DNA of 64,000 nt from Oscillospiraceae bacterium (GTDB lineage Bacteria > Bacillota > Clostridia > Oscillospirales > Ruminococcaceae). This document shows, one piece after another, positions 1-64,000 of this stretch. The stretch lies in contig JAHDPQ010000083.1 of the NCBI GenBank assembly GCA_018434245.1, positions 17,698 through 81,697 on the forward strand. Reading direction: 5' to 3'. The position numbers and the translations under genes were made by a program. The notes below the pieces were generated by a model. That model saw only the letters and a list, made by a program, of their open reading frames with translations. It was not told the origin of the DNA and ran no database searches. Each line of letters starts with the position of its first letter. Positions within the stretch are counted from its first letter, which is position 1.

Positions 1-442
1 AGTGGCCGTAAATTACGGTATTGCGGGAAAGCCCCGCCGCTGTTCCGTCAAACTTGTTGCGGAAATCGGCGTAATAACTTCCCGCCTGATTGTACCGCTT
101 GTAGACGTCTTTTCGCAGGTAATACTCGTTGTAATCGTTGGGATACCAGACCACCACATCGCTGATGGAGGTGCCGGGAATTTCCAGCCAGCCCACTACA
201 TCGCTGTTAATGGCTTTATACTCGGCAATGGTCTCCCGGTGCTCCGGCAGATGCTGGGAGACAGAGCCCGACTCCTCCGGTAGGCTGGGCTGGGAGAGGG
301 GGTTGGAAAAGACAAAGCTGCTCTCTGACGGGGGAGATTCTTCTTTTCCCTTGCTGGTGCAGGCGGCAAAACCGGCTAACAAGGAAAGGATCAGAAGCAG
401 ACTAAACAGTTTGCAGACAGGATTTACTCCCGTTTTCTTCAA
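1..442 (-). CDS. class B sortase, 5' part only (gene runs off the left edge)
   Basis: Sortases are membrane-tethered transpeptidases that join sorting-signal proteins to the cell wall. Only the first 147 codons are here. The protein starts at a TTG (442-440) preceded by GGAGGTTGATCC. It has an N-terminal hydrophobic segment ending in LAGFAAC (a possible lipobox, Cys28, or a simple membrane anchor), then a Ser/Glu-rich linker. The class B core follows: VGWLEIPGTSI, a YYLRKDVYKRYNQAGSYY stretch and NTVIYGH, whose last residue is the catalytic His of the family. The catalytic Cys and Arg lie beyond the window. Class B enzymes recognise NP-type motifs, and a small NPRTG protein lies at 55784-56083. 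Class is confident, substrate is inference. Confidence 0.85.
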   Translation of the reverse strand, partial: MKKTGVNPVCKLFSLLLILSLLAGFAACTSKGKEESPPSESSFVFSNPLSQPSLPEESGSVSQHLPEHRETIAEYKAINSDVVGWLEIPGTSISDVVVWYPNDYNEYYLRKDVYKRYNQAGSYYADFRNKFDGTAAGLSRNTVIYGH

Positions 443-730
443 AGGATCAACCTCCAGTACGCGGATATGGCCCCACAAGCAGGGGAGTGGTGGGGTACTT
501 GCCATGGGTGTTCCCTGGATCAGGTACCAAACTCCCATGGCTTTTGCCGCCGCTTCCCACTTGGGATGGGAAAGGCGGAACCTGATGTGGGCTGCGGGAA
601 GAGAAAGACGCGCCAAAAGCCCTTTTGCCGGTACTCAAAAGGCAAGATGCCCGCCTTGTTTGGCGGCTCATTGCCTTTTCCCAAAACAAGCTGTTTTTTC
701 GCTTGCTTTTTAGCATTGGACAAATCCGTA
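443..730 (-). promoter_or_regulatory. long, structured 5' leader of the sortase gene
   Basis: About 290 bases lie between the predicted transcription start (near 730) and the TTG start. No convincing reading frame is seen. Read on the minus strand it can fold into successive hairpins: AAAAGGCAA pairing with TTGCCTTTT around an inner GCCGCC/GGCGGGC arm, and CCATGGG pairing with CCCATGG. I cannot assign it to a known riboswitch class, and regulation is inference. Confidence 0.35.
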
Positions 731-736
731 ATCTTA

Positions 737-766
737 ATACTACTCCAGCAAAGGAACTCCTGTCAA
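737..766 (-). promoter_or_regulatory. sigma-A-type promoter for the sortase gene
   Basis: On the minus strand TTGACA (766-761) is followed after 18 bases by TAGTAT (742-737). It is the only good promoter between the sortase start and the divergent MATE gene. Confidence 0.5.
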
Positions 767-768
767 TG

Positions 769-801
769 GCTGTTACCCAATTGTAACAGCACTGTTTTTT
801 T
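769..801 (+). terminator. hairpin with T-run in the non-coding gap
   Basis: GCTGTTAC and GTAACAGC form a perfect 8-base-pair stem (769-790) followed by a run of T (794-801). It is terminator-shaped on the plus strand, but no plus-strand gene ends here, so its role is unclear. The rest of 802-1022 shows nothing recognisable. Confidence 0.35.
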
Positions 802-1022
802 CGGGAAAAGGATAGAAAAAAGCTGTAAGAAGTCAAGAGTAAAAAACTGTAAAAGAGTAGAAAATATTGGAAAAATGTTGAAAACTCTGTGGAGATGGTT
901 CAAAAAGGCGGTTATCAAGGGGTTTTTCATCAAAATAGCCAAGGGCTTTTGCCCTCATTGGATTAGTTTCACCATAACAAGCCGGGTTACCCACGAAATT
1001 TGCAGTTCTCCTCTGCATATTC

Positions 1023-1052
1023 TTGACAAAGCCGGTTCCACCGCTTTATAAT
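1023..1052 (+). promoter_or_regulatory. consensus sigma-A promoter for the first MATE gene
   Basis: Perfect TTGACA (1023-1028) and perfect TATAAT (1047-1052), 18 bases apart. The implied transcript carries a leader of about 135 bases before the start codon. Confidence 0.8.
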
Positions 1053-1085
1053 AGGGTAGGTTGCAAGAGGTACAAAGGTATTTTG

Positions 1086-1158
1086 CCCCGCCGCATCCGA
1101 AGAGCGGGGAAACGTTTTTATCAGCTCTTGAAGATGTTGCGCCTTGAGCGCTTTTTTT
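1086..1158 (+). promoter_or_regulatory. attenuator-like leader of the MATE gene
   Basis: Two pairings compete here. CCCCGC (1086-1091) can pair with GCGGGG (1104-1109), or AAGAGC (1100-1105) can pair with GCTCTT (1124-1129). A short GCGC/GCGC stem (1139-1151) followed by seven T (1152-1158) comes next and looks like a weak intrinsic terminator. This is the layout of a transcription attenuator or small riboswitch ahead of a drug-efflux gene. I do not recognise the ligand class. Confidence 0.4.
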
Positions 1159-1193
1159 GATGCACGGGAAAAGGATAAGGATAACGGAACAGT

Positions 1194-2615
1194 ATGAATC
1201 AAAATGAGTTTCAGACTAAGAATATATTGGGAACCCAGCCCGTTGGAAAACTGCTGGTGCAGTATGCCGTTCCCAGTGTGGTTTCCATGGTAGTAATGGC
1301 TCTTTACAACATTGTAGACCAGATTTTTATCGCACAGGGTGTGGGCTACATCGGCAATGGAGCCACTACCGCCGCCTTCCCCCTGATTACGGTGGGACTG
1401 GCCCTGGCGCTGCTCATCGGCAACGGCTCCGCCGCCTTTATCAGTTTGGAGCTGGGACGGGGCAATACCGACAAGGTTCAGCGAACCTTGGGCAACGCGT
1501 TGCTGCTGCTGACCTGTGCCGGAATTCTGCTGATGGGCATTACCTTTCTCTTTATGGAGCCTCTGCTGCGGATGCTGGGGGCCACCGATGCCATTATGCC
1601 CTATGCTGTAGACTATGTGACCTATATTGCCGCAGGCTTTCCTTGTATCATCATTAGCACCGGGCTTTCCAACATCATCCGGGCGGACGGTAGCCCCCGG
1701 TATTCCATGGCTGTCAACCTGGTGGGGGCGGGACTCAACACCATTTTGGACCCCATCTTTATTTTTGCCCTGGGCATGGGAGTCAAAGGTGCGGCTATTG
1801 CCACCACCATCTCTCAGATGGTATCGTTTGCCCTCAGTATCTTTTATATTCTTAAAAAAGCCCACTATGTGCGATTTCTTCCCGCCAACCTGCAGCCCGA
1901 CGGTACGGTGATCCGTCAGATACTGACCTTGGGCTCTTCCAACTTTATCACCCAAATGTCCATCACCGTCGTCAATGTGGTGCTCAACAATTCCCTGGCC
2001 TACTACGGGGCTCTGAGTTCCTACGGTGCGGAAATTGCCCTGTCCGCTTTGGGAATTGTGATGAAGATCAACGCAATTTTTATCAATATCATTTTGGGGG
2101 TCGTCATTGGAGCCCAGCCCATTCTTGGCTTTAACTACGGTGCCGGAAACTACGCCCGGGTCAAGCGCACCTACCAGACGGAAATTTCCATTACCTTTGC
2201 CATTGCGCTACTGGGCAACCTGCTGTTTGTCCTGCGGCCGGAAATTCCCCTGAGCCTATTCCGGGATGCCAATCCCGTCTTTAATGAGTTTGCAGCCATG
2301 GCCACCCGCATTTTCCTCTGTTGCGTGTTTAGCGCCGGCATCCAGATTCCTTCCGCCAACTATTTTCAGGCGGTGGGCAAGCCCTTCAAGGCCATGATTT
2401 TGAATATGGCCCGGCAGCTTTTAATTCTGGTGCCCTGTATTTTGATACTCCCCTTGTTCTTTGGGCTGAAAGGCGTCCTCTACGCCATGCCCCTCACCGA
2501 TCTGCTGGCCCTGTTCATTACCTTGTTCTTCATCGTCCGGGAGCTGGGGCATCTGGGACGTTCTCAGAAGCTTCCCGCCTCGGGTTTGGGAGAGCCGGAG
2601 GCCATCGGCAACTGA
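1194..2615 (+). CDS. MATE-family multidrug/sodium antiporter
   Basis: Predicted cation-coupled efflux pump of the MATE superfamily. It is 473 residues with about twelve hydrophobic segments, the usual size. The N-terminal half carries LLVQYAVPSVVSMVVMALYN and VDQIFIAQGVG, and a GNGSAAFISLELGRGN segment follows. The second half repeats the fold, with GAQPILGFNYGAGN at the position typical of MepA/NorM proteins. The hydrophilic C-terminus is short. The ATG at 1194 is preceded by AAGGATAAGGA, a modest ribosome site. The gene stands alone behind its own promoter and structured leader. The transported compound cannot be told from sequence. A second MATE protein at 24815 is a distant paralogue. Confidence 0.9.
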   Translation: MNQNEFQTKNILGTQPVGKLLVQYAVPSVVSMVVMALYNIVDQIFIAQGVGYIGNGATTAAFPLITVGLALALLIGNGSAAFISLELGRGNTDKVQRTLGNALLLLTCAGILLMGITFLFMEPLLRMLGATDAIMPYAVDYVTYIAAGFPCIIISTGLSNIIRADGSPRYSMAVNLVGAGLNTILDPIFIFALGMGVKGAAIATTISQMVSFALSIFYILKKAHYVRFLPANLQPDGTVIRQILTLGSSNFITQMSITVVNVVLNNSLAYYGALSSYGAEIALSALGIVMKINAIFINIILGVVIGAQPILGFNYGAGNYARVKRTYQTEISITFAIALLGNLLFVLRPEIPLSLFRDANPVFNEFAAMATRIFLCCVFSAGIQIPSANYFQAVGKPFKAMILNMARQLLILVPCILILPLFFGLKGVLYAMPLTDLLALFITLFFIVRELGHLGRSQKLPASGLGEPEAIGN

Positions 2616-2730
2616 CGTAAGCGACACAAATTCCAATACACCCCCGTTTGGATTTTGCAAGAAATCCTCTCTCTTTGGCGGGGGCCACTAGGTTCTCTGC
2701 CAAAGGCACTATGAAAACAGGAGCGTATTT

Positions 2731-4536
2731 ATGGCATATAACGAAAGCATCCGCAATTTTTGCATCATTGCCCACATCGACCACGGAAAGTCCACCCTGG
2801 CCGACCGCTTGCTGGAACAGACCGAGTCTGTCGCCCAAAGAGAAATGGCAAGCCAGCTGCTGGACAATATGGAAATTGAGCGGGAGCGGGGCATCACCAT
2901 CAAAGCCCGGGCAGTCCGCCTCAATTACAAGGCCAAGGACGGCCGGCTTTACACCTTTAACCTCATCGATACCCCCGGCCACGTGGACTTCAGCTACGAG
3001 GTTTCCCGCTCTCTGGCCGCCTGCGAAGGAGCCATTTTGGTGGTGGATGCCTCTCAGGGGGTAGAAGCCCAGACTCTGGCCAACACCTATCTGGCCATCG
3101 ACCACGGTCTGGAAGTGGTTCCCGTCATCAATAAGATCGATCTGCCTGCCGCCGATCCCGAACGGGTGGCCCACGAGGTGGAGGATATTGTCGGCATCCC
3201 CTGTCTGGATGCTCCCCGGATTTCCGCCAAGCAGGGAGTGGGCATTCAGGAGGTCATGGAGCGGATTGTCACCGACATCCCCGCCCCTCAGGGAGACTCT
3301 GACGCTCCCCTGCGGGCTTTGGTTTTCGACTCCTACTACGACAGCTACAAAGGGGTTATCGTCTACATCCGGGTGCTGGACGGCACCCTCAAGGCCGATA
3401 TGCCTATCCGCATGATGGGCACCGGTGCCGAGTTTGAGGTGGTGGAGGTTGGCACCATGGGAGCCACCCGCCTCAACCCCTGTCAGGAGCTGCGGGCGGG
3501 CGAGGTGGGATACCTGACCGCCAGCATAAAAAATGTAAGGGACACTCAGGTAGGCGATACCGTTACCGGCTGCGAACGCCCGGCGGATGTGCCATTGGAA
3601 GGCTACCGCAAGGCCATGCCCATGGTGTTCTGCGGCATCTACCCTCAGGACGGGGCCAAGTATCCCGATCTGCGGGATGCCCTGGAAAAACTGCAGCTCA
3701 ACGATGCCTCCCTGAGCTACGAGCCGGAAACCTCCATCGCTCTGGGCTTTGGATTCCGTTGCGGCTTTTTGGGGCTGCTCCATCTGGAAGTAATTCTGGA
3801 GCGGTTGGAGCGGGAGTTTTCCCTGGACCTTATCACCACGGCTCCAAGCGTGGTTTACAGAATCACCCTGACCAACGGCAAGACCTTGGAGATTGACAAC
3901 CCCACCAACTACCCCGACCCCGCCACCATTCAGGGTGCGCAGGAGCCCTTTGTCAACGCCAGCATTATGACGCCGGCGGAGTTTATCGGCTCCATCATGG
4001 AGCTGTGCCAGCAGCGGCGTGGGGTCTATCTGGACACCAAGTATCTGGATACCGACCGGGTGGAGCTGCACTACAAGCTCCCTCTGGGGGAGATTATCTA
4101 CGACTTTTTCGATGCTCTTAAGAGCCGCACTAAGGGCTACGCCAGCTTTGACTACGAGCTGAGCGAATACCGCGATTCCAAGCTGACCAAGCTGGACATC
4201 CTCCTCAACGGGGATATGGTGGACGCTCTGAGCTTTATTGTCCACGCCGACAACGCCTACGCCCGGGGACGCAAGCTGGCGGAACGGCTCAAGGAACACA
4301 TTCCCCGCCAGATGTTTGAGGTCCCCATTCAGGCGGCCATCGGCGGCAAAATCATCGCCCGGGAGACGGTCAAGGCCCTGCGTAAGGATGTTCTGGCCAA
4401 GTGCTATGGCGGCGACATCTCCCGGAAAAAGAAGCTGCTGGAAAAACAGAAGGAAGGCAAGAAGAAAATGCGCCAGTTGGGCAGCGTAGAGGTCCCTCAG
4501 GAGGCCTTTACCGCCGTTCTCAAGCTGGACGAGTAA
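2731..4536 (+). CDS. lepA: elongation factor 4 (LepA), ribosomal back-translocase GTPase
   Basis: Translation GTPase that acts on the ribosome. At 601 residues it is the normal length. The G1 motif AHIDHGKST is at residues 14-22, switch I RERGITIK at 51-58, DTPGHVD at about 80-86 and NKID at 134-137. The LepA-specific C-terminal region ends in [19 protein letters not shown]. The start at 2731 follows AGGAGC by six bases. hemW follows downstream, a common lepA-hemW arrangement in Bacillota. Confidence 0.97.
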
Positions 4537-4542
4537 CAGACC

Positions 4543-4589
4543 AAGGGGGACCACAGTGTGGAGCCCCCTTGCAGGCCTATCTGCCTGCA
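4543..4589 (+). terminator. two tandem hairpins after lepA
   Basis: AAGGGGG (4543-4549) pairs with CCCCCTT (4564-4570), and TGCAGGC (4570-4576) with GCCTGCA (4583-4589). There is no T-run, so this may be a processing or stability element rather than a strong terminator between lepA and hemW. Confidence 0.35.
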
Positions 4590-4726
4590 CACCTCAGCGA
4601 AATCACAACCTTCAGGCCCGATGAACCTGCCCTCCAGCAGTTCAACCGGGCCGCTGTGGTTCCCTCAGTCTCTTTGGTACACTGTTTTGCCGGTGGCTGG
4701 GCGAGAACCGTTGGAGACAACCCATC

Positions 4727-5872
4727 ATGAACAGACAACCCATCGGGCTTTACCTGCACATTCCCTTTTGCCGGGGAGACAAATGCCCCTACTGCGACTT
4801 CTACTCCCTTCCTTTTGAGGAAGATTTGGCCGACGCCTACACCACCGCCCTGATCCGGGCTATGGAGGACCATCCTTTTGGCTCCTTGCAGGCGGATACG
4901 GTGTATTTTGGCGGCGGAACCCCCACTCTGCTGGGAGAAAAGCGGCTGGACGCCCTGCTACAGGCCGCTGTCCGGTCCTTCGGGCTGCCGAGGGACAGCG
5001 AGATCACTCTGGAGGCCAACCCGGAAAGCGTGACCCGGGAGCTGCTGCAAAGCCTTAGGCTCAGCGGCTTTACCCGGGTTTCTGTGGGGGTGCAGAGCGG
5101 AGTGGACACAGAGCTTGCGGCACTGGGCCGCCCTCACACGGCGGCGCAGGCAAGGCAGGCCATCCTGTGGGCCCATCAGGCGGGCTTTGCCCACATTTCC
5201 GCGGATTTGATGCTGGCCATTCCCGGTCAGAGTGAGGAAAGCTTAAAACAAAGCACTTCGTTTCTCACCAGTCTGCCGGTGGATCATATTTCGGCCTACC
5301 TGCTCAAAATCGAGGAAGGCACCCCCTACCACCAAAAGCGGCGGGAGCTCCCCCTGCCCGACGAGGACGCCACCGCCGACTGCTATCTTCTCTGCGCCGG
5401 ACTGCTGGAGGTGGCGGGACTGCCCCGATACGAAATCAGCAACTTTGCGCGACCGGGGGGACAGTGCCGCCACAATCTCAAGTATTGGCGCTGTCAGCCC
5501 TATTTGGGGCTGGGCCCAGCGGCTCACTCCTACCTGCAAAGGGAGGATTCCCGGCAGGGCAGGCGCTGCTTCTTTGCCAAGGACCTGCAAGTTTTTGTGA
5601 AGGCGGACAACCCCTACACCCTGTTGCAGGAGGAAGGGGAGGGAGGAAGCGAGGAAGAGCGGCTGATGCTGGCTCTGCGGCTTACGGAAGGCTTTGATGC
5701 CAACACTCTGGAAAACCCCTTAGGCAAAGGATCTCTGCTGTGTAAAGCCCGGGAGCTTGCCAGCCATGGACTCTGCCAAATCCAGGGGGAGACAGTTTCT
5801 CTGACGGGAGATGGGATGCTGGTCTCCAACGGCGTTACCCTTGCTCTTTTAGAGGCCTTAGAGGTAGGGTAG
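4727..5872 (+). CDS. hemW: HemW-like radical SAM protein (heme chaperone family)
   Basis: Member of the HemW/HemN-like radical SAM family; HemW proteins act as heme-trafficking chaperones. It has 381 residues, typical of HemW and shorter than true HemN. The N-terminus GLYLHIPFC leads into the cluster motif. FGGGTPTLL and ITLEANPESV are the usual SAM-binding landmarks, and YEISNFARPG and YLGLGPAAHS are typical C-terminal landmarks. Oddity: the cluster cysteines are Cys15, Cys20 and Cys23, spaced CX4CX2C instead of the family's CX3CX2C. I checked this on the DNA: TGC CGG GGA GAC AAA TGC. The start at 4727 has GGAGA nine bases upstream. Confidence 0.88.
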   Translation: MNRQPIGLYLHIPFCRGDKCPYCDFYSLPFEEDLADAYTTALIRAMEDHPFGSLQADTVYFGGGTPTLLGEKRLDALLQAAVRSFGLPRDSEITLEANPESVTRELLQSLRLSGFTRVSVGVQSGVDTELAALGRPHTAAQARQAILWAHQAGFAHISADLMLAIPGQSEESLKQSTSFLTSLPVDHISAYLLKIEEGTPYHQKRRELPLPDEDATADCYLLCAGLLEVAGLPRYEISNFARPGGQCRHNLKYWRCQPYLGLGPAAHSYLQREDSRQGRRCFFAKDLQVFVKADNPYTLLQEEGEGGSEEERLMLALRLTEGFDANTLENPLGKGSLLCKARELASHGLCQIQGETVSLTGDGMLVSNGVTLALLEALEVG

Positions 5873-5930
5873 GGCGAAATACAATTCGTAATATCTTCTA
5901 GGAGTAATACAGATCGCAAAGCTTGACAAA

Positions 5931-5973
5931 AGGCAACAAAATATGCGGAAAGACGATGTTCTTCCCGCATATC
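5931..5973 (-). terminator. terminator of the ChrB-like gene
   Basis: On the minus strand ATATGCGG and CCGCATAT pair around a 15-base loop and are followed by TTTTGTT. It lies between the convergent hemW and ChrB-like genes. Confidence 0.6.
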
Positions 5974-5990
5974 CTACACGTAATAGATTG

Positions 5991-6518
5991 TTACAACCGA
6001 TCGTCCAGCAGCGAACGAAGCTGATTAGAAAGTTCCTCGGTGCTGTGAGCAATATCTTGTGCCATTTCGTCCAACAAGCTGGCCAGTTCGTTGCCGGGCC
6101 CGGACTTAAAGAAGTCCCGGCTCTTTACCTTACCATACTGCTTGAGCACCTTGCGCACCCGGTCGGTGTCCCGGTCGGCCCGCAGGTTTTGCTTTAAATG
6201 GTCCATGACCTGGGCGCAGTCCCGCATCAGTTCCATGTATTCGCTGCGGCTCTGCTCCCGGAACTGGCGGATGGTTTTTTGCTCGTCCACCGTATCCAAA
6301 AAGCGCAGCTCGGCCAAGGTGGTTTCGCCGCCCATATCCCGTATTTTAGAGGCCAGAGCACGGAATTGGGCAAGGCTTTGGGGGCTTTTGGGCAAAATTG
6401 CCACCCCTTGTTTAAAGTAGCCGGCTCCCAGCTCCTTGAGCTTGCGCCAGACATAGACCCGGTTCTTGGATGGATTGATGGGCACATTATATCCAAGAGC
6501 CAGCCAGATGACCTGCAA
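5991..6518 (-). CDS. ChrB N-terminal-domain-like protein
   Basis: A 175-residue protein resembling the N-terminal domain of ChrB (chromate-resistance regulators): VIWLALGYNVPINPSKNRVY, a VWRKLKELGAGYFKQGVAIL core and GGETTLAELRF. The C-terminal half is charged and helical (residues 90-175) and contains no recognisable enzyme motif. The start is TTG at 6518, chosen because an exceptionally strong AGGTGATCC ribosome site precedes it. It has its own promoter and terminator and no chrA transporter beside it, so a role in chromate resistance is not supported. Regulator or stress protein is an open guess. Confidence 0.6.
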   Translation of the reverse strand: MQVIWLALGYNVPINPSKNRVYVWRKLKELGAGYFKQGVAILPKSPQSLAQFRALASKIRDMGGETTLAELRFLDTVDEQKTIRQFREQSRSEYMELMRDCAQVMDHLKQNLRADRDTDRVRKVLKQYGKVKSRDFFKSGPGNELASLLDEMAQDIAHSTEELSNQLRSLLDDRL

Positions 6519-6580
6519 AGGATCACCTCCCTCTTGCCGATGGGGCCACTGCCATACCAGCGTCCACCGTATTCTATTTT

Positions 6581-6610
6581 ATTGTAACCACTGTTTGCTT
6601 TTATTGTCAA
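6581..6610 (-). promoter_or_regulatory. promoter of the ChrB-like gene
   Basis: Minus strand: TTGACA (6610-6605), 18 bases, TACAAT (6586-6581). Confidence 0.65.
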
Positions 6611-6660
6611 GTATCGATTTTTGAAAGCCGCGCCGCCGGCCTGAAATAGGAGGAGTCATT

Positions 6661-7671
6661 ATGCCAAAGCGTTTTATCATTCCCGAGGGATACCAGTCCC
6701 GTCTGGATCTGGTGGAAACTCAACTGGCCATCAAAGCCGCCAAGGATACCTTTGAAAAAGAGCTTGCCAACGCCCTGAATCTCATTCGGGTGTCGGCGCC
6801 TTTGTTTGTACATCCTTCCTCTGGGCTCAACGACAACCTCAGTGGAGTGGAGCGTCCGGTTCAGTTTGATGTGATGGATCTGCCGGAGGATGTGCAGATC
6901 GTCCAGTCCCTTGCCAAGTGGAAGCGGCTGGCTCTCCACCGGTATGGCATTGCGCCGGGCCACGGCCTTTACACCGATATGAACGCCATCCGCCGGGACG
7001 AGACCCTGGATTCCCTCCACTCCATCTATGTGGATCAATGGGACTGGGAACTGGTGATCAGCCAAGAGGACCGGACCCTGGATTATCTGTACCTGCTGGC
7101 GAAGAAGATTGTCAAGGCTCTGACCCGCACCCAATACCGCCTGTGCCAGCAGTTCCCCCAGTTGGATGAATTCCTCACCGAGGACGTCACCTTTATCACT
7201 GCTCAGGAGCTGGAGGACCGTTATCCCAACCTGTTGCCCTTTGAGCGGGAATGCGAGATCGCCAAAGAATGCGGCGTGGTATTCCTCAGCCAGATTGGTG
7301 GAACCCTCAAGAGCGGAAAGCCCCACGACGGCCGCGCCCCCGACTACGACGACTGGAGCCTCAACGGCGACATCATCGTCTGGAACCCTGTGATGGAGCA
7401 GGCCTTTGAGATTTCTTCCATGGGAATCCGGGTGGATGAAAAGAGTCTGGCGGAGCAGCTGAAAATCACCGGCTGCGAGGATCGCCGGGAACTGATGTTC
7501 CACAAGCTGCTGTTGGAAGGTAAGTTGCCTCTCACCGCCGGCGGAGGCATTGGCCAGAGCCGGATTTGCATGCTGTTGCTGCAGAAGGCCCACATTGGTG
7601 AGGTACAGGTCAGCGAGTGGCCTGCCGACATGGTGGAAGAGTGCGCCAACAACGGCATCATCATCCTGTAA
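6661..7671 (+). CDS. asnA: aspartate-ammonia ligase (asparagine synthetase A)
   Basis: Makes asparagine from aspartate, ammonia and ATP in the cytoplasm. It is related to class II aspartyl-tRNA synthetases. At 336 residues it has normal AsnA length. Recognisable stretches are RVSAPLFV near the start, GLYTDMNAIRRDE, YVDQWDWE, GRAPDYDDW and the motif-3-like GGGIGQSRICML near the C-terminus. The ATG at 6661 follows AGGAGG. No glutamine-amidotransferase domain is present, so free ammonia is the nitrogen donor. It is monocistronic here. Confidence 0.97.
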   Translation: MPKRFIIPEGYQSRLDLVETQLAIKAAKDTFEKELANALNLIRVSAPLFVHPSSGLNDNLSGVERPVQFDVMDLPEDVQIVQSLAKWKRLALHRYGIAPGHGLYTDMNAIRRDETLDSLHSIYVDQWDWELVISQEDRTLDYLYLLAKKIVKALTRTQYRLCQQFPQLDEFLTEDVTFITAQELEDRYPNLLPFERECEIAKECGVVFLSQIGGTLKSGKPHDGRAPDYDDWSLNGDIIVWNPVMEQAFEISSMGIRVDEKSLAEQLKITGCEDRRELMFHKLLLEGKLPLTAGGGIGQSRICMLLLQKAHIGEVQVSEWPADMVEECANNGIIIL

Positions 7672-7744
7672 AGGTTCAAAAATAGGGCTGAATTCTCTTT
7701 TCTCAAAAGCTTGTCTAAAAAATCTGGAATTTGTCAGGAAACAG

Positions 7745-7773
7745 TTGCATTCAAATAAAAAAAATGGTATGAT
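7745..7773 (+). promoter_or_regulatory. promoter of rpsT
   Basis: TTGCAT (7745-7750), 17 bases, TATGAT (7768-7773). The leader is about 55 bases. Confidence 0.7.
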
Positions 7774-7834
7774 AACTCGTAGCCTTTAACGCCTAGATAG
7801 GCTTTCAGCACCAAAGTGGGAGGTGAATGAACCA

Positions 7835-8095
7835 ATGGCAAACACCAAAACTGCTAAAAAGCGGATTAAAGTCATCGCTGCCAACACGATGCGCAACAAG
7901 GCATACCGTTCCAGCCTGCGCACCGCCATCAAAAAAGCGGATGTGGCTTTGGAAGGTGGCACTGAGGATACCACTCAGGCGGTACGCAGCGCTATGAAAA
8001 AGATCGATCAGGCCGTCACCAAGGGTATTCTTCATAAGAACACAGCGGCGCGCAAAAAGTCTAAGCTGGCCAAGCGCCTTAATCAGGCAGGTTAA
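7835..8095 (+). CDS. rpsT: 30S ribosomal protein S20
   Basis: Primary 16S rRNA-binding protein of the small subunit. It has 86 residues with the family start MANTKTAKKRI, then SLRTAIKKAD and a Lys/Arg-rich C-terminal helix (NTAARKKSKLAKRLN). I chose ATG 7835 over the in-frame GTG 7823, because 7835 is about ten bases from GGAGGTG and gives the conserved N-terminus. It is monocistronic, with its own promoter and terminator. Confidence 0.97.
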   Translation: MANTKTAKKRIKVIAANTMRNKAYRSSLRTAIKKADVALEGGTEDTTQAVRSAMKKIDQAVTKGILHKNTAARKKSKLAKRLNQAG

Positions 8096-8123
8096 GCGTC
8101 CGCTTTTTTATTCTGCCGGCAAC

Positions 8124-8168
8124 GGCAGCCCCGTCTTTCCTCCACCGAGGAACGGTGCTGCCTTTTTG
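8124..8168 (+). terminator. terminator after rpsT
   Basis: GGCAGC (8124-8129) pairs with GCTGCC (8157-8162), enclosing CCGT/ACGG and CCTC/GAGG arms, and TTTTT follows. Confidence 0.8.
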
Positions 8169-8201
8169 CGTTTTCCTTATTTTAATGCAGGAGGTAACGC
8201 C

Positions 8202-8384
8202 ATGCTTCACAAGCAGCGCCAAAAGCTGGCCGCCATCAAACTGGGGGATCTGGGTGCCGTTGGGATTTTTGCAGGCGCCATTGCTTTGCTGGTACTGGTG
8301 GGCTTTTACGTGGTTGCCCGTTTGGCCGGGGAGCGTGCCTACCGGGAAAAGTGGAAAGATTACGTGGATTGTGGTTGGGCTTAA
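8202..8384 (+). CDS. 60-residue single-pass membrane protein, unknown function
   Basis: A small gene with a perfect AGGAGG seven bases before its ATG at 8202. The product has a basic N-terminus (MLHKQRQKLAAIKLGD), one transmembrane helix at about residues 19-39 (VGIFAGAIALLVLVGFYVVA) and a short charged tail ending in VDCGWA. The strong ribosome site and the strong terminator 16 bases downstream make it a real gene. I recognise no family. Confidence 0.65.
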   Translation: MLHKQRQKLAAIKLGDLGAVGIFAGAIALLVLVGFYVVARLAGERAYREKWKDYVDCGWA

Positions 8385-8400
8385 TCCCAACACACAGCGC

Positions 8401-8438
8401 AAGACGGATGGGGATTACCCCATTCGTCTTATTTTTTT
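8401..8438 (+). terminator. terminator after the 60-residue gene
   Basis: A stem of 13 base pairs with one mismatch (AAGACGGATGGGG with CCCCATTCGTCTT, loop ATTA) is followed by ATTTTTTT. Confidence 0.85.
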
Positions 8439-8771
8439 GTCGCCTATCTGTAAAAACGTGCTGAAATATGACGAATAGTATAATATTTTGTGCTTGCATC
8501 CGGTCAAATGTGCTGCAAAGACGCTGAAGGAATTTCCAACAGGGCGGCGGTGGATTATGACGAAACACGGGAATCCCACGGATAAGCCGAAAACCCCCAG
8601 CTGGGCAGATTTTAAGCTTGCAGCCCGCTTCAAGTATTGATCGAAGAAGGCGGCCGCTCAGGCTCCGGGACTTGGCCGAGATAGGCGGATGCCATCAGGA
8701 GAAAAGCTGCCATATTCTGTAGAATGATGTAGGAATATAACGAATGGTATAGTTTTTTCCATAAAAGATGC
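8439..8771. other. non-coding gap with two near-identical AT-rich 20-mers
   Basis: No known RNA family is recognised. Positions 8465-8484 and 8734-8753 match at 17 of 20 bases (AATATRACGAATRGTATART) and lie 269 bases apart. Between them is a possible 27-codon frame (8557-8640, MTKHGNPTDKPKTP...) with only a weak GGTGG upstream. I do not call it a gene. Confidence 0.3.
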
Positions 8772-8810
8772 AATAAAAACCGGCCTTCCTTGTCAAAGGG
8801 AGGCCGGTTT
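8772..8810 (-). terminator. terminator of the chemoreceptor gene
   Basis: AAACCGGCC and GGCCGGTTT form a strong stem, with TTTATT following on the minus strand. Confidence 0.85.
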
Positions 8811-8830
8811 GGCGTAGTAGGGAAGGGAGA

Positions 8831-10642
8831 TTAATACTGAATGGAGAATCCGGTGGAGTCGTACTTATCGGAGCCACCGAAGCCTGCATCGTAATCGGAA
8901 GAGTAGCGAAAGGAGGTGGAGGGGTTGCTGTCGGTGTAGCTGGAGCCACCGGCATTTTTCAGTTTAAAGCGGCCGACCACGCCTTCCAGCATCCGGGCTT
9001 GGGCGCTGATTTCCTGTGCGGAGGCGGCGCTTTGCTGCGAGGTAGCGGAGTTTTCCTGCACAACGGAAGAAATCTCGGTGATGCCTTGAGTGATTTCTGC
9101 AATGGACCGGCTTTGGATCTGGGAAGCCTGACTGATGGCGGCCATATTGGTGGCGCTGATAGCGGCGATTTCCGCAATGGACTGCAGGCTTTGATTGGTG
9201 GCCTGCACAATTTCGTTACCTTCTTCTACCTTGTTCACGCTGTTTTCGATGAGGGCTGCCGTCTCCTTGGCGGCTTCGGCGCTCTTGCTGGCCAGATTGC
9301 GCACCTCGTTGGCTACAACGGCAAAGCCCTTGCCGTGTTGCCCTGCCCTGGCTGCTTCTACAGCGGCATTGAGGGCCAGAATGTTGGTCTGGAAGGCAAT
9401 GTCATCGATGACTTTGATCACCTTGCTGATGTTCTGGGAGCTTTCGGAGATATGCTCCATGGCCACAGTCATTTGCTCCATGGACTTCATGCCCTCATCC
9501 ATGTGAACTCCGGCACTTTGCATGTCGGCTGCGGCTTGTTCCGCTTGCTTGGTGTTTTGCTGGGACTGCCCCAACACCTCGCTGATGGCGGCGGAAAGCT
9601 GTTCCAGTGTGGCGGCCTGTTCGCTGGAGCCGGTGGCCAGCACCTGCGCTCCCTGAGCGATCTGTTCGGAGCCGGTGGCCACCTGAATGGATGCGGTGGA
9701 AACTTCGCCAAACATGCTATTCATATTTTCCAACATGGTGTTGAGAGCGTTGCCGATGGTGTCCTGGGGGCTGATGGTGGCAACCTCCACCGACAGATCA
9801 CCGGTGGCTACTTGATCCAGAATCTTGGTTTTTTCCACCAGAGCATCGATCATAGTGACAAAGGCCCCTGCCATCACGCCGGTTTCATCCTTGTTGAGAG
9901 CATCCTCCCGGATGGCGTTGATCACCTCGTCGGAAAAGTTGAAGTCCCCCAGTTTTCCCGCCTGCTCCATGACGGAGACGATTCTGTTAATGGGTTTTGC
10001 AACAAATCCGGAGTTGAGAAAGGCCAGAAAGACGCCCAGTATAGCAGCGCCGATGGTTCCGGTCAGCAAGATGAAGAACAGGCGGTTGGCGGTTCTGGTT
10101 CCCGCTATCGATGTGGCGGTTGCAAGGGATTTGGAGTTGCTCACCATGGCAGAAATCTCGTCTATCAGCTGGGTTTCAATCAGGTTTAATTCCTCTAGGT
10201 GCTGATGAACCACTATATCGTTTCGGGCTTCAACAGCCTTTATGTATTCCTCCAGCTCCGGCAGAAACCGGGTCTCATAAGTATTTCGAACAGCGGTAAT
10301 GTAGCTGTCCTCTCCCATAACAGCAGCATAACCTGCTACAGCTTGATCCATAAAGTAGCTCTTGTAAACATCAAGGTTTTCTAAGGCTTTGGCCGCATGA
10401 ACAGGATCATCCGATTCGATATAGAAATCCCGGTAAGCTGTCCGCTCCTGCTGCAGGGTGACCTCTATCTCTTCTCCCCAGTATTGGGCTTCCAGGGGGC
10501 CGTTAAGCAGATGAGTGGTATTGGCGTTCAGTTTTTTAAGGCCATAAATTCCCAGACCTCCCACCATAGCTGTTAGAAAAACCGTAATCATAAACCCTAC
10601 CATTAGTTTGGTTCGAATTTTCATATGTCGGTAGACCTTCAT
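8831..10642 (-). CDS. methyl-accepting chemotaxis protein
   Basis: Transmembrane chemoreceptor that would signal to CheA/CheW. From the ATG at 10642 it has 603 residues. TM1 is at about 14-34, followed by a roughly 150-residue helical extracellular domain of the four-helix-bundle kind. TM2 is at about 188-210, followed by a HAMP region and a long coiled coil. The signalling tip contains [18 protein letters not shown] and [13 protein letters not shown], the hallmark of the family. The C-terminal tail is Ser/Tyr/Gly-rich and carries no CheR-tethering pentapeptide. I start at 10642 because GGAGGAAACAAAA lies just upstream; the earlier ATG (10657) overlaps that site. No che genes are nearby. The ligand is unknown. 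Confidence 0.93.
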
Positions 10643-10686
10643 TTTTGTTTCCTCCATTTACCTTGGTTGTCAAATACACAAAGAAT

Positions 10687-10715
10687 ATTATACTACTATT
10701 TTACTATACATTCAA
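10687..10715 (-). promoter_or_regulatory. promoter of the chemoreceptor gene
   Basis: Minus strand: TTGAAT (10715-10710), 17 bases, TATAAT (10692-10687). It is a sigma-A type; no flagellar sigma-28 motif is seen. Confidence 0.7.
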
Positions 10716-10978
10716 TACATACTCGCTCTTTTTGCACTCTATGTTTGTTGGGAAACGGTAACGGTATCCCGGTATTTTGCAATGTATCCAAAGATACCAC
10801 GGGCCCCTCCTTTTTTTGGTACATTCTATTGCTCCGGCAGAAATCTTGCCCCGCCCCGCGCTGAAATTTCAGCCTGATGCGATGGGATTACCTGCGAAAA
10901 AAGATGAGAGAAACTCCTTGCCTAACCCTGAATTTTTGATAAAACCAAAAAAGGTTCTGAAACTAAATGGAAAATGGA
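10716..10978. other. non-coding spacer between divergent promoters
   Basis: AT-rich DNA with no gene, terminator or recognisable RNA. Confidence 0.4.
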
Positions 10979-11007
10979 TTGCAAATTGCTTTGGAAGGAG
11001 TTATAAT
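10979..11007 (+). promoter_or_regulatory. promoter of glutamate dehydrogenase
   Basis: TTGCAA (10979-10984), 17 bases, TATAAT (11002-11007). The leader is about 125 bases and includes a 23-codon frame (11013-11084, MKSPLENRPPRENEG...) that begins at the predicted transcript 5' end and lacks a ribosome site. Confidence 0.7.
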
Positions 11008-11137
11008 ATTGTGATGAAATCGCCATTGGAAAATAGACCTCCAAGAGAAAATGAAGGATTCTGCTTTGTTGCCTTCGCAGTATAGCTAATTTTCATAATG
11101 GCAGACTAAGAATCAACACAGAGAAAGGATGTAGATT

Positions 11138-12388
11138 ATGTCCGGTTACAATCCCTACGACAACGTATTAGCTACCTTGGAGCGTGCGGCGAACATTCTA
11201 GGATATGAGCCTTCCGATTACGAGATACTCAAACACCCCGAGCGTTCCTTAAAGGTAGCGGTTCCTGTCCGCATGGACGATGGCAGCGTCAAGGTGTTTG
11301 ATGGCTACCGGGTTCAGCACAGCACCGTTCGCGGCCCGGCCAAAGGCGGCCTGCGGTATCATCCCGACGTCAACCTGATGGAAGTGTCGGCTCTGGCCGC
11401 TTGGATGACCTTTAAATGCGCCGTGGTGGGGATTCCCTACGGCGGAGGCAAGGGTGCTTTGGCGGTGGACCCCTCCAAGCTTTCCAAAAACGAGCTGAAA
11501 AACCTCACCCGCAGCTTTACCACCATGATTGCCCCCATCATCGGGCCGGAAACCGATATTCCCGCTCCCGACCTTGGCACCAACGCAGAGGTCATGGGGT
11601 GGATTGTGGATACTTACTCCATGCTCAAGGGCTACCCTAATCCCGGTGTAGTCACCGGAAAGCCCATCGAGCTGGGCGGCTCTCTGGGCCGGGGCGAAGC
11701 CACCGGACGGGGCATCACCATCACGGCCAAGAATGCTCTCAAGGCTTTGGGCCGGGAGATTAAGGGCGCCACAGTGGCCGTACAGGGCATGGGCAACGTG
11801 GGCAGTGTTTCTGCCAAGCTCATCCACGCCGAAGGTGCCAAGGTTGTAGCAGTTTCTGATATTTCCACCGGTATCTACAATGCCGGCGGCCTGAATATCC
11901 CCGAAATTCTCACCTTTGTGGCAGGAGGCAAAAACCTGCTGAAGGATTACAAGGGAGATGTGGAGTTTATTGATAACGCCCAGCTTCTCACTCTGGATGT
12001 GGACCTGCTGGTCCCTGCCGCCATGGAGAACATGATCAATGGGGACAATGCAAGGGACATTCGGGCAAAGCTGATTGTAGAAGGTGCCAACGGACCTACC
12101 ACCGTGGAGGCCGACGCCATTCTGGAGGGGAAGGGCATCCCCGTCATCCCCGATATTCTGGCCAACGCCGGCGGTGTGGTGGTTTCCTACTTTGAGTGGG
12201 TGCAGAACAACCAGAAGTTCTACTGGGATGAAGAAACCGTCAACCAGCGTTTGGAAGCCCTGATGAACGAGGCCTTTCAGAGTGTCTGGGGCATCGCGCA
12301 GGAAAAGAAGGTCACCGTGCGCACCGGTGCCTACCTTATCGCCGTGAAAAAGATTGTCGAGACCCTCCGGATGAAGGGCAGTATCTAA
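11138..12388 (+). CDS. gdhA: glutamate dehydrogenase (Glu/Leu/Phe/Val dehydrogenase family)
   Basis: Catalyses reversible oxidative deamination of glutamate to 2-oxoglutarate. It has 416 residues, the size of the GudB/RocG-type hexameric enzyme. The N-terminal domain shows KGGLRYHPDV, the active-site PYGGGKGAL and PAPDLGTN. The Rossmann domain has VAVQGMGNVGS, and ANAGGVVVSYFEW lies near the C-terminus. The cofactor is probably NAD, by similarity to this subgroup. The ATG at 11138 follows AAAGGATG. It sits directly before hutI, which suggests amino-acid catabolism as one role. Confidence 0.95.
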   Translation: MSGYNPYDNVLATLERAANILGYEPSDYEILKHPERSLKVAVPVRMDDGSVKVFDGYRVQHSTVRGPAKGGLRYHPDVNLMEVSALAAWMTFKCAVVGIPYGGGKGALAVDPSKLSKNELKNLTRSFTTMIAPIIGPETDIPAPDLGTNAEVMGWIVDTYSMLKGYPNPGVVTGKPIELGGSLGRGEATGRGITITAKNALKALGREIKGATVAVQGMGNVGSVSAKLIHAEGAKVVAVSDISTGIYNAGGLNIPEILTFVAGGKNLLKDYKGDVEFIDNAQLLTLDVDLLVPAAMENMINGDNARDIRAKLIVEGANGPTTVEADAILEGKGIPVIPDILANAGGVVVSYFEWVQNNQKFYWDEETVNQRLEALMNEAFQSVWGIAQEKKVTVRTGAYLIAVKKIVETLRMKGSI

Positions 12389-12423
12389 ATCAATGTCCCC
12401 ACCGTTTAACACCAACGCTTCCA

Positions 12424-12454
12424 GGCTCCCGCAGTTTGCGGGAGCCTTTATTTT
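12424..12454 (+). terminator. terminator of glutamate dehydrogenase
   Basis: GGCTCCCGCA and TGCGGGAGCC form a perfect 10-base-pair stem with loop GTT, followed by TTTATTTT. Confidence 0.9.
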
Positions 12455-12518
12455 CCCCCCCACGCTTGTCCTTGCAAATCCCATAAAAGCCGGGAAGGTT
12501 CTTTGTACGCAATCAACC

Positions 12519-12547
12519 TTGTACCATACTCAGCAAAATGGTATGAT
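12519..12547 (+). promoter_or_regulatory. promoter of hutI
   Basis: TTGTAC (12519-12524), 17 bases, TATGAT (12542-12547). Confidence 0.65.
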
Positions 12548-12611
12548 GGGTTAAACCCATTTGAAAAAGATTCCTATTTGGATGGATGCTTGCATAAGGA
12601 GGGTACATCCC

Positions 12612-13841
12612 GTGGATTTGATTCTGACTAATATTGGTGTTTTGGCCACTCCCTTGGGGAAACAGGCCCAAAAAGGCCCCGCCCAGCAGAATATCTTTCT
12701 GCAGGAGGAGATGGCAGTGGGGATGGAGGGCGAGACCATTGCCTGGGTTGGTCCAGCCAGAAAGGCCCCCAAAGCCAAGGAGGTTCTGGACTGCCGGGGC
12801 GGTCTGGTGACTCCCGGTCTGGTGGATGCCCACACCCATCTGACTTTTGGAGGCTGGCGGCATCACGAAATGGCCCAGAAGCTGGCAGGGATGGACTACT
12901 TGGATATTCTGCGGGCAGGGGGCGGCATCCTCAGCACGGTGGCGGCGACCCGGGCCGCCTCTTTGGAGGAGCTGGTGGAAAAGGGGACACAGCTGCTGGA
13001 AGAGATGCTCTCCTTTGGCACCACCACCTGTGAAGTCAAAAGCGGCTACGGCCTTTCCACTCAGGAGGAGCTCAAGCAGCTGCAGGTGACCCGCAGCCTT
13101 GGAGCTATCCAGCCCATCGAGCTGGTCAGCACCTTTATGGGAGCCCACGCTATTCCCGCCGAATACAAGGAAAACCGAGAGGGCTACCTTGCCCTCCTCT
13201 GTGACGAGATGCTCCCCGCCGTTTGGGAATCGGAACTGGCAGAGTACTGCGACGTCTTTTGCGAGACGGCTGTCTTTTCCATCGAAGAAACCCGCCAGAT
13301 TCTCCAGCGGGCTAGAGAGCTGGGCTTTGACCTCAAAGGGCATATGGATGAGATCGACCCTATTGGCGGGGCCGAACTGGCAGGGGAAATGGGCCTTGTC
13401 TCCGCCGAGCATCTAATTCAGGCCAGCGATTCTGGGATTCAAGCTATGGCCAAGGCGGGGACGGTGGCGGTTTTGCTGCCCTGCACCTCCTTCTATTTGG
13501 ATAAGCCCTATGCCCGGGCCCGGGATATGATCGCAGCGGGAACTGCCGTGGCGGTGGCCACCGACTTTAACCCCGGCTCCAGCCCCAACCTCAACCTTCA
13601 GCTGGCCATGAATCTGGCTTGCCTCAAGTACAAGCTCACCCCCGCCCAAGCCCTTACCGCAGTAACCCTTAACGGGGCGGCGGCCATTGGCCGGGCAGAG
13701 CAGGTGGGCAGCATTGAGGTGGGCAAGCAGGCCGACCTGCTGATCTGGAACGCCCCCGATCTGGACTACATCTTCTACCGCTACGGCTCCAATCTAGTGA
13801 ATACAGTAATCAAGAAGGGAACCGTAGCCCTTACCAGATAG
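12612..13841 (+). CDS. hutI: imidazolonepropionase
   Basis: Hydrolyses 4-imidazolone-5-propanoate to N-formimino-glutamate, the third step of histidine degradation. It is an amidohydrolase-fold enzyme of 409 residues from GTG 12612, which is chosen because AAGGAGGG precedes it and the product then begins VDLILTNIGVL. Metal-binding landmarks are VDAHTHLTFGG, MGAHAIP, KGHMDE and ATDFNPGS. It has its own promoter. hutH and hutU are not in the window; glutamate dehydrogenase is the upstream neighbour, so released glutamate could feed it. Confidence 0.93.
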   Translation: MDLILTNIGVLATPLGKQAQKGPAQQNIFLQEEMAVGMEGETIAWVGPARKAPKAKEVLDCRGGLVTPGLVDAHTHLTFGGWRHHEMAQKLAGMDYLDILRAGGGILSTVAATRAASLEELVEKGTQLLEEMLSFGTTTCEVKSGYGLSTQEELKQLQVTRSLGAIQPIELVSTFMGAHAIPAEYKENREGYLALLCDEMLPAVWESELAEYCDVFCETAVFSIEETRQILQRARELGFDLKGHMDEIDPIGGAELAGEMGLVSAEHLIQASDSGIQAMAKAGTVAVLLPCTSFYLDKPYARARDMIAAGTAVAVATDFNPGSSPNLNLQLAMNLACLKYKLTPAQALTAVTLNGAAAIGRAEQVGSIEVGKQADLLIWNAPDLDYIFYRYGSNLVNTVIKKGTVALTR

Positions 13842-13953
13842 GGGGGCCAAGGGGTGGTTCCAAGGAGCGGTGATGACGGCTGCCCAAAGCTCTAAAGCCG
13901 TTGATCTGCTTTCGGCTTCCAAGCCCCCAACTTGCGAGGAAGGAATGGCCTTT

Positions 13954-14508
13954 ATGAAAACAGCAGTTGTATTTCAGTCCCGTTATGGCTCTACCAAGCG
14001 ATATGCCAAGTGGATCGCAGAGGAATTATCCTGTGATTTATGGGACCGTAAAAAGATAAAGGCAGCGGACTTGCAGCCTTATCATACCATTGTGTATGGG
14101 GGCGGCCTGTATGCCGGCGGTGTCCTTGGCGCCGATTTGCTGGCAAAGCATTTTCAGGAACTCCGGCACAAAAACCTCATTTTATTTACCTGCGGGCTGG
14201 CTGATCCGGCAAACACCAGCAATACGGACAGCATCCGAAAAAGCCTTGGCAAAGTCCTGACACCTCCCATGCAGGATGCCATCCAATTATTCCATTTGCG
14301 TGGGGCCATCGATTATCAAAAGCTGCGGCCTATCCACAAAGCAATGATGGCGGCCCTTCACCACATGATTGCAAAAAAGGATGCCGGCTCCTTGAGCGAC
14401 GAGGATAAAGAAATGCTTGCAACCTATGGCAAAGCGGTGGATTTTATCGATCAGGCAGCCATATTGCCCTTAATTCATTATGTGCGGGGGCTGGAGCGAT
14501 CTGACTGA
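13954..14508 (+). CDS. flavodoxin-domain protein (menaquinone-type protoporphyrinogen oxidase-like)
   Basis: A 184-residue FMN-binding flavodoxin-fold protein. It begins MKTAVVFQSRYGSTKRYAKW, with the phosphate-binding SRYGSTKRYA loop at residues 9-18, and contains VYGGGLYAGG. The domain resembles the flavodoxin_5/HemG group, but heme synthesis genes are absent nearby, so a general redox role is as likely. Start choice: ATG 13954 has AGGAAGGA nine bases upstream. An in-frame ATG at 13873 with AAGGAG would add 27 residues that do not look like part of the domain. Confidence 0.75.
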   Translation: MKTAVVFQSRYGSTKRYAKWIAEELSCDLWDRKKIKAADLQPYHTIVYGGGLYAGGVLGADLLAKHFQELRHKNLILFTCGLADPANTSNTDSIRKSLGKVLTPPMQDAIQLFHLRGAIDYQKLRPIHKAMMAALHHMIAKKDAGSLSDEDKEMLATYGKAVDFIDQAAILPLIHYVRGLERSD

Positions 14509-14538
14509 ATCCCTGATGTGTTGGATGCATATGCAACA

Positions 14539-14586
14539 AAAAGACCCGCCTGTCCGGCCTTTGTGACCGGTTAGGCGGGTCTTTGC
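14539..14586. terminator. bidirectional terminator between flavodoxin and transketolase genes
   Basis: AAGACCCGCCT pairs with AGGCGGGTCTT around an inner CCGG/CCGG arm; short A/T runs flank both sides. It serves the convergent genes on either side. Confidence 0.8.
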
Positions 14587-14602
14587 GTTTATGGTGTTTG
14601 TT

Positions 14603-15550
14603 CTACTTGCGGGAAATGGCCTTTTTGGCAGCTTGTGCAATGTCGGCGGGGGTCAGCTTGTAGTATTCTACCAGAGACGCTGGGTCGCCGGAACGTCCAA
14701 AGGTATCCCGAACGCCGATCCGCTCCATGGGAACGGGGTGGTTTTCCACCAGCAGCTCGGCTACCGCTCCACCCAGACCGCCGATGATGTTATGCTCTTC
14801 GGCGGTGACGATGGCTCCGGTTTCCCGGGCGGCGGCAATCAGAAGCTCCTGATCCAGAGGCTTGATGGTGTGGATGTCGATGACCCGGGCGGAAACACCT
14901 TCCTGCTCCAGGGCATCGGCGGCCTTTAGAGCCTGCGCCACCATATAACCGGTGGCCACAATGGTGACATCCTTGCCGTCCCGCAGGGTGCAGCCCTTGC
15001 CCAGCTCAAATCGGTAGCCGGGAATATCCTGAGTGATCTGATCCACAGCCAGACGTCCGGTGCGCATATAGCAGGGGCCTTCGTAGTCCAGCATGGCCCG
15101 AAGGGCCAAGCGGGTTTCGTTGGCGTCGCAGGGGCTGAGCACTACCATGCCGGGCAGTGCCCGCATCAGGGCGATGTCCTCCAGAGCCTGATGGGTGGGG
15201 CCGTCCTGTCCGACCGTCACACCGGCGTGGGAGCCCACCACCTTGACGTTGAGGCGGGGGAAGACGATGGAGTTGCGAACCTGATCGTACATTCTGCCGG
15301 GGGCAAACATGGCAAAGGAGTGGATCAGGACGATTTTGCCGGTGGTGGCAAGACCGGCGGCTACACCGGCCATGTTGGCTTCGGCGATACCCATATCAAT
15401 GTACCGTTCGGGGTAAGCCTGACCAAAGATGGCGGACATGGTGGAAACTCCCAGATCGGCGTCCATGGCGATGATGCGGGGGTCTGCTCCAAACTCCCGC
15501 AGGGCCTCACCATAAGCCAGACGGGTTGCAATCTTTTTCAGCTCGCTCAT
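14603..15550 (-). CDS. transketolase, C-terminal subunit
   Basis: Second half of a split transketolase, pairing with the product of the gene just upstream. It has 315 residues. The pyrimidine-binding domain shows IDMGIAEANMAGVAAGLA, with the catalytic Glu that activates thiamine diphosphate, then SFAMFAPGRMYDQVRNS and SHAGVTVGQDGPTHQA. The C-terminal transketolase domain begins near residue 195 (VTIVATGYMVAQAL). Its ATG overlaps the stop of the N-subunit gene (ATGA), so the two are translationally coupled. It acts in the non-oxidative pentose phosphate pathway. Confidence 0.93.
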   Translation of the reverse strand: MSELKKIATRLAYGEALREFGADPRIIAMDADLGVSTMSAIFGQAYPERYIDMGIAEANMAGVAAGLATTGKIVLIHSFAMFAPGRMYDQVRNSIVFPRLNVKVVGSHAGVTVGQDGPTHQALEDIALMRALPGMVVLSPCDANETRLALRAMLDYEGPCYMRTGRLAVDQITQDIPGYRFELGKGCTLRDGKDVTIVATGYMVAQALKAADALEQEGVSARVIDIHTIKPLDQELLIAAARETGAIVTAEEHNIIGGLGGAVAELLVENHPVPMERIGVRDTFGRSGDPASLVEYYKLTPADIAQAAKKAISRK

Positions 15551-16404
15551 TGGGCGGCCACCTCCTTTTCCAGCCGGGCGATTTCAGCGTCCAGTTCCCC
15601 AACCGCCTGTTCGTACTGCTCCTTATTGGGGGCGGAGCCGTGCCATTTGTAGTTGTTTTCCATAAAGGAAACACCCTTGCCCTTGACGGTCTTGGCCAGA
15701 ATCAGCGTGGGCTTGCCCTTAATGGTGCGGGCCTTGTGAATGGCCCCCTCGATCTGGTTCATGTCGTTGCCGTCGATGTGGATGACTTCAAAACCAAAGG
15801 CGGCAAACTTCTCATCGATGGGATAAGGGCTCATCACCTTGTCCACACTGCCGGAAATTTGCAGGTTGTTGTTGTCCAGAATGGCCACCAGATTATCCAG
15901 CTTAAAGTGGGCAGCGCTCATAGCGGCTTCCCAGACCTGGCCTTCCTGAATTTCGCCGTCACCCAAAATGGCGTAAACTTTGTAATCCTTTTGGTCCAGC
16001 TTTCCGGCCAGAGCAATGCCCACGGCGGAAGAAAAGCCCTGCCCCAAAGAGCCGGTACTCATGTCTACCCCAGTCACCTTGTTCATTTCGGGGTGACCGG
16101 AAAGGTAGCTCTCTGTCTGGCGGAATCCCTTCAGATCCTCCACAGGGAAGTAGCCCCGCAGAGCAAGGGCAGCGTAAAGGCCCGGCGAGCAGTGGCCCTT
16201 GGACAGCACCACCCTGTCCCGATCAGCTTTTCTCGGCTCCTTGGGGTCGATGTTCAGCTCCTGCCAGTACAGCACCGCGAGAATATCGGCGATAGACAGG
16301 GAGCCACCGGGATGCCCCGAAGCGGCGGCGTATACCTGATCCACGATCAGGCGGCGCATTTTCGCTGCTGCCAGCGAAAGCTCCAGCACCTTTTGTTTTT
16401 CCAT
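15547..16404 (-). CDS. transketolase, N-terminal subunit
   Basis: Diphosphate-binding half of the split transketolase, 285 residues. ASGHPGGSLSIADILAVLYW, LSKGHCSPGLYAALALRGYF, STGSLGQGFS and the thiamine-diphosphate motif GDGEIQEGQVWEA ... NNNLQ are all present. The ATG at 16404 follows AAGGAGAGCAGCA; an earlier in-frame ATG (16485) lies within the leader hairpin and has no ribosome site. The partner follows with a 4-base overlap. Confidence 0.93.
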   Translation of the reverse strand: MEKQKVLELSLAAAKMRRLIVDQVYAAASGHPGGSLSIADILAVLYWQELNIDPKEPRKADRDRVVLSKGHCSPGLYAALALRGYFPVEDLKGFRQTESYLSGHPEMNKVTGVDMSTGSLGQGFSSAVGIALAGKLDQKDYKVYAILGDGEIQEGQVWEAAMSAAHFKLDNLVAILDNNNLQISGSVDKVMSPYPIDEKFAAFGFEVIHIDGNDMNQIEGAIHKARTIKGKPTLILAKTVKGKGVSFMENNYKWHGSAPNKEQYEQAVGELDAEIARLEKEVAAQ

Positions 16405-16438
16405 TGCTGCTCTCCTTCTCCGCGCATGGAGTTTCACC

Positions 16439-16484
16439 TGCCTAATTTCGCGGCCTGCGCGGTTTCCGCGAAAAGCAATAGGCA
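16439..16484 (-). promoter_or_regulatory. 5'-terminal nested hairpin in the transketolase mRNA
   Basis: TGCCTA/TAGGCA (outer, 6 base pairs) encloses TTTCGCGG/CCGCGAAA (inner, 8 base pairs). The stem begins about three bases from the predicted transcription start. It may be an mRNA-stabilising or regulatory structure; no known class is recognised. Confidence 0.5.
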
Positions 16485-16493
16485 CTTAACGTT

Positions 16494-16522
16494 ATTATAC
16501 AGAATCTTGTCCCGCTTATCAA
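16494..16522 (-). promoter_or_regulatory. promoter of the transketolase operon
   Basis: Minus strand: TTGATA (16522-16517), 17 bases, TATAAT (16499-16494). Confidence 0.75.
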
Positions 16523-16655
16523 TCATGAGAGTAGAAGATTTTCCCCCGGAATCGGTGAAGGTTTTCCCCAATCTGCTCATATTTCATGAGAAAACGTCTT
16601 TATGGCAAAGCCTGTGGCTTGTCCTTGGGCAAAAGAGCGGTAAACCGCATGGCGC

Positions 16656-16684
16656 TTGTGTTTCTGCCCGCTATCTGCTATGAT
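16656..16684 (+). promoter_or_regulatory. promoter of the GGDEF-EAL gene
   Basis: TTGTGT (16656-16661), 17 bases, TATGAT (16679-16684). This places transcription start near 16691 and rules out upstream start codons for the next gene. Confidence 0.55.
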
Positions 16685-16726
16685 GGAAGCAGAAAAACAG
16701 ATGGGAGAACCGGGCCTTCCGACGGG

Positions 16727-18394
16727 ATGAGCCGGGGGTTGAGATTTCGATTTGGCAAGCCGGGCAATCGGCGGCCAAAAAGGGGGCTGTACCGTGTGGT
16801 AATCTTGGTTTTGGTCTTGCTGATTGTGACAATTATGGTTGTGTTTGCCACCGGAATTCTGGGTTTTCAGAAGCGGCAGGGAGAAGATAAAACCAAGGAG
16901 CGTGGGATTTCCTTCGGCATGCCGGGGGAACAGGGCACCGCCAAGGAGCCCGAAGAGCTGGTCAATCTGGTGGATTACTATGCCGACTACCCGGAGGAAG
17001 AGCGGGAAAAGAAAAAGGTATCTCCTCTTTCCCAAAAAGAAAACAGCGAAGAAGAGTTCGACCGGTTGAGCAACCTCAAAATGGGCCGGGGCTATCGGAT
17101 GGATTGCCAGAACTTTCTCCACAGCATGGTGGAAAGCGGCCAGAAGTTTGCGCTGGTCTATTTTGACTTTAACCGCTTTCGGTTTATCAATACCCTGCGG
17201 GGATTTTCCACCGGGGACTACGTCATCACCCGTATCTCTCAGGAGATGAAGCTGATTCTGCCGGAAGGAGCCATGCTCACCCGGCTTTCTGCCGATCACT
17301 TTGCCGGCCTCATTGTCTATATTGACGAAAACCAGCTGCAGAATATTTACGAGCGGCTGCGCCGGACAGGGGAAGTGATCCGCAACGACATCGGCTCCAA
17401 AAGCGGGCTGCAGGTCAGCATGGGGGTGGCCATTACCGAAAACCCGGGCGATTACGACATTTTTAAGCTACTTGGCTGGGCCAACATTGCCCGCCACAGC
17501 ATCAAGCTCACCAAGGCGGAAACCTACTCCGTCTACAACAGCGCCATGCTCACCAGCTTTTTGTACGGGGAATCAGCTTTGGAGGACTATAGCGAGCACC
17601 AGTATGCCGACGACTTCATCCTCTATCTGCGGCCCCAGCTTCTCATTGCCAGCAAGCGAATTACCGCTTGCGATTCCATGGTTCGCTGGGGATACGAGGA
17701 TTCCAACGACCCTTCCCGCAGCAACTTGTGTGACGGCAACATTCTGCCTGCCTCCAACCTCAAGGTGATCTATCAGGTTTGCCGCACCATCCATAAGTGG
17801 CGTAAAGCGGGAAATATCCCCATCCCCGTCATGGTGGGAATAGGGGAACTGGATTTTTACAAAACTGATATTGATGCTTTTTTTGGCCGCTGTATGGCGG
17901 AGTTTCAGGTGGAAGCCGCCCTGCTCACAGCTGTGATCAGCCTTCACACCATCCGGCTGGACCCCGAGCTTGCCAAGATTCAGGCCAAAAAGCTCACCGA
18001 CGCCGGGCTGAAGCTAGCCGTCTGCGACATCGACCGGGGAATTCAGTCTCTGGAGCTTTTGGAGGGAATGGGCGTGGACTTCCTCAAGCTGCATAAGAGC
18101 TTTACTCAGAATTTGGAGCGGGAGCCCAAGCGTCAGGAGGATGTGAAGAGGATTCTCTCCATGGCGGAAGGCCTTAAATGCGGCACCGCCTTTGAGGGCG
18201 TGGATACCATCGCTTGTATGAACAAGCTGGCGGAGCTGGGCGGAACCTACGCTCAGGGCCAGTATGTGGGCAAACCCAGCGATACTGAAAGCTTTGCCGA
18301 GGATATGGGCAGCTTTATTCGCAGCGGACCAAGAGACGTCACGGTGATTCTGGATGATGCCGCCCTGAGCAGGGGCGAGCTTAAGTTGTTCTGA
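16727..18394 (+). CDS. membrane protein with degenerate GGDEF and degenerate EAL domains
   Basis: About 555 residues from ATG 16727. A basic N-terminus is followed by one transmembrane helix (about residues 22-45) and an acidic linker. The GGDEF-like domain (about 120-275) has FALVYFDFNRFRFINTLRGF, but the signature reads SADHF (about 188-192). The EAL-like domain (about 285-535) has DSM where EAL is expected, followed by VRW. The DDFGTG loop reads CDIDRG, and the Asn of the NxS motif is missing, while VDFLKLHKSF and the late QGQYVGKP survive. Neither cyclase nor phosphodiesterase activity is expected. A c-di-GMP receptor or protein-interaction role (LapD-like in general plan) is inference. 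The start is uncertain: the ribosome site is weak. Confidence 0.75.
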   Translation: MSRGLRFRFGKPGNRRPKRGLYRVVILVLVLLIVTIMVVFATGILGFQKRQGEDKTKERGISFGMPGEQGTAKEPEELVNLVDYYADYPEEEREKKKVSPLSQKENSEEEFDRLSNLKMGRGYRMDCQNFLHSMVESGQKFALVYFDFNRFRFINTLRGFSTGDYVITRISQEMKLILPEGAMLTRLSADHFAGLIVYIDENQLQNIYERLRRTGEVIRNDIGSKSGLQVSMGVAITENPGDYDIFKLLGWANIARHSIKLTKAETYSVYNSAMLTSFLYGESALEDYSEHQYADDFILYLRPQLLIASKRITACDSMVRWGYEDSNDPSRSNLCDGNILPASNLKVIYQVCRTIHKWRKAGNIPIPVMVGIGELDFYKTDIDAFFGRCMAEFQVEAALLTAVISLHTIRLDPELAKIQAKKLTDAGLKLAVCDIDRGIQSLELLEGMGVDFLKLHKSFTQNLEREPKRQEDVKRILSMAEGLKCGTAFEGVDTIACMNKLAELGGTYAQGQYVGKPSDTESFAEDMGSFIRSGPRDVTVILDDAALSRGELKLF

Positions 18395-18408
18395 AATGAG
18401 GGATCCAT

Positions 18409-18867
18409 ATGTCCAACAAGCGACTGATCTCTGTGCTTGGGCTCGTCATTGGGCTGTCGGTGCTGAGTCTGGCACCGGGGGTTGTTCCCGTTCTGCTGAT
18501 TATCGGAGTGGTTTTGTCCAAGCAGTGGAAGCAGCAGGGACGGGGCAGCTTGATCGATTGGTTGTCCGAGCAGATGGGCTTTGACCGGAAAGAAAACTCT
18601 CAGCAGCAGCGGGACGATCCCTTTGGTGAAATACGCCGGAACATCCCCGCCGAAGGGGACCGGAAGCCACCCAGACGAAACGATGAGGACCGCCCCCGTC
18701 CTCCGGCGAGGCAGAAGGAACAGGGGGACGCTTATCCCTACAGCCGGGAGGAAGAAAAATATTCCTCTCAGCAGTATATCGGCTCCACCGGAAAGGACCC
18801 CTGGGACCTGCCCTCCGGCATGGACCCCTGGGATCTTCCTCCCGAGCATCCCCCTTGGGAAAAATAA
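18409..18867 (+). CDS. small membrane protein with C-terminal DPWDLP repeats, unknown function
   Basis: 152 residues, starting 14 bases after the GGDEF-EAL gene with GAGGG before its ATG, so probably in the same operon. The N-terminus is one long or two short hydrophobic helices (about 5-38: LISVLGLVIGLSVLSLAPGV then VVPVLLIIGVVL). It then becomes a hydrophilic, disordered-looking tail rich in Arg, Pro, Glu and Gln. It ends with KDPWDLPSGMDPWDLPPEHP, a twice-repeated DPWDLP followed by PWEK. Tandem Trp motifs of this kind often bind partner proteins. I do not recognise the family. Confidence 0.6.
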   Translation: MSNKRLISVLGLVIGLSVLSLAPGVVPVLLIIGVVLSKQWKQQGRGSLIDWLSEQMGFDRKENSQQQRDDPFGEIRRNIPAEGDRKPPRRNDEDRPRPPARQKEQGDAYPYSREEEKYSSQQYIGSTGKDPWDLPSGMDPWDLPPEHPPWEK

Positions 18868-18916
18868 ATATCCAAACAGGAAGCCTCAAAACCCAACAAC
18901 ATAAGGAGTGACAGAC

Positions 18917-19738
18917 ATGAGCCGCTATCCTTTCCCCTTGTGTATTCAGCTGACGCCGCCCCCCAATTTTTACGAGGACGCCGATTTTGCTGCCACCCTT
19001 TCCCTGCTGCAGGAGCTGGGATTTTACGGGGTGGAGCTGAATCTGGTGGACTTTTCCGATCCCGGTCGACTGGCCCAGTTTTTGGGCCATTATGGCCTGC
19101 GCCTCACCATGGTGGCTACGGGATTTTACGCCAACCAAAACGGCCTGAGCCTCTCCTCCCTGGATGAGGAAGTCCGGCGCAGGACGGTGGAAAAGATGGG
19201 AGAGATTCTCCGCTTTGCCGCTGGATGCGGCGCGGGAATCATCTGCGGGTTTATCAAAGGCGGCCCGGGGCAGGACAAAGCAATAGCCACCGCTCAGATG
19301 GCAAAATCTCTGGCCGAGGTGGCGACTCTCAACGAGGAGACTCAGGTGGACCTCTATCTGGAATCCACCAATCACTACGAGGCCACTCTGGTCAACACCA
19401 TGGCGGAAGGAGCCGCCTTTGCCCGGGGGGTTCAAAACAAAATCCGCATTTTACCCGACACCTATCACCTGAATATCGAAGAGGAAAGCATGGCTTACGC
19501 CCTGACCCGGCATCAAAGCCTTTACCATAACCTCCACATTTCGGATAATAACCGCTATTTTCCCGGCTTTGGCGCCATCGACTTTTTCGAGGTCTGCGCC
19601 CTGCTCAAGGGAATGGGCTATCAGGGAACTATTTCCATTGAGGGGCGGATCAAAAACAGCCTGCGGGAGGACATTTCCGCCAGCGCCTCCTATCTGGAAG
19701 GGGTCAATGCCCGAATTGCCCTTCTGCAAGGGGAATAA
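18917..19738 (+). CDS. xylose isomerase-like TIM-barrel protein (sugar phosphate isomerase/epimerase family)
   Basis: 273 residues from ATG 18917, which sits eight bases after AAGGAG. The fold is suggested by alternating strands such as LGFYGVELNLVDF, LRLTMVATGFY, VDLYLESTNHYE, IRILPDTYHLNIEE, LHISDNNRYFPG and GTISIEGR. Glu, Asp, His and Glu in these strands fit the metal ligands of the AP-endonuclease-2/xylose-isomerase-like superfamily. The substrate is unknown and no sugar genes are adjacent. It follows the DPWDLP gene by 49 bases and may be read from the same transcript. Confidence 0.75.
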   Translation: MSRYPFPLCIQLTPPPNFYEDADFAATLSLLQELGFYGVELNLVDFSDPGRLAQFLGHYGLRLTMVATGFYANQNGLSLSSLDEEVRRRTVEKMGEILRFAAGCGAGIICGFIKGGPGQDKAIATAQMAKSLAEVATLNEETQVDLYLESTNHYEATLVNTMAEGAAFARGVQNKIRILPDTYHLNIEEESMAYALTRHQSLYHNLHISDNNRYFPGFGAIDFFEVCALLKGMGYQGTISIEGRIKNSLREDISASASYLEGVNARIALLQGE

Positions 19739-19753
19739 ACGCCGGATAAGCCC

Positions 19754-19783
19754 TTGACAAGGCGGCGGGAGCTGTGATATGAT
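19754..19783 (+). promoter_or_regulatory. promoter of rplU-prp-rpmA
   Basis: TTGACA (19754-19759), 18 bases, TATGAT (19778-19783). Confidence 0.75.
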
Positions 19784-19789
19784 TACGGT

Positions 19790-19874
19790 TGCCGCATGTT
19801 CCGGGTAGAAGAGCGCCTTTTGACAGGTTGCCACCCTGCGCAGCGAGTCTTAGGAAAGAGGCAGGTGCCTATTA
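19790..19874 (+). promoter_or_regulatory. candidate L21 leader (autoregulatory mRNA leader)
   Basis: An 85-base leader between the predicted transcription start and rplU. It contains CCGGGTAGAAGAGCGCC, TTGACAGG and a GAGTCTTAGGAAAGAGG segment. Bacillota carry a conserved L21 leader at this place, and the assignment rests on position and general look. A covariance-model search would decide. Confidence 0.4.
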
Positions 19875-20186
19875 ATGTACGCAGTGATTGAAACTGGCGG
19901 TAAACAGTACCGTGTCCAGGAAGGCGATGTGCTTTACATCGAAAAACTGGGAGCAGACGTGGATTCCACCGTCACCTTTGATCAGGTAATGGCTGTGGGC
20001 AAAGAGGACGGCGTGGTCGTCGGCAAGCCTACGGTAGACGGTGCTAAAGTAACCGCAAAGGTGCTCCAGAATGGCAGAGGCAAAAAGATTACCGTTTTTA
20101 CCTATCGTGCCAAGAAGAATTCCAAACGCAAAATGGGCCATCGCCAGCCCTTTACCAAGGTGCAGGTGGAGTCCATCACAGTTTAA
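19875..20186 (+). CDS. rplU: 50S ribosomal protein L21
   Basis: 103 residues starting [18 protein letters not shown], the standard L21 opening. It ends with the rRNA-binding [19 protein letters not shown] signature. First gene of the rplU-prp-rpmA operon; its stop codon abuts the GTG start of prp. Confidence 0.98.
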
Positions 20187-20498
20187 GTGATACAGGCAAG
20201 TTTTACCCGGGCGGCTCAGGGCTTTGCAGGCTTTGAGGTGACGGGACACGCAGGCTTTGCTCCCACCGGGGAGGATGTGGTCTGCGCCAGCGTAACTTCG
20301 GCAGTGCAGTTGACTGCCAACGGAATTACCGAGATTCTGGGGGTTCCCGCAACGGTATTGGTGGAGGAGAATAAGGTTGGCCTTACCCTTCCCCCCTTTC
20401 CCCAAGAGGGAGCACGGGAATTTTTGCAGGCGCTCTACCTGCATCTCACCCTCTTAGAGCAGGAATATCCACAACACATAACCGTTTCGGAGGTGTAG
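20187..20498 (+). CDS. prp: ribosomal-processing cysteine protease Prp
   Basis: 103-residue protease (YsxB family) that removes the N-terminal extension of ribosomal protein L27 in Bacillota. The catalytic His is in VTGHAGFA (residues 18-25) and the catalytic Cys in [14 protein letters not shown]. It starts with GTG directly after the rplU stop codon, so translation is coupled. Its substrate is the next gene, whose N-terminus carries the cleavage sequence. Confidence 0.95.
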
Positions 20499-20503
20499 AT
20501 ACT

Positions 20504-20785
20504 ATGTTGAAACTGAATATGCAGTTTTTCGCTCAGAAGAAGGGCGTTGGTTCCAGTAAAAACGGACGGGACAGTGAATCCAAACGTCTGGGAGTCAAGC
20601 GGGCCGACGGTCAGTTTGTACTGGCCGGAAACATTCTGGTTCGCCAGCGGGGTACCAAGATTCATCCCGGCACCAATGTGGGCAAGGGCAGCGACGATAC
20701 CCTGTTCGCTCTGACCGATGGCCGCGTCAGCTTTGAGCGGATGGGCCGCAACAAGAAAAAGGTCAGCATCTATCCCGCACAGTAA
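20504..20785 (+). CDS. rpmA: 50S ribosomal protein L27 with Prp-cleavable N-terminus
   Basis: 93 residues. The N-terminus [20 protein letters not shown] has the Bacillota-type extension, with cleavage expected after QFFA (residue 10). This exposes the mature QKKGVGSS end that reaches the peptidyl-transferase centre. The body [16 protein letters not shown] and [10 protein letters not shown] is typical. Start 20504 follows GGAGGTG by eight bases. The mature protein would begin with Gln rather than the more usual Ser/Ala/His, a minor variation. Confidence 0.97.
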
Positions 20786-20808
20786 GTTTAGGCTTTATTC
20801 GGGCTTTG

Positions 20809-20853
20809 CGCCCTGAGTCGACATGGGGACTCAGGGCGTTTGCTGTGTTTTTC
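20809..20853 (+). terminator. terminator of the rplU-prp-rpmA operon
   Basis: CGCCCTGAGTC (20809-20819) pairs with GACTCAGGGCG (20828-20838); a T-rich tract follows, ending in TTTTT. Confidence 0.8.
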
Positions 20854-20871
20854 CCATATTAGAGAAGGACT

Positions 20872-22020
20872 ATGAAGAGAGTTTGGCATGCCATAGCCGA
20901 ATTTTGGCGAACCACCGACCGGTGGCTGTTGCTGTTCTGGCTGTTTGCCTCCGGAATTTCCATGGTGTTTTTAATGGGAATTCATCATTCGGGGTTGATG
21001 ACTTCCAGCAAGCTGGTTTCTCAGGCAGGAGCGATTGTGCTGGGGCTGTTGGCTGCTCTGATTCTGGCCAACATCGACTACAACACCCTGCTCAGACTGT
21101 GGAAGCTTTACGTTCCCCTCTGCCTGCTTCTGGTGCTCCTCACCTTTACCTCTCTAGGGGTGGAGGAAGGAGGAAACCGGGCATGGCTGGCTATCCGTCT
21201 GGCGGGACGTACTCTTTCCATACAGCCCTCGGAATTTTTAAAAATCTCCTTTATCACTACCTTTGCCCTTCATCTGAGCAAGGTGGCGGAGCACCTCAAC
21301 GAACCTTTGCATGTTCTGCTGCTCTGCCTCCACGGGGGAATCCACGTGCTGCTGATTCAGCTGCAGGACAGTGGAACCGCCGTCATCTTTTTCATCATGT
21401 TTCTGGCGATGATCTTCTGTGCGGGCCTTGCCTGGAAGTACATCATTGCTGCGGCAGCCGCCATGATGGCTGGTTTGCCCATTTTGTGGTTTTTTGTCAT
21501 GACCGATGTGCAGAAGATGCGCATTTTGGTACTGTTTAATCCCGAGCTGGACCCGGATACGATTTTTCAGCAGGTGCGCAGTGCCGCCGCTCTTTCCACC
21601 GGTGGGATGCAGGGGACGGGGATTTTTTCTGGCAGCCATGTGCCGGTGCCCAAGGCCTACAACGACTTCATCTTCTCCTTTATCGGGGTGTCGGGAGGTT
21701 TTATGGCCTGCATTGGAATCATCGCTCTGTTGATGGCGATTTCCTTTAAGATTCTCCACAACTCCGGCTCTGCCAAGGACAGCGCAGGGCGGCTAATCTG
21801 CGTAGGAGTCTTTGCCATGCTGATCGGCCAGACCTTTATCAACCTGGGCATGTGCATCGGCCTTCTACCGGTCATTGGCGTCACCTTGCCCCTGTTTTCG
21901 GCGGGAGGCTCTTCGGTGCTCTCCCTCTACTGCGGTTTGGGCCTGGTGCTCAGCGTCTATAAGCACTCCCACACCGGGCTCTTCTCCAAAGGGGAAGAAG
22001 GCAGCCGTCACATCATCTGA
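20872..22020 (+). CDS. SEDS-family protein (RodA/FtsW-like peptidoglycan polymerase paralogue)
   Basis: 382 residues with about ten transmembrane helices. SEDS proteins polymerise lipid II with a partner class B PBP. Seen here: GNRAWLAI, LSIQPSEFLKISF, LQDSGTAVIFF, the catalytic-Asp loop as VPKAYNDFIFSF and LPVIGVTLPLFSAGGSSVLS. The EE pair that normally follows the catalytic loop (xEELG) reads GVSGG. It is therefore a divergent member, perhaps sporulation-specific or of reduced activity. ATG 20872 is preceded by AGAAGG. No PBP gene is adjacent. Confidence 0.85.
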   Translation: MKRVWHAIAEFWRTTDRWLLLFWLFASGISMVFLMGIHHSGLMTSSKLVSQAGAIVLGLLAALILANIDYNTLLRLWKLYVPLCLLLVLLTFTSLGVEEGGNRAWLAIRLAGRTLSIQPSEFLKISFITTFALHLSKVAEHLNEPLHVLLLCLHGGIHVLLIQLQDSGTAVIFFIMFLAMIFCAGLAWKYIIAAAAAMMAGLPILWFFVMTDVQKMRILVLFNPELDPDTIFQQVRSAAALSTGGMQGTGIFSGSHVPVPKAYNDFIFSFIGVSGGFMACIGIIALLMAISFKILHNSGSAKDSAGRLICVGVFAMLIGQTFINLGMCIGLLPVIGVTLPLFSAGGSSVLSLYCGLGLVLSVYKHSHTGLFSKGEEGSRHII

Positions 22021-22026
22021 CCACAG

Positions 22027-22058
22027 GCTTCCGGGTAAGTTGCCGGGAGCTTTTGCTT
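22027..22058 (+). terminator. terminator of the SEDS gene
   Basis: GCTTCCGG (22027-22034) pairs with CCGGGAGC (22043-22050), one G-U pair, followed by TTTTGCTTT. Confidence 0.6.
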
Positions 22059-22146
22059 TGCCCGTAGAAAAAGGTGTACCGCCGTGAATTGGGCAGCACA
22101 CCTTGATACTGTCGAATAGCAATACTTACCTTGCGGAACAGTCGAG

Positions 22147-23160
22147 TCACTGGGATTGGCGGATTCCCTCCACCTTTTTTTGATAGCGGATGTCCTTGCC
22201 GGCAAAACGGAGCACCTTGTAGGCACAAACCAGGCGAGAGACCATTCGCTGGGAGTAGCGAGCTTCGATTTCTGCAGGCTCCAGATTGGTGCTGATGATG
22301 GTGGGGCGTTCCTCCACCAGCCGGGAGTTGAGGATGTTAAAGAGAGTGGCTCCCACAAACTGGTTCATGAATTCGGTGCCCAGATCGTCCAGCACCAGAA
22401 GATCGCAATCCAGATAGGTCACCATGGTATCCCGATACTGCTCCTTGGAGCCGGACTCCCGGGAGAACTTTTCCGCCTCCAGCATGTCCATCATCCGCTG
22501 CACTGAGGTGTAGATCACCCCATAGCCCGCTTGGGTGGTTTCGGCAGCCATGGCTACCGACAGGTGGGTTTTGCCAAGGCCGGTTTTCCCGATCAGCAAT
22601 AGGCTTTCACTGTTGGGAGAAAAGGTATTGGTCCAGTGGCGGCAGGTGCTCAGCACATCCTGCATCCGAACCCGGGGGCTGATTCCCGAATCGTCGGGGG
22701 TGTCGGGGTAATAATCCAGCGAAAAGCTTTGGAAGGTGCTGCTGCCCACCGGGGAAACCCGGCTAAGTTGGGCGGCGGCCTCCTGACGGAGGAGGGCCTT
22801 CATACAATGGCACATGTTCTGCTCCACGTAGCCGGTATCCCGGCAGTCAGCGCAAAAGTGGCGAAGAGTCAAATAATCCGGGGGATAACCGTGCTGAACC
22901 AGCAGGGCTACCCGCTCCTGCTGCACCCCCAGATTGGCCTCTGCCAGTTCCTGCATCTTCTCCTCCACATCCGGGGAACCCGCCACCACAATGCGGGTAA
23001 TGCGCGCAGCCTGCTGGGCCATCTGCCGCTCCAGCTCGGCGATGCGGGGGATTCTGTGGTGAATCTCCTCCCGGTGGCGGGAAGCTTCTTCCCGGGCGGC
23101 CTGTTTTCTGCCGTCCAGAATATCCCACACCCGCTGATAAATCTGTTTTGAATATCCCAT
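22147..23160 (-). CDS. dnaI: DnaI/DnaC-type helicase loader ATPase
   Basis: 337 residues. The N-terminal third is coiled-coil and charged. A zinc-binding segment HFCADCRDTGYVEQNMCHC follows near residue 105. The AAA+ domain has Walker A GKTGLGKTHLS, Walker B LLVLDDLGTEF and sensor-1-like PTIISTNLEP. It loads the replicative helicase DnaB during primosome assembly. It lies three bases after the dnaD-like gene, whose last codons contain its AAGGAG ribosome site, so the two are co-expressed. The IstB family is an alternative in name only, because no transposase is nearby. Confidence 0.9.
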   Translation of the reverse strand: MGYSKQIYQRVWDILDGRKQAAREEASRHREEIHHRIPRIAELERQMAQQAARITRIVVAGSPDVEEKMQELAEANLGVQQERVALLVQHGYPPDYLTLRHFCADCRDTGYVEQNMCHCMKALLRQEAAAQLSRVSPVGSSTFQSFSLDYYPDTPDDSGISPRVRMQDVLSTCRHWTNTFSPNSESLLLIGKTGLGKTHLSVAMAAETTQAGYGVIYTSVQRMMDMLEAEKFSRESGSKEQYRDTMVTYLDCDLLVLDDLGTEFMNQFVGATLFNILNSRLVEERPTIISTNLEPAEIEARYSQRMVSRLVCAYKVLRFAGKDIRYQKKVEGIRQSQ

Positions 23161-23163
23161 GGA

Positions 23164-24189
23164 CTACTCCTTCGTACCGTATGTAAGGCGTTCCAGCTCC
23201 TCCATATCGTAGGAGGCCTCGGATTTGGCCGGGGCAGGGGACTGCTCCCGCTTCCATTTGCCAAGATTTTGCTGCATTTCCTCCCGGGCCTGCTTGACGG
23301 TAGAAATTCCCTTGGCCCGCCAGTTTTGTAGAATGCCGTTGAGATAGGCAAAACTCAGCTTGCCCTTCTGCTCGACAGTTCGCTCGTAGGCAAGGCCGAT
23401 CAGCTCCATAGAAAAGCGCAGCTCCTCAGTCCAGATGCGGATAAACTCCCGCTCGCTGCCTACCAGAGCCCTGTCGTAAATCCCCATCAGCCGCCGAACC
23501 TTTTCTTCGGCACTTTGGCGGCGGGTGGCCCGGAGAATTTCTCCCTCGGCCTTTTCATGGGAGTCGATGCCCGCTTCAATCCATCCGGCAGCCACCTTTT
23601 CCACATACCGCATGTTGTCCTTTCCCATGGAAACACAGTACTGCAACAGCATCAAAATCAGATCGGGCTGCATACCATAGTAGCTGTACAGGGCGGCGAT
23701 GGTGTCGGTGGATACAGGAGTGAGGGGCTTGCCCAGCACTCCCTGGGCCTCTTGCAGCAGATAGGCAATGTTCTGATCCTGCCGGCCCATCTCGTTGATC
23801 TGCCGGGTGGTTAGTCGCCTGCGCTGGATGCGAACGGGGGGCTTTTCCGGAGATTGGAGCTTAGGTTCCTCTGGCGGCTCTTCCTGTTCCTCGGTATAGG
23901 AGAGAATAGCGGCAGAAGGTGCAGGAACGGAGGGCTTGGAATGGGGAGCTTCTTCCATTTGGCGAAGCACCCCCAGATGAACCCAGTAGTTGACGGCATC
24001 CTGCACGTCGGCTTGAGGCAGATTCAAAAAAGAGGCAACTTCCCCAAGATCGGCGTCGCCGCCGCGGCGCAGCAGGAACAGCAGCACCTTGAGGGAGGCG
24101 CCGCCGCAGAGCTTGAGGTGCTGATCCACTATGGAACCGGGAACCGCAAAGGCGCTGCTCCAGAGAGGACCGTCAACGTAATAGGACAT
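23164..24189 (-). CDS. DnaD-domain replication initiation protein
   Basis: 341 residues with a winged-helix-like N-terminus (about 20-85: LKVLLFLLRRGG ... VASFLNLPQADVQDAVNYWV), a Pro/Glu-rich linker and two copies of the DnaB/DnaD C-terminal helical domain (about 160-210 and 265-300). Both end in the family pattern YxxxIxxxW, seen as YVEKVAAGW and YLNGILQNW. It is the likely partner of DnaI in helicase loading, combining roles of DnaB and DnaD of Bacillus. The ATG at 24189 follows AAAGGAAG. Confidence 0.88.
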   Translation of the reverse strand: MSYYVDGPLWSSAFAVPGSIVDQHLKLCGGASLKVLLFLLRRGGDADLGEVASFLNLPQADVQDAVNYWVHLGVLRQMEEAPHSKPSVPAPSAAILSYTEEQEEPPEEPKLQSPEKPPVRIQRRRLTTRQINEMGRQDQNIAYLLQEAQGVLGKPLTPVSTDTIAALYSYYGMQPDLILMLLQYCVSMGKDNMRYVEKVAAGWIEAGIDSHEKAEGEILRATRRQSAEEKVRRLMGIYDRALVGSEREFIRIWTEELRFSMELIGLAYERTVEQKGKLSFAYLNGILQNWRAKGISTVKQAREEMQQNLGKWKREQSPAPAKSEASYDMEELERLTYGTKE

Positions 24190-24222
24190 TTACAGGCTTC
24201 CTTTCAAAGGGGGATAAAGGCA

Positions 24223-24257
24223 GTGATACCATAAAAGCAAAGCCAATATGGTATCAC
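24223..24257. repeat. perfect 11-base inverted repeat
   Basis: GTGATACCATA and TATGGTATCAC with a 13-base loop, just upstream of the dnaD-like gene (minus strand). It could be an operator or a leader hairpin. Confidence 0.6.
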
Positions 24258-24387
24258 GTGGGGTGGGAAGGGGCGGCATAGAGCGCCCCGTGGTATCCAA
24301 CACTCGGCGGGACCGATGAATATCCGGTAGAAGATTTTGTACCTATAAAGGCTAGGAAGAAAAGAGGTCGCCGCTGCTCTGGGGATA

Positions 24388-24421
24388 TTATACCACAAGT
24401 GCAGCGCACGTAGTGGTATAA
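24388..24421. repeat. 9-base inverted repeat TTATACCAC/GTGGTATAA
   Basis: Perfect arms 16 bases apart. Each arm carries a TATACC/GGTATA core like the neighbouring repeat at 24223, so these may be related operator-like sites for the divergent region. Confidence 0.5.
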
Positions 24422-24423
24422 TT

Positions 24424-24474
24424 GTGCACCAAAAGGCGGTTGCCCCTCGTAAGGGGCGAGCCGTTGCACATAGA
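24424..24474. repeat. complex hairpin with GCCCCT/AGGGGC arms
   Basis: TGTGCA ... TGCACA encloses GCCCCT-CGTA-AGGGGC. It is part of the palindrome cluster between dnaD and the second MATE gene. Confidence 0.45.
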
Positions 24475-24475
24475 G

Positions 24476-24506
24476 TATAATAACTGCGTCCTTTGCAGTT
24501 ATTATA
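24476..24506. repeat. 12-base palindromic element, family also found near 43.7 kb
   Basis: TATAATAACTGC and GCAGTTATTATA, perfect arms with a 7-base loop, followed by TCATATT. An element with the same outer arms and the same CATATT flank is at 43685-43711, so this is a dispersed repeat family. The rest of the gap (24507-24748) shows nothing recognisable. Confidence 0.6.
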
Positions 24507-24748
24507 TCATATTCCTTCCTCTTTGTAAGGAGAAAATTTTGAGAGGGATACCAAGGCCTTGGAAAACCCTCTGTGCTCTCTCCCCGTCTGCCTGATTTTG
24601 AGGCAGCCTTTGCCGAGGAAGCCCATGGCGTTCTCCCAAACTTTGTGCTATAATAAGATTTTAGCATCCCCAAACCTGCACCCTGCATTTCCTGCCGACT
24701 AGCCCCTGCCCGGATTGCTTGCGGGCGTAGCAGGTAACAAAAGACAAG

Positions 24749-24778
24749 AGGCCTTTCCGGAACTTGCCGGAAAGGCCT
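24749..24778 (+). promoter_or_regulatory. strong leader hairpin before the second MATE gene
   Basis: AGGCCTTTCCGG and CCGGAAAGGCCT, perfect 12-base-pair stem, 36 bases before the start codon. There is no T-run. It may be a terminator remnant or a translational control structure. Confidence 0.45.
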
Positions 24779-24814
24779 GCCTTATGAAATCTCAAACAGA
24801 AAAGAAGTGATAGC

Positions 24815-26221
24815 ATGACCGCGCGTCTGCGTCGGTTTTTCTCTACAGAATATATGGTTTCTCCCTCCCAGAGGCTGGGGGAGCTGCCCGGTAGTCAGGA
24901 GGCTTATGGCACCGCTTTAAAAATGGCGCTGCCCTCCATGTCCGAAGCTCTACTGGTGGCATTGGTTTCCCTGGTGGATACCATGATGGTCAGCTCGGTG
25001 GGCACCGAAGCCATTGCGGCAGTGGCTCTTTGCACCCAGCCCCGGTTTGTGATCATTACCCCGGTACTGGCACTCAACGTGGCAGTTACTTCCATTGTGG
25101 CCCGGCGCAAGGGAGAAAGCGACGCCATCTCTGCTGGCCATTGCCTGCGGCAGGGGATTCTCATCAGTCTGGTGGTTTCTATTTTGGCGGCGGTTCTGAC
25201 CATGATCTTCCGCTGGGAGATTCTCTGGTTTGTGGGCGCTCAGGCTGACACCATCGAGCAGGCAAACCTCTACCTTGAGTACATTTTGCTGGGCATCCCT
25301 GCATTCTGTGTTTCTGCCACCATCTGCGCCGCCCAGCGGGGAGCAGGATTTACCCGGGTCACCATGCGGGTGAATGTGGTGGCTAATCTGGTCAACATCT
25401 TCTTTAACTACCTGCTGATTGAAGGAAAATTCGGCTTCCCCCGTCTCGAGATCAAGGGAGCAGCCATCGCCACCTCTCTGGGCTGGACCGTGGGATTGTT
25501 TTTGGCTCTTTACAGTGTTTCCGACCGAGAACACTTTTTAACTATTCGCACCAAAGAGGGCTGGCGCTTTGAGAAAAAGACGCTGCAGCCCATGTTTCAG
25601 GTGGCTTCCGGTGCGTTTGTGGAGCAGGCCTTTATGCGGGTGGGCCTTGTCACCTACAGCAGGCTGGTCGCGGGCCTTGGTACCATGATGCTGGCTGCCA
25701 ACACCATCGGGATGAACATTGTTTCCATGAGCTTTTCCATCGGGGATGGCCTTGGGGTTTGCGCGGCCTCTCTGGTGGGGCAGAATCTGGGGAAGAAGCG
25801 CCCCGACCTTGCGGATATGTACGGAAAGGTATGTAGCCGCATTGCAGCGGTGATCTGTTCTATCATCTTTATTTTTTTCGTGCTGCGGGGACGGTGGATC
25901 TTTTCCCTGTTTTCCGATGAACCTGCCATTGTACAGGTCAGTGAAGCTATTATGATCATCATCAGCATCACCACCATGGGGCAGGCCATCCAGCTGGTGT
26001 ACATGGGCTCTCTGCGGGGAGCCGGGGACACCCGCTATACTGCCGTGGTTTCCATGCTCTGCCTGATGATTTTGCGCCCCGGCTTGGCTTGGATTTTGGC
26101 CTACCCGGCGCAGATGGGTCTGATCGGCGCCTGGCTTGGCTTTTTGGCCGATCAGTATCTGCGGCTGCTCCTCACCTACCTGCGCTTTAAAGGTGGCAAG
26201 TGGATGAAGATTCGCCTGTAG
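24815..26221 (+). CDS. MATE-family efflux transporter (second copy)
   Basis: 468 residues and about twelve membrane helices. An N-terminal cytosolic stretch of about 30 residues is followed by the MATE core: PSMSEALLVALVSLVDTMMV, NVAVTSIVARRKGE, AAQRGAGFTRVTM in the middle, and GMNIVSMSFSIGDGLGVCAA and GSLRGAGDTRYT in the second half. It is clearly a different subgroup from the protein at 1194, nearer the NorM/DinF-like branch common in Clostridia. The ATG at 24815 has only a weak AGAAGTGA upstream. The substrate is unknown. Confidence 0.9.
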   Translation: MTARLRRFFSTEYMVSPSQRLGELPGSQEAYGTALKMALPSMSEALLVALVSLVDTMMVSSVGTEAIAAVALCTQPRFVIITPVLALNVAVTSIVARRKGESDAISAGHCLRQGILISLVVSILAAVLTMIFRWEILWFVGAQADTIEQANLYLEYILLGIPAFCVSATICAAQRGAGFTRVTMRVNVVANLVNIFFNYLLIEGKFGFPRLEIKGAAIATSLGWTVGLFLALYSVSDREHFLTIRTKEGWRFEKKTLQPMFQVASGAFVEQAFMRVGLVTYSRLVAGLGTMMLAANTIGMNIVSMSFSIGDGLGVCAASLVGQNLGKKRPDLADMYGKVCSRIAAVICSIIFIFFVLRGRWIFSLFSDEPAIVQVSEAIMIIISITTMGQAIQLVYMGSLRGAGDTRYTAVVSMLCLMILRPGLAWILAYPAQMGLIGAWLGFLADQYLRLLLTYLRFKGGKWMKIRL

Positions 26222-26277
26222 ATCCACCGAGTGCTCCTTAACATTAATGCACATACAGGCTGCAATGCCCCACAAGA

Positions 26278-26312
26278 AAGTCCACCCCGAAAGCTTCGGG
26301 GTGGACTTTGGT
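26278..26312. terminator. shared terminator between the MATE gene and the 50-residue gene
   Basis: AAAGTCCACCCCGAA pairs with TTCGGGGTGGACTTT with almost no loop. It lies between convergent genes and has short T runs on both sides. Confidence 0.75.
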
Positions 26313-26314
26313 TG

Positions 26315-26467
26315 TTAGTCCGAATATTGACCGGAACTCTCCTTGGAGGAGGTCCCCTTCTGGTTTGCCTGCTTGTTTTGGGTATGATTGTTTTCCATCA
26401 TGTTCGCTCCGCCCTTGTTGGAGCTTTTGTTGCTACTCTTAGCTTTGTTATCCTTGTTTTTGGCCAT
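26315..26467 (-). CDS. 50-residue hydrophilic protein, candidate minor small acid-soluble spore protein
   Basis: The product is almost entirely Asn, Lys, Ser, Gln, Gly and Glu (MAKNKDNKAKSSNKSSNKGG ... HTQNKQANQKG), with no hydrophobic core, Cys or Trp. This composition and size recall minor spore proteins of the SspK/N/O/P and gamma types, but no known motif matches. I start at ATG 26467, which follows GAGGTGAT. The upstream region has a good sigma-G-like promoter (26499-26528), supporting forespore expression. Real gene probable; spore role is inference. Confidence 0.6.
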   Translation of the reverse strand: MAKNKDNKAKSSNKSSNKGGANMMENNHTQNKQANQKGTSSKESSGQYSD

Positions 26468-26498
26468 TTCAGAATCACCTCGCTTCCTGTGGTACCAA

Positions 26499-26528
26499 TA
26501 GTATCTGCCCAAATTTGTGATATTATTC
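26499..26528 (-). promoter_or_regulatory. sigma-G-like promoter of the 50-residue gene
   Basis: Minus strand: GAATA (26528-26524), 18 bases, GATACTA (26505-26499). The Bacillus sigma-G consensus is about GHATR-N18-CATWMTA, so there is one mismatch. Confidence 0.5.
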
Positions 26529-26599
26529 AAATATTTGGATGTTTACCCCTCCACTTTTCACATACAACACTAAAATGGTATATAATACACCCAAAACCA

Positions 26600-26628
26600 T
26601 TGAGGTTAAACGGTAGCTGTGTTATAAT
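26600..26628 (+). promoter_or_regulatory. promoter of rubrerythrin
   Basis: TTGAGG (26600-26605), 17 bases, TATAAT (26623-26628). No clear PerR box was found. Confidence 0.65.
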
Positions 26629-26666
26629 AAAGTAACCTTAAATTCATAGCAGAAGGGGACTTTTAT

Positions 26667-27212
26667 ATGACAAAGTACATTTGCACCATTTGCGGTTACG
26701 TTCATGATGGCGACACTCCGCCGGAGTTTTGCCCCCAGTGCAAGGCGCCTGCTTCTAAATTCAAGCCGATGAATCAGGGCTCTCTGGCTTGGGCCGACGA
26801 GCACCGCATCGGCGTGGCCGAAGGCGTGGATCAGGAGATTTTGGAAGAGCTGCGGGCCAACTTTATGGGCGAGTGCACCGAGGTTGGCATGTATCTGGCC
26901 ATGAGCCGTCAGGCCGACCGGGAAGGATACCCCGAAATCGCCGAAGCCTATAAGCGCATTGCCTTTGAGGAAGCAGAGCACGCCGCCAAGTTTGCCGAAC
27001 TGCTGGGCGAAGTAGTTCACGCCGACACCCGCAAGAATCTGGAGCTGCGGGTTGACGCCGAGTACGGTGCCTGCGAGGGCAAAAAGCGTGTGGCCACCAA
27101 AGCCAAGCAGCTAGGTCTGGATGCCATACACGATACCGTTCACGAAATGTGCAAAGACGAAGCACGTCACGGCTGTGCTTTCAAGGGCCTGCTGGACCGC
27201 TATTTTAAATAA
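26667..27212 (+). CDS. reverse rubrerythrin (peroxide-scavenging diiron protein)
   Basis: 181 residues. The rubredoxin-like zinc/iron ribbon is at the N-terminus ([10 protein letters not shown] ... CPQCKAP, residues 6-25) and the ferritin-like diiron domain follows, the order that defines reverse rubrerythrins of Clostridia. Diiron ligands are in [42 protein letters not shown] and [13 protein letters not shown]. It reduces hydrogen peroxide in anaerobes, receiving electrons from NADH-linked partners. The ATG at 26667 has AGAAGGGG before it. Single-gene transcript. Confidence 0.95.
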
Positions 27213-27299
27213 AGCATAAAAGCTATGCCGAATTTTTGGCAGACGGTTTGCCTGGCGTAGCCTTTGATGAGTTAATTTTAAGAGAATTTAAAATGCTAC

Positions 27300-27328
27300 T
27301 TGCAATACACGGCAAAATCTGATAAAAT
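27300..27328 (+). promoter_or_regulatory. promoter of rpmB
   Basis: TTGCAA (27300-27305), 17 bases, TAAAAT (27323-27328). Confidence 0.65.
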
Positions 27329-27384
27329 ACTAATGTTGTCCTACTCAAGGATGCGTATTATTTCAGACAAAGGAGGTGCAGACT

Positions 27385-27573
27385 ATGGCTAAATGCGACA
27401 TCTGCGGCAAAGGTGTTTCGTTCGGAATTCAAGTGTCCCACTCCCATAGGAGAAGCAACCGCACCTGGAGGCCCAACGTCAAGCGCGTCAAAGCAATGGT
27501 AAAGGGCGCTCCCTGCCGCATCTATGCCTGCACCCGTTGCCTGCGCTCGGACAAGGTAACCCGCGCGCAATAA
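27385..27573 (+). CDS. rpmB: 50S ribosomal protein L28, zinc-binding form
   Basis: 62 residues, MAKCDICGKGVSFGIQVSHS start, with four cysteines in two CxxC pairs (CDIC and CTRC), so this is the zinc-ribbon paralogue type. HRRSNRTWRPNVKRV is the rRNA-binding core. ATG 27385 follows AAAGGAGGTG by six bases; the ATG nine bases earlier overlaps this site less well. Confidence 0.97.
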   Translation: MAKCDICGKGVSFGIQVSHSHRRSNRTWRPNVKRVKAMVKGAPCRIYACTRCLRSDKVTRAQ

Positions 27574-27592
27574 AGCAGGAGCCACAAAACGC

Positions 27593-27621
27593 AAGGCCAC
27601 CTACTTCGGTGGCCTTTTTGT
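27593..27621 (+). terminator. terminator of rpmB
   Basis: AGGCCACC and GGTGGCCT with loop TACTTC, followed by TTTT. Confidence 0.85.
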
Positions 27622-27665
27622 GTTGTCTGAATGTTTGACACTCCATAGACGGATCTTGCCGGAGT

Positions 27666-28769
27666 TTACTCCTCCCCACCGGCAATGGCCCGATTTTTTT
27701 TGCGCTGCATGATTTCAAACATCCCCCAGATCAGGAGGGGAAGCCCCAGCTGAAAGGCCCAGGAGTAAAAGGGATAGAGGTTGAGGAGGTTTTCCAGATC
27801 CATAATGTTGCTCACCACCACCATGCTCAGGGCAAAGGAGAGCAGCCCCACCGGCGCGGTCAGGGACTCGGGCTGGTCGCTGCCCAAAAGATAAGAGATG
27901 CCCTCTACGGCAGCACGCAGGCAGACGGTATACTTGGTCAATCCGCTCAGCAGCAGCACAATGGAGACGATCTCCTCCAAGCGGGAAAGGAAGTCCCCTA
28001 CGTGAATCAGCTTGACGGCGCTGTGAGTCTGAAAATACAGGCGGCTGAGCATGGGTTCCCCCAGCAGCAGCAGGCTGCAAAGGAGCATGAGCAGCAGAAT
28101 GACGGCGGACCAGAACACCCCGTGGCGGAAAATCCTAGGAAGGTCGGCGGGGTTCTGGCGCCGGGAGAGAAGGGGTAGAAAGACCACACACTCCAAAAGG
28201 GGGAAGGAAAGATACCACACGCCGCTGCGCAAAAGGTCGGAGGGACTGCGGCGGAGCATGGGAAATAGGTTCATAGCCTTCATATCCTTGATGGAGGTGA
28301 GAAAAATAAACAGCGCAACCCCCAGCACCGCCACAAATACAATGAGGGCCCATCGCCCCATAATGGCTTCTCCGCTGCGGGAAAGATAAATCCCTGCCAG
28401 GGTAAAGAGGATCAAAATCAGGTGATAAGGGGGATTTCGCAGGCTGTTGACCCGCCCAAACTCGCTGAGGGTACGCATCAGCAAAGCGGAAAGGTGGAGG
28501 AAGTACACCACAAACAACAGGGTGATCAAGTTGCCTCCCACCCGTCCAAACAGGGAGGAAAGCCCTTCAAAAAAGCTGTGCTCCCCGTTGAGGCGAAGGA
28601 TTCTGGCGTAAAGGGAGACGATGAGAAGAGCGCAGATTCCCGCCAGCAAAAAGGTCAGCCAAGAGTCCCGGCCACCGTAATGGTTGATACCGAAGAGAGC
28701 GCTGTTTCCCGTTAAGAATAAAACCATCAGGCAGATGGCCTGACGCACAGACATTTCCTGAGCCTTCAT
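27666..28769 (-). CDS. gerAB: GerAB-type spore germination receptor permease subunit
   Basis: Inner-membrane B subunit of a germinant receptor, of the amino-acid permease-like (APC) superfamily. It has 367 residues and about ten transmembrane helices; MSVRQAICLMVLFLTGNSAL is the typical opening. ARILRLNGEHSFFEGLSSLFG and the late NLLNLYPFYSWAFQLGLPLL fit the spore-permease family. Last gene of the operon, 130 bases after the 69-residue gene. The start is uncertain between 28769 and the ATG five codons later. The germinant is unknown. Confidence 0.9.
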   Translation of the reverse strand: MKAQEMSVRQAICLMVLFLTGNSALFGINHYGGRDSWLTFLLAGICALLIVSLYARILRLNGEHSFFEGLSSLFGRVGGNLITLLFVVYFLHLSALLMRTLSEFGRVNSLRNPPYHLILILFTLAGIYLSRSGEAIMGRWALIVFVAVLGVALFIFLTSIKDMKAMNLFPMLRRSPSDLLRSGVWYLSFPLLECVVFLPLLSRRQNPADLPRIFRHGVFWSAVILLLMLLCSLLLLGEPMLSRLYFQTHSAVKLIHVGDFLSRLEEIVSIVLLLSGLTKYTVCLRAAVEGISYLLGSDQPESLTAPVGLLSFALSMVVVSNIMDLENLLNLYPFYSWAFQLGLPLLIWGMFEIMQRKKNRAIAGGEE

Positions 28770-28899
28770 AGATCAACTGGCCTTTCCCAACAGGCTGGCA
28801 GAACGCTTGCATTCCGCAGCTCTAGAATTTGATAAACGCGACCACAGGGGTTCCCCTTGGGGAAGCTACCATAAATGGCCAAAGCCTTCGGGCCTTTGC

Positions 28900-29109
28900 T
28901 TACTGGAAGCGTGCAAATAGGTCGATGATTTTGGGCATTTCCGGAAGCAGGGTGACCGCCACGATTATGGTGGCGCTGAGCAGCAACAGCGCCAGATACC
29001 AGAGGTTGACCTTTCTGCCCCGCTGCTCTTTGTAAGGGCGATAGTCCCAAAGGTAAATCCCGAGAAACATCGCCGCCAAGAGGATTACATCCATGACTTG
29101 ATCTTTCAT
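28900..29109 (-). CDS. 69-residue two-helix membrane protein inside the ger operon
   Basis: Starts with an ATGA overlap with the gerAC stop, so it is translationally coupled. Two hydrophobic helices (about 7-22 and 38-57) flank a basic loop, DYRPYKEQRGRK. Some germinant receptors carry a small fourth D subunit with two membrane helices, and this protein has the right size and place to be one. Family membership cannot be confirmed by eye. Confidence 0.6.
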   Translation of the reverse strand: MKDQVMDVILLAAMFLGIYLWDYRPYKEQRGRKVNLWYLALLLLSATIIVAVTLLPEMPKIIDLFARFQ

Positions 29110-30230
29110 ACGCCCCGCACAATGCCCGAATCCAGTATCTCCACGGTGACGTTGACCTCCATGGATACCCCCGGCCGGCCCTCCTCGCTCTTAGATTCAA
29201 TGGCTTCCCATAGGGAGCCATCCTTCATATAGATGTCGTGCTCCCAATCGGCAACATTGGTATCCCCTTTTTGCCGCTGGTAGTCCAACAGCTCCAACAT
29301 CCGGTCGCACAGGGCCTGAGCCGCCGCCTGCTCCAACGCAGATTTAACGGAAGGGTCCCGAAGATCCGATCCGGCAGCGGCCTGATCCAGTTGCCCTTTG
29401 GCCCGGATGTCCAGCTGGAAGACGACGTGCTCCGCCTCTTGCCAAAAGGAGCGCTTCGTTTTGCTTTGGGTGATGTGGATGGTGGATTTTTTCTCACCGC
29501 CCGGCAGCTCAAAGGCTAAATCGTGGGAGCCCAGACGCCCCGCCCCAAAGAGGTAAAAGGGGATGTAGGCTTCGGGTAGGGTGTAGCTCAGACTGTCCTG
29601 CCGGAACACCGCCAGCCCCTCCAGCTGGATGCAGGTGTCCTCCTGAGTGGTCGGCTCCGCCTTGACGACGGGAAGGATCAGGGACTTTCCCGGTGTCTGC
29701 AGGGCATCCAGAGCGTTGTAGATGGAGACATCTCTTGGTTGGAGCTGAGTATCGTTGGCGTGGGCAATCATCTTGCTCAAAGCGTAGGAGGCTACCGAAA
29801 GATCCTGCCCCTTGGCGGCAAGAATTTCTTCCGCCGTCTCCCCTAACGAAATCGCCAGCTGTATGGTCTCCCGGATGTTGACATCCCGCAAAAAGCCGTC
29901 CAGCAGACTGGCGATTCCCTGCTCCGCCACCTGATGGCTGAGAACGATCACCTCCATGTTCCCATAGTGAAACTGGCGGCTCAGCTTGGATTTAGCCTGC
30001 TCCAAAGCTTGGGGGACCGTTGCTCCTTCCAGAGAAACCGGGTAGGATTTGACACCCTCCTGCAGGCTGCCTTCCAGATTAATCAGCTCCAGAGTCACCT
30101 TGTAGCCTTCCCGGGACTGGTCAATGGCCATCCCCGCCACAATGTCAAACTCGTTTAGCTCCCGGTAATTCCCGCACCCGCCCAGAAGCAGCAGAAGGCA
30201 GAGCACCGGCGGGATCAGCCTGTGCTTCAA
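29106..30230 (-). CDS. gerAC: GerAC-type germination receptor lipoprotein
   Basis: C subunit of the germinant receptor, anchored outside the forespore inner membrane. 374 residues from TTG 30230, which overlaps the gerAA stop as TTGA. The signal peptide ends with the lipobox LLGGC (Cys19). NYRELNEFDIVAGMAIDQS is the family's first landmark; NMEVIVLSHQVAEQGI and RDVNIRET follow. The body matches GerAC length. Confidence 0.93.
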   Translation of the reverse strand: MKHRLIPPVLCLLLLLGGCGNYRELNEFDIVAGMAIDQSREGYKVTLELINLEGSLQEGVKSYPVSLEGATVPQALEQAKSKLSRQFHYGNMEVIVLSHQVAEQGIASLLDGFLRDVNIRETIQLAISLGETAEEILAAKGQDLSVASYALSKMIAHANDTQLQPRDVSIYNALDALQTPGKSLILPVVKAEPTTQEDTCIQLEGLAVFRQDSLSYTLPEAYIPFYLFGAGRLGSHDLAFELPGGEKKSTIHITQSKTKRSFWQEAEHVVFQLDIRAKGQLDQAAAGSDLRDPSVKSALEQAAAQALCDRMLELLDYQRQKGDTNVADWEHDIYMKDGSLWEAIESKSEEGRPGVSMEVNVTVEILDSGIVRGV

Positions 30231-31783
30231 TTCCACCACCGCCTTTTGGTTTGCCCCAGCCGGGTGAGGTGGGAGGGGGAGGCGATGGCGGCAGGCCTCT
30301 GACGCATCTGCCAAAGGGGAGCACGGAATCCAATGTCCTTAAACTGCTGATATTGCAGATCTCCGGTGGGGGAAATCTGCCACAGTCCAAAGGATTTGAG
30401 CCGCAGCATGTGGACGAGGAGAAAGGCGCAGCCCATGGTCAGCCCAGGGAATCCACCAAAGGCGGCAAAGGCAAAGAGAAACATCCGGGCCATCAAAGTG
30501 GGGGCGTTGAGCTTTGGCACCAGCAAACTGGTGATTCCGGTGAGGGCCACCATGATGATTACCAGAGAGGAGACGATTTTGGCGTCCACCGCCGCGGAAC
30601 CCAGCACCAGAGCACCCACCACACTCATGGCCTGCCCCACGCCGCTGGTCATCCGCACCCCCGTTTCCCGCAGGATGTCAAACATCACCAGCATCAGCAG
30701 CAGCTCCAACGCCATGGGAAAAGGAACGTTCAGCCGCTCGCTGGCAATGTTCAGCAGCAGGGAGGTGGGCAGAAGCTCATAGTGGTAGGTGGTGACCACC
30801 AAGTAAAGGGATGGGGTGAGGATGCTGAGCAGAAACCCCATAATCCGCAGCATCCGGGAAAAAGAGGTGTAGTAAAAGCTCAAGTAATAGTCCTCGTTGC
30901 TCTGAAAGTTCTCAATAAACAGGTAGGGGATGGTCAACACCACAGGGGTTCCGTCCAGCACAATGGCAATCCGCCCTTCCAGCAGCTTGCCCGCCACTAC
31001 ATCGGGGCGCTCGGTGTATCCTGTGGAGCGAAAGGGGGACAGGGGATTGTCCCGAATCAGCTCGTTGAGGTAGTTTGCGTCCAGCACCCCATCGATGTCG
31101 ATGGAGTCCAGCCGCCGCCATAATTCCTCCAAAGCCGGACGGTTGACCAGACTGTCCAAATAGCAGATACAGGCCTGAGTGCGGGAGCGCACCCCAAAGC
31201 TGCGCATCTCCATCTTGAGGTCGTGGGTGCGCAGCCGCCGATGCAGAAAGGCAAGGTTGAGGATTAAGGATTCCCCAAAGCCTTCCTTGGGTCCGGAAAG
31301 GGCGATTTCCCCGTCGGGCTCCGAAACTCCCCGCAACGGGAATCCCTGCGTGCTGAGTGTGAGAGCTTTGTTTTCTCCGGGGACAAAGAGCACCGAATCC
31401 CCGTAGGTCACCGCCTCCACAACCTGTTGAAAATTCTCGATGGCAGTGGGGTTGTGGACCAGAAGCACCTGCCTTGCTACGGCGTCCAGATAGCCTTCTT
31501 CGGTGCGTTTCAGCTCGGAGTAGGTCAGGGGCCAGATGATGTTTTCGCTCACAAAGCCGTTGTCGATCATTCCGGCGCAGTAAGCCACCACATACTGCTG
31601 GGCGGGGTCCTTCTGGCTCTGCACCTCCCGCACCAGGAAGGTATCGTCCTTATCAAACAAGCTTTTGAGTGTCTCCACATTTTCCGCAAGGCTTGGGGAA
31701 ACGGGAATTTCTTTCAGCTCCTCATTGAGCTTCTGCATCTGCTGGGAAATCTTCTGTTCCGGTTGGTTCTTCTGCCTGGACAA
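30227..31783 (-). CDS. gerAA: GerAA-type germination receptor subunit
   Basis: A subunit of the germinant receptor, 518 residues from TTG 31783, which is chosen because AAGGAG lies nine bases upstream. The N-terminal cytosolic half contains FLVREVQSQKD, CAGMIDNGFVSENIIWPL and GPKEGFGESLILNLAFLHRR with RSFGVRSRTQ. The C-terminal half has four to six membrane helices and the conserved VPFPMALELLLMLVMFDILR and ETGVRMTSGVGQAMSVVGAL stretch. First gene of gerAA-gerAC-69aa-gerAB, under a sigma-G-like promoter. Confidence 0.95.
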   Translation of the reverse strand: MSRQKNQPEQKISQQMQKLNEELKEIPVSPSLAENVETLKSLFDKDDTFLVREVQSQKDPAQQYVVAYCAGMIDNGFVSENIIWPLTYSELKRTEEGYLDAVARQVLLVHNPTAIENFQQVVEAVTYGDSVLFVPGENKALTLSTQGFPLRGVSEPDGEIALSGPKEGFGESLILNLAFLHRRLRTHDLKMEMRSFGVRSRTQACICYLDSLVNRPALEELWRRLDSIDIDGVLDANYLNELIRDNPLSPFRSTGYTERPDVVAGKLLEGRIAIVLDGTPVVLTIPYLFIENFQSNEDYYLSFYYTSFSRMLRIMGFLLSILTPSLYLVVTTYHYELLPTSLLLNIASERLNVPFPMALELLLMLVMFDILRETGVRMTSGVGQAMSVVGALVLGSAAVDAKIVSSLVIIMVALTGITSLLVPKLNAPTLMARMFLFAFAAFGGFPGLTMGCAFLLVHMLRLKSFGLWQISPTGDLQYQQFKDIGFRAPLWQMRQRPAAIASPSHLTRLGQTKRRWWN

Positions 31784-31816
31784 TTGACATTTCTCCTTTG
31801 TCAAAGGGATGCAATT

Positions 31817-31845
31817 AGTATGCATCTCTTCGTGCAGAACATACC
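31817..31845 (-). promoter_or_regulatory. sigma-G-like promoter of the ger operon
   Basis: Minus strand: GTATG (31845-31841), 17 bases, CATACTA (31823-31817). The -10 matches the Bacillus sigma-G consensus CATWMTA exactly; the spacer is one base short of the usual 18. This fits forespore expression of germinant receptors. Confidence 0.6.
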
Positions 31846-32071
31846 CTTTGCATCTGGGAAGAACGCCTATGCCCCAGTCAGAAAGCAGATTTTTCCAGCC
31901 GATTTGCCTTGTGGGAATCTCACAGAAATTGCCGGGAATCCCCTGAGAAAAGTTGGCCCCCAAAATATGATATTATAGTTTAAAATTACTTTTTTAGGCT
32001 GGTGAGGACCGGGATTTTGTGTTATGCTATAAAGGAGTGTGTAATGGAATCTCGGATGAGGATGTGAAAAC

Positions 32072-33556
32072 GTGGAGATCGGTTTTGATGCGGATCTTTA
32101 TATGCAAAAACAGAGCGCTCAAATTCTGGAGCGGATGGAAAAATCCAAGGGAAAGCTCTATCTGGAGTTTGGCGGCAAGCTTTTTGATGACTACCACGCC
32201 GCCCGGGTGCTTCCCGGTTTTGATGTCAACGGAAAAATCAAGCTGCTGCAAAAATTGCGGGATAAGGCGGAAATTCTTCTGTGCATCAAGGCGCAGGATA
32301 TTGAAAAGAACAAAATACGTGCCGACTTAGGTATCACCTACGATATGGATGTCTTTCGGCTGATCGATAATTTGCGGGGGATGGGGCTTGCCGTCAATTC
32401 GGTGGTCATCACCCTGTTTGATGGACAACCCTCTGCCGACGCCTTCCGTAAAAAGCTGGAAATGCGGGGAGTCAAGGCCTTTATTCACCGCCGCACCAAG
32501 GGCTACCCCACCGATATTTCGCTGATTGTCAGCGACGAGGGCTACGGTGCCAACCCCTATATCCCCACCACCTGTCCCTTGGTGGTGGTCACTGCTCCCG
32601 GCCCAGGCAGCGGCAAGCTGGCCACTTGCCTCTCCCAAATCTATCATGAGCGCAAGCGGGGAAGCGACGCGGGATACGCCAAGTTTGAAACTTTCCCCAT
32701 CTGGAATATTTCCCTCAAGCATCCGGTCAATATGGCCTACGAGGCTGCCACCGCCGATTTGGACGATGTGAATATGATCGACCCCTTCCATCTGGAGGCC
32801 TATGGGAAAACCACCGTCAATTACAACCGGGACATCGAGGTGTTTCCGGTGGTCAAAACCATTCTGTCTCGCACCTCCAATGTGGGCTCTACCTACCAGT
32901 CCCCCACCGACATGGGGGTGAACATGGCGGGGTTCTGCATCTCCGACGACGAGGTCTGCCGGGAGGCAGCCAAGCAGGAAATCATCCGCCGCCACTTCCA
33001 CACCATGGTGGATTACAAGCTGGGCCGGGTGGACTATCAGGCGGTGAAGAAGATTGAGATGATCATGAGCCAGCTGGATATTTCCGGGGACGACAGGCGG
33101 GTGATGGCCGCCGCTTTGGCCAAGATGCAGGAAAAGGATGCTCCTGCCACCGCCATTGAGCTTCCGGGAGGCAGAATTGTCACCGGGCGGGAAACCACTC
33201 TGATGAAGGCCCCTGCCAGCGCCCTCATCAACGCCATCAAGCAGATGGCGGGGCTGGCCGACGATCTCTACCTCATATCCCCGGTGGTGCTGGAGCCTAT
33301 CATCAAACTCAAGCAGCTGAATCTGGGGGCCCACAGCCTCACCCTGAATCTGGAGGAGGTTCTCATCTGCCTTTCCATCTGTGCCGCCACCAACCCCACA
33401 GTGGAGCATGCCATGAACCAGCTGCCTAAGCTCCGGGGCTGCGAGGCCCACGCCAGCTACATTGTTCCCGACGGGGACGAAAAAACCATGCGCCGATTGG
33501 GACTAAACCTCACCTGTGAGCCGGTGTTCCCCAGCGAGGATTTGTATTACGAATAA
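32072..33556 (+). CDS. DUF1846 family protein
   Basis: 494 residues, the family's full length, widespread in anaerobic Bacillota. Recognisable stretches: EIGFDADLYMQKQSAQILER at the start, YLEFGGKLFDDYHAARVLPG, HRRTKGYPTDISLIVSDEGY, VVTAPGPGSGKLATCLSQ (a P-loop-like GPGSGK) and YQSPTDMGVNMAGFCI. The function is not established. The start is GTG 32072 after GAGGATG. Monocistronic. Confidence 0.9.
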   Translation: MEIGFDADLYMQKQSAQILERMEKSKGKLYLEFGGKLFDDYHAARVLPGFDVNGKIKLLQKLRDKAEILLCIKAQDIEKNKIRADLGITYDMDVFRLIDNLRGMGLAVNSVVITLFDGQPSADAFRKKLEMRGVKAFIHRRTKGYPTDISLIVSDEGYGANPYIPTTCPLVVVTAPGPGSGKLATCLSQIYHERKRGSDAGYAKFETFPIWNISLKHPVNMAYEAATADLDDVNMIDPFHLEAYGKTTVNYNRDIEVFPVVKTILSRTSNVGSTYQSPTDMGVNMAGFCISDDEVCREAAKQEIIRRHFHTMVDYKLGRVDYQAVKKIEMIMSQLDISGDDRRVMAAALAKMQEKDAPATAIELPGGRIVTGRETTLMKAPASALINAIKQMAGLADDLYLISPVVLEPIIKLKQLNLGAHSLTLNLEEVLICLSICAATNPTVEHAMNQLPKLRGCEAHASYIVPDGDEKTMRRLGLNLTCEPVFPSEDLYYE

Positions 33557-33570
33557 AGGTAACTAGTATA

Positions 33571-33600
33571 AATACCCCTGCCGAAGGCGGGGGTATTGTT
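33571..33600 (+). terminator. terminator of the DUF1846 gene
   Basis: AATACCCCTGCC-GAA-GGCGGGGGTATT stem with one mismatch, followed by GTT. Confidence 0.65.
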
Positions 33601-33613
33601 CTGCATAATCATA

Positions 33614-33904
33614 TCATAAAACCCTTGGGTGGCTATTTCTGTCATGAAGGTATTTGCGAAACTTGCTGCACACCTCTGATGCACAGCGCTCGCAAAGATG
33701 TTTCCCATTCACGCACACCATCCAACGAAAACTGCCGCCTCCACAAATACAGCACCAAGGGCTGTGCCGGGTAATCATCAGGCGGGCACTTTCCTGTTCA
33801 ACCAGAAGATCAACAGGCGTTGTTTCTTCCCAACCTAAGGCGGTGGCATATTCCAGCAGGATAGGGGATGCAATGTCTTTGAGCAGCAGCTTCTTTTTCA
33901 TCAA
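33614..33904 (-). CDS. AbrB/SpoVT-like small regulator with C-terminal zinc-ribbon
   Basis: 96 residues. The N-terminal half (ILLEYATALGWEETTPVDLL, VEQESARLMITRHSP) resembles the swapped-hairpin AbrB DNA-binding fold, where an LGW-type turn is followed by a strand pair. The C-terminal half carries CCICGG ... CERCASEVC, like the Cys-rich tail of some AbrB-type transition-state regulators. The start is either TTG 33904 (nine bases from AGGAG) or the next ATG 33901. Divergent from an Xre regulator across two matching palindromes. DNA-binding role is inference. Confidence 0.5.
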   Translation of the reverse strand: MMKKKLLLKDIASPILLEYATALGWEETTPVDLLVEQESARLMITRHSPWCCICGGGSFRWMVCVNGKHLCERCASEVCSKFRKYLHDRNSHPRVL

Positions 33905-33935
33905 TGCATAACTCTCCTGTTCGGGCTATAGCATA

Positions 33936-33964
33936 ACCATAGCATACTTTTTCCTGTGGGACAA
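33936..33964 (-). promoter_or_regulatory. promoter of the AbrB-like gene
   Basis: Minus strand: TTGTCC (33964-33959), 17 bases, TATGGT (33941-33936). The -35 element lies inside the palindrome at 33955. Confidence 0.5.
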
Positions 33965-33972
33965 GTCCCACA
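33955..33972. promoter_or_regulatory. operator-like palindrome O1
   Basis: TGTGGGAC-AA-GTCCCACA, perfect 8-base arms, covering the -35 of the AbrB-like gene. Confidence 0.65.
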
Positions 33973-34001
33973 ACCAGAAATCCTTCCAATGTTAATATAG
34001 C

Positions 34002-34019
34002 AGTGGGATATGTCGCACA
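34002..34019. promoter_or_regulatory. operator-like palindrome O2
   Basis: AGTGGGATATGTCGCACA, 14 of 18 bases identical to O1, immediately before the ribosome site of the Xre gene. The 47-base spacing to O1 would suit a regulator controlling both genes. Confidence 0.5.
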
Positions 34020-34031
34020 ATGGAGGGTATT

Positions 34032-34274
34032 ATGAACTTAAAAGAAGCAATTGCATATCGAATTCAAACGCTATGCGAGGCAAACAATTTAAGCCCTAGC
34101 AGCCTAGCGTATCTTTGCGGTATGGACCGCTCCACCATTTATAGTATTCTTGGCAATAAAAGCAAAAGTCCGGAGGTTGCCACCATCAAGAAAATTTGTG
34201 ACGGCTTAAAGATAACATTGGGGGAGTTTTTTAGCACCCCCGAATTTGATCATCTGGAGCAGGAGATACAATAA
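34032..34274 (+). CDS. Xre-family helix-turn-helix regulator
   Basis: 80 residues, essentially one HTH_3 domain: MNLKEAIAYRIQTLCEANNL, SPSSLAYLCGMDRSTIYSIL (the helix-turn-helix), KSKSPEVATIKKICDGLKI, TLGEFFSTPEF. Such single-domain repressors often control their own and neighbouring promoters. GGAGGG precedes ATG 34032. Two palindromes lie in the divergent intergenic region. It could instead be part of a mobile-element regulatory pair, but no such element is seen. Confidence 0.9.
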   Translation: MNLKEAIAYRIQTLCEANNLSPSSLAYLCGMDRSTIYSILGNKSKSPEVATIKKICDGLKITLGEFFSTPEFDHLEQEIQ

Positions 34275-34302
34275 GGGCCGGGAATTCCCGGCCCTTATTG
34301 TT
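34270..34302. terminator. bidirectional terminator after the Xre gene
   Basis: A perfect 30-base palindrome AATAAGGGCCGGG-AATT-CCCGGCCCTTATT overlapping the stop codon, followed by TTGTT. It is shared with the convergent ABC operon. Confidence 0.8.
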
Positions 34303-34365
34303 AGGTGAATGGTCTGCCTGAGCTTGTCGTGGAAGCGGTCCTATCCTTTAGTCCTGGGCATCCTG

Positions 34366-36279
34366 CTACTCCAATTCAAAGGCTCCGGTGTAGAGCTGAT
34401 GATACTTTCCACCTTGGGCGATGAGTTCCTGATGGCTGCCCCGCTCAATGATTCGGCCCAGCTCCAGCACCATGATGACATCGGAATTACGCACAGTACT
34501 CAGCCGATGGGCGATGACAAAGGTGGTCCGCCCTGTCATCAGGGAGTCCATTCCCCGCTGGACAATGCTTTCGGTTCGGGTGTCGATGGAAGAGGTGGCC
34601 TCGTCCAGAATCATCACTGGGGGGTCGGCCACCGCCGCCCGGGCAATGGAGATCAGCTGGCGTTGCCCCTGGGAAAGCTCCGAACCGTCGCCGTCAATGA
34701 GGGTGTCGTACCCCTGCGGCAGCCGCCTGATAAACCCGTGGGCCCCCGCCAGCTTGGCAGCGGCGTACACCTCCTCGTCACTGGCGTCCAGACGGCCGTA
34801 GCGGATATTTTCCATCACAGTGCCGGTAAAGAGGTTGGTGTCCTGCAGCACCACCCCCAGGGAGCGGCGCAAATCAGCCTTCTTCATTCGGGTGATGTCG
34901 ATGCCGTCGTAGAGAATTTTGCCCTGTGACAGATCGTAGAAGCGGTTAATCAGGTTGGTGATGGTGGTTTTGCCCGCTCCGGTGGCCCCGACAAAGGCCA
35001 CCTTCTGCCCTGGCTTTGCAAAGAGGGAGATGTCGTGGAGCACCGGTTTGTCCTCCACATAGGCAAAGTCCACCTTATCAAAGCGCACGTCCCCTTCCAG
35101 CTTGTGGTAGGTGACCGAGCCGTCATCGTGGGGCTGCTTCCAGGCCCAGAGGCTGGTTCGCTCCTCACACTCCTGCAAGGTGCCGTCCTGTCTGTAGCAG
35201 GCATTGACCAGGGTAACGGAGCCGCTGTCCTCCTCAGGGGCTTCGTCCATCAGTTGGAAGATGCGGCCTGCTCCGGCCAGAGCCATGATCACCGAGTTGA
35301 TCTGCTGGCTTACCTGACCAATGGGGCCCGAGAAGGCGCGGGAAAGCTGCAGGAAGGAGGCGATGCCCCCCAGCGTGAGGCCTCCCACGCCGCCAATAGC
35401 CAGTAGCCCCCCCACAATGGCGATAAGAACATACTGAATGTTGCCCAAATTCATCATCAGGGGCATCAGGGAGTTGGCCAGCCGGTTAGCTTGTGTAGCG
35501 GCGGCGCAGAGCTCCTGATTGAGGGCGTCAAACTTTTCCTTGGCCTGCTCCTCATAACAAAAGACCTTGACTACCTTTTGGCCGTGGGTCATCTCCTCAA
35601 TGTAGCCGTTGAGGGAGCCCAGCACCTCCTGCTGTTTTACAAAGTAGCGGGCGCTGGAACCCCCCACCCGGCCCACCATCTTGGTCATGACAAACACCAT
35701 GGCTACCACAAGACCGGTGAGGGGGAGGCTGACGGTGAGCATGGCGACAAAGACAAAGAGCAGGGATACGCCGGAGCTCAGCAGCTGGGGAATGCTCTGG
35801 GAAAGAAGCTGACGCAGGGTATCGATGTCGTTGGTGTAGCGGCTCATCAAATCTCCGTGGGTGTGGGTGTCGAAGTACCGCAAAGGCAGGCGCTGCATAT
35901 GGGCAAACAGCTCATCTCGAATCTGTTTTTGGGTTCCCTGAGAGACTACAACCATCACCCGGTTGTAGGCAAAGGAGGCTCCCACACCGATGAGATAGAG
36001 CCCTGCCATCCTGAGGATAGCCCCCAGCATCCGGGAAAAATCCGGGTTTTCCACCTGTGTCAGGGGAAGGATGTGCTGGTCGATCAAAGTCTGCAAAAAC
36101 AGGTTTCCCTGCACCATGGCATAGGCATTGACCAGGATAAAAACCGCCACCAGAATCAGATGGACCTTGTAGCGGGCCATATATTTGAAAAGCCGCACCA
36201 TGTTCCCCTTGGTCTCCTGAAGGCTCTGCCCTCGGCTAAAGCCGCCCCTTGGGCCGGGACTTTGTCTAGACTGTCTCAT
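34366..36279 (-). CDS. ABC exporter half-transporter (consensus-type subunit of a heterodimer)
   Basis: 637 residues: cytosolic start, six transmembrane helices (about 30-330), an unusual 60-residue insert before the nucleotide-binding domain (CYRQDGTLQECEERTSLWAW region), then the ATPase. Walker A FVGATGAGKTT, signature LSQGQRQLISIARA, Walker B VMILDEATSSID with the catalytic Glu and switch VIAHRLSTV are intact. Its start overlaps the upstream ABC gene by 14 bases. Together they match heterodimeric multidrug exporters such as BmrC/BmrD and TM287/288. Regulated by the adjacent MarR gene by position. Confidence 0.9.
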   Translation of the reverse strand: MRQSRQSPGPRGGFSRGQSLQETKGNMVRLFKYMARYKVHLILVAVFILVNAYAMVQGNLFLQTLIDQHILPLTQVENPDFSRMLGAILRMAGLYLIGVGASFAYNRVMVVVSQGTQKQIRDELFAHMQRLPLRYFDTHTHGDLMSRYTNDIDTLRQLLSQSIPQLLSSGVSLLFVFVAMLTVSLPLTGLVVAMVFVMTKMVGRVGGSSARYFVKQQEVLGSLNGYIEEMTHGQKVVKVFCYEEQAKEKFDALNQELCAAATQANRLANSLMPLMMNLGNIQYVLIAIVGGLLAIGGVGGLTLGGIASFLQLSRAFSGPIGQVSQQINSVIMALAGAGRIFQLMDEAPEEDSGSVTLVNACYRQDGTLQECEERTSLWAWKQPHDDGSVTYHKLEGDVRFDKVDFAYVEDKPVLHDISLFAKPGQKVAFVGATGAGKTTITNLINRFYDLSQGKILYDGIDITRMKKADLRRSLGVVLQDTNLFTGTVMENIRYGRLDASDEEVYAAAKLAGAHGFIRRLPQGYDTLIDGDGSELSQGQRQLISIARAAVADPPVMILDEATSSIDTRTESIVQRGMDSLMTGRTTFVIAHRLSTVRNSDVIMVLELGRIIERGSHQELIAQGGKYHQLYTGAFELE

Positions 36280-38005
36280 CCACTCCGCCTCCCTTCTGCT
36301 GGGAGGTGTATACCTCCCGGTAAATGTTGCAACGCTCCATCAGTTCCTCATGAGAGCCGATATCGGCGATTTCGCCCTCATCCAGTACCACAATTTTGTC
36401 GGCGTGCTCTACCGAAGCTGCCCGCTGTGTGATGATCAGCTTGGTGGTGTCGGGAATCTCCTGGGCAAAGGCCTGACGGATGCGGGCATCTGTCTTGGTG
36501 TCCACCGCCGAGGTAGAGTCGTCCAGAATCAGAATCTTTGGTTTTTTTAAGAGAGCACGGGCGATGCAGAGCCGCTGCTTTTGCCCGCCGGAGACGTTGG
36601 TGCCTCCCTGCTCGATATAGGTATCGTACCCCGTGGGAAAGGTTTGGATAAACTCATGGGCGCAGGCCAGCTTACAGACGTATTCCAGCTCCTGGTCGGA
36701 GGCGTCTTGGTTACCCCAGCGCAGGTTCTCCTTGATGGTACCAGAAAACAGCTCGTTCTTTTGCAGCACCATGGCCACCTGTTCCCGCAGGGCGGAAAGG
36801 TCGTAGTCCCGCACATCCACGCCGCCTACCAACAGCTTGCCTTGAGTGACATCGTACAGGCGGGGGATCAGCTGCACCAAGGTGGTTTTGGCAGCCCCGG
36901 TTCCTCCCAAAATCCCCACGGTTTCCCCGGACTGGATGGTCAGGTTCACGTCTTTCAGGGCCAGCTTTTTCGCATCCTTAGCGTAGGAAAATCCTACGTT
37001 CTCAAAGCGGATGGAGCCGTCCCTTACCTGTGTGACGGGAGCATCCGGGCTGTGAAGGTCGGTTTTCTCCTCCAGCACCTCTACCACCCGCTGGGCGCTG
37101 GCCTTGGAGATGACCAACATCATAAACACCATGGCCAACATCATCAGGCTGATGAGAATCTGAAAGGCGTAGGAAAGCAGGCTGACCAGCATTCCAGTGG
37201 TCATCTCCCCAAAGACAATGAGCCTGCCCCCCATCCAGGAAAGGATGAGGCTGCAGCCAAACATACAAAGCTGCATCAGGGGCATGATACAGCTCACCAG
37301 CTTTTGGGCCCGGGAAAAGGTGACGTAAATATCCTGAGAGGTGCGCTGGAACTTTTGAATCTCGTGCTCCTCCCGGACGTAGCTCTTGACCACCCGGATG
37401 CCCCGCAGGTTTTCCTGCACCACGGTGTTGAGCTTGTCGTACATTTTAAACACGGTCTCAAAGATGGGGTGGGCCCGGGACATGATCAGGTACATTAAAA
37501 GCCCCAGCACCGGAAGCACCGCCAGAAAAACCAGGGAAAGGCGGTGGTTAATATGAAAGGCCATAATCAGGGAGAAAGCCAGCATAAAAGGAGCACGCAC
37601 CGTAATGCGGATGCTCATCTGAAACGCCTGCTGCAGATAGTCCACATCGGTGGTCATCCGGGTGATGAGGCTGGAGGTGGAAAACCGATCGATACTCTCA
37701 AAGGAAAAGGTTTGCAGGTTGTAGTAAAGGTCGTGGCGGACGTTTTTGGCAAAGCCCGCCGAAGCAATGGAGGCCGTCTGCCCCGAGAGCACCCCAAACA
37801 CAAGGGCCAAGAAGGTACAGCCCAGCAGACCCAGAGACATTTTGCCAATCATCCGGGGGTCCCCCTGCTGGATGCCGGAGTCAATAATCACCGCCATCAG
37901 CATGGGCAGCAGAATATCCATGGCTACCTCCAGCAGCACAAGGACAGGGGTGAGCAGGGCATAGGGCCTGTATTCCCGCACACAGCGTGCAAGTCGTTTT
38001 ATCAT
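36266..38005 (-). CDS. ABC exporter half-transporter (degenerate-site subunit)
   Basis: 579 residues from ATG 38005, seven bases after GGAGG. Six membrane helices, then an ATPase domain with three departures from consensus. Walker A reads GGTGAAKTT, the Walker B Glu is Asp (ILILDDSTSAVD) and the switch His is Gln (IITQRAAS). The signature VSGGQKQR is intact. This is the known pattern of one non-hydrolytic site in heterodimeric exporters, and the partner is the next gene. Substrate unknown, multidrug or lipid-like. Confidence 0.92.
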   Translation of the reverse strand: MIKRLARCVREYRPYALLTPVLVLLEVAMDILLPMLMAVIIDSGIQQGDPRMIGKMSLGLLGCTFLALVFGVLSGQTASIASAGFAKNVRHDLYYNLQTFSFESIDRFSTSSLITRMTTDVDYLQQAFQMSIRITVRAPFMLAFSLIMAFHINHRLSLVFLAVLPVLGLLMYLIMSRAHPIFETVFKMYDKLNTVVQENLRGIRVVKSYVREEHEIQKFQRTSQDIYVTFSRAQKLVSCIMPLMQLCMFGCSLILSWMGGRLIVFGEMTTGMLVSLLSYAFQILISLMMLAMVFMMLVISKASAQRVVEVLEEKTDLHSPDAPVTQVRDGSIRFENVGFSYAKDAKKLALKDVNLTIQSGETVGILGGTGAAKTTLVQLIPRLYDVTQGKLLVGGVDVRDYDLSALREQVAMVLQKNELFSGTIKENLRWGNQDASDQELEYVCKLACAHEFIQTFPTGYDTYIEQGGTNVSGGQKQRLCIARALLKKPKILILDDSTSAVDTKTDARIRQAFAQEIPDTTKLIITQRAASVEHADKIVVLDEGEIADIGSHEELMERCNIYREVYTSQQKGGGVDETV

Positions 38006-38112
38006 ACGGTTTCCTCCCATATTCGTTTGCGCAGAACAGCAGAATGATGCTTTGTGGAATATAAAACCGGCAACCTCCTCTCATCCCGTCAAGAGGCTAC
38101 CAAACATCATCC

Positions 38113-38559
38113 TTAGCTGATGTTGTCGATCATTTTGCCAATGACCCGGTAAAAGGTGTCCAACTCCTCCTGGGAAAGACCCTGAATCAGTAGCTCTTCA
38201 AACCGGATGTGCCTAAGGGCGGCTTCCTGATGAAGGGAAATGGCTTTTTCGGTGAGGCATAGCTTCTTGAGCCGCCCGTCATAGGGAACCGGCTCCCGAA
38301 ATAATAAATCGTCCCGCTCCATCAGCTGCAGGATGCCGGTGGCGGTAGAGCGCCGCATATGAAAGGCCTTTTCTAAATCCCGCTGAAAAATATCCTGATC
38401 CCTATGTTGCCCCAAATACCAAATCACCGCCCGCTGCATTTCCGTCAGGTGATACATGGGGTCCGCTGGAGGGGAGTGGTGGTGCAGGTGATGCATGTAT
38501 CGCTTAATCTGATTATCCAGCGCCTTAATGGCAAAAGGGGCCGAGCAAAACCGACTCAA
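38113..38559 (-). CDS. MarR-family transcriptional regulator
   Basis: 148 residues with a winged-helix core: LTEMQRAVIWYLGQHRDQDI, FQRDLEKAFHMRRSTATGIL (recognition helix), QLMERDDLLFREPVPYDGRL with the wing DGRLKKLCLTEK. Starts with TTG 38559 after AGGAGGTG. It heads the ABC exporter operon, 107 bases before the first transporter gene. A palindrome at its own transcription start suggests autorepression relieved by a transported compound (inference from family behaviour). Confidence 0.92.
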   Translation of the reverse strand: MSRFCSAPFAIKALDNQIKRYMHHLHHHSPPADPMYHLTEMQRAVIWYLGQHRDQDIFQRDLEKAFHMRRSTATGILQLMERDDLLFREPVPYDGRLKKLCLTEKAISLHQEAALRHIRFEELLIQGLSQEELDTFYRVIGKMIDNIS

Positions 38560-38574
38560 GGGGGCACCTCCTAA

Positions 38575-38594
38575 ATTGTTAGCAAGCGAACAAT
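38575..38594. promoter_or_regulatory. MarR operator candidate
   Basis: ATTGTT-AGCAAGCG-AACAAT, an inverted repeat directly downstream of the -10, overlapping the expected transcription start of the marR-abc operon. Confidence 0.65.
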
Positions 38595-38623
38595 ATCATA
38601 ATCCTTTTGCAGCACAATGTCAA
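38595..38623 (-). promoter_or_regulatory. promoter of the marR-ABC operon
   Basis: Minus strand: TTGACA (38623-38618), 17 bases, TATGAT (38600-38595). Confidence 0.8.
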
Positions 38624-38707
38624 GAAAGACATTGTAAATTTTCCACCGATTGCTAGAAATAAATGGCAGACAAAGGAGGAGGTGCTGTCGAAATCCTATG
38701 AAAAGGC

Positions 38708-38736
38708 TGGACATTCGGCGGCCAAGGCGGTATAAT
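38708..38736 (+). promoter_or_regulatory. promoter of the foldase-like lipoprotein gene
   Basis: TGGACA (38708-38713), 17 bases, TATAAT (38731-38736). Confidence 0.7.
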
Positions 38737-38796
38737 ACTACTTTGGAACGGTCGAATGACGGCCATGTATCAGGACACAGAAAGGAACCGAAATAT

Positions 38797-39981
38797 ATGA
38801 AGCAGATCACCAAATTGCTGGCAGCTCTACTGGCAGTTGCTTTGCTGCTGGCGGGCTGTCAGACCGCCAATACCAGCTGGGTATACTCCTATCAGGAGGA
38901 TTCTATGCCGGCGGGGGTATATATTTGCATGATGCTGAATGCCTACGGAGAGGCAACTCAAAAGCTGCAGGAGGCGCAGGACGCGGAAATTGCCGCACTG
39001 CAGGCGAATCTGGCAGAGGGCGCCCAGCTGGAAAACACTCCCTTGCGCATGGCTCAAAAGGACCCCAAGGACATCTATAACATGGAGCTGGACGGCATGT
39101 CCGTTTCCGATTGGATGGTGGAGAGAGCCGGCCGCAGCGCCCGAGAATACTATGCCACCAGGCAGAAAATGCAGGAGCTGGGGCTGAGCCTAAGCGAAGC
39201 TGACCTTGCAAACTCCCAGGCATCAGCGGCGGAGGGCGTGAAGAGCTCTCCCGAATTCTATAACAAAAACGGTATTGCCGAAAGCTCTCTGGCTTTGATG
39301 CTTCAGAACGATCTGGCTGTGCATCAGCTGTTTCACGCTCTGTACGAGGAAGGTGGGGAGTTTGCGGTCACCCAAGAGGAGCTGCAGGCTCACTTTGCAA
39401 AGCAATACTCCAAGATCAAGATGATGTTCTTCTACAAGGCGGACCAGGGCGATCTTTCCGAGGAAGAAGCCGCCGATGAGGAAAAGGCCGCCAAACTTCT
39501 GGAAGAAAAGAACTCCGAGCTGCACCAAAAGGCAGAGGGCTACCTGACCCGGCTTAAGGCAGGGGAAGCCATTGAGGACCTTAACACCGAGTACGAACTG
39601 GAGACAGCCAAGGAATCGGTGGAGGGCACCGAGGATGCGGTTCCTGAGGTGGAGCCAACCAAGCCGGGAGACCTGAACATGATTGTCACCGAGGATCAGG
39701 CCTCTTACTTTGGGGAACCTCTGGTTCGGGCCGCCTTTGATACCCCTGTGGGTGAAGCGGTACTGGTTGAGGACACCGCCTTCTTCTTCTTGGTACAGCG
39801 GGCGGATATTTTGGAAGACCCGGCAGATATGCAGAATTATCAGGAGAGTATACTCCACGAAATGCGCTACGACAGCGACTATCTTCTCAAGTTGGAGGAA
39901 TGGGGCAAGACTTTGGATATTCAGGCCAATCCAGCCGCCATCAAGCTCTACACCCCCTCCCGCCTCTATCACGGAAAATAA
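38797..39981 (+). CDS. lipoprotein, SurA/PrsA-like foldase architecture
   Basis: 394 residues from ATG 38797 (AAAGGAA upstream). The lipoprotein signal peptide ends at LLLAGC (Cys21). The rest is helical and charged. MVERAGRSAREYYATRQKMQ and a QNDLAVHQLFHALYEEGGEF ... VTQEELQAHFAKQYSKIKMM stretch resemble the N-terminal chaperone part of SurA/PrsA proteins. A parvulin domain is hinted at by the KIKMMFFYK strand, the Glu/Ala-rich helix after it and a late VGEAVLVEDTAFFFLVQRAD, but it is degenerate. Likely surface-protein folding; this is a fold-level guess. Confidence 0.6.
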   Translation: MKQITKLLAALLAVALLLAGCQTANTSWVYSYQEDSMPAGVYICMMLNAYGEATQKLQEAQDAEIAALQANLAEGAQLENTPLRMAQKDPKDIYNMELDGMSVSDWMVERAGRSAREYYATRQKMQELGLSLSEADLANSQASAAEGVKSSPEFYNKNGIAESSLALMLQNDLAVHQLFHALYEEGGEFAVTQEELQAHFAKQYSKIKMMFFYKADQGDLSEEEAADEEKAAKLLEEKNSELHQKAEGYLTRLKAGEAIEDLNTEYELETAKESVEGTEDAVPEVEPTKPGDLNMIVTEDQASYFGEPLVRAAFDTPVGEAVLVEDTAFFFLVQRADILEDPADMQNYQESILHEMRYDSDYLLKLEEWGKTLDIQANPAAIKLYTPSRLYHGK

Positions 39982-40042
39982 CAATACACCGATTCGCTCC
40001 GAGGTAACCGGGCGGTGTACCAACGGAACGCTACAGCATTAA

Positions 40043-40071
40043 AAAAGGGCAGCCATAGCGGTTGCCCTTTT
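40043..40071. terminator. terminator after the lipoprotein gene
   Basis: AAAAGGGCA and TGCCCTTTT around an 11-base loop; 60 bases after the stop. Confidence 0.75.
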
Positions 40072-40092
40072 GCGCTGTTTCCAAGGGAGAGA

Positions 40093-40161
40093 CTTCCAGT
40101 GGGCAGCACATCCATATCCTCCGGGGGATATGGATGTGCAGATTTGTCCAATCACTGGAAG
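40093..40161. repeat. large two-tier hairpin in a non-coding gap
   Basis: Outer arms CTTCCAGTG/CACTGGAAG (9 base pairs) and inner arms GCACATCCATATCC/GGATATGGATGTGC (14 base pairs, loop TCCGGG), all perfect. Role unknown: structured RNA, protein site or mini-element remnant. Beyond it (40162-40310) nothing else is recognised apart from a GGACGCAA/TTGCGTCC pairing. Confidence 0.6.
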
Positions 40162-40310
40162 GCTAGGCAGGATGAGAATGGTTTGGGGGTTGGAAAGTGG
40201 TGAGTGCAGGCCATGGGCAAGAATTTATCGACCAGAATCCATGACGGGCGGCAGGACGCAAGAGCCGGACTGCTCCAGCCACAATTGCGTCCGGTAAGGC
40301 GGATGTAATC

Positions 40311-40343
40311 TAAGGGCCATCCCTCCCACGGAAATGGCCCTTA
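40311..40343 (-). terminator. terminator of spoIIID
   Basis: TAAGGGCCAT and ATGGCCCTTA form a 10-base-pair stem just after the spoIIID stop codon; the T-run is weak. Confidence 0.5.
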
Positions 40344-40353
40344 CCACTGCCTT

Positions 40354-40611
40354 TTACTTTTTGCGCAGACGCTCATATTTGGTCTTGGTGGCCATTCCGC
40401 CCCGAATATGCCGCTCCGACTTGTTCTGTTCAAGCACTTGCTTGACTTTATCATACAACCCCTCATTAATCGTCTTTAGCCTTTCACTTACGTCTTTATG
40501 TACGGTGGATTTGCTCAAGTTAAATTTCTTGGCTGTTTGCCGAACCGTTGCGTTATGTTCAATAATGTAATTTGCAAACGCAATCACTCTCTCTTCGGGC
40601 AACCCTTTCAA
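40354..40611 (-). CDS. spoIIID: sporulation transcription factor SpoIIID
   Basis: Mother-cell DNA-binding regulator that modulates the sigma-E regulon and switches on sigma-K genes. 85 residues from TTG 40611 (AGGAGGG six bases upstream). The family core is clear: ANYIIEHNATVRQTAKKFNL, SKSTVHKDVSERL (helix-turn-helix) and HIRGGMATKTKYERL at the C-terminus. It has a sigma-E-like promoter. The next gene upstream is a serine recombinase homologue on the same strand, with its own terminator between. Confidence 0.96.
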   Translation of the reverse strand: MKGLPEERVIAFANYIIEHNATVRQTAKKFNLSKSTVHKDVSERLKTINEGLYDKVKQVLEQNKSERHIRGGMATKTKYERLRKK

Positions 40612-40640
40612 AACCAACCCTCCTAACGATGTGCTATTTC

Positions 40641-40670
40641 ATGTATATGCGGGCTGGGAGGGAATATATG
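40641..40670 (-). promoter_or_regulatory. sigma-E-like promoter of spoIIID
   Basis: Minus strand: CATATATT (40670-40663), 13 bases, CATATACAT (40649-40641). The ATATT and CATA elements and spacing fit the sigma-E pattern; the -10 is imperfect. spoIIID is a sigma-E target in Bacillus. Confidence 0.5.
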
Positions 40671-40874
40671 TTAAATTTGTAAGGTTTGAAGGCCTGCGCA
40701 AGCGGTTGGCGGGCCCTTTTTGCCAAAGGAGGAAGCCGACAGAATCCCTTTACCCAAAAGACAGGCAGAACCCCAATCCTAAAGCTGGGATTCCCGTCTG
40801 GCCCGGTGAACCCTGTGATCTCTTTATCAGAGTTGGAGGCATCCTGCTCTATAATCATAGCCCGCTGGAAATAG
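40671..40874. other. non-coding gap upstream of spoIIID
   Basis: Contains one terminator-shaped element on the plus strand (GGCCTGC 40691-40697 with GCGGGCC 40709-40715, then CTTTTT), with no gene to serve. Nothing else recognised. Confidence 0.35.
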
Positions 40875-40901
40875 AAAAAGGACCGGTCTCAAGACCGGTC
40901 C
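40875..40901 (-). terminator. terminator of the recombinase-like gene
   Basis: GGACCGGTCT and AGACCGGTCC, followed on the minus strand by TTTTT. Confidence 0.85.
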
Positions 40902-40959
40902 AAAAGCAGCCACATAAGCTACCCACATGATGTATCCCTGTGGAAAGGATAAGGGTTAA

Positions 40960-42579
40960 TCAGGGCCGCACCGCAAACTGAGCCCCCCCCGAAAAGCGAA
41001 CCAGAAGCTCCTCCCGGTCCCAGGTCACCGAATCGATTAGAGCCCGCAGGGCAGCCCGACGTCGGGGCATGGGAGTGGTTTTGCAGTGGTTGTCCCATTG
41101 GGCCAGAATATCCTGCAAAGCGTCCCGGTAGTGATCCTCCAAAGGGGAAGGGCTGGTCAGGGCCTCCAAAGCCTCTACCTGAGCGGCGAGCTGGGCATTG
41201 CGCTGGTGAAGAGCGTCGATCCGCTGGATGATTTCATCATAAGCGCTCTTGTCAATGGCTTTGATCAGGGTGAACACCAGCTTGGAGATACCCTCCTGAT
41301 TGGCGGCAATCTGCTCCTTCTTTTCGGCGATACGGGCCTGATGAACCTCCAAAGCTTCGGCGGTGGCAGGACGGCGGGGGCGATTGGGCAGAAGGTCCGG
41401 TTCCTCGGGACCTAAGGCACTGAGCATGGCGCTGATGGCATCGTCCACCGTCTGCCCCGAAAGATTGGGGATGTCGCACTCACTGGAGCGGCTTTGCTCT
41501 TTCCGCTCGCAGATGTAAAGGAAACGGGGGACTTCCCCGGGGCGGCCGGCGCGGCGGATCAGCTTAGGCCGCATGTGAGCACCGCAATCCCCGCAAAAAA
41601 GCATCTCGGCCACCAAACCGAACTCGCTTTTGGGCCGCCGTTCGTGGGGAGATTTGTTGCGGGCCAGCTGTTGCTGAACGGAAATCCAGCTGAGAGCATC
41701 AATGATGGGCTGGTGCTCTCCCACCGCCACAATCCATTCCGAAACATCCCGCTGCTGGTTGGCAGTTCCCCGGGCCTGAACGGTTTTGTTGTACACCATC
41801 ATGCCGCGGCTGCCATCAAAGGCCGTTTGAGGGGAGCAGACCTCTGCCCCCAGCCGGGAAAAATAGGTATAGGCGTCGGCATTTGCCTGCATGTAGACAG
41901 GGTTTTCCAAAATCTGGCGCAGGGTGAAGCGGCTGTAGGCCCGCCCATTTTTGGTGCGGATACCTCGATTTTGTAATTCCTGAGTTACCTTGACCAGAGA
42001 GTCCCACTCCAAAAACAGCGAGTAGATGAGCTTGACCGTTTCGGCCTGCTCCGGCATTAATTCCAGGCAGTAGTTCTTTTCCCCCGGTTGCTTTCCCGAT
42101 TTGCGTACCGAGGTGTAGCCGGTGGGGGTAACCCCGCCCAGCCAGCGCCCGCTGCGGGCCAATATCCGCATATTGTCCCGGATATTGGCGGCTGCGCTGG
42201 TCCGCTCCAGTTCCAGAAAGATATCTCCCGCCAATAAAAAACCGCGTCCTAAAGGGGTGGAAAAGTCTATGGCATTGTTGACCAGAATCAGGGTTGCGTC
42301 TTTGCTTTCCAACTGACGGGCCATCTCCAGCAGTTCCCCGGTGCTCTTGCAGATGATTCCGATGTCGGTACAGAGCACGGTGTGGAGCACGCTTCTGTTG
42401 GCTGCCGCCATCAGGGAATCGAGTCCGGGCAAATCTTCGGTAAGACTGCCCTCGTCCTGAAACACAAGGCAGTTTTCCGCAGGATCCCCGAGGTAGAGCC
42501 TGACATATTCCTGACAAAGCTCCAGCTGCTGCTCCTGCTTGTCTCCCCGCAGATAGATGGCCACCGCTTTTTTGATCAA
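40960..42579 (-). CDS. large serine recombinase homologue lacking the catalytic serine
   Basis: 539 residues from TTG 42579 (GGAGG eight bases upstream). The resolvase-like domain starts AVAIYLRGDKQEQQ: Arg11 is kept, but the nucleophilic Ser (YxRxS) is Asp13. The DRLSR motif reads TDIGII (71-76), so two active-site arginines are lost too. ERTSAAANIR (125-134) and GRWLGGVTPTGY survive, followed by a normal recombinase domain. The zinc ribbon Cys329/332/357/368 is intact, then a coiled coil (about 415-500) and a short C-terminal domain. It has no frameshift or stop, so it looks maintained, not decaying. Strand exchange is not expected; DNA binding is. Confidence 0.85.
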   Translation of the reverse strand: MIKKAVAIYLRGDKQEQQLELCQEYVRLYLGDPAENCLVFQDEGSLTEDLPGLDSLMAAANRSVLHTVLCTDIGIICKSTGELLEMARQLESKDATLILVNNAIDFSTPLGRGFLLAGDIFLELERTSAAANIRDNMRILARSGRWLGGVTPTGYTSVRKSGKQPGEKNYCLELMPEQAETVKLIYSLFLEWDSLVKVTQELQNRGIRTKNGRAYSRFTLRQILENPVYMQANADAYTYFSRLGAEVCSPQTAFDGSRGMMVYNKTVQARGTANQQRDVSEWIVAVGEHQPIIDALSWISVQQQLARNKSPHERRPKSEFGLVAEMLFCGDCGAHMRPKLIRRAGRPGEVPRFLYICERKEQSRSSECDIPNLSGQTVDDAISAMLSALGPEEPDLLPNRPRRPATAEALEVHQARIAEKKEQIAANQEGISKLVFTLIKAIDKSAYDEIIQRIDALHQRNAQLAAQVEALEALTSPSPLEDHYRDALQDILAQWDNHCKTTPMPRRRAALRALIDSVTWDREELLVRFSGGAQFAVRP

Positions 42580-42798
42580 CGGCCTGTCCTCCTCCTCCCG
42601 GCGCGCAAATAACTGCGCGATGATTTGGCCATAAGCTGCCGCCGCAGGTATGCTTCTGGCCGAAACGATGTAATGCTTTTCCCATGACAGAAAAATGAAA
42701 GGGTATTGGATTCACGCTGGTATTTGTTTCGTGCTGCCAGTGTATAGCGAGGATGTCACCCTACGCGGGGAGCCCCGTTTTTCCAGCGACGGCAGGGC

Positions 42799-42822
42799 CG
42801 AAGCTGTCGCTGCCGCGACGGG
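42799..42822. repeat. 24-base direct repeat, copy 1
   Basis: Identical to 42896-42919 (begins CGAAGCTGTCGCTG, ends GACGGG); 97 bases apart. Confidence 0.8.
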
Positions 42823-42895
42823 TGGTGCGTCTGCCAACGCATGGCGTGGATGTAAGCTCCACATTGGAGCCACGATTTCTCAGCTGTCGCTGGGG

Positions 42896-42919
42896 CGAAG
42901 CTGTCGCTGCCGCGACGGG
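42896..42919. repeat. 24-base direct repeat, copy 2
   Basis: Identical to 42799-42822. Directly followed by the palindrome at 42921. Confidence 0.8.
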
Positions 42920-42920
42920 C

Positions 42921-42946
42921 GTTACTTTTCCCCACGGAAAAGTAAC
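42921..42946. repeat. perfect 11-base palindrome GTTACTTTTCC/GGAAAAGTAAC
   Basis: Arms of 11 bases, loop CCAC. A second, broken GGTTACG motif lies about 80 bases on. Looks like a dispersed intergenic palindrome. Confidence 0.65.
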
Positions 42947-43397
42947 CAAAACGTGTATTAAGACCTATGCAGGGAGGCCTGGCCGGCCCCCCTCGCAACC
43001 CCCCGCGTCAAAGAAACTGCCAAAAAAGGTTACGTTCTCCCGAGTGTCCTCGCCTTAGGTGATCGGGCCGTAAACGTCGCTTTGCGACAACGGCCACCGG
43101 AAGAGTGGATACTTCTTAGGTTTGCATATCCTTACCGCTCGTCGTCCTCGTCCCTCGGACTCCTCGCGGCGGTCAAGGTAAAATCACACATTGCCCTCTT
43201 TTTGTTTGCACCCACGTACCCAAGCATTGATGCCGCCAAGGTATACAACCCTCCGGAAAACGTTCAATAGGAGTAGCATCTACAGCTAAGCAGCTGCGGA
43301 ACGCGGGGATACAAAGGGGTGTCAAACCCCTTTGCGAGGGGACCGGGGACCCATCCCCGGCGTGTTTTGCCTCCTTTTGCACGAACAAAAGGAGGGG

Positions 43398-43550
43398 CCC
43401 TGCCGCGGCCTGAGCGGCAAATGAGCACTTCGCTGCATTCAGCGGAAGAACCGCCCACCCGGCATAAGGAAAACCCTGCCGCGGCCTGAGGGGCAAATGA
43501 ACCCCCGCTGCATTCAGTGGAAGAAAAGCCTGCTCTAGCATGAGAGAAAG
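43398..43550. repeat. two tandem copies of a 76-base unit
   Basis: Both copies start CCCTGCCGCGGCCTGAG and share GGCAAATGA and GCTGCATTCAG; the second begins at 43474. The downstream third of the unit has diverged. Confidence 0.7.
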
Positions 43551-43610
43551 CCACCGCTTTGGTACAAGCACCCCACCCTGGCCCAAAGGCCGATCCATTG
43601 GGCATAAAGC

Positions 43611-43639
43611 ATAATAACTGCACTCTTTGCAGCGATTAT
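43611..43639. repeat. imperfect palindrome of the ATAATAACTGC family
   Basis: ATAATAACTGC ... GCAGCGATTAT, two mismatches; left arm and loop resemble the element at 24476. Confidence 0.5.
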
Positions 43640-43684
43640 GGTATAATCGGCCATCGCCGATAGGCGGGCCATTTAAGATAAGCG

Positions 43685-43711
43685 TATAATAGCCGCGTTG
43701 CGGCTATTATA
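43685..43711. repeat. 12-base palindromic element after pheT
   Basis: TATAATAGCCGC-GTT-GCGGCTATTATA, perfect arms, followed by CCATATT as at 24476-24513. It lies nine bases past the pheT stop and may act as its terminator, though no T-run is present. Confidence 0.65.
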
Positions 43712-43719
43712 CCATATTT

Positions 43720-46104
43720 TTACTTCCGCAGGAATACCCCAATTTCCTCCAAAGCTTTGAGGGCCTTCGCTACCGCCTTGTCACACTCTTCATCGGTAAG
43801 GGTGCGATCCTCGGCCCGCAGGGTGAGGGCGTAGGCAAGGCTCTTTTTGCCTTCTCCCAGCCGCTCCGAGCGGTAGACGTCAAAGAGCTGCCAATCGGCC
43901 AGTAGCTTACCCATGGCCTTTTTCATGGTGGTGGTGATTTGGGCGTTGCTCACCTCTTCGTCACAAACCAGAGCCAGGTCCCGGGTGGAGACTGGAAAGC
44001 GGGGCAGGGGCTGATAAACAGGGGAGCCACCGGTCTTTTCCAGAAGAGCCGCCAGATCGATGTGGGCAAGGTACAGGGGAACATCCACCTTGTAGTTGTC
44101 CGCTACGGCAGGATGCACCTGCCCGATGAGGCCCAGAGTCACATCTCCAGCCTGCAGACGGGCGCAGCGTCCCGGATGGAAGAGGGGGTCGTCCTTCACC
44201 GGATGGGCCTCCCAATCGGACACCCTCGCCTGTTCCAGCAGTGCCTCCACCGTGCCCTTGAGGGTGAAGAAGTCCTCCTCCGGGCCGTAGAGGCCGATGA
44301 CGATTTTCTGCAGCTCGTTGGGGAGCTTACCTTCTTCGGTGGGAAGGTATTCCGTAGCCAGCTCGTACAGCCGGGCGCTTTCGCTTCTGGCCCGGTAGTT
44401 TCTGGCCAGAGCGTCCAGCATGGAGGGCAGAGCGGTGGTCCGCATGACCCCGGTGTCTTCTCCCAGAGGGTTGAGGATAACCACCGAACGGCGCAGAGGG
44501 GAATCCTGGGGCAGTAGAATCTGATCGTAGCTCTTGGGGGAGATAAAGGAGTAGGTGATGATTTCGTTGAGACCCTGAGCCAGCAGAGCCTGATGAATGC
44601 CCCGCACAAAGCGCTGCTCCTCGGTGGGGCGGGCCTTAACTTCCCCGTGAATAATGGTGGAGGGGATGTTGTCGTACCCCCAGAAGCGGGCAACCTCCTC
44701 CGCCAGATCGTACTGGCAGGTGACATCCCGCCGCCAGCTGGGGGCGGTCACCAAATCCCCTTCGATCGTAAAGCCCAGAGCCTCCAGCCAGTCTTCCATC
44801 TTCTCCCGGAGAATCTCCACCCCCAGAAATTTGCTGATCCACGCATCATCCAGCTTTTGGGTGACGGGAGCCTGCTTGGGAGCGGAAATGTCGACGATGC
44901 CGTCCACCACTTCTCCTGCCCCCAGCAGCTCCACCAGCTCACAGGCCCGCTTAAGGGCGGGGATGCAGTTTTCCGGGTCCTGCCCCTTTTCAAAGCGGGA
45001 GGAGCTTTCGGTCCGCAGTCCCAGCTGCTTGGAGGTGGTTCTCACCGATGGCCCGAAGAAGCAGGCAGATTCAAAGACTACGGTTTGGGTGGTTTCATAA
45101 ACGCCGGAAAACTCGCCACCCATTACTCCCGCCACGGCGGAAGGGGCGCTTTCGTCGGCGATGACCAGCATCTCGGGGGCAAGGGTGCGCTCCACCCCGT
45201 CCAAAGTGGTGATCTTTTCACCGGGGGTGGCGTTGCGGACCACAATCTGGTTACCCTTGACGTGAACCAGATCAAAGGCGTGCATGGGCTGGCCGTATTC
45301 CAGCATCACATAGTTGGTGATGTCCACCATGTTGTTGATGGGGCGAACGCCACAGGCCCGCAGACGCTCCCGCATCCAGCGGGGGGAGGGGCCGATCTTT
45401 ACATTCTTGACTACGGCGGCGGAGTAGCGCAGGCACAGCTCCTGATTTTCCACCCGCACCTTGAGGTAATCGTCGATGCTGCCCCCCGAGCCCTTGACCA
45501 CCGGCTCATGGAGCTTTAGGGGGACATTGTAGGTGACGGCGGCTTCCCGGGCCAGCCCTCGGATCGAGAGGCAGTCGGGACGGTTAGGGGTGATTTCAAA
45601 CTCCACCATGGTGTCGTTGAGGCCGATGACTTCCAGGGCATCCTGGCCCAGCTTTTCCACAGGGCAGTCCTCTCCCAGTAGGAAGATACCGTCCTCTCTG
45701 GCATAGGGAAAGTCCCCGTGGGTCAAGCCCAGCTCCTCCAAAGAGCCCAACATACCCTCGCTAACCTCGCCCCGCAGCTTACCCTTTTTGATCTTCTGGC
45801 CCTCGGCGGTGACCGAGCCATCGGTAAAGACGGGGACGTAGGCGCCGGGCACTACGTTGTCTGCTCCGGTAACAATTTGCAGAGGCTTTTCTCTCCCCAC
45901 GTCAATTTGGCAGATATATAGGGAATTAGCATTGGGGTGCTTAATTACTTCCAGCACCTTACCTACCACCACGCCGGAAACGGGGCCACCCTCTATTTCG
46001 TAGCCCTCCACCTTGGAGCCGCTCATGGTCATGTCGGCGGCAAACTGTTTGATGGGTACATTGAGATCCACATAATCTGAAAGCCATTTCATGCTGAGAT
46101 TCAT
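43720..46104 (-). CDS. pheT: phenylalanyl-tRNA synthetase beta subunit
   Basis: 794 residues, normal length for the long bacterial form. MNLSMKWLSDYVDLNVPI opens it. The tRNA-binding (EMAP-like) domain is at about 40-150 (VVVGKVLEVIKHPNANSLYI). The B3/B4 editing domain follows (MLEYGQPMHAFDL, LVIADESAPSAVAGVMGGE), then B5 and the catalytic-like core. The C-terminal FDX-ACB anticodon-binding domain is at about 700-794 (PRFPVSTRDLALVCDEEV). It works as an alpha2-beta2 enzyme with PheS, the gene 84 bases upstream, under a T-box. Confidence 0.97.
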   Translation of the reverse strand: MNLSMKWLSDYVDLNVPIKQFAADMTMSGSKVEGYEIEGGPVSGVVVGKVLEVIKHPNANSLYICQIDVGREKPLQIVTGADNVVPGAYVPVFTDGSVTAEGQKIKKGKLRGEVSEGMLGSLEELGLTHGDFPYAREDGIFLLGEDCPVEKLGQDALEVIGLNDTMVEFEITPNRPDCLSIRGLAREAAVTYNVPLKLHEPVVKGSGGSIDDYLKVRVENQELCLRYSAAVVKNVKIGPSPRWMRERLRACGVRPINNMVDITNYVMLEYGQPMHAFDLVHVKGNQIVVRNATPGEKITTLDGVERTLAPEMLVIADESAPSAVAGVMGGEFSGVYETTQTVVFESACFFGPSVRTTSKQLGLRTESSSRFEKGQDPENCIPALKRACELVELLGAGEVVDGIVDISAPKQAPVTQKLDDAWISKFLGVEILREKMEDWLEALGFTIEGDLVTAPSWRRDVTCQYDLAEEVARFWGYDNIPSTIIHGEVKARPTEEQRFVRGIHQALLAQGLNEIITYSFISPKSYDQILLPQDSPLRRSVVILNPLGEDTGVMRTTALPSMLDALARNYRARSESARLYELATEYLPTEEGKLPNELQKIVIGLYGPEEDFFTLKGTVEALLEQARVSDWEAHPVKDDPLFHPGRCARLQAGDVTLGLIGQVHPAVADNYKVDVPLYLAHIDLAALLEKTGGSPVYQPLPRFPVSTRDLALVCDEEVSNAQITTTMKKAMGKLLADWQLFDVYRSERLGEGKKSLAYALTLRAEDRTLTDEECDKAVAKALKALEEIGVFLRK

Positions 46105-46188
46105 TATTTCTTCTCCCCTTGCTTATTTTAAAAGTGTGCCCGTGGCACCTTGCGAGTGGGGATGCACTTTGCTCCCCGTGAGAGGATG

Positions 46189-47208
46189 TTAAAACTGGCG
46201 CAAGAAGCGCAGGTCATTTTCGTAGAAGAGCCGCAGGTCGTTGATGGCAAAGCGGCGCATGGCGATTCGCTCCAGACCGATGCCAAAGGCAAAGCCGGAG
46301 TAGACGGTGGAGTCGATGCCGCAGTTTTCCAGCACCTTGGGGTGAACCATGCCGCAGCCCAGCAGCTCAATCCAGCCTTCTCCCTTGCAGAGACGGCAGC
46401 CCTCGCCCTTGCAGGCGTAGCACATAAAGTCCATCTCGGCGGAAGGCTCGGTGTAGGCAAAGTGGTGGGGCCGGAAGCGCACCTTGGCTTCCGGGCCGTA
46501 AAGGCTCTGGGTAAAGGTGGCCAGAGTCCCCTTAAGGTCGGCCATGGTGATGCCTTTATCTACTACCAGGCCCTCGATCTGATGAAAGAGGGGGGAGTGG
46601 GTGGCGTCCACGGCGTCGGAGCGGTAGACCCGGCCGGGGGAGAGGATGCGGATGGGAGGTTTGCGCTGCTCCATGGTGCGAATCTGCACCGGGGAGGTTT
46701 GGGTGCGCAGTACAATGTCGTCGCTGATATAAAAGGTGTCCTGGGTATCCCGGGAAGGATGGGTCTTGGGCATATTCAGCGCCTCAAAGTTGTAGTAGTC
46801 GTACTCCACCTCGGGGCCTTCCACCACATCAAAGCCCATGCCCAGAAAGATTTCCTCCACCTCTTGGAGCACAATGTTGAGGGGGTGGCGGTTGCCAGTG
46901 GGGGTTTTACGTCCCGGCATGGTGACATCCAGCGTTTCGGCGGCCAGCCGTCCGGCCAGAGCGGCTTTGCCCAAGGCCTCCTTGCGGTCGGCAATCAGGC
47001 TTTCGATCTTGGCTCGGGCCTCGTTGGCCAGTTGGCCCACCACAGGCCGCTCCTCGGGGGAAAGAGAGCCCATCTGCTTGAGGATGGCGGTGAGCTTTCC
47101 TTTTTTGCCCAGATACAACACTCTAAGCTGCTCTACGGCAGCGGTATCCGCTGCGGCTTCCAGGGCCTTTCCAGCCTCTATGCGGATGTTTTCCAATGCG
47201 GTTTTCAT
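46189..47208 (-). CDS. pheS: phenylalanyl-tRNA synthetase alpha subunit
   Basis: 339 residues. An N-terminal coiled-coil arm precedes the class II catalytic core: GNRHPLNIVLQEVEEIFLGM, THPSRDTQDTFYI, LRTQTSPVQIRTM (motif 2 region), SPGRVYRSDAVDATHSPLFH, a Cys-rich insert CYACKGEGCRLCKGEGWIEL common in Bacillota, and GFAFGIGLERIAMRRF (motif 3). The start is ATG 47208, eight bases after AAGGAG; the GTG nine bases earlier overlaps that site. Confidence 0.97.
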   Translation of the reverse strand: MKTALENIRIEAGKALEAAADTAAVEQLRVLYLGKKGKLTAILKQMGSLSPEERPVVGQLANEARAKIESLIADRKEALGKAALAGRLAAETLDVTMPGRKTPTGNRHPLNIVLQEVEEIFLGMGFDVVEGPEVEYDYYNFEALNMPKTHPSRDTQDTFYISDDIVLRTQTSPVQIRTMEQRKPPIRILSPGRVYRSDAVDATHSPLFHQIEGLVVDKGITMADLKGTLATFTQSLYGPEAKVRFRPHHFAYTEPSAEMDFMCYACKGEGCRLCKGEGWIELLGCGMVHPKVLENCGIDSTVYSGFAFGIGLERIAMRRFAINDLRLFYENDLRFLRQF

Positions 47209-47256
47209 ATCCTTCACTCCTTTTATATTCCAGCAGGTCCCATCTTATTATGACAC

Positions 47257-47520
47257 AAAAAACGCCTCGTCCACACAGGGACGAAGCGACGCTCCGCGGT
47301 ACCACCCAAATTTTTGCCAAAGCAAACACTCTGTCCGCGCCGATAACGGTGGGCGGATTCCGTTGGCAGCTACCGGTCCCTCTTGGGACTCCTCACCGCC
47401 ACCCCTCACAGGAGAAGGTTCGGTGTTGCCTCCACAAGCGGCGCTTTCAGCCGGGACACCGCCTCTCTGCTGTGGGATTGGCAGACCTACTGGGCCTGTT
47501 CCACGGGTTTGACTCTATAC
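47257..47520 (-). promoter_or_regulatory. T-box riboswitch controlling pheST
   Basis: On the minus strand the conserved T-box AAATTTGGGTGGTACCGCGG (complement of about 47295-47314) is followed by a terminator stem (CGTCC ... GGACG region) and TTTTTT (47257-47262). The upstream part forms the large stem I. A TTC triplet at the complement of 47414-47416, in GAACCTTCTCC, is the likely phenylalanine specifier. Uncharged tRNA-Phe would favour the antiterminator and raise pheST expression. A possible promoter (TTGCTT-17-TAGTAT, -10 at 47534-47529) lies just upstream. Confidence 0.92.
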
Positions 47521-47659
47521 GATACTTCATACTAGCACAATCGGGGCAAAAAAGCAAGGGAAGAAAGCGGAAGAACCGTGGTTCCCGTCGAGTTTGCAGC
47601 CAAGGTGAAAGGGGAATAAGGCAGGGCCGCAGGGGTGGTTTTTCGGCGAGGCAGAGGAC

Positions 47660-47715
47660 ATAAAAACCGTCCGCGAAACGGCCGGCTGTGACCAGGCCAA
47701 AGTTTCGCGGACGGG
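47660..47715 (-). terminator. terminator of the GntR-ABC-permease operon
   Basis: CCGTCCGCGAAAC and GTTTCGCGGACGG form a 13-base-pair stem, followed on the minus strand by TTTTTA. Confidence 0.85.
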
Positions 47716-47741
47716 GAATGGGAACGCAATGTATCAAAGAG

Positions 47742-50129
47742 CTAGAAGATGCCATTGTGGGGGAAAGAATCCCCAGCTTCTAAGGTGTAGATCCCTTCGT
47801 CCTGATAGCGGCTGGACTTTTCTTCCAGATAGCGGGCGGCTTGCGAGCGGACCGAATCGGGAAGGTCCTCCAGCCGGATGAACGCCATGGCCATTTCTCC
47901 GCCGCGCTGATCAAAATACTGCATGGCCATAATTTGGGAGGAGAGCCTTTGGTCGAGGAACATCATGGGGATACCCCGGTCTGCCAGCAGCCGGATTTCG
48001 GCAGGATCGGTCACCGAGAAGACCTGAAAATCGCCGTTTTCCTCTTTCTTCATCTGCCAGTAGTAGTTTTGGGGGCCTTCGGGCATCATCCGACGCACCC
48101 GGTTGGCGTTGTAGAACTGGTAGGTGTCATAAAGGTCGGTGATTCGCACCTCGTAGACTTCCTCCAGATCGGGAATCAGGAGACTGTCCATCCCAAGCTC
48201 CCTGAGCAGAATCAAAGTATCGGTGTAGCTTTCGGTAATGGGAACCCAGTGCTGGGCAACAATACTGCTGCTGCCGGAAGGATCGCTGTGGTCATAGCCG
48301 TACTCCTTGGCATACGCTTCCTCCATAACGGCGGCGGGATAATCGTCAAAGCCGTCTTCCTTGGCAAAATCCCGGTAGGTAAGGCGAATGTAACCCCTTG
48401 CCTTTTGACTGGGATTTAAAATCTCGTCCAGAGGCTGACGCAAGGTGTCGCTTTGCAGGGCGGCAATCATCCGGTTGAGCTGCTCGCCATTTAGCTTCAT
48501 GGGCTTTGGAGTGTCGCTGACCACCGAAGTAGCGTCGGCGGTGACGGACAGCTGAACACCGGGGAGTTGGGCATATTCATCCATAAAGAAGAGAGGGTTG
48601 TTTTTGACGATAAACTCCGGTTTATCCTCCAGCTGGGCCAGCAGGGCGTAGGACTGGGAGTCCACGCTGGAATAGTAGCGGCTGAGAGTACCGCCGTTAC
48701 CAAGCTGATACTGAACCCTCAGGTACCCGCCGCTGTAGGTGGTGGTGTAGTCCTCATCGCTGCGTTGCTGGTGGTGCTCCAGCAGGGAAAGATGGGCGCT
48801 GCGCAGAATTTCGATGCATTGGGGGTCGTCCAGCCGGGTGGTGGAGCTAGAGCGCCAGTCCTTTTGAGGTACGAGATCCTGCAGGCTGACGTCGTCCCAG
48901 TACTGCCCCCGGTAGGTCACAGTGGCCGAAACTATGTTGGAGGTGACGGGAACCCGGCTTTCAAATCCAAACACATCCAGAGAAAGCCCCAGATACAGCA
49001 GGCAGTAAACACCACCTGCCAGGGCCAGCCAACGGATGTTTTTCAGCATGGAGCGAATGCCCCGGGCGAAAATCAGCTCCACGATGAGGCCTACCAGAAC
49101 TCCGCCCAGCACAAGGGCCAGCATCCGCACTGCCATGGGGCGGTCGTGGAACAGCCCCAAAAAGAGAGCGGAGCCACAAAAGACGGAAAAACACTTGACT
49201 ACCATCTGAAAAATACCGAAGGGCTGGGTCTGCTCGGCAATCTCACTTTTGCGGCGGCGGTAGCAGAGCAGAGCCGCCACAAAGAGCAGGCACCCGATCA
49301 AAACCCAGGCAGCCACCAACATAGTGAGATAGGGATAATCGTAGACAGGATTCCGGGAGCCGTAATAAATGGAAGACGAAAAACGCTCAAAGAAAAAGAG
49401 GAAGGGGGAAAGGCGCAGCATATACTTTCCGTCAAACTCGGCGCCAAAGGTGGTGAGCTGCCAGATGGCCCCCCCGATGCCGTAGACGGCGGGGGGCAGA
49501 AACATTAGGGTGCCAGAGATGGCCAAACTGTCAAAGGTGGTGCCCACATTTACCGCTACAAATATGGTGAGGGCGTAGATGGCCCACACAAGGGCAATGG
49601 TGGTGAACAGATCCATGGTCACATACCGGAAGTACTCGGCGCTCACCCAGCCAAAGCGGCCGAACACCACCTGCTGTCCCGCCATGGTGAGCAAGTAGAT
49701 CAGCAGATAAGGCCCTAAAATAGCCAGCATGGTAGTTCCCGCATTGACCAGCAGAAGCTTTTCCCGGCGGACAGGCAGGGAGTGGTAGAGGTCGGTCATC
49801 TTTATGCTGTGGAGATAGCGGGCGGAAAACAAAGCTCCCGAAAAGCTGACCACCGCCAGAATGACTCCGATGATTCCGGGCTGGGCATCACTTAAATAGA
49901 TGCCGGTAAAGGTGCGGGTATAATAATACCGGATCGCTCCTTCCAGATCGGGGCCGCTGTAATTGTAAAGCAGATGGGAATGGTCCGGCGCATCTACCAG
50001 ATAAGGCACCACAATGCTGATAAACAGCAGAATGGTAGTGGCGATCATAAATGCACTTTGCTGAAGCAGCGCCGAGCGGAACATTCCAAGGCCCCGGCTT
50101 TTCTCAGAATATGATTTTGGAGTAGTCAT
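47742..50129 (-). CDS. ABC transporter permease with large extracytoplasmic C-terminal domain
   Basis: 795 residues from ATG 50129 (GGAGGCGG upstream), overlapping the ATPase gene by 26 bases. About nine membrane helices lie in the first 420 residues, with the landmark DLYHSLPVRREKLLLVNAGT typical of this permease type. A soluble region of some 370 residues follows (about 430-795), beginning LDVFGFESRVPVTSN. It is an unusual domain for a permease and may sense or bind something outside the cell. It acts with the ATPase and GntR genes of the same operon, like the Ytr-type systems that respond to cell-wall antibiotics. Confidence 0.8.
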   Translation of the reverse strand: MTTPKSYSEKSRGLGMFRSALLQQSAFMIATTILLFISIVVPYLVDAPDHSHLLYNYSGPDLEGAIRYYYTRTFTGIYLSDAQPGIIGVILAVVSFSGALFSARYLHSIKMTDLYHSLPVRREKLLLVNAGTTMLAILGPYLLIYLLTMAGQQVVFGRFGWVSAEYFRYVTMDLFTTIALVWAIYALTIFVAVNVGTTFDSLAISGTLMFLPPAVYGIGGAIWQLTTFGAEFDGKYMLRLSPFLFFFERFSSSIYYGSRNPVYDYPYLTMLVAAWVLIGCLLFVAALLCYRRRKSEIAEQTQPFGIFQMVVKCFSVFCGSALFLGLFHDRPMAVRMLALVLGGVLVGLIVELIFARGIRSMLKNIRWLALAGGVYCLLYLGLSLDVFGFESRVPVTSNIVSATVTYRGQYWDDVSLQDLVPQKDWRSSSTTRLDDPQCIEILRSAHLSLLEHHQQRSDEDYTTTYSGGYLRVQYQLGNGGTLSRYYSSVDSQSYALLAQLEDKPEFIVKNNPLFFMDEYAQLPGVQLSVTADATSVVSDTPKPMKLNGEQLNRMIAALQSDTLRQPLDEILNPSQKARGYIRLTYRDFAKEDGFDDYPAAVMEEAYAKEYGYDHSDPSGSSSIVAQHWVPITESYTDTLILLRELGMDSLLIPDLEEVYEVRITDLYDTYQFYNANRVRRMMPEGPQNYYWQMKKEENGDFQVFSVTDPAEIRLLADRGIPMMFLDQRLSSQIMAMQYFDQRGGEMAMAFIRLEDLPDSVRSQAARYLEEKSSRYQDEGIYTLEAGDSFPHNGIF

Positions 50130-51003
50130 ATCCCACCGCCTCCATTTCATGAATAAATACCTCTTCCAAAGTAAGGGGGACTGTTTCGACAAAGAGAGGC
50201 CCCATTCCCTGAATCACTGCCATAATGTCGTCGGGGTTGCCCCGCACGATGAGGTTGAGCACACTGCCGCTGGTCTCGTACTGCATGATGTCCAAAGCCT
50301 GCAAAGCCTCCTGCTTGGGGGGAGTGGTAAAAGCGGCCTGCACCTTGCAGAAGCCCAGCTTGACCTGATCAATCTCCCGAGCGAAGATCACCTTGCCTGC
50401 ATGGAGCAGTCCCATATGGTCGCACAAATCCTCCAGCTCCCGCAGGTTGTGGGAGGCGATGACCACTGTCATGCCGCCGTCGGCAATGAGGTCGGCCAGA
50501 ATTTTGCGCAGGCCGATGCGAATCACCGGGTCCAGCCCGTCAAAGGCTTCGTCCAGCAGCAGGATATCGGGGCGGCAGGACAGCGCCAGAATCAGGGCGG
50601 TCTGCCGCTTCATCCCTTTGGAAAAGGTGTTGATCCGCTTTTTGGGATCAATGGGGAAGCGGCTGCACATCTCCCGATAAGCCTCCCAGCTAAAGGAGCG
50701 GTACATCCCGGCGTAAAATCGGGCCATATCGTTCATGGAGCTTTGGGGCAAAAAATACAAATCATCGGAGACATGGACGATTCGCTCCTTGACGGAGGAG
50801 TTTTCAAAGGGAATCTCTCCCGCCACCCGAATCTCTCCTCCGTCGGGACGGTAGATGCCCGAAATCAGCCGCAGGAGTGTGGACTTTCCCGAGCCGTTGG
50901 TCCCCACCAGCCCGTAGATGGAGCCCCGGGGAATCTCGGCGGTAAAGCCGCTCAGGGCGGCAAAGCCATCAAAGGTTTTGGTCAGAGCCGTTGCAGTAAT
51001 CAT
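50104..51003 (-). CDS. ABC transporter ATP-binding protein, YtrB type
   Basis: 299 residues from ATG 51003, overlapping the GntR stop as ATGA. Walker A GLVGTNGSGKSTL, signature-like FSKGMKRQ (in place of LSGGQ, normal for this subfamily), Walker B ILLLDEAFDGLD and switch VVIASHNLREL. The C-terminal extension of about 80 residues is typical of YtrB/EcsA-like proteins. Partner of the permease downstream. Confidence 0.93.
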   Translation of the reverse strand: MITATALTKTFDGFAALSGFTAEIPRGSIYGLVGTNGSGKSTLLRLISGIYRPDGGEIRVAGEIPFENSSVKERIVHVSDDLYFLPQSSMNDMARFYAGMYRSFSWEAYREMCSRFPIDPKKRINTFSKGMKRQTALILALSCRPDILLLDEAFDGLDPVIRIGLRKILADLIADGGMTVVIASHNLRELEDLCDHMGLLHAGKVIFAREIDQVKLGFCKVQAAFTTPPKQEALQALDIMQYETSGSVLNLIVRGNPDDIMAVIQGMGPLFVETVPLTLEEVFIHEMEAVGYDYSKIIF

Positions 51004-51374
51004 AGTTGACTTTCCTCCTCGTAGACCTTGCGCACGGTATCCACCACCACTTGTTCCCGGATACCGCATTGCTTGGCCAGGGCAGTTGCCTGAGCGATTC
51101 GTTGCAGGTACTTCTGGTGTAGCTGTGCGTCTAAATCTAATTCCGAGCTGAGAAAGCTGCCTTTTCCCGTCACCGAGTAGATGATGCCTTCCCGCTCCAG
51201 CTCCTGATACGCCTTTTGCACCGTATTGGGGTTTATTCCAAGGTCCCGGGCAAAGTTGCGAACCGACGGCAGCTGGTCGTTGGGACGCAGTTGTCCTATG
51301 GCAGCCAGCTCGCATATTTTATGTTTAAGCTGTTCGTAAATAGGTGTTCTACTTTGCAAATCCAGCTTAATCAA
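51000..51374 (-). CDS. GntR-family regulator, YtrA type
   Basis: 124 residues: a winged helix (PIYEQLKHKICELAAIGQLR, QLPSVRNFARDLGINPNTVQ, KAYQELEREGIIYSVTGKGSF) plus a short C-terminal helical tail, the YtrA subgroup that lacks a ligand domain. Starts with TTG 51374, nine bases after AGGAGG. First gene of the operon and probable autorepressor. Confidence 0.93.
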   Translation of the reverse strand: MIKLDLQSRTPIYEQLKHKICELAAIGQLRPNDQLPSVRNFARDLGINPNTVQKAYQELEREGIIYSVTGKGSFLSSELDLDAQLHQKYLQRIAQATALAKQCGIREQVVVDTVRKVYEEESQL

Positions 51375-51423
51375 GCCCCTGCGCCTCCTTTCTCTGGAAA
51401 CAGGTGAACTGTATTATATAGAT

Positions 51424-51438
51424 TAGTACAATTAGTAC
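51424..51438. promoter_or_regulatory. candidate GntR operator
   Basis: TAGTACAATTAGTAC, two AGTAC half-sites next to a TATAAT-like -10 (minus strand, near 51415). It fits YtrA-type autorepression. Confidence 0.4.
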
Positions 51439-51439
51439 G

Positions 51440-52009
51440 GTATCATGTTTTTTTGCATCTGTCAAGAGTTCCCATGATAAAATTAGAAAAAAAGTAAAAT
51501 GAAAAGGATTGGGTCGGGTGCAAAGGGGATTTGGCTGCTTTTTCGCCTCTCTTTGACCAAAAGCCGTTCTTTTCCTTGGCGAACCTCCCTGTTTTGAGCG
51601 GCATAGGATAGGGTATGGTAGGCTGTGGACCTGCGCCAAAATCCATTGAGACAGGGCGGTGGTAGGCCACCTTTTGTGACCCTTTCAGCCGGTGCTGTGT
51701 GCCCAAGGTAGAACCGCTCTGCCGACGGAAAGCTCACGCTTGGGCTGTCGGGCAAAAGAATATCCTGCGCAGGGGCGCATCGGGGTGCTGCTTTTCGCAG
51801 TCCGGCGATGCCGCTGCCGGTCAAAGCCTTGGAAAGCGGCGCAAGGGTGGATATAATCGCATGCGGCCAGGCACCGTTCTGGCCGCATATCTTGCGTTTG
51901 GCCCTTTGCAGCGGTTGAGCGTTTGCCCATTTCTACCTGCCGGGTTTCCCTCATCCAGCCTGTGGCTGGATACCTACAGACTCTTATTATACAGCAAGGG
52001 TGATCTTTT
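51440..52009. other. 570-base non-coding region with strong hairpins
   Basis: No gene is credible on either strand. Notable structures are ATGCGGCCAG/CTGGCCGCAT (10 base pairs, about 51860-51890) and ATCCAGCC/GGCTGGAT near 51952-51971, ahead of the small gene at 52010. I could not match it to RNase P, tmRNA, SRP or 6S RNA. Confidence 0.4.
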
Positions 52010-52201
52010 ATGTCTCCGTGTGAGCTTAACGCCGTTCTGGCGGCCATCACCAATTATCTATACGTCAATCTGTCACCCAGAGATTTTAAAATCCTGAGTG
52101 TCTTTCTCTCCTTGCTCAGCAAGCAGATGTTCACTCTGGTTGCCATGAAGGAGATTTGCAGCCGGGATGACCGAATTCTGTTTGTGGAGGATTTGGATTG
52201 A
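52010..52201 (+). CDS. 63-residue protein, DUF6774-like
   Basis: Small helical protein: CELNAVLAAITNYLYVNL, SPRDFKILSVFLSLLSKQMF, TLVAMKEICS. The arrangement of an N-terminal Cys, two amphipathic helices and a late Cys resembles the short DUF6774 family common in Clostridia. AAGGGTGATC lies before the ATG at 52010 and a strong terminator follows. Function unknown. Confidence 0.6.
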   Translation: MSPCELNAVLAAITNYLYVNLSPRDFKILSVFLSLLSKQMFTLVAMKEICSRDDRILFVEDLD

Positions 52202-52225
52202 GTCCATCCTCCCAAATAAAGGATA

Positions 52226-52266
52226 AAAAGAGAGCAGGTGCTGTGATACGCCTGCTCTCTTTCTAT
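52226..52266. terminator. bidirectional terminator between the 63-residue gene and lexA
   Basis: AAAGAGAGCAGG and CCTGCTCTCTTT, perfect 12-base-pair stem. Confidence 0.85.
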
Positions 52267-52281
52267 ATCTGCCAATAGGCC

Positions 52282-52869
52282 TTAATCCAGATAGCGAATG
52301 ATCGAAATGACCCTGCCCAACAACTCTACTTCATCCAGAATCAGGGGGGGGAAGGCGTCGTTTTCCGCCTGTAGCCGGAAGTGGCCGTTCTCTTTGTAAT
52401 AGCGCTTGACAGTGGCTTCGTCCTCCACCATGGCCACTACGATCTGACCATTGTGAGCCGTGGTGCCCTTTTCCACCACCACAAGGTCCCCCGGCAGAAT
52501 GGCGGCATCCTTCATGCTTTCCCCCTGGACCCGCAGAGCGAACAGCTCCCGTCCCCGGGAAAGACTGCTGCTGACCGGCAGATAGCTTTCGATATTTTCC
52601 ACGGCCAGAATGGGGAGCCCCGCCGCTACCGTTCCCACCAAGGGCACCGAAACACTGCTACGGCCCGGCAGACGGATGGCCCGGTTGAGCCCCTCGGTGA
52701 GTAGAATTTGACCCTTGTCCGCCATCGCCTTGAGATCGCTGTGAACAGTGGAGGTGGATTTGATCGAAAGAGCCTGGCAAATTTCCCTTACACTGGGGGC
52801 AGACCCGGCCTCAATCCGCTCCACAATATAACGATAAATGCGCTCTCTGCGGTGTGTAACCTTGTCCAT
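52282..52869 (-). CDS. lexA: LexA, SOS-response repressor
   Basis: 195 residues from ATG 52869 (AGGAGGTACGGT upstream). Winged helix: RERIYRYIVERIEAGSAPSV, REICQALSIKSTSTVHSDLK. The self-cleavage site is Ala-Gly in VGTVAAGLP; the catalytic Ser is in QGESMKDAAI and the Lys in EDEATVKRYY. RecA-stimulated autocleavage would derepress SOS genes. No clear GAAC/GTTC-type box was found in its own promoter region (52870-52990). Confidence 0.95.
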   Translation of the reverse strand: MDKVTHRRERIYRYIVERIEAGSAPSVREICQALSIKSTSTVHSDLKAMADKGQILLTEGLNRAIRLPGRSSVSVPLVGTVAAGLPILAVENIESYLPVSSSLSRGRELFALRVQGESMKDAAILPGDLVVVEKGTTAHNGQIVVAMVEDEATVKRYYKENGHFRLQAENDAFPPLILDEVELLGRVISIIRYLD

Positions 52870-53007
52870 ACCGTACCTCCTGTCAGACTTGGGGTTTCCA
52901 GTTGCAATCTTCCTCAACTTTTTTGTTTCATAAAATATAGCAGAAAACGTTAAGCTTTATTTACAGTGCCTTAACAAACATTCTGGAGAATAGAGTATAA
53001 TAAAATT

Positions 53008-53120
53008 GTACCAAGAATCGAGCCGCAACGTGAATTGGTATTGCTCTACCCTCCTCAAAACACACCTCAAACTAATCGGTGCAAACCGCTGTGTACTCGG
53101 TACACAGCGGTTTGTGCTTT
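53008..53120 (+). ncRNA. candidate small RNA (orphan promoter and terminator)
   Basis: A TATAAT (52996-53001) with a poor -35 (TTAACA, 19 bases away) is followed about 80 bases later by a perfect 15-base-pair hairpin (53082-53114, CAAACCGCTGTGTAC arms, loop TCG) and TGCTTT. No reading frame of note lies between. Speculative. Confidence 0.3.
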
Positions 53121-53159
53121 CCGCTGTAAAAGAGGCTGGAGCCCAAAGAGCATTGTTTG

Positions 53160-53192
53160 CACAAAGAAGAGCCGGGCTGTTGCAGTCCGGCT
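53160..53192 (-). terminator. terminator of trpS
   Basis: AGCCGG (53187-53192 complement) and CCGGCT pair around CTG/CAG, followed on the minus strand by CTTCTTTG. Confidence 0.5.
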
Positions 53193-53193
53193 G

Positions 53194-54198
53194 TTATTTT
53201 GCCACCAGTCCCACTTTCTTATAAACCTTGGTCAAAATCCGGGAGGAGATGGCCAGAGCCCGCTCGGCTCCCTGACGGCAGCACTGGGTCAGATAGGCTT
53301 TATCCTCAATGAGGCGAGCGTATTCCTCCCGCACGGGGCGCAATCTGGCGTTGACCGCTTCGGCCACAGCCAGCTTAAAATCTCCGTATCCTGCCGATGC
53401 AAACTCCCTTTCCGCCTCGGCAATAGAAACCCCGCTGCATACGGAATAGATGGTCAGCAAGTTGTTGACGCCATCCTTGCCCTCCCGGTAAGCAACCTCG
53501 GCCTCTGAGTCGGTGACGGCGCTTTTAATCTTTTTTACTACCGTCTCGGGGGTATCCAGAATAGAGATAAAGGCCTTGGGGTTATCATCGGACTTGGACA
53601 TCTTTTTGGTGGGGTCCGCAAGGCTCATAATTTTACCCCCCTCTTTGGGGATGTAGGGTTCGGGCACCACAAAGGTGTCACCGTAGATGCCGTTAAAACG
53701 AGCGGCTACATTGCGGGTCAGCTCCAGATGCTGCTTCTGGTCCACCCCCACCGGAACCAGATCGGCGTTGTAGGCCAGAATATCCGCTGCCATCAAAGCG
53801 GGGTAGTTAAAGAGTCCGGCGTTGATGTTCTCCGGATGCCGCTGAGACTTATCCTTAAACTGAGTCATCCGGCTCAGCTCCCCAAAGGGGATGTAGCAGT
53901 CCAGCACCCAAGCCAGCTCGGTGTGAGTGTAGGCGTGACTTTGGAGAAAGAGCACGCTTTTTTCCGGGTCAATGCCACAGGCCAGCAGCAGAGCCAGAGA
54001 ATTGAGGGAATTGGCCCGCAGCTGTTTGGGGTCCTGCCGGACGGTGAGGGAGTGAAGGTCTACCACGCTGTAAACGCAACGGTACTCATCCTGCAGCTTA
54101 ACCCAGTTTTGCAGCGCCCCCAGATAATTGCCCAGAGTAAAGACTCCTGTAGGCTGTATTCCCGAAAAGATTACCTTTTTTTTGACTGTTTCAGCCAT
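53194..54198 (-). CDS. trpS: tryptophanyl-tRNA synthetase
   Basis: 334 residues from ATG 54198 (AGGAGGAAACC upstream). Class I synthetase: FSGIQPTGVFTLGNYLGALQ (the HIGH-like motif as TLGN), VVDLHSLTV, PVGVDQKQHLELTRNVAARF and the KMSKS loop as DPTKKMSKSD. Charges tRNA-Trp in the cytoplasm. No T-box is visible upstream. Confidence 0.97.
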   Translation of the reverse strand: MAETVKKKVIFSGIQPTGVFTLGNYLGALQNWVKLQDEYRCVYSVVDLHSLTVRQDPKQLRANSLNSLALLLACGIDPEKSVLFLQSHAYTHTELAWVLDCYIPFGELSRMTQFKDKSQRHPENINAGLFNYPALMAADILAYNADLVPVGVDQKQHLELTRNVAARFNGIYGDTFVVPEPYIPKEGGKIMSLADPTKKMSKSDDNPKAFISILDTPETVVKKIKSAVTDSEAEVAYREGKDGVNNLLTIYSVCSGVSIAEAEREFASAGYGDFKLAVAEAVNARLRPVREEYARLIEDKAYLTQCCRQGAERALAISSRILTKVYKKVGLVAK

Positions 54199-54307
54199 GG
54201 TTTCCTCCTGTAATCCCTGTCCTTGCAGGAAAGATGATATTGCCACAGTTTTCACTTCGCCGCAGCAATGATATGACAAAGTTAATAGCCCCTTGGGCTT
54301 GCTCTGC

Positions 54308-55486
54308 CTACAGTGCTTCGCCAATGATTTCCACCGCCTGCACAATCTGCTGGTCGGTGGGGGCGGCAAAGGTCATGCGGAAGGAGGGAGACATACCGCC
54401 CTCCTGAGGCAGAAAGGCGGAGCCTGGTACCACAGCCACCTTGTGATCCCGAATCAGCCTAAGGCAGAAGTCGCTGCAATCCTCCACCCCCGGCAGGGTG
54501 CACCAGACAAAGAGGCCGCCCTCCGGCCTTGTGTATTCCAGCTTGCCTGCGGGAATCTGATCCAAAGCGTCTAGCATGACACCGCATTTACGTTGGTAGA
54601 TTTTACCGATCTCCTCGATGTGCTCCGACAGGTTGTACTCGGTCAAAAAACGGTAGCAGAGCAGCTGGGACAACATGCCGGTGTGGACGTCGGCGCACTG
54701 TTTAGCCACCACAAACTTGCCAAACACCTCCTGAGGCAGAGCCATATATCCCACCCGGATACCCGCCGAGAGGATTTTGGAAAAGGTGCGGGCATAGATC
54801 ACCAAACCCTCGGTGTCCATGGATTTGATGGAGGGCAGGGGCCGGCCTGCAAAGCGCAGGTCTCCATAGGGGTCGTCTTCAAAAATAAGCACCCCGTACT
54901 TTTTAGCAAGCTCATAGCAGCCCTTGCGCTTTTCTAGAGACATGGTGATGCCGGAAGGGTTCTGGAAATTGGGGATCAGGTAGAGAAACCGCACCCGGGG
55001 CTGTTCCTGCAGGGCTTTTTCCAGCAGCTCCAAATCGATGCCGTCCTCCCGGACCGGAACCCCCACCAGATTGACGCCGTAGGAGCGGATGCAGTTGAGG
55101 TTGCCGATAAAGGAAGGGTCCTCGCACAAAACAGTGTCGCCCTCGTCACAAAGCACCTTGGCGGCAAGGTCCATACATTGCTGGGCCCCCGAAACGATGA
55201 GTAAATCGTCCCGGTCGGTAAAGCTGTGATGCTGTTCCTGCAGGTGCTTTTTAAGGGCCTCCCGCAGAGGGGGATGCCCCTCGCTAAACGAATAGAGCAG
55301 GGCGGAGTTTAAATCGTTATCCCTGATTTCATTCATAATCCGGGCGATGGCCTCTACGGGAAGGGCCTCTACCGATGGGCTTCCCGCAGAAAGAGAAATT
55401 ACCTGAGGGTCGGCGGCATATTTAAAAATCTCTCGAATGGCGGAGGGCTTCATATTCCTCATTTTGTTGGAGATGTAATAGTGCAT
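54308..55486 (-). CDS. PLP-dependent aminotransferase, class I/II (2-aminoadipate/MocR-like group)
   Basis: 392 residues from ATG 55486 (AAAGGTAGCC upstream). Fold-type I aminotransferase: VISLSAGSPSVEALPVEAIA, YSFSEGHPPLREALKKHL, SGAQQCMDLAAKVLCDEGD, PNFQNPSG, EDDPYGDLRF and the PLP-lysine stretch ARTFSKILSAGIRVGY. Nearest to LysN-type 2-aminoadipate or aromatic aminotransferases; there is no N-terminal GntR domain. Substrate cannot be fixed. Confidence 0.88.
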   Translation of the reverse strand: MHYYISNKMRNMKPSAIREIFKYAADPQVISLSAGSPSVEALPVEAIARIMNEIRDNDLNSALLYSFSEGHPPLREALKKHLQEQHHSFTDRDDLLIVSGAQQCMDLAAKVLCDEGDTVLCEDPSFIGNLNCIRSYGVNLVGVPVREDGIDLELLEKALQEQPRVRFLYLIPNFQNPSGITMSLEKRKGCYELAKKYGVLIFEDDPYGDLRFAGRPLPSIKSMDTEGLVIYARTFSKILSAGIRVGYMALPQEVFGKFVVAKQCADVHTGMLSQLLCYRFLTEYNLSEHIEEIGKIYQRKCGVMLDALDQIPAGKLEYTRPEGGLFVWCTLPGVEDCSDFCLRLIRDHKVAVVPGSAFLPQEGGMSPSFRMTFAAPTDQQIVQAVEIIGEAL

Positions 55487-55672
55487 ACAGGCTACCTTCT
55501 TTCTGTAACGGGACATTTCCTCCCCAAAGCTACTGGAGAAAAATCGCCAATAATTAGGGAATAGCGCGGACTTGTAACATTACAGTCAATCATACCATCA
55601 AACGACGGGTTTGGCAATAAAAAACAGAACAAATAGTCACAGGATCCCAAGGGGTTCCCGCCGCCGGCAAAG

Positions 55673-55727
55673 CGCCCCCGCACGAAAAACAGACCAGAAA
55701 AAACGGTCGGTTCTTTGCGCGGGGGCG
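55673..55727 (-). terminator. terminator of the NPRTG protein gene
   Basis: CGCCCCCGC and GCGGGGGCG arms enclose a second GACC/GGTC arm; a weak T-run follows on the minus strand. Confidence 0.5.
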
Positions 55728-55783
55728 ATGGTTTTCCAAAGCTGTATGGGTGCCGTTTTGACAAAGCGAGCGAGGGGGCGTGC

Positions 55784-56083
55784 TTACCGCTCTTTTCCGG
55801 TGAGCAGGGCAGTGCCTGCGGCGGCCAGACCCAGCACAATCACCGGCAGTACGGCGGGAATACCGGTTCTGGGGTTTTCGGTATTTGCCTGACCGGTGAC
55901 CCCGGAAACCTCTTCCCGGACGGCAGAAACTTCTGCCCGAGGGGAAACCTCATGGGAAACCTCCAGCAGGGATTCATCTCTTGCGATCGAACTTTGGTCG
56001 GCGGCAAAGGCGGTTACACCCAGACAAGCCAGCAGGGTAAGGGTAACGGCAACAGCCGCCAATTGTTTGATAAGGGTTACCAT
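55784..56083 (-). CDS. very small cell-wall-anchored protein with NPRTG sorting signal
   Basis: 99 residues from ATG 56083 (AAGGAG eight bases upstream). A signal peptide ends about VTAFAA (residue 28), then some 40 acidic, Ser/Glu/Val-rich residues. The C-terminal sorting signal is NPRTG (70-74), a hydrophobic helix (76-95) and a GKER tail. NP-type motifs are used by class B sortases, and the window's left end carries one. The mature surface part would be only about 45 residues, so it may be a peptide-like surface tag or pro-peptide. No other family recognised. Confidence 0.75.
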   Translation of the reverse strand: MVTLIKQLAAVAVTLTLLACLGVTAFAADQSSIARDESLLEVSHEVSPRAEVSAVREEVSGVTGQANTENPRTGIPAVLPVIVLGLAAAGTALLTGKER

Positions 56084-56207
56084 AACGAATGCTCCTTTCA
56101 GCGTTCTGCCTATAGTCTGCCATCTTCGGAAGCATTCTATACCGGAATATTTAAAAGACAAAGGGAAATTCTGGCGACATTCCGGCTGGGATTCGGCAAA
56201 AATCGCC

Positions 56208-56237
56208 TTGTTAGGCTTGGTGGGGGTATGTTATACT
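56208..56237 (+). promoter_or_regulatory. promoter of galM
   Basis: TTGTTA (56208-56213), 18 bases, TATACT (56232-56237). Confidence 0.65.
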
Positions 56238-56270
56238 ATTCATTAGAATACACGTGTAAGGGGATATGAT

Positions 56271-57326
56271 ATGAAGATTTCGGCCGAGGTTTACGGCACC
56301 CTGCCGGACGGAAGAGAGGTTTACTCCTACACTTTGGAAAACAACAGCATGAAGGTGGAGATTCTAAACTACGGCGGCATAGTCAAGAACCTGTATCTTC
56401 CCGACCGCAACGGCAGAATCGCCGATGTGGTGTTGGGCCATGCTGGATTTGAGCAGTATCTGGAAAATAAGGGCCATTTGGGCTGTGTGGTGGGCCGCAA
56501 CGCCAATCGAATCGCCGGAGCGGTCTGCTCAATTTTTGATGAAAAAATTGAGCTGGAGGCCAATAACGGAGCCCATAATCTCCACAGCGGCCCCAATAAT
56601 CTGGCCCGCCGGCTGTTCACTTCGGAAATTCACACCTTTAACAATCTGCCGGCTCTGCTGCTTTCCCACACCATGGAGGATGGCAGCGACGGCTTTCCAG
56701 GAAATCTGATCGTCACCATTGCCTACGCCCTCACCGAGGACAACGCCCTGATGATCGACTACCGGGCCGTCTGCGACAAAAACACTGTCATCAACCTCAC
56801 CAACCACAGCTACTTCAATCTGGCGGGGCACGATGGCGGCAACATCTACGGGCATCTGCTGGAAATGGACGCCCCCTTCTACACCCCCGCCACTGCCGAG
56901 GGGATTCCTACCGGGGAGATCATCGCCGTCAAAGATACCCCCTTTGATTTCTGCTCTGCCCCCAAGGCTATGGGCAAGGACTTGCACAGCGCTCTGACGC
57001 AAATGCAGCAGTTTGGCGGCTACGACCATAACTTTGTCCTGCAGGGATTGGGCTACCGCAAGGTGGCCACCGTTACCGAGCCGGAAAGCGGCCGGGTGAT
57101 GACGGTTCACACCGACCTGCCGGGGGTGCAGTTCTTCACCGCCAACAACATGAACGGGGAGTCCTCCTATAAGGATGGGGTCAAGTATCCCAAGCACGGG
57201 GGCTTCTGCCTGGAAACCCAGTTCTTCCCCAATGCACCCAACACTCCCTGGTTCCCCTCCTGCGTCTTTGCCGCAGGGGAGGAGTACACCTCCACCACCA
57301 CCTACCAATTTTCTGTGCTGGAGTAG
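56271..57326 (+). CDS. galM: aldose 1-epimerase (mutarotase)
   Basis: Interconverts alpha and beta anomers of galactose and glucose. 351 residues. VEILNYGGIVKNLYLPDRNG, GRNANRIAG, NNGAHNLHSGP (first catalytic His), NLTNHSYFNLAGH (second His) and the late GGFCLETQFFPNAPN (catalytic Glu) are all in place. AAGGGGATATGAT precedes ATG 56271. Alone, not in a gal operon. Confidence 0.95.
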   Translation: MKISAEVYGTLPDGREVYSYTLENNSMKVEILNYGGIVKNLYLPDRNGRIADVVLGHAGFEQYLENKGHLGCVVGRNANRIAGAVCSIFDEKIELEANNGAHNLHSGPNNLARRLFTSEIHTFNNLPALLLSHTMEDGSDGFPGNLIVTIAYALTEDNALMIDYRAVCDKNTVINLTNHSYFNLAGHDGGNIYGHLLEMDAPFYTPATAEGIPTGEIIAVKDTPFDFCSAPKAMGKDLHSALTQMQQFGGYDHNFVLQGLGYRKVATVTEPESGRVMTVHTDLPGVQFFTANNMNGESSYKDGVKYPKHGGFCLETQFFPNAPNTPWFPSCVFAAGEEYTSTTTYQFSVLE

Positions 57327-57361
57327 TACTCATTTTCTGCCGACCAGCATATAGTACAATA

Positions 57362-57436
57362 CGGGAGAAAGCAGACCTCGATGAGGTCCCGCTCTCCCAT
57401 AAAGGGGACCGCAACTGGGCAGATGGGGCGGTCCCC
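57362..57436 (+). terminator. tandem hairpins after galM
   Basis: GGGAGA/TCTCCC enclosing GACCTC/GAGGTC (57362-57398), then GGGGACCGC/GCGGTCCCC (57404-57436). Strong structures without T-runs. Confidence 0.5.
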
Positions 57437-57491
57437 ACCCTTATGCCTCAAAAGCCTTGGTGACAATGCCAAGGATATAGTTTCCCAAATA

Positions 57492-57549
57492 AAACGGCAC
57501 CTTTCCGATGAGATGGAGGAAATCCATCCCAACCGGAAGGGTGCCGTTT
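57492..57549 (-). terminator. terminator of the pyr operon
   Basis: AAACGGCACC and GGTGCCGTTT arms with internal GGAT/ATCC pairing; TTTTATTT follows on the minus strand. Confidence 0.8.
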
Positions 57550-57568
57550 GATTGATTTTGTGATAAGC

Positions 57569-58144
57569 TTAGAACTTTTTGCGGCTGCCCGGCTTTTCCA
57601 GAGGCAGGTCTTGCCTGCACAAAGGGCAATCGGTGGCTTCAAAGGTTTGAACCGTCAAGGTGGTTGCGCTGTAAAGGGGCAGGGGAAGCTCCACCCCGGG
57701 AGCCCGCCGGTCCACCAGACAGCAAAGGCCGATGACCTGTGCTCCCATATCCTCCACCAGCTTGACCACCTCCATGGTGGATTTCCCTGTGGTCACCACA
57801 TCCTCGCTGAGGAGGACCTTTTCCCCGGGAGCCAGCTCAAAACCCCGGCGCAAGGTCATTTGCTCCTCCACTCGCTCGGTGAAGATGCCCCGCACTCCCA
57901 GCTGGCGGGCAAACTCATAGGCCACCACAATGCCTCCCATGGCGGGGCCCACCACAACGGTCGCCCCCAAATCCTTGACCTGATCGGTGATGAGCTCCAC
58001 CACCGAGGCTGCTTTGTCCGGGTGTTGAAGCAGCTTGGCGCACTGGCAATACCGGTCGCTGTGTTTGCCGCTGGTCAGCAGGAAATGCCCCTCCAACAGG
58101 CTCCCGCACTCCCGCAAAGTCTCAATGACTGCTTTGTGTTCCAT
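57569..58144 (-). CDS. pyrE: orotate phosphoribosyltransferase
   Basis: Converts orotate plus PRPP to orotidine monophosphate. 191 residues. GHFLLTSGKHSDRYCQCAKL, VVVGPAMGGIVVAYEFAR and the PRPP loop VLLSEDVVTTGKSTMEVV are present. The C-terminus has an extra DCPLCRQDL Cys pair. Last gene of the operon; ATG 58144 follows AGGAGAG. Confidence 0.96.
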   Translation of the reverse strand: MEHKAVIETLRECGSLLEGHFLLTSGKHSDRYCQCAKLLQHPDKAASVVELITDQVKDLGATVVVGPAMGGIVVAYEFARQLGVRGIFTERVEEQMTLRRGFELAPGEKVLLSEDVVTTGKSTMEVVKLVEDMGAQVIGLCCLVDRRAPGVELPLPLYSATTLTVQTFEATDCPLCRQDLPLEKPGSRKKF

Positions 58145-58158
58145 CTCTATGCTCTCTC

Positions 58159-59058
58159 CTATTTTTTCAGTCGAATGTCGGAAATATGTTCAAAGCCGTG
58201 GCGCTCCATGTAGCGTTGCAGGCCATCGATGATCTCCAAGGGAGCTTCCGGGTTCTGGAAGACGGCAGTTCCCACCTGAACGGCTGCAGCTCCCGCCAGC
58301 AGAAACTCCACGGCGTCCCGCCAAGTGGCGATGCCTCCCAGCCCCACTACGGGGCAGTCCACCGCCCGGACTACATCGTAGACCATCCGCAAGGCCACCG
58401 GCCGCACCGCAGGCCCTGAAAGCCCGGCAGCAATGTTCCGGAAGACAGGCTTCCGCTGTTCCACGTCGATGGCCATCCCCAGCAGGGTGTTGATGAGGGA
58501 AAGGCCGTCGGCTCCCGCCTGACGGCAGGCCTTGGCCATCTCCACAATGTTTTCGGCCCCCGGGGAAAGCTTGACCAGCATGGGGCCGGAAAACACCTTT
58601 CGCACCGCCGACACCACCTGAGTGGCAATGGCGGGCTTTAGGCCAAAGTTGGCGCCCCCTTCCTTCACGTTGGGGCAGGAGATGTTTAGCTCCAGAATAT
58701 CGATGCCAGCGCTATTTAGCAGGCGAGCTCCTTCCACATACTCTTCTATGGTACCGCCCCCCAGATTGGCGATAATGGCGGGGCCCAGCCCTCGCATCCC
58801 AGGTAGCTCATGCCGGATAAAATGCTCCACACCGGGGTTTTGCAGCCCCACCGAGTTGAGCATACCGGCAGGAGTTTCCCACATGCGGGGGCCGTAGTTG
58901 CCCTCCCGGGGGTGAAGGGTCAGCCCCTTGGAGCAGATGCCCCCCAGCCGGGAAACATCCAGATACCCGGCGTATTCCTCCCCAAAGCCAAAGGTTCCGG
59001 AGGCCATGAGGACGGGGTTCTTCAAAGTGACACCCAGCAGTTTTGTCTCAAGCGTCAA
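58159..59058 (-). CDS. pyrD: dihydroorotate dehydrogenase B, catalytic subunit
   Basis: FMN enzyme of class 1B, working with PyrK and NAD. 299 residues from TTG 59058 (GGAGG eight bases upstream, 11-base overlap with pyrK). VLMASGTFGFGEEY, SKGLTLHPREGN, NSVGLQNPGVEHF and the active-site Cys in LELNISCPNVKEGG identify the class 1B type. VKLSPGAENIVEMAKAC and VVGLGGIATWRDAVEFL fit FMN binding. Confidence 0.96.
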   Translation of the reverse strand: MTLETKLLGVTLKNPVLMASGTFGFGEEYAGYLDVSRLGGICSKGLTLHPREGNYGPRMWETPAGMLNSVGLQNPGVEHFIRHELPGMRGLGPAIIANLGGGTIEEYVEGARLLNSAGIDILELNISCPNVKEGGANFGLKPAIATQVVSAVRKVFSGPMLVKLSPGAENIVEMAKACRQAGADGLSLINTLLGMAIDVEQRKPVFRNIAAGLSGPAVRPVALRMVYDVVRAVDCPVVGLGGIATWRDAVEFLLAGAAAVQVGTAVFQNPEAPLEIIDGLQRYMERHGFEHISDIRLKK

Positions 59059-59794
59059 AATTAATTTCCTCCCCTCGGAAGATAGGGCCATCCTTGCAGG
59101 TGCGCCTGTTTTTGCCCTGATGATCGGAGCAGGTGCAGACCAGACAGGCCCCCACGCCGCAGGCCATCCGATTTTCCAGACTGACCCAGACAGGAGTGCC
59201 GGCGGCTTTGCACAGAGCCACCACCGCCTTCATCATGGGGGTAGGGCCGCAGCAGAGGACAATTTCGTAATCGGCGGGGTCAAAGAGCTGGGTGACCAGC
59301 CCCTTGTGCCCGGCCACTCCGCTTTCGGTAGCGATACTCAGAGCACCGCAGTCGGGCTGGAAGGCCTCCTGATAAAAGGGCTGATGGGGAAAGCCCAGAC
59401 AGCAGTCGGCAGGATTTCCCTGCTGCCGCAGAGCCTTGGCGGCAAGGAGCAGGGGGGCGATGCCGATGCCTCCCCCCACCAGAAGCACCCTTTTGCCGGA
59501 AAGCTCCTCCAAGGGCCAGCCATTGCCCAAAGGGCCGGTGAGGCGCAGCTTGTCCCCCGGCTTCATATTCGAAAGCTCGGCGGTACCTTCCCCCACCACC
59601 TTGTATAAAAAGGTGAGGGTGTCCTCTTCTTGGTTGCAGAGACTGATGGCCCGGGGGAGCAGCAGGGCGCTGCCTTCCCGCCGGAGCATGTAGAACTGTC
59701 CCGGCTTTGCGGGGACAGAGGAGGGAAGGCGCATCTCAAACACATCTTCCCCAACTTCTTGATTGGAGCGTACGGTTACCATTTCAGACGGCAC
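59048..59794 (-). CDS. pyrK: dihydroorotate dehydrogenase electron-transfer subunit
   Basis: FAD and 2Fe-2S subunit passing electrons from PyrD to NAD. 248 residues. FAD-binding LPRAISLCNQ, the NAD-binding LLVGGGIGIAPLLLAAKAL and CCGPTPMM, and the cluster ligands in CGVGACLVCTC plus Cys in RRTCKDGP. It starts with GTG 59794 or ATG 59782; either way the start overlaps the pyrF end. Confidence 0.96.
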   Translation of the reverse strand: MPSEMVTVRSNQEVGEDVFEMRLPSSVPAKPGQFYMLRREGSALLLPRAISLCNQEEDTLTFLYKVVGEGTAELSNMKPGDKLRLTGPLGNGWPLEELSGKRVLLVGGGIGIAPLLLAAKALRQQGNPADCCLGFPHQPFYQEAFQPDCGALSIATESGVAGHKGLVTQLFDPADYEIVLCCGPTPMMKAVVALCKAAGTPVWVSLENRMACGVGACLVCTCSDHQGKNRRTCKDGPIFRGEEINFDA

Positions 59795-60650
59795 TTTTAA
59801 TCTCTTCCCTCATTCGTATGGTTTCGGCCCGGGCCGCCTCATCAAAGGGCAGACCGGAAAATTCGGGCTTCTTGTAAGCCAGCAGGATGCCCCGGGAGGA
59901 GTTGACCACTCCGCCGTTGCCATTTTTAAAGTAGTCCTTCATATCCTCCGCCTTGCCGCCCTGGGCGCCGTACCCGGGAATGAGGAAGAAGGTGCGGGGC
60001 AGCCGCTGGCGAATCCGCAGAGTCTGCTCCCGGTTGGTGCAGCCTACCACCGCCCCAATGGCGCTGTAGCCGCATTTTCCGAGGAACTGTTCCCCTTCCC
60101 GCTCCAGCATCCGGCCCAGCTTTTCCGAGACGCTTTCCCCGTCGGCGGCAGTGATTCCCTGAAGATCCCCCGCTCCCGGGTTGGAGGTAGCCACCAGTGC
60201 AAACAGGCCTTTATCCCCTGTCTTCAGGTAGGGGTAAAAGGGCTTTAAGGTGTCCATCCCCATAAAGGGGTTGACGGTGATGAAGTCGGCCTCCAATGCG
60301 CCTTCCAGATGAGCCTTGGCGTACATCTCGGCGGTTTTGGCAATATCTCCCCGCTTGACGTCGGCAATCACAATGGCTCCCTTGTCCCGCAGGTACTGCA
60401 GTGTCTGAGAGTAAGCCAAAAAGCCGTCGATGCCCAAAGCCTCGTAGTAGGCGATTTGCACCTTATACACCGCCGCTACATCCAAAGTGGCGTCGATGAT
60501 CCGCTTGTTGAAGTGAAAGATTTTCTCCCGGGGACTGATGTAGCTGTCGGAAAAATCCTGGGGCAGATAAGAAAGGTCGGTGTCCAGCCCCAGACACACA
60601 TGGCCTTTATCCTCTACGGCGGCATACAATCGGTCGATAATCCTAGGCAA
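59784..60650 (-). CDS. pyrF: orotidine-5'-phosphate decarboxylase
   Basis: Last step to UMP. 288 residues, the longer type-2 OMP decarboxylase. HVCLGLDTDLSYLP, VYKVQIAYYEALG, the catalytic IVIADVKRGDIAKTAEMYA and FLIPGYGAQGGKAEDM. The start TTG 60650 is set by GGAGG nine bases upstream; the frame is open further but has no start with a ribosome site. Confidence 0.95.
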   Translation of the reverse strand: MPRIIDRLYAAVEDKGHVCLGLDTDLSYLPQDFSDSYISPREKIFHFNKRIIDATLDVAAVYKVQIAYYEALGIDGFLAYSQTLQYLRDKGAIVIADVKRGDIAKTAEMYAKAHLEGALEADFITVNPFMGMDTLKPFYPYLKTGDKGLFALVATSNPGAGDLQGITAADGESVSEKLGRMLEREGEQFLGKCGYSAIGAVVGCTNREQTLRIRQRLPRTFFLIPGYGAQGGKAEDMKDYFKNGNGGVVNSSRGILLAYKKPEFSGLPFDEAARAETIRMREEIKSAV

Positions 60651-60700
60651 CGATATTCTCCTCCTGCAATGTATTTCGGGTTTTGTGGATTTCTGGACAA

Positions 60701-60740
60701 CGCCGGGCAGGGGGAACCGTTCGCTCTGCCCTGTCCGGCG
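60701..60740 (-). promoter_or_regulatory. intercistronic hairpin between pyrB and pyrF
   Basis: CGCCGG-GCAG and CTGCCC ... CCGGCG arms with one 3-base bulge, 9 bases after the pyrB stop. No T-run; perhaps a processing or partial attenuation site. Confidence 0.4.
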
Positions 60741-60748
60741 CTCTGTAT

Positions 60749-61735
60749 TTATGCGCTGTGGGTGGCGGCGGGAGTGTCGCAGGTGTGGACACTGAGGAAT
60801 CCGTCTCCCAGCTGATCGTTTAACTGAAGCTGCTTGATAATAAGGGCCATGCGGGCCAGCACGCCGCACTGAGTTTGCAAAAAGTACCAGGCCCGGGGAT
60901 CTGAGTCCACCTCGGAGTTGATTTCGTCCACCCGGGGCAGAGGATGCAGGACGATCATATCCTCCTTGGCAGACTTCATTTTTTCGGCGTCCAGGACGTA
61001 CACGCCCTTGAGGCGGCGGTATTCGGTGGGGTTCTGGAACCGCTCCCTTTGAATGCGGGTCATGTAGAGGATGTCCACCTGACCGATGGAGGATTCCAAA
61101 TCGTCGGTGACGGTGTAGCCCACCCCCCGCTCCTCCAGCAGTTCCAGCACATCTTCCGGCATTTTGAGGGCTTCGGGGGCGATGAGGATAAAGTGGTTGC
61201 CGGGGTATTGGCTCAGGGCCTTGATAAGGGAGTGGACGGTGCGGCCGTGTTTCCCGCCGCCACACAGGCCGATGGTGAGGTGATCCAGCCGCCCAAACCG
61301 CCGGTAGATGGTGACCAGATCGGTCAGAGTCTGGGTGGGGTGCTCGTTGGAGCCGTCCCCTGCGTTGATGATGGGCACATCGGAAACCTTAGCCATCCGG
61401 TGGGGGACCAGGGCGGTGGGGTGGCGCACCACCATGATATCGCAATAGCCCGAAACGGTTCTGGCGGTATCCTCGGGGGATTCTCCCTTTGCGGTGGAGG
61501 AAACACCGGCTTCTGAAAAACCGAGCACCTGACCCCCCATGCGAAGCATGGCGCTTTCAAAGGAAAGACGGGTCCGTGTGCTCGGTTCAAAAAATAAAGT
61601 AGCCAATAGCTTGCCTTTTGCCACCTCGCCGTAACGGCTGGGGTTTTCGGCGATGCTACGGGCTACCGAGAGAATATAATCAAAATCCGCCTTATCAAAA
61701 TCACTGATGTTCAGGATGTCCCGCTGATATGGCAT
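60749..61735 (-). CDS. pyrB: aspartate carbamoyltransferase, catalytic chain
   Basis: Forms carbamoyl-aspartate. 328 residues from ATG 61735 (AAGGGAGC upstream). The carbamoyl-phosphate site FFEPSTRTRLSFESAM, VVRHP, INAGDGSNEHPTQTLTDLVT and VLHPLPRVDEIN are diagnostic. No regulatory chain (pyrI), pyrC, carAB or pyrR lies in the window. First gene of pyrBFKDE. Confidence 0.97.
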   Translation of the reverse strand: MPYQRDILNISDFDKADFDYILSVARSIAENPSRYGEVAKGKLLATLFFEPSTRTRLSFESAMLRMGGQVLGFSEAGVSSTAKGESPEDTARTVSGYCDIMVVRHPTALVPHRMAKVSDVPIINAGDGSNEHPTQTLTDLVTIYRRFGRLDHLTIGLCGGGKHGRTVHSLIKALSQYPGNHFILIAPEALKMPEDVLELLEERGVGYTVTDDLESSIGQVDILYMTRIQRERFQNPTEYRRLKGVYVLDAEKMKSAKEDMIVLHPLPRVDEINSEVDSDPRAWYFLQTQCGVLARMALIIKQLQLNDQLGDGFLSVHTCDTPAATHSA

Positions 61736-61785
61736 ACTTTTGCTCCCTTCTTTCCTTTGCACTTATTTCATTTCAAATTGTCAAA

Positions 61786-61814
61786 AGTATACTATATCTT
61801 CTTGGGATTGTCAA
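61786..61814 (-). promoter_or_regulatory. promoter of the pyr operon
   Basis: Minus strand: TTGACA (61814-61809), 17 bases, TATACT (61791-61786). The leader is only about 45 bases, too short for a PyrR attenuator. Confidence 0.8.
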
Positions 61815-61824
61815 CTGCTTAGGA

Positions 61825-61883
61825 AATTAAAAAAAGCTGATATCTACGCTTTTTTCCGTTTAAAAGGGGCGCAGATATCAGCT
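61825..61883 (-). terminator. terminator of the YfhO-like gene
   Basis: GCTGATATCTGCGC pairs with GCGTAGATATCAGC; TTTTTTTAATT follows on the minus strand. Confidence 0.85.
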
Positions 61884-61943
61884 TACGGGGGTTTGCGTAG
61901 AATTTACAGGCTGTTTTTACGTTATATTTGTGGATAACGCAAA

Positions 61944-64000
61944 TCAGTTTTGAGGGACTTCCGGTTCCGTGGGCGGAGGGGCTTCTTCCGGAGAGAAGGC
62001 AAACTCCTCCCCGGCGATGCCTGCCTGCTCCAAGGCCTGATTGATGGCCTCCTGCCGGGACGGCCTGTCCCGGTAACGGGTCAGGTACTCCTCCCAGGTG
62101 AGACTGACCGACTCCCCCAGAAAGAGGGAGCGCTGGATGTCCAGAGCCTGAGTCTGCTCCCGGCCGGAGCGGCGGTAAAGGAGGAAATACAGTCCAAGGA
62201 GCAGCAAAAACCCTCCGCTGATCCAAAGGCCTTCCCGCAAGCCGGGGGTGAAGTAGTCAAAGCGGATGACGGCTTCCCCGGCGGGGACCCGCACGGCCAT
62301 AAAGCCCACGTTGACTTTTTCGATCAAGGCCGGACTGCCGTTGACGGTGGCGGTCCACCCGCTGTCGTAGGGGACGGAGAAGAACATCAGAGTATCCTGC
62401 TCTAAATCCGAGTGGGCGGTAAAACCCCGGTTGTCGTGGGAAAAATCGTAGCAGGTCAGCTCCAGACGGTCGTCCACATCGCCCACCATGGCGTCGTAAG
62501 AGTAATCCACCGGCCGGGCCAGTTCCCCTTGGGTTAAAAGGTCGGAGTTGCGGGCGATAGCCTCTTCATCCTCCAGCACCAGATAGCGCAGCATGATGTT
62601 GGTCCGCTGCTTTTCGCTGACACTCTCCAGCTGTTCCCGGTCGATATACTGAGAGTAGGCATAGCCCATGGGCAAAAAGTTTTGGTTCTCGTAGACGTTA
62701 AAGCCCAACTGCTCCGAGTGGAAGGCATAGCCCGGAATAGGTTCCTGCTCCGGCTTGTCGGTTTCGATGAAAAGCCAGCGAACCGATAGCAGAGGCCGCA
62801 GGGCGAAGAACTCCGCTTCCGGCCGGGAGGCCACATCCCGCTTGATCCCCACCGCAGGGTAGAACTCCATGACAGAGGGGGGGACAATGCTGTGGAAGGC
62901 CTGAATGGTGGGCCGGTGCCAGTACATCCCCATGTTGTCCAGACTGTCGTAAAAATCAATGCGGGAAAAGCTCTCCCCATCGTTGGGAAGGGAGACTACC
63001 TCCCGGCCGTTGATGGCGCTGCTTACAATAAACTGACTCTGGTCCCGGTTGTTTTTGCCGTTGGCCAGATAAAAAATCCCAAAGGAGAGGCAGACCACGC
63101 AGACTCCCGCCTGCAACAGCCACTTGAACTTTTGGTGACCGCGCAGCCGGGCAATGAGCAGGGTCATATAGAGCAGGCAGGTCAGCACCACCGTAGCGTA
63201 AATCCAAAGCATTTGGGGATTGGCTTCCAGCCCCAAGAGAAGCTGGCCATCTTTCATTTGGGGGGTGAGCCCACACATGACGATGAACAGGACACAGGCT
63301 ACAAGACTCCACTTGATTCCCCGCAACATGCAGGAAGGGTCGGCGGCGCTTTCTTCCAGAGCACGGGCGCTGGCCAGACACATCAGCAGGATAGGCATGT
63401 AGAACCACCGGGCATAGTAGCTGTGGTTGAGCAGGATAAACAGGCTGTTGAGCCCCGGCACCAGTGCCATGATCAGGGAGATGGCCAGAATCTTTTTCAG
63501 CCAGTCGTTCTTCCGGGAAAAGAAGTAGGCAAGCGTCCCCGAAAGCCCGACCAGAGGCAACCACGCCGAGCGGGAGGACCATGCTCCCCCGGCATCGGGG
63601 AAGAAGTTGAGCCGGGCAGGCAGCTCCGGGGGGAAGAATAGGCTTTGCAGGATGGCTTCCCGGTTTTGGTCCTGCCAGTAGATCCACAGGTTCCACCCGG
63701 TGAGGAAATTGTCGGTTCCGGTGCGGGGGTTGCCCAGCAGGGCCAGCACCGAGGGCAACAACACCGCGGCGGAAAGCCCCACTCCCATCACGGCTTCCAA
63801 GGCGATGAGGGAAAACTTCTTCAAAGTCATTCCCCAGCTTTTGTCGGTCATCCGGACAAAGACGTAGAGGATGACAAAGACTGCTTCCCCCACAAAGAAC
63901 CAGTAGTTGACCATGGCATTGACCGCCACCATCAAGGCGAAGAAGGCCTTTTTGTCCTCCACCACCAGCTTTTCCACCCCCAGAAGCAGCAGGGGGAAGA
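61944..64000 (-). CDS. YfhO-family membrane protein, C-terminal part (gene runs off the right edge)
   Basis: Reading frame stays open to the window end; 685 codons seen. About nine transmembrane helices are visible. Then comes a soluble domain of about 270 residues (IDFYDSLDNMGMYWHRPTIQ, AFHSIVPPSVMEF, CYDFSHDNRGFTAHSDLEQ) ending in VPYDSGWTATVNGSPALIEK and VPAGEAVIRFDYFTPGL, both hallmarks of YfhO. A last helix and a Glu/Pro-rich cytosolic tail of about 90 residues follow. Family members are linked to lipoteichoic-acid or polysaccharide glycosylation. Own terminator. Confidence 0.88.
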   Translation of the reverse strand, partial: FPLLLLGVEKLVVEDKKAFFALMVAVNAMVNYWFFVGEAVFVILYVFVRMTDKSWGMTLKKFSLIALEAVMGVGLSAAVLLPSVLALLGNPRTGTDNFLTGWNLWIYWQDQNREAILQSLFFPPELPARLNFFPDAGGAWSSRSAWLPLVGLSGTLAYFFSRKNDWLKKILAISLIMALVPGLNSLFILLNHSYYARWFYMPILLMCLASARALEESAADPSCMLRGIKWSLVACVLFIVMCGLTPQMKDGQLLLGLEANPQMLWIYATVVLTCLLYMTLLIARLRGHQKFKWLLQAGVCVVCLSFGIFYLANGKNNRDQSQFIVSSAINGREVVSLPNDGESFSRIDFYDSLDNMGMYWHRPTIQAFHSIVPPSVMEFYPAVGIKRDVASRPEAEFFALRPLLSVRWLFIETDKPEQEPIPGYAFHSEQLGFNVYENQNFLPMGYAYSQYIDREQLESVSEKQRTNIMLRYLVLEDEEAIARNSDLLTQGELARPVDYSYDAMVGDVDDRLELTCYDFSHDNRGFTAHSDLEQDTLMFFSVPYDSGWTATVNGSPALIEKVNVGFMAVRVPAGEAVIRFDYFTPGLREGLWISGGFLLLLGLYFLLYRRSGREQTQALDIQRSLFLGESVSLTWEEYLTRYRDRPSRQEAINQALEQAGIAGEEFAFSPEEAPPPTEPEVPQN

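Follow-up and report, generated by a model that had tools for sequence, protein, structure and literature searches.

Two active recombinases tied to sigK are among the closest described systems. CD1231, the recombinase of the skin element of C. difficile (SkinCd), keeps its nucleophilic Ser10, both excises and integrates skin, and is inactive as an S10A variant; it is expressed constitutively from a sigma-A promoter and is followed immediately by the 3' half of sigK, according to its published description (PMC5025042). The same paper describes SpoIVCA, the recombinase encoded by the skin element of B. subtilis, as active, controlled by sigma-E and SpoIIID, and acting at a different insertion site (PMC5025042).

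A mobile-element enzyme kept by its host is exemplified by PiggyMac, a domesticated transposase which, as described, still excises DNA. Domesticated transposases are well known. By contrast, the literature matches listed included none that describes a large serine recombinase which is catalytically dead and yet retained by selection, and a literature search for sigK skin elements in Ruminococcaceae returned nothing on point. The best relative with a solved structure is the YokA resolvase homologue (PDB 9dxh), which we take to be an active, phage-derived integrase; its similarity to the protein described below resides in the recombinase domain (E 1.7e-8) and is weak overall.

Here we describe a gene in a window of 64,000 nucleotides (the whole stretch of DNA analysed) whose product resembles these enzymes but seems to have lost the ability to cut DNA. 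Like PiggyMac it appears to be a mobile-element enzyme retained by its host; unlike PiggyMac it is a serine recombinase without catalysis. It has the domain order of CD1231, going by the description of the latter, and the layout of CD1231 upstream of the 3' sigK half is also that of its closest active relatives found here (PMC5025042). The sigma-A promoter of CD1231 likewise resembles the one proposed below for two copies of the gene (PMC5025042), but unlike CD1231 the gene lacks the Ser codon and is located away from sigK. With SpoIVCA the likeness, as described, is that of a serine recombinase tied to sigK (PMC5025042).

An open frame with the domains of a large serine recombinase

The frame at 40960-42579 on the minus strand encodes 539 amino acids, starts with TTG shortly 3' of a GGAGGAGG-type ribosome-binding site and contains zero internal stops (6 occur in the plus-strand translation of the same interval), in agreement with a previous sequence-only reading, which had seen neither stops nor frameshifts. 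Resolvase, Recombinase and Zn_ribbon_recom domains follow each other in the order typical of large serine recombinases, and all exceed the Pfam cut-offs. The same reading had called the recombinase domain and four zinc-ribbon cysteines intact; this holds, the four Cys being invariant in a 53-row alignment, and the C-terminal region, for which that reading proposed an intact coiled coil, can be aligned with relatives along its full length. The gene and its surroundings are organized as follows.

40960..42579, minus strand: homologue of large serine recombinases, apparently catalytically dead, 539 aa, TTG start
42139..42579, minus strand: degenerate resolvase (catalytic) domain, residues 1-147 (Pfam Resolvase 6-146)
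42544..42549, minus strand: R11-G12 junction, place of the 7-residue deletion that removed the nucleophilic Ser, from the alignment
42346..42369, minus strand: TDIGIICK (residues 71-78) replacing the YRLDRISR motif, from the alignment
41656..42054, minus strand: Recombinase (DNA-binding) domain, residues 176-308 (PF07508), strongly constrained
41422..41607, minus strand: zinc-ribbon domain, residues 325-386 (PF13408), four invariant Cys
40880..40901, minus strand: intrinsic terminator between the gene and spoIIID, 9-bp stem then TTTTT
40354..40617, minus strand: spoIIID, downstream neighbour on the same strand (PF12116 and TIGR02844 over cut-off)
43720..46104, minus strand: pheT, upstream neighbour, named by eye, homologues found

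Loss of the catalytic residues

Five carriers of this gene, referred to below as the dead gene, were found among 11 genomes searched of a single genus, i.e. the window genome (G000), G004, G006, G007 and G010, all of them draft assemblies, and the frame is open in all five copies. Relative to the window protein, identity is 80% in G006, 57% in G007 and 56% in G010; the G004 copy is 94% identical across 345 aa, but its N-terminus is missing at a contig edge, so that its catalytic domain is unreadable.

In the four full-length copies the nucleophilic Ser is absent. That Ser was missing had already been recognized in the sequence-only reading, but its view that Asp13 had taken the place of Ser did not stand. 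Alignment with active relatives reveals a 7-residue deletion, in which R-KSKFTGK-G became R11-G12 with the Ser inside the lost stretch, and Asp13 therefore comes after the gap and is no substitute. The residue at this position is D, E, G or V across the four copies. Since four genomes that were assembled separately share the deletion, at identities of 80-56%, it does not represent chance or an assembly error. The replacement of the arginine-bearing motif was described correctly: TDIGIICK occupies the position of YRLDRISR in the relatives, with Ile75 and Lys78 in place of the two motif Arg. The first of these Arg is missing in 4/4 full-length copies (Val in G007 and G010), whereas the second has become Lys in the window and in G006 but is retained as Arg in G007 and G010. 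From the LERExxAER stretch, the E-R pair has likewise disappeared.

Ser and both Arg are kept, however, in all 71 close relatives read outside the dead group, which comprise 58 from a family search, four from GTDB contigs and nine from an order-wide search. The family search covered 396 genomes, 61 of them with matches at E <= 1e-60; every match not belonging to the dead group (59) was read, and the 58 with a readable N-terminus all retain the three residues. The order-wide search covered 394 genomes, with nine matches read; ten further matches, as well as remote recombinases weaker than E 1e-75, stand outside the count. A Ser-bearing homologue in near-identical strains was not found in these searches, and a recent mutation is ruled out by a lesion common to copies at only 56% identity. 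A virus-borne gene was addressed by screening viral contigs for two short peptide patterns, which yielded only one remote relative (21%).

Continued catalysis with another nucleophile, e.g. the residue following the deletion, would be compatible with the open frame and with the second motif Arg in G007 and G010, and with nothing more. Given the variable residue 13 and the loss of both the E-R pair and the leading Arg of the motif, we regard this as next to impossible.

Purifying selection and domain-wise conservation

Between the G000 and G006 copies, omega (NG86) is 0.09 for the whole gene (95% bootstrap 0.065-0.125), 0.17 for the catalytic domain (0.087-0.283) and 0.07 for the recombinase and zinc domains (0.040-0.116), values which are rough because dS exceeds 1. 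The G000-G004 pair, with a dS of 0.4, gives a safer estimate of 0.082 (0.046-0.131), which covers the C-terminal 345 aa and not the catalytic domain. Neighbouring genes fall in a similar range, with 0.07 for marR and 0.085 for an ABC gene (both named by eye) in the G000-G004 comparison, and 0.13 for pheT and 0.04 for spoIIID in G000-G006. A dN/dS near 1, which, in a clade lacking synteny, the sequence-only reading had named as speaking against its proposal, was thus found neither overall nor in the catalytic domain.

The distribution of conserved positions differs between domains. Among active relatives it is the catalytic domain that is best kept (mean identity 63% vs 47% for the recombinase domain), but between dead and active proteins the order is reversed, with 31% identity in the catalytic and 41% in the recombinase domain. 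Of the columns with at least 94% conservation across 49 active rows, all four dead rows retain 19/48 in the catalytic domain, as opposed to 22/26 in the recombinase domain, 9/10 in the zinc ribbon and 3/5 in the C-terminus; the difference between the catalytic domain and the recombinase plus zinc domains (31/36) is significant (Fisher p 1.6e-5).

A decaying relic that has yet to gain a stop codon could be suspected from the long branch leading to the dead group (see below) and from the loss of most catalytic-domain positions. Decay to a pseudogene is rejected, however, by the omega of 0.09 and the open frames in 5/5 copies, and the dead state is older than the divergence to 56%, so that we consider a relic highly improbable. 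The designation as a catalytically dead, apparently domesticated recombinase is upheld by the absence of Ser and first Arg in 4/4 copies together with this low omega.

Relationship to recombinases of sigK elements

A tblastn search with SigK of G006 showed that nearly every close active relative adjoins one half of SigK, usually the 3' half, which starts at residue ~110 and follows immediately after the recombinase gene. This applies to 36 of the 37 active matches that came closest in the family search (E <= 1e-100; in G297 the SigK half is based on a weak match cut by the contig end), to 9/9 order-wide loci read and to 5/22 weaker matches within the stretch read. Some of the SigK halves are only 34-43% identical, and the other half of sigK was seen in few cases only (e.g. 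G020, G015, G008 and L089). That SigE had been mistaken for SigK was checked at 53 loci, of which 52 matched; SigK scored above SigE wherever both matched, with narrow margins in a few loci such as L080, and L128 has a separate SigG gene as well. In substance the earlier pointer to SpoIVCA was right, as recombinases of sigK (skin-type) elements come closest among the active relatives. The dead gene itself has no SigK half in the loci read in any of the five genomes and is not located in a sigK-splitting element.

In a 64-row tree, the dead proteins form one clade (100/100), nested in a 40-row clade that contains 35 sigK rows (support 88/76, not starred). The stem branch of the dead proteins is long (1.47-1.49). 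Placing the dead group outside all 31 active rows of a 42-row tree is not rejected by the AU test (p 0.29), which allows both descent from the sigK recombinases and a sister relationship. In an rpoB tree of eight genomes (midpoint root), carriers G000, G007 and G010 group with the non-carrier G009 (100/98); no rpoB was obtained from G006 or G002, and a fragment from G004 was left out.

Genomic neighbourhood and putative promoters

The dead gene is flanked by pheT and spoIIID, in this order, in G000 and G006, and in G004, where the contig starts inside the dead gene, spoIIID also follows. It is located elsewhere in G007 and G010, in the latter after an rpoN-like gene (named by eye). The sequence-only reading had thus identified the neighbour spoIIID correctly, but the link is conserved in only three of the five carriers, and the association is weak as an intrinsic terminator (40901-40880) separates the two genes. 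A similar hairpin precedes spoIIID in G004 (by eye). Joint transcription as an operon is disfavoured by the terminator-like hairpin and by the missing neighbour in 2/5 genomes. G009 lacks the dead gene, spoIIID and SigK and has spoIVA, a co-absence that is only suggestive because it concerns one genome of 94% completeness.

Upstream of the dead gene, exact TTGACA/TATAAT pairs are found in G007 (spacing 18) and G010 (spacing 16); there is only a poor match to a sigma-70-type promoter in G006 and none within 320 bases in G000. Inspection by eye for promoters of sporulation sigma factors gave nothing claimable, and a conserved upstream motif as an autoregulatory site was discarded, as G000 and G006 share little beyond the ribosome-binding region.

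Several further observations concern neighbouring or sporulation genes. A perfect 13-bp inverted repeat with a 3-base loop lies directly after pheT (43684-43712) and is terminator-like on both strands. The pheT genes of G010 (L172) and G009 (L171) are of a different type, being 41-42% identical to that of the window vs ~89-90% for rpoB. In G010, spoIVA looks split, with profile positions 1-401 and 390-492 ~16 kb apart on the same strand of contig 37 (L191) and the second part inside a frame of 628 codons whose first portion reads as a serine recombinase; a break at about this position, spread over contigs 18 and 77 (L192, L193), is also seen in spoIVA of G001. A literature search combining 'intervening element' and spoIVA gave no match with both terms in title or abstract.

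sigK and its codon-109 site

In carriers G006 and G010, sigK is uninterrupted, and in G000 and G007 it is broken at codons ~136 and ~66, respectively, each time beside a different recombinase. The codon-109 site is thus empty in 4/4 readable carriers. In the five readable non-carriers of the genus, it is filled in four (G002, G003, G005 and G008; only the 5' half, with no recombinase beside it, was seen in G005, and only the 3' half in G003) and empty in G001, a difference with a Fisher p of 0.048 among related genomes. Carrier G004, with SigE fragments only, and G009, in which no SigK was found and the best match was SigE, were dropped from this count.

As an observation in its own right, sigK is interrupted at three places within one genus (codons ~66, ~109 and ~136), and the serine recombinases beside the breaks differ where one was seen; interrupted loci are C7/C150 of G000, C21 of G007 and C21/C48 of G001, with others in G002, G003, G005 and G008. 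On C1 of G008 (L050, L051) and C312 of G002 (L161), the codon-109 recombinase adjoins the 5' sigK half and is encoded on the opposite strand, instead of lying upstream of the 3' half.

The empty site may be read as occlusion or immunity at sigK, with the dead protein binding the codon-109 attB and excluding SkinCd-type elements, or slowing sigK transcription in replacement of the lost element. Along with the pattern of occupancy, it fits this idea that the sigK genes of carriers have taken up other elements, though at codons ~66 and ~136. Moreover, among the columns that distinguish 33 sigK rows from 17 sister-group rows, the dead group has the sigK state in 11/16 of the recombinase domain. 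In the zinc ribbon, however, this holds for only 1/6 columns (catalytic domain 1/5, C-terminus 1/2). Of the sister-group rows, 16 have no sigK half that was seen and one, L010 of G008, is located at sigK; the comparison leaves out L090, L127, L133, L138, L139, L146 and L148. The carriers are also related, so that the four empty sites are not independent evidence; shared descent can explain the empty site and could account for part of the retained sigK-state columns. The site DNA is also not conserved between carriers: within sigK codons 100-120, 9/19 same-residue codons differ between G000 and G006 vs 28/106 elsewhere in codons 1-136, i.e. the region is if anything less conserved (p 0.099), and G000 has synonymous changes within the core of the site. 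The synonymous-change test thus spoke against a conserved sigK target, and with G004 and G009 outside the scoring, occlusion at sigK seems to us unlikely, if still worth serious thought.

A dead subunit could alternatively act as a dominant-negative partner, an active recombinase elsewhere having been considered as its partner in the sequence-only reading too, which in mixed complexes, or by titrating a directionality factor, tunes excision of a resident element. The remaining constraint on the catalytic domain (omega 0.17) and the C-terminal region would be in line with this, as would the presence of other recombinase elements in sigK of G000 and G007. Yet the recombinases of these elements are only distantly related (E 7e-8 and 3e-4), sigK of G006 and G010 is uninterrupted, and no constant partner gene emerges from the stretches read, as the dead gene occupies at least three different neighbourhoods; we find this option distinctly doubtful.

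Discussion

Overall, sequence comparison shows catalytic loss, purifying selection, retained binding domains and a location away from sigK. With the cutting site lost and the DNA-binding half under strong selection, a mobile-element enzyme has seemingly been turned into a DNA-binder, and we consider it likely that the dead gene encodes a domesticated, non-recombining DNA-binding protein that either derives from the recombinases of SkinCd-type sigK elements or is their sister.

Mechanistically, such a protein may still bind an att-like site as a dimer, using its recombinase and zinc-ribbon domains. Because the dimer could not cut, it is proposed to act through site occupancy, which would block either a recombinase or transcription. 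In at least two species the gene might be driven by a vegetative promoter, like the recombinase of the C. difficile skin element, although this step is the more tentative one. As for the target, the retained sigK-type residues give a hint of the old sigK site, against which the diverged site DNA speaks. A role of the dead protein in sporulation may be suspected.

One conceivable function is immunity against skin elements, in which a cutting-deficient protein seated on the old insertion site, or poisoning incoming recombinases, would guard sigK against re-invasion; we judge this rather improbable. If sigK or skin recombinases are indeed the target, however, the dead protein would represent a response of the host to elements that time and again disrupt a key gene of sporulation. 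More generally, it is a natural candidate for a recombinase-derived protein that binds DNA without strand exchange.
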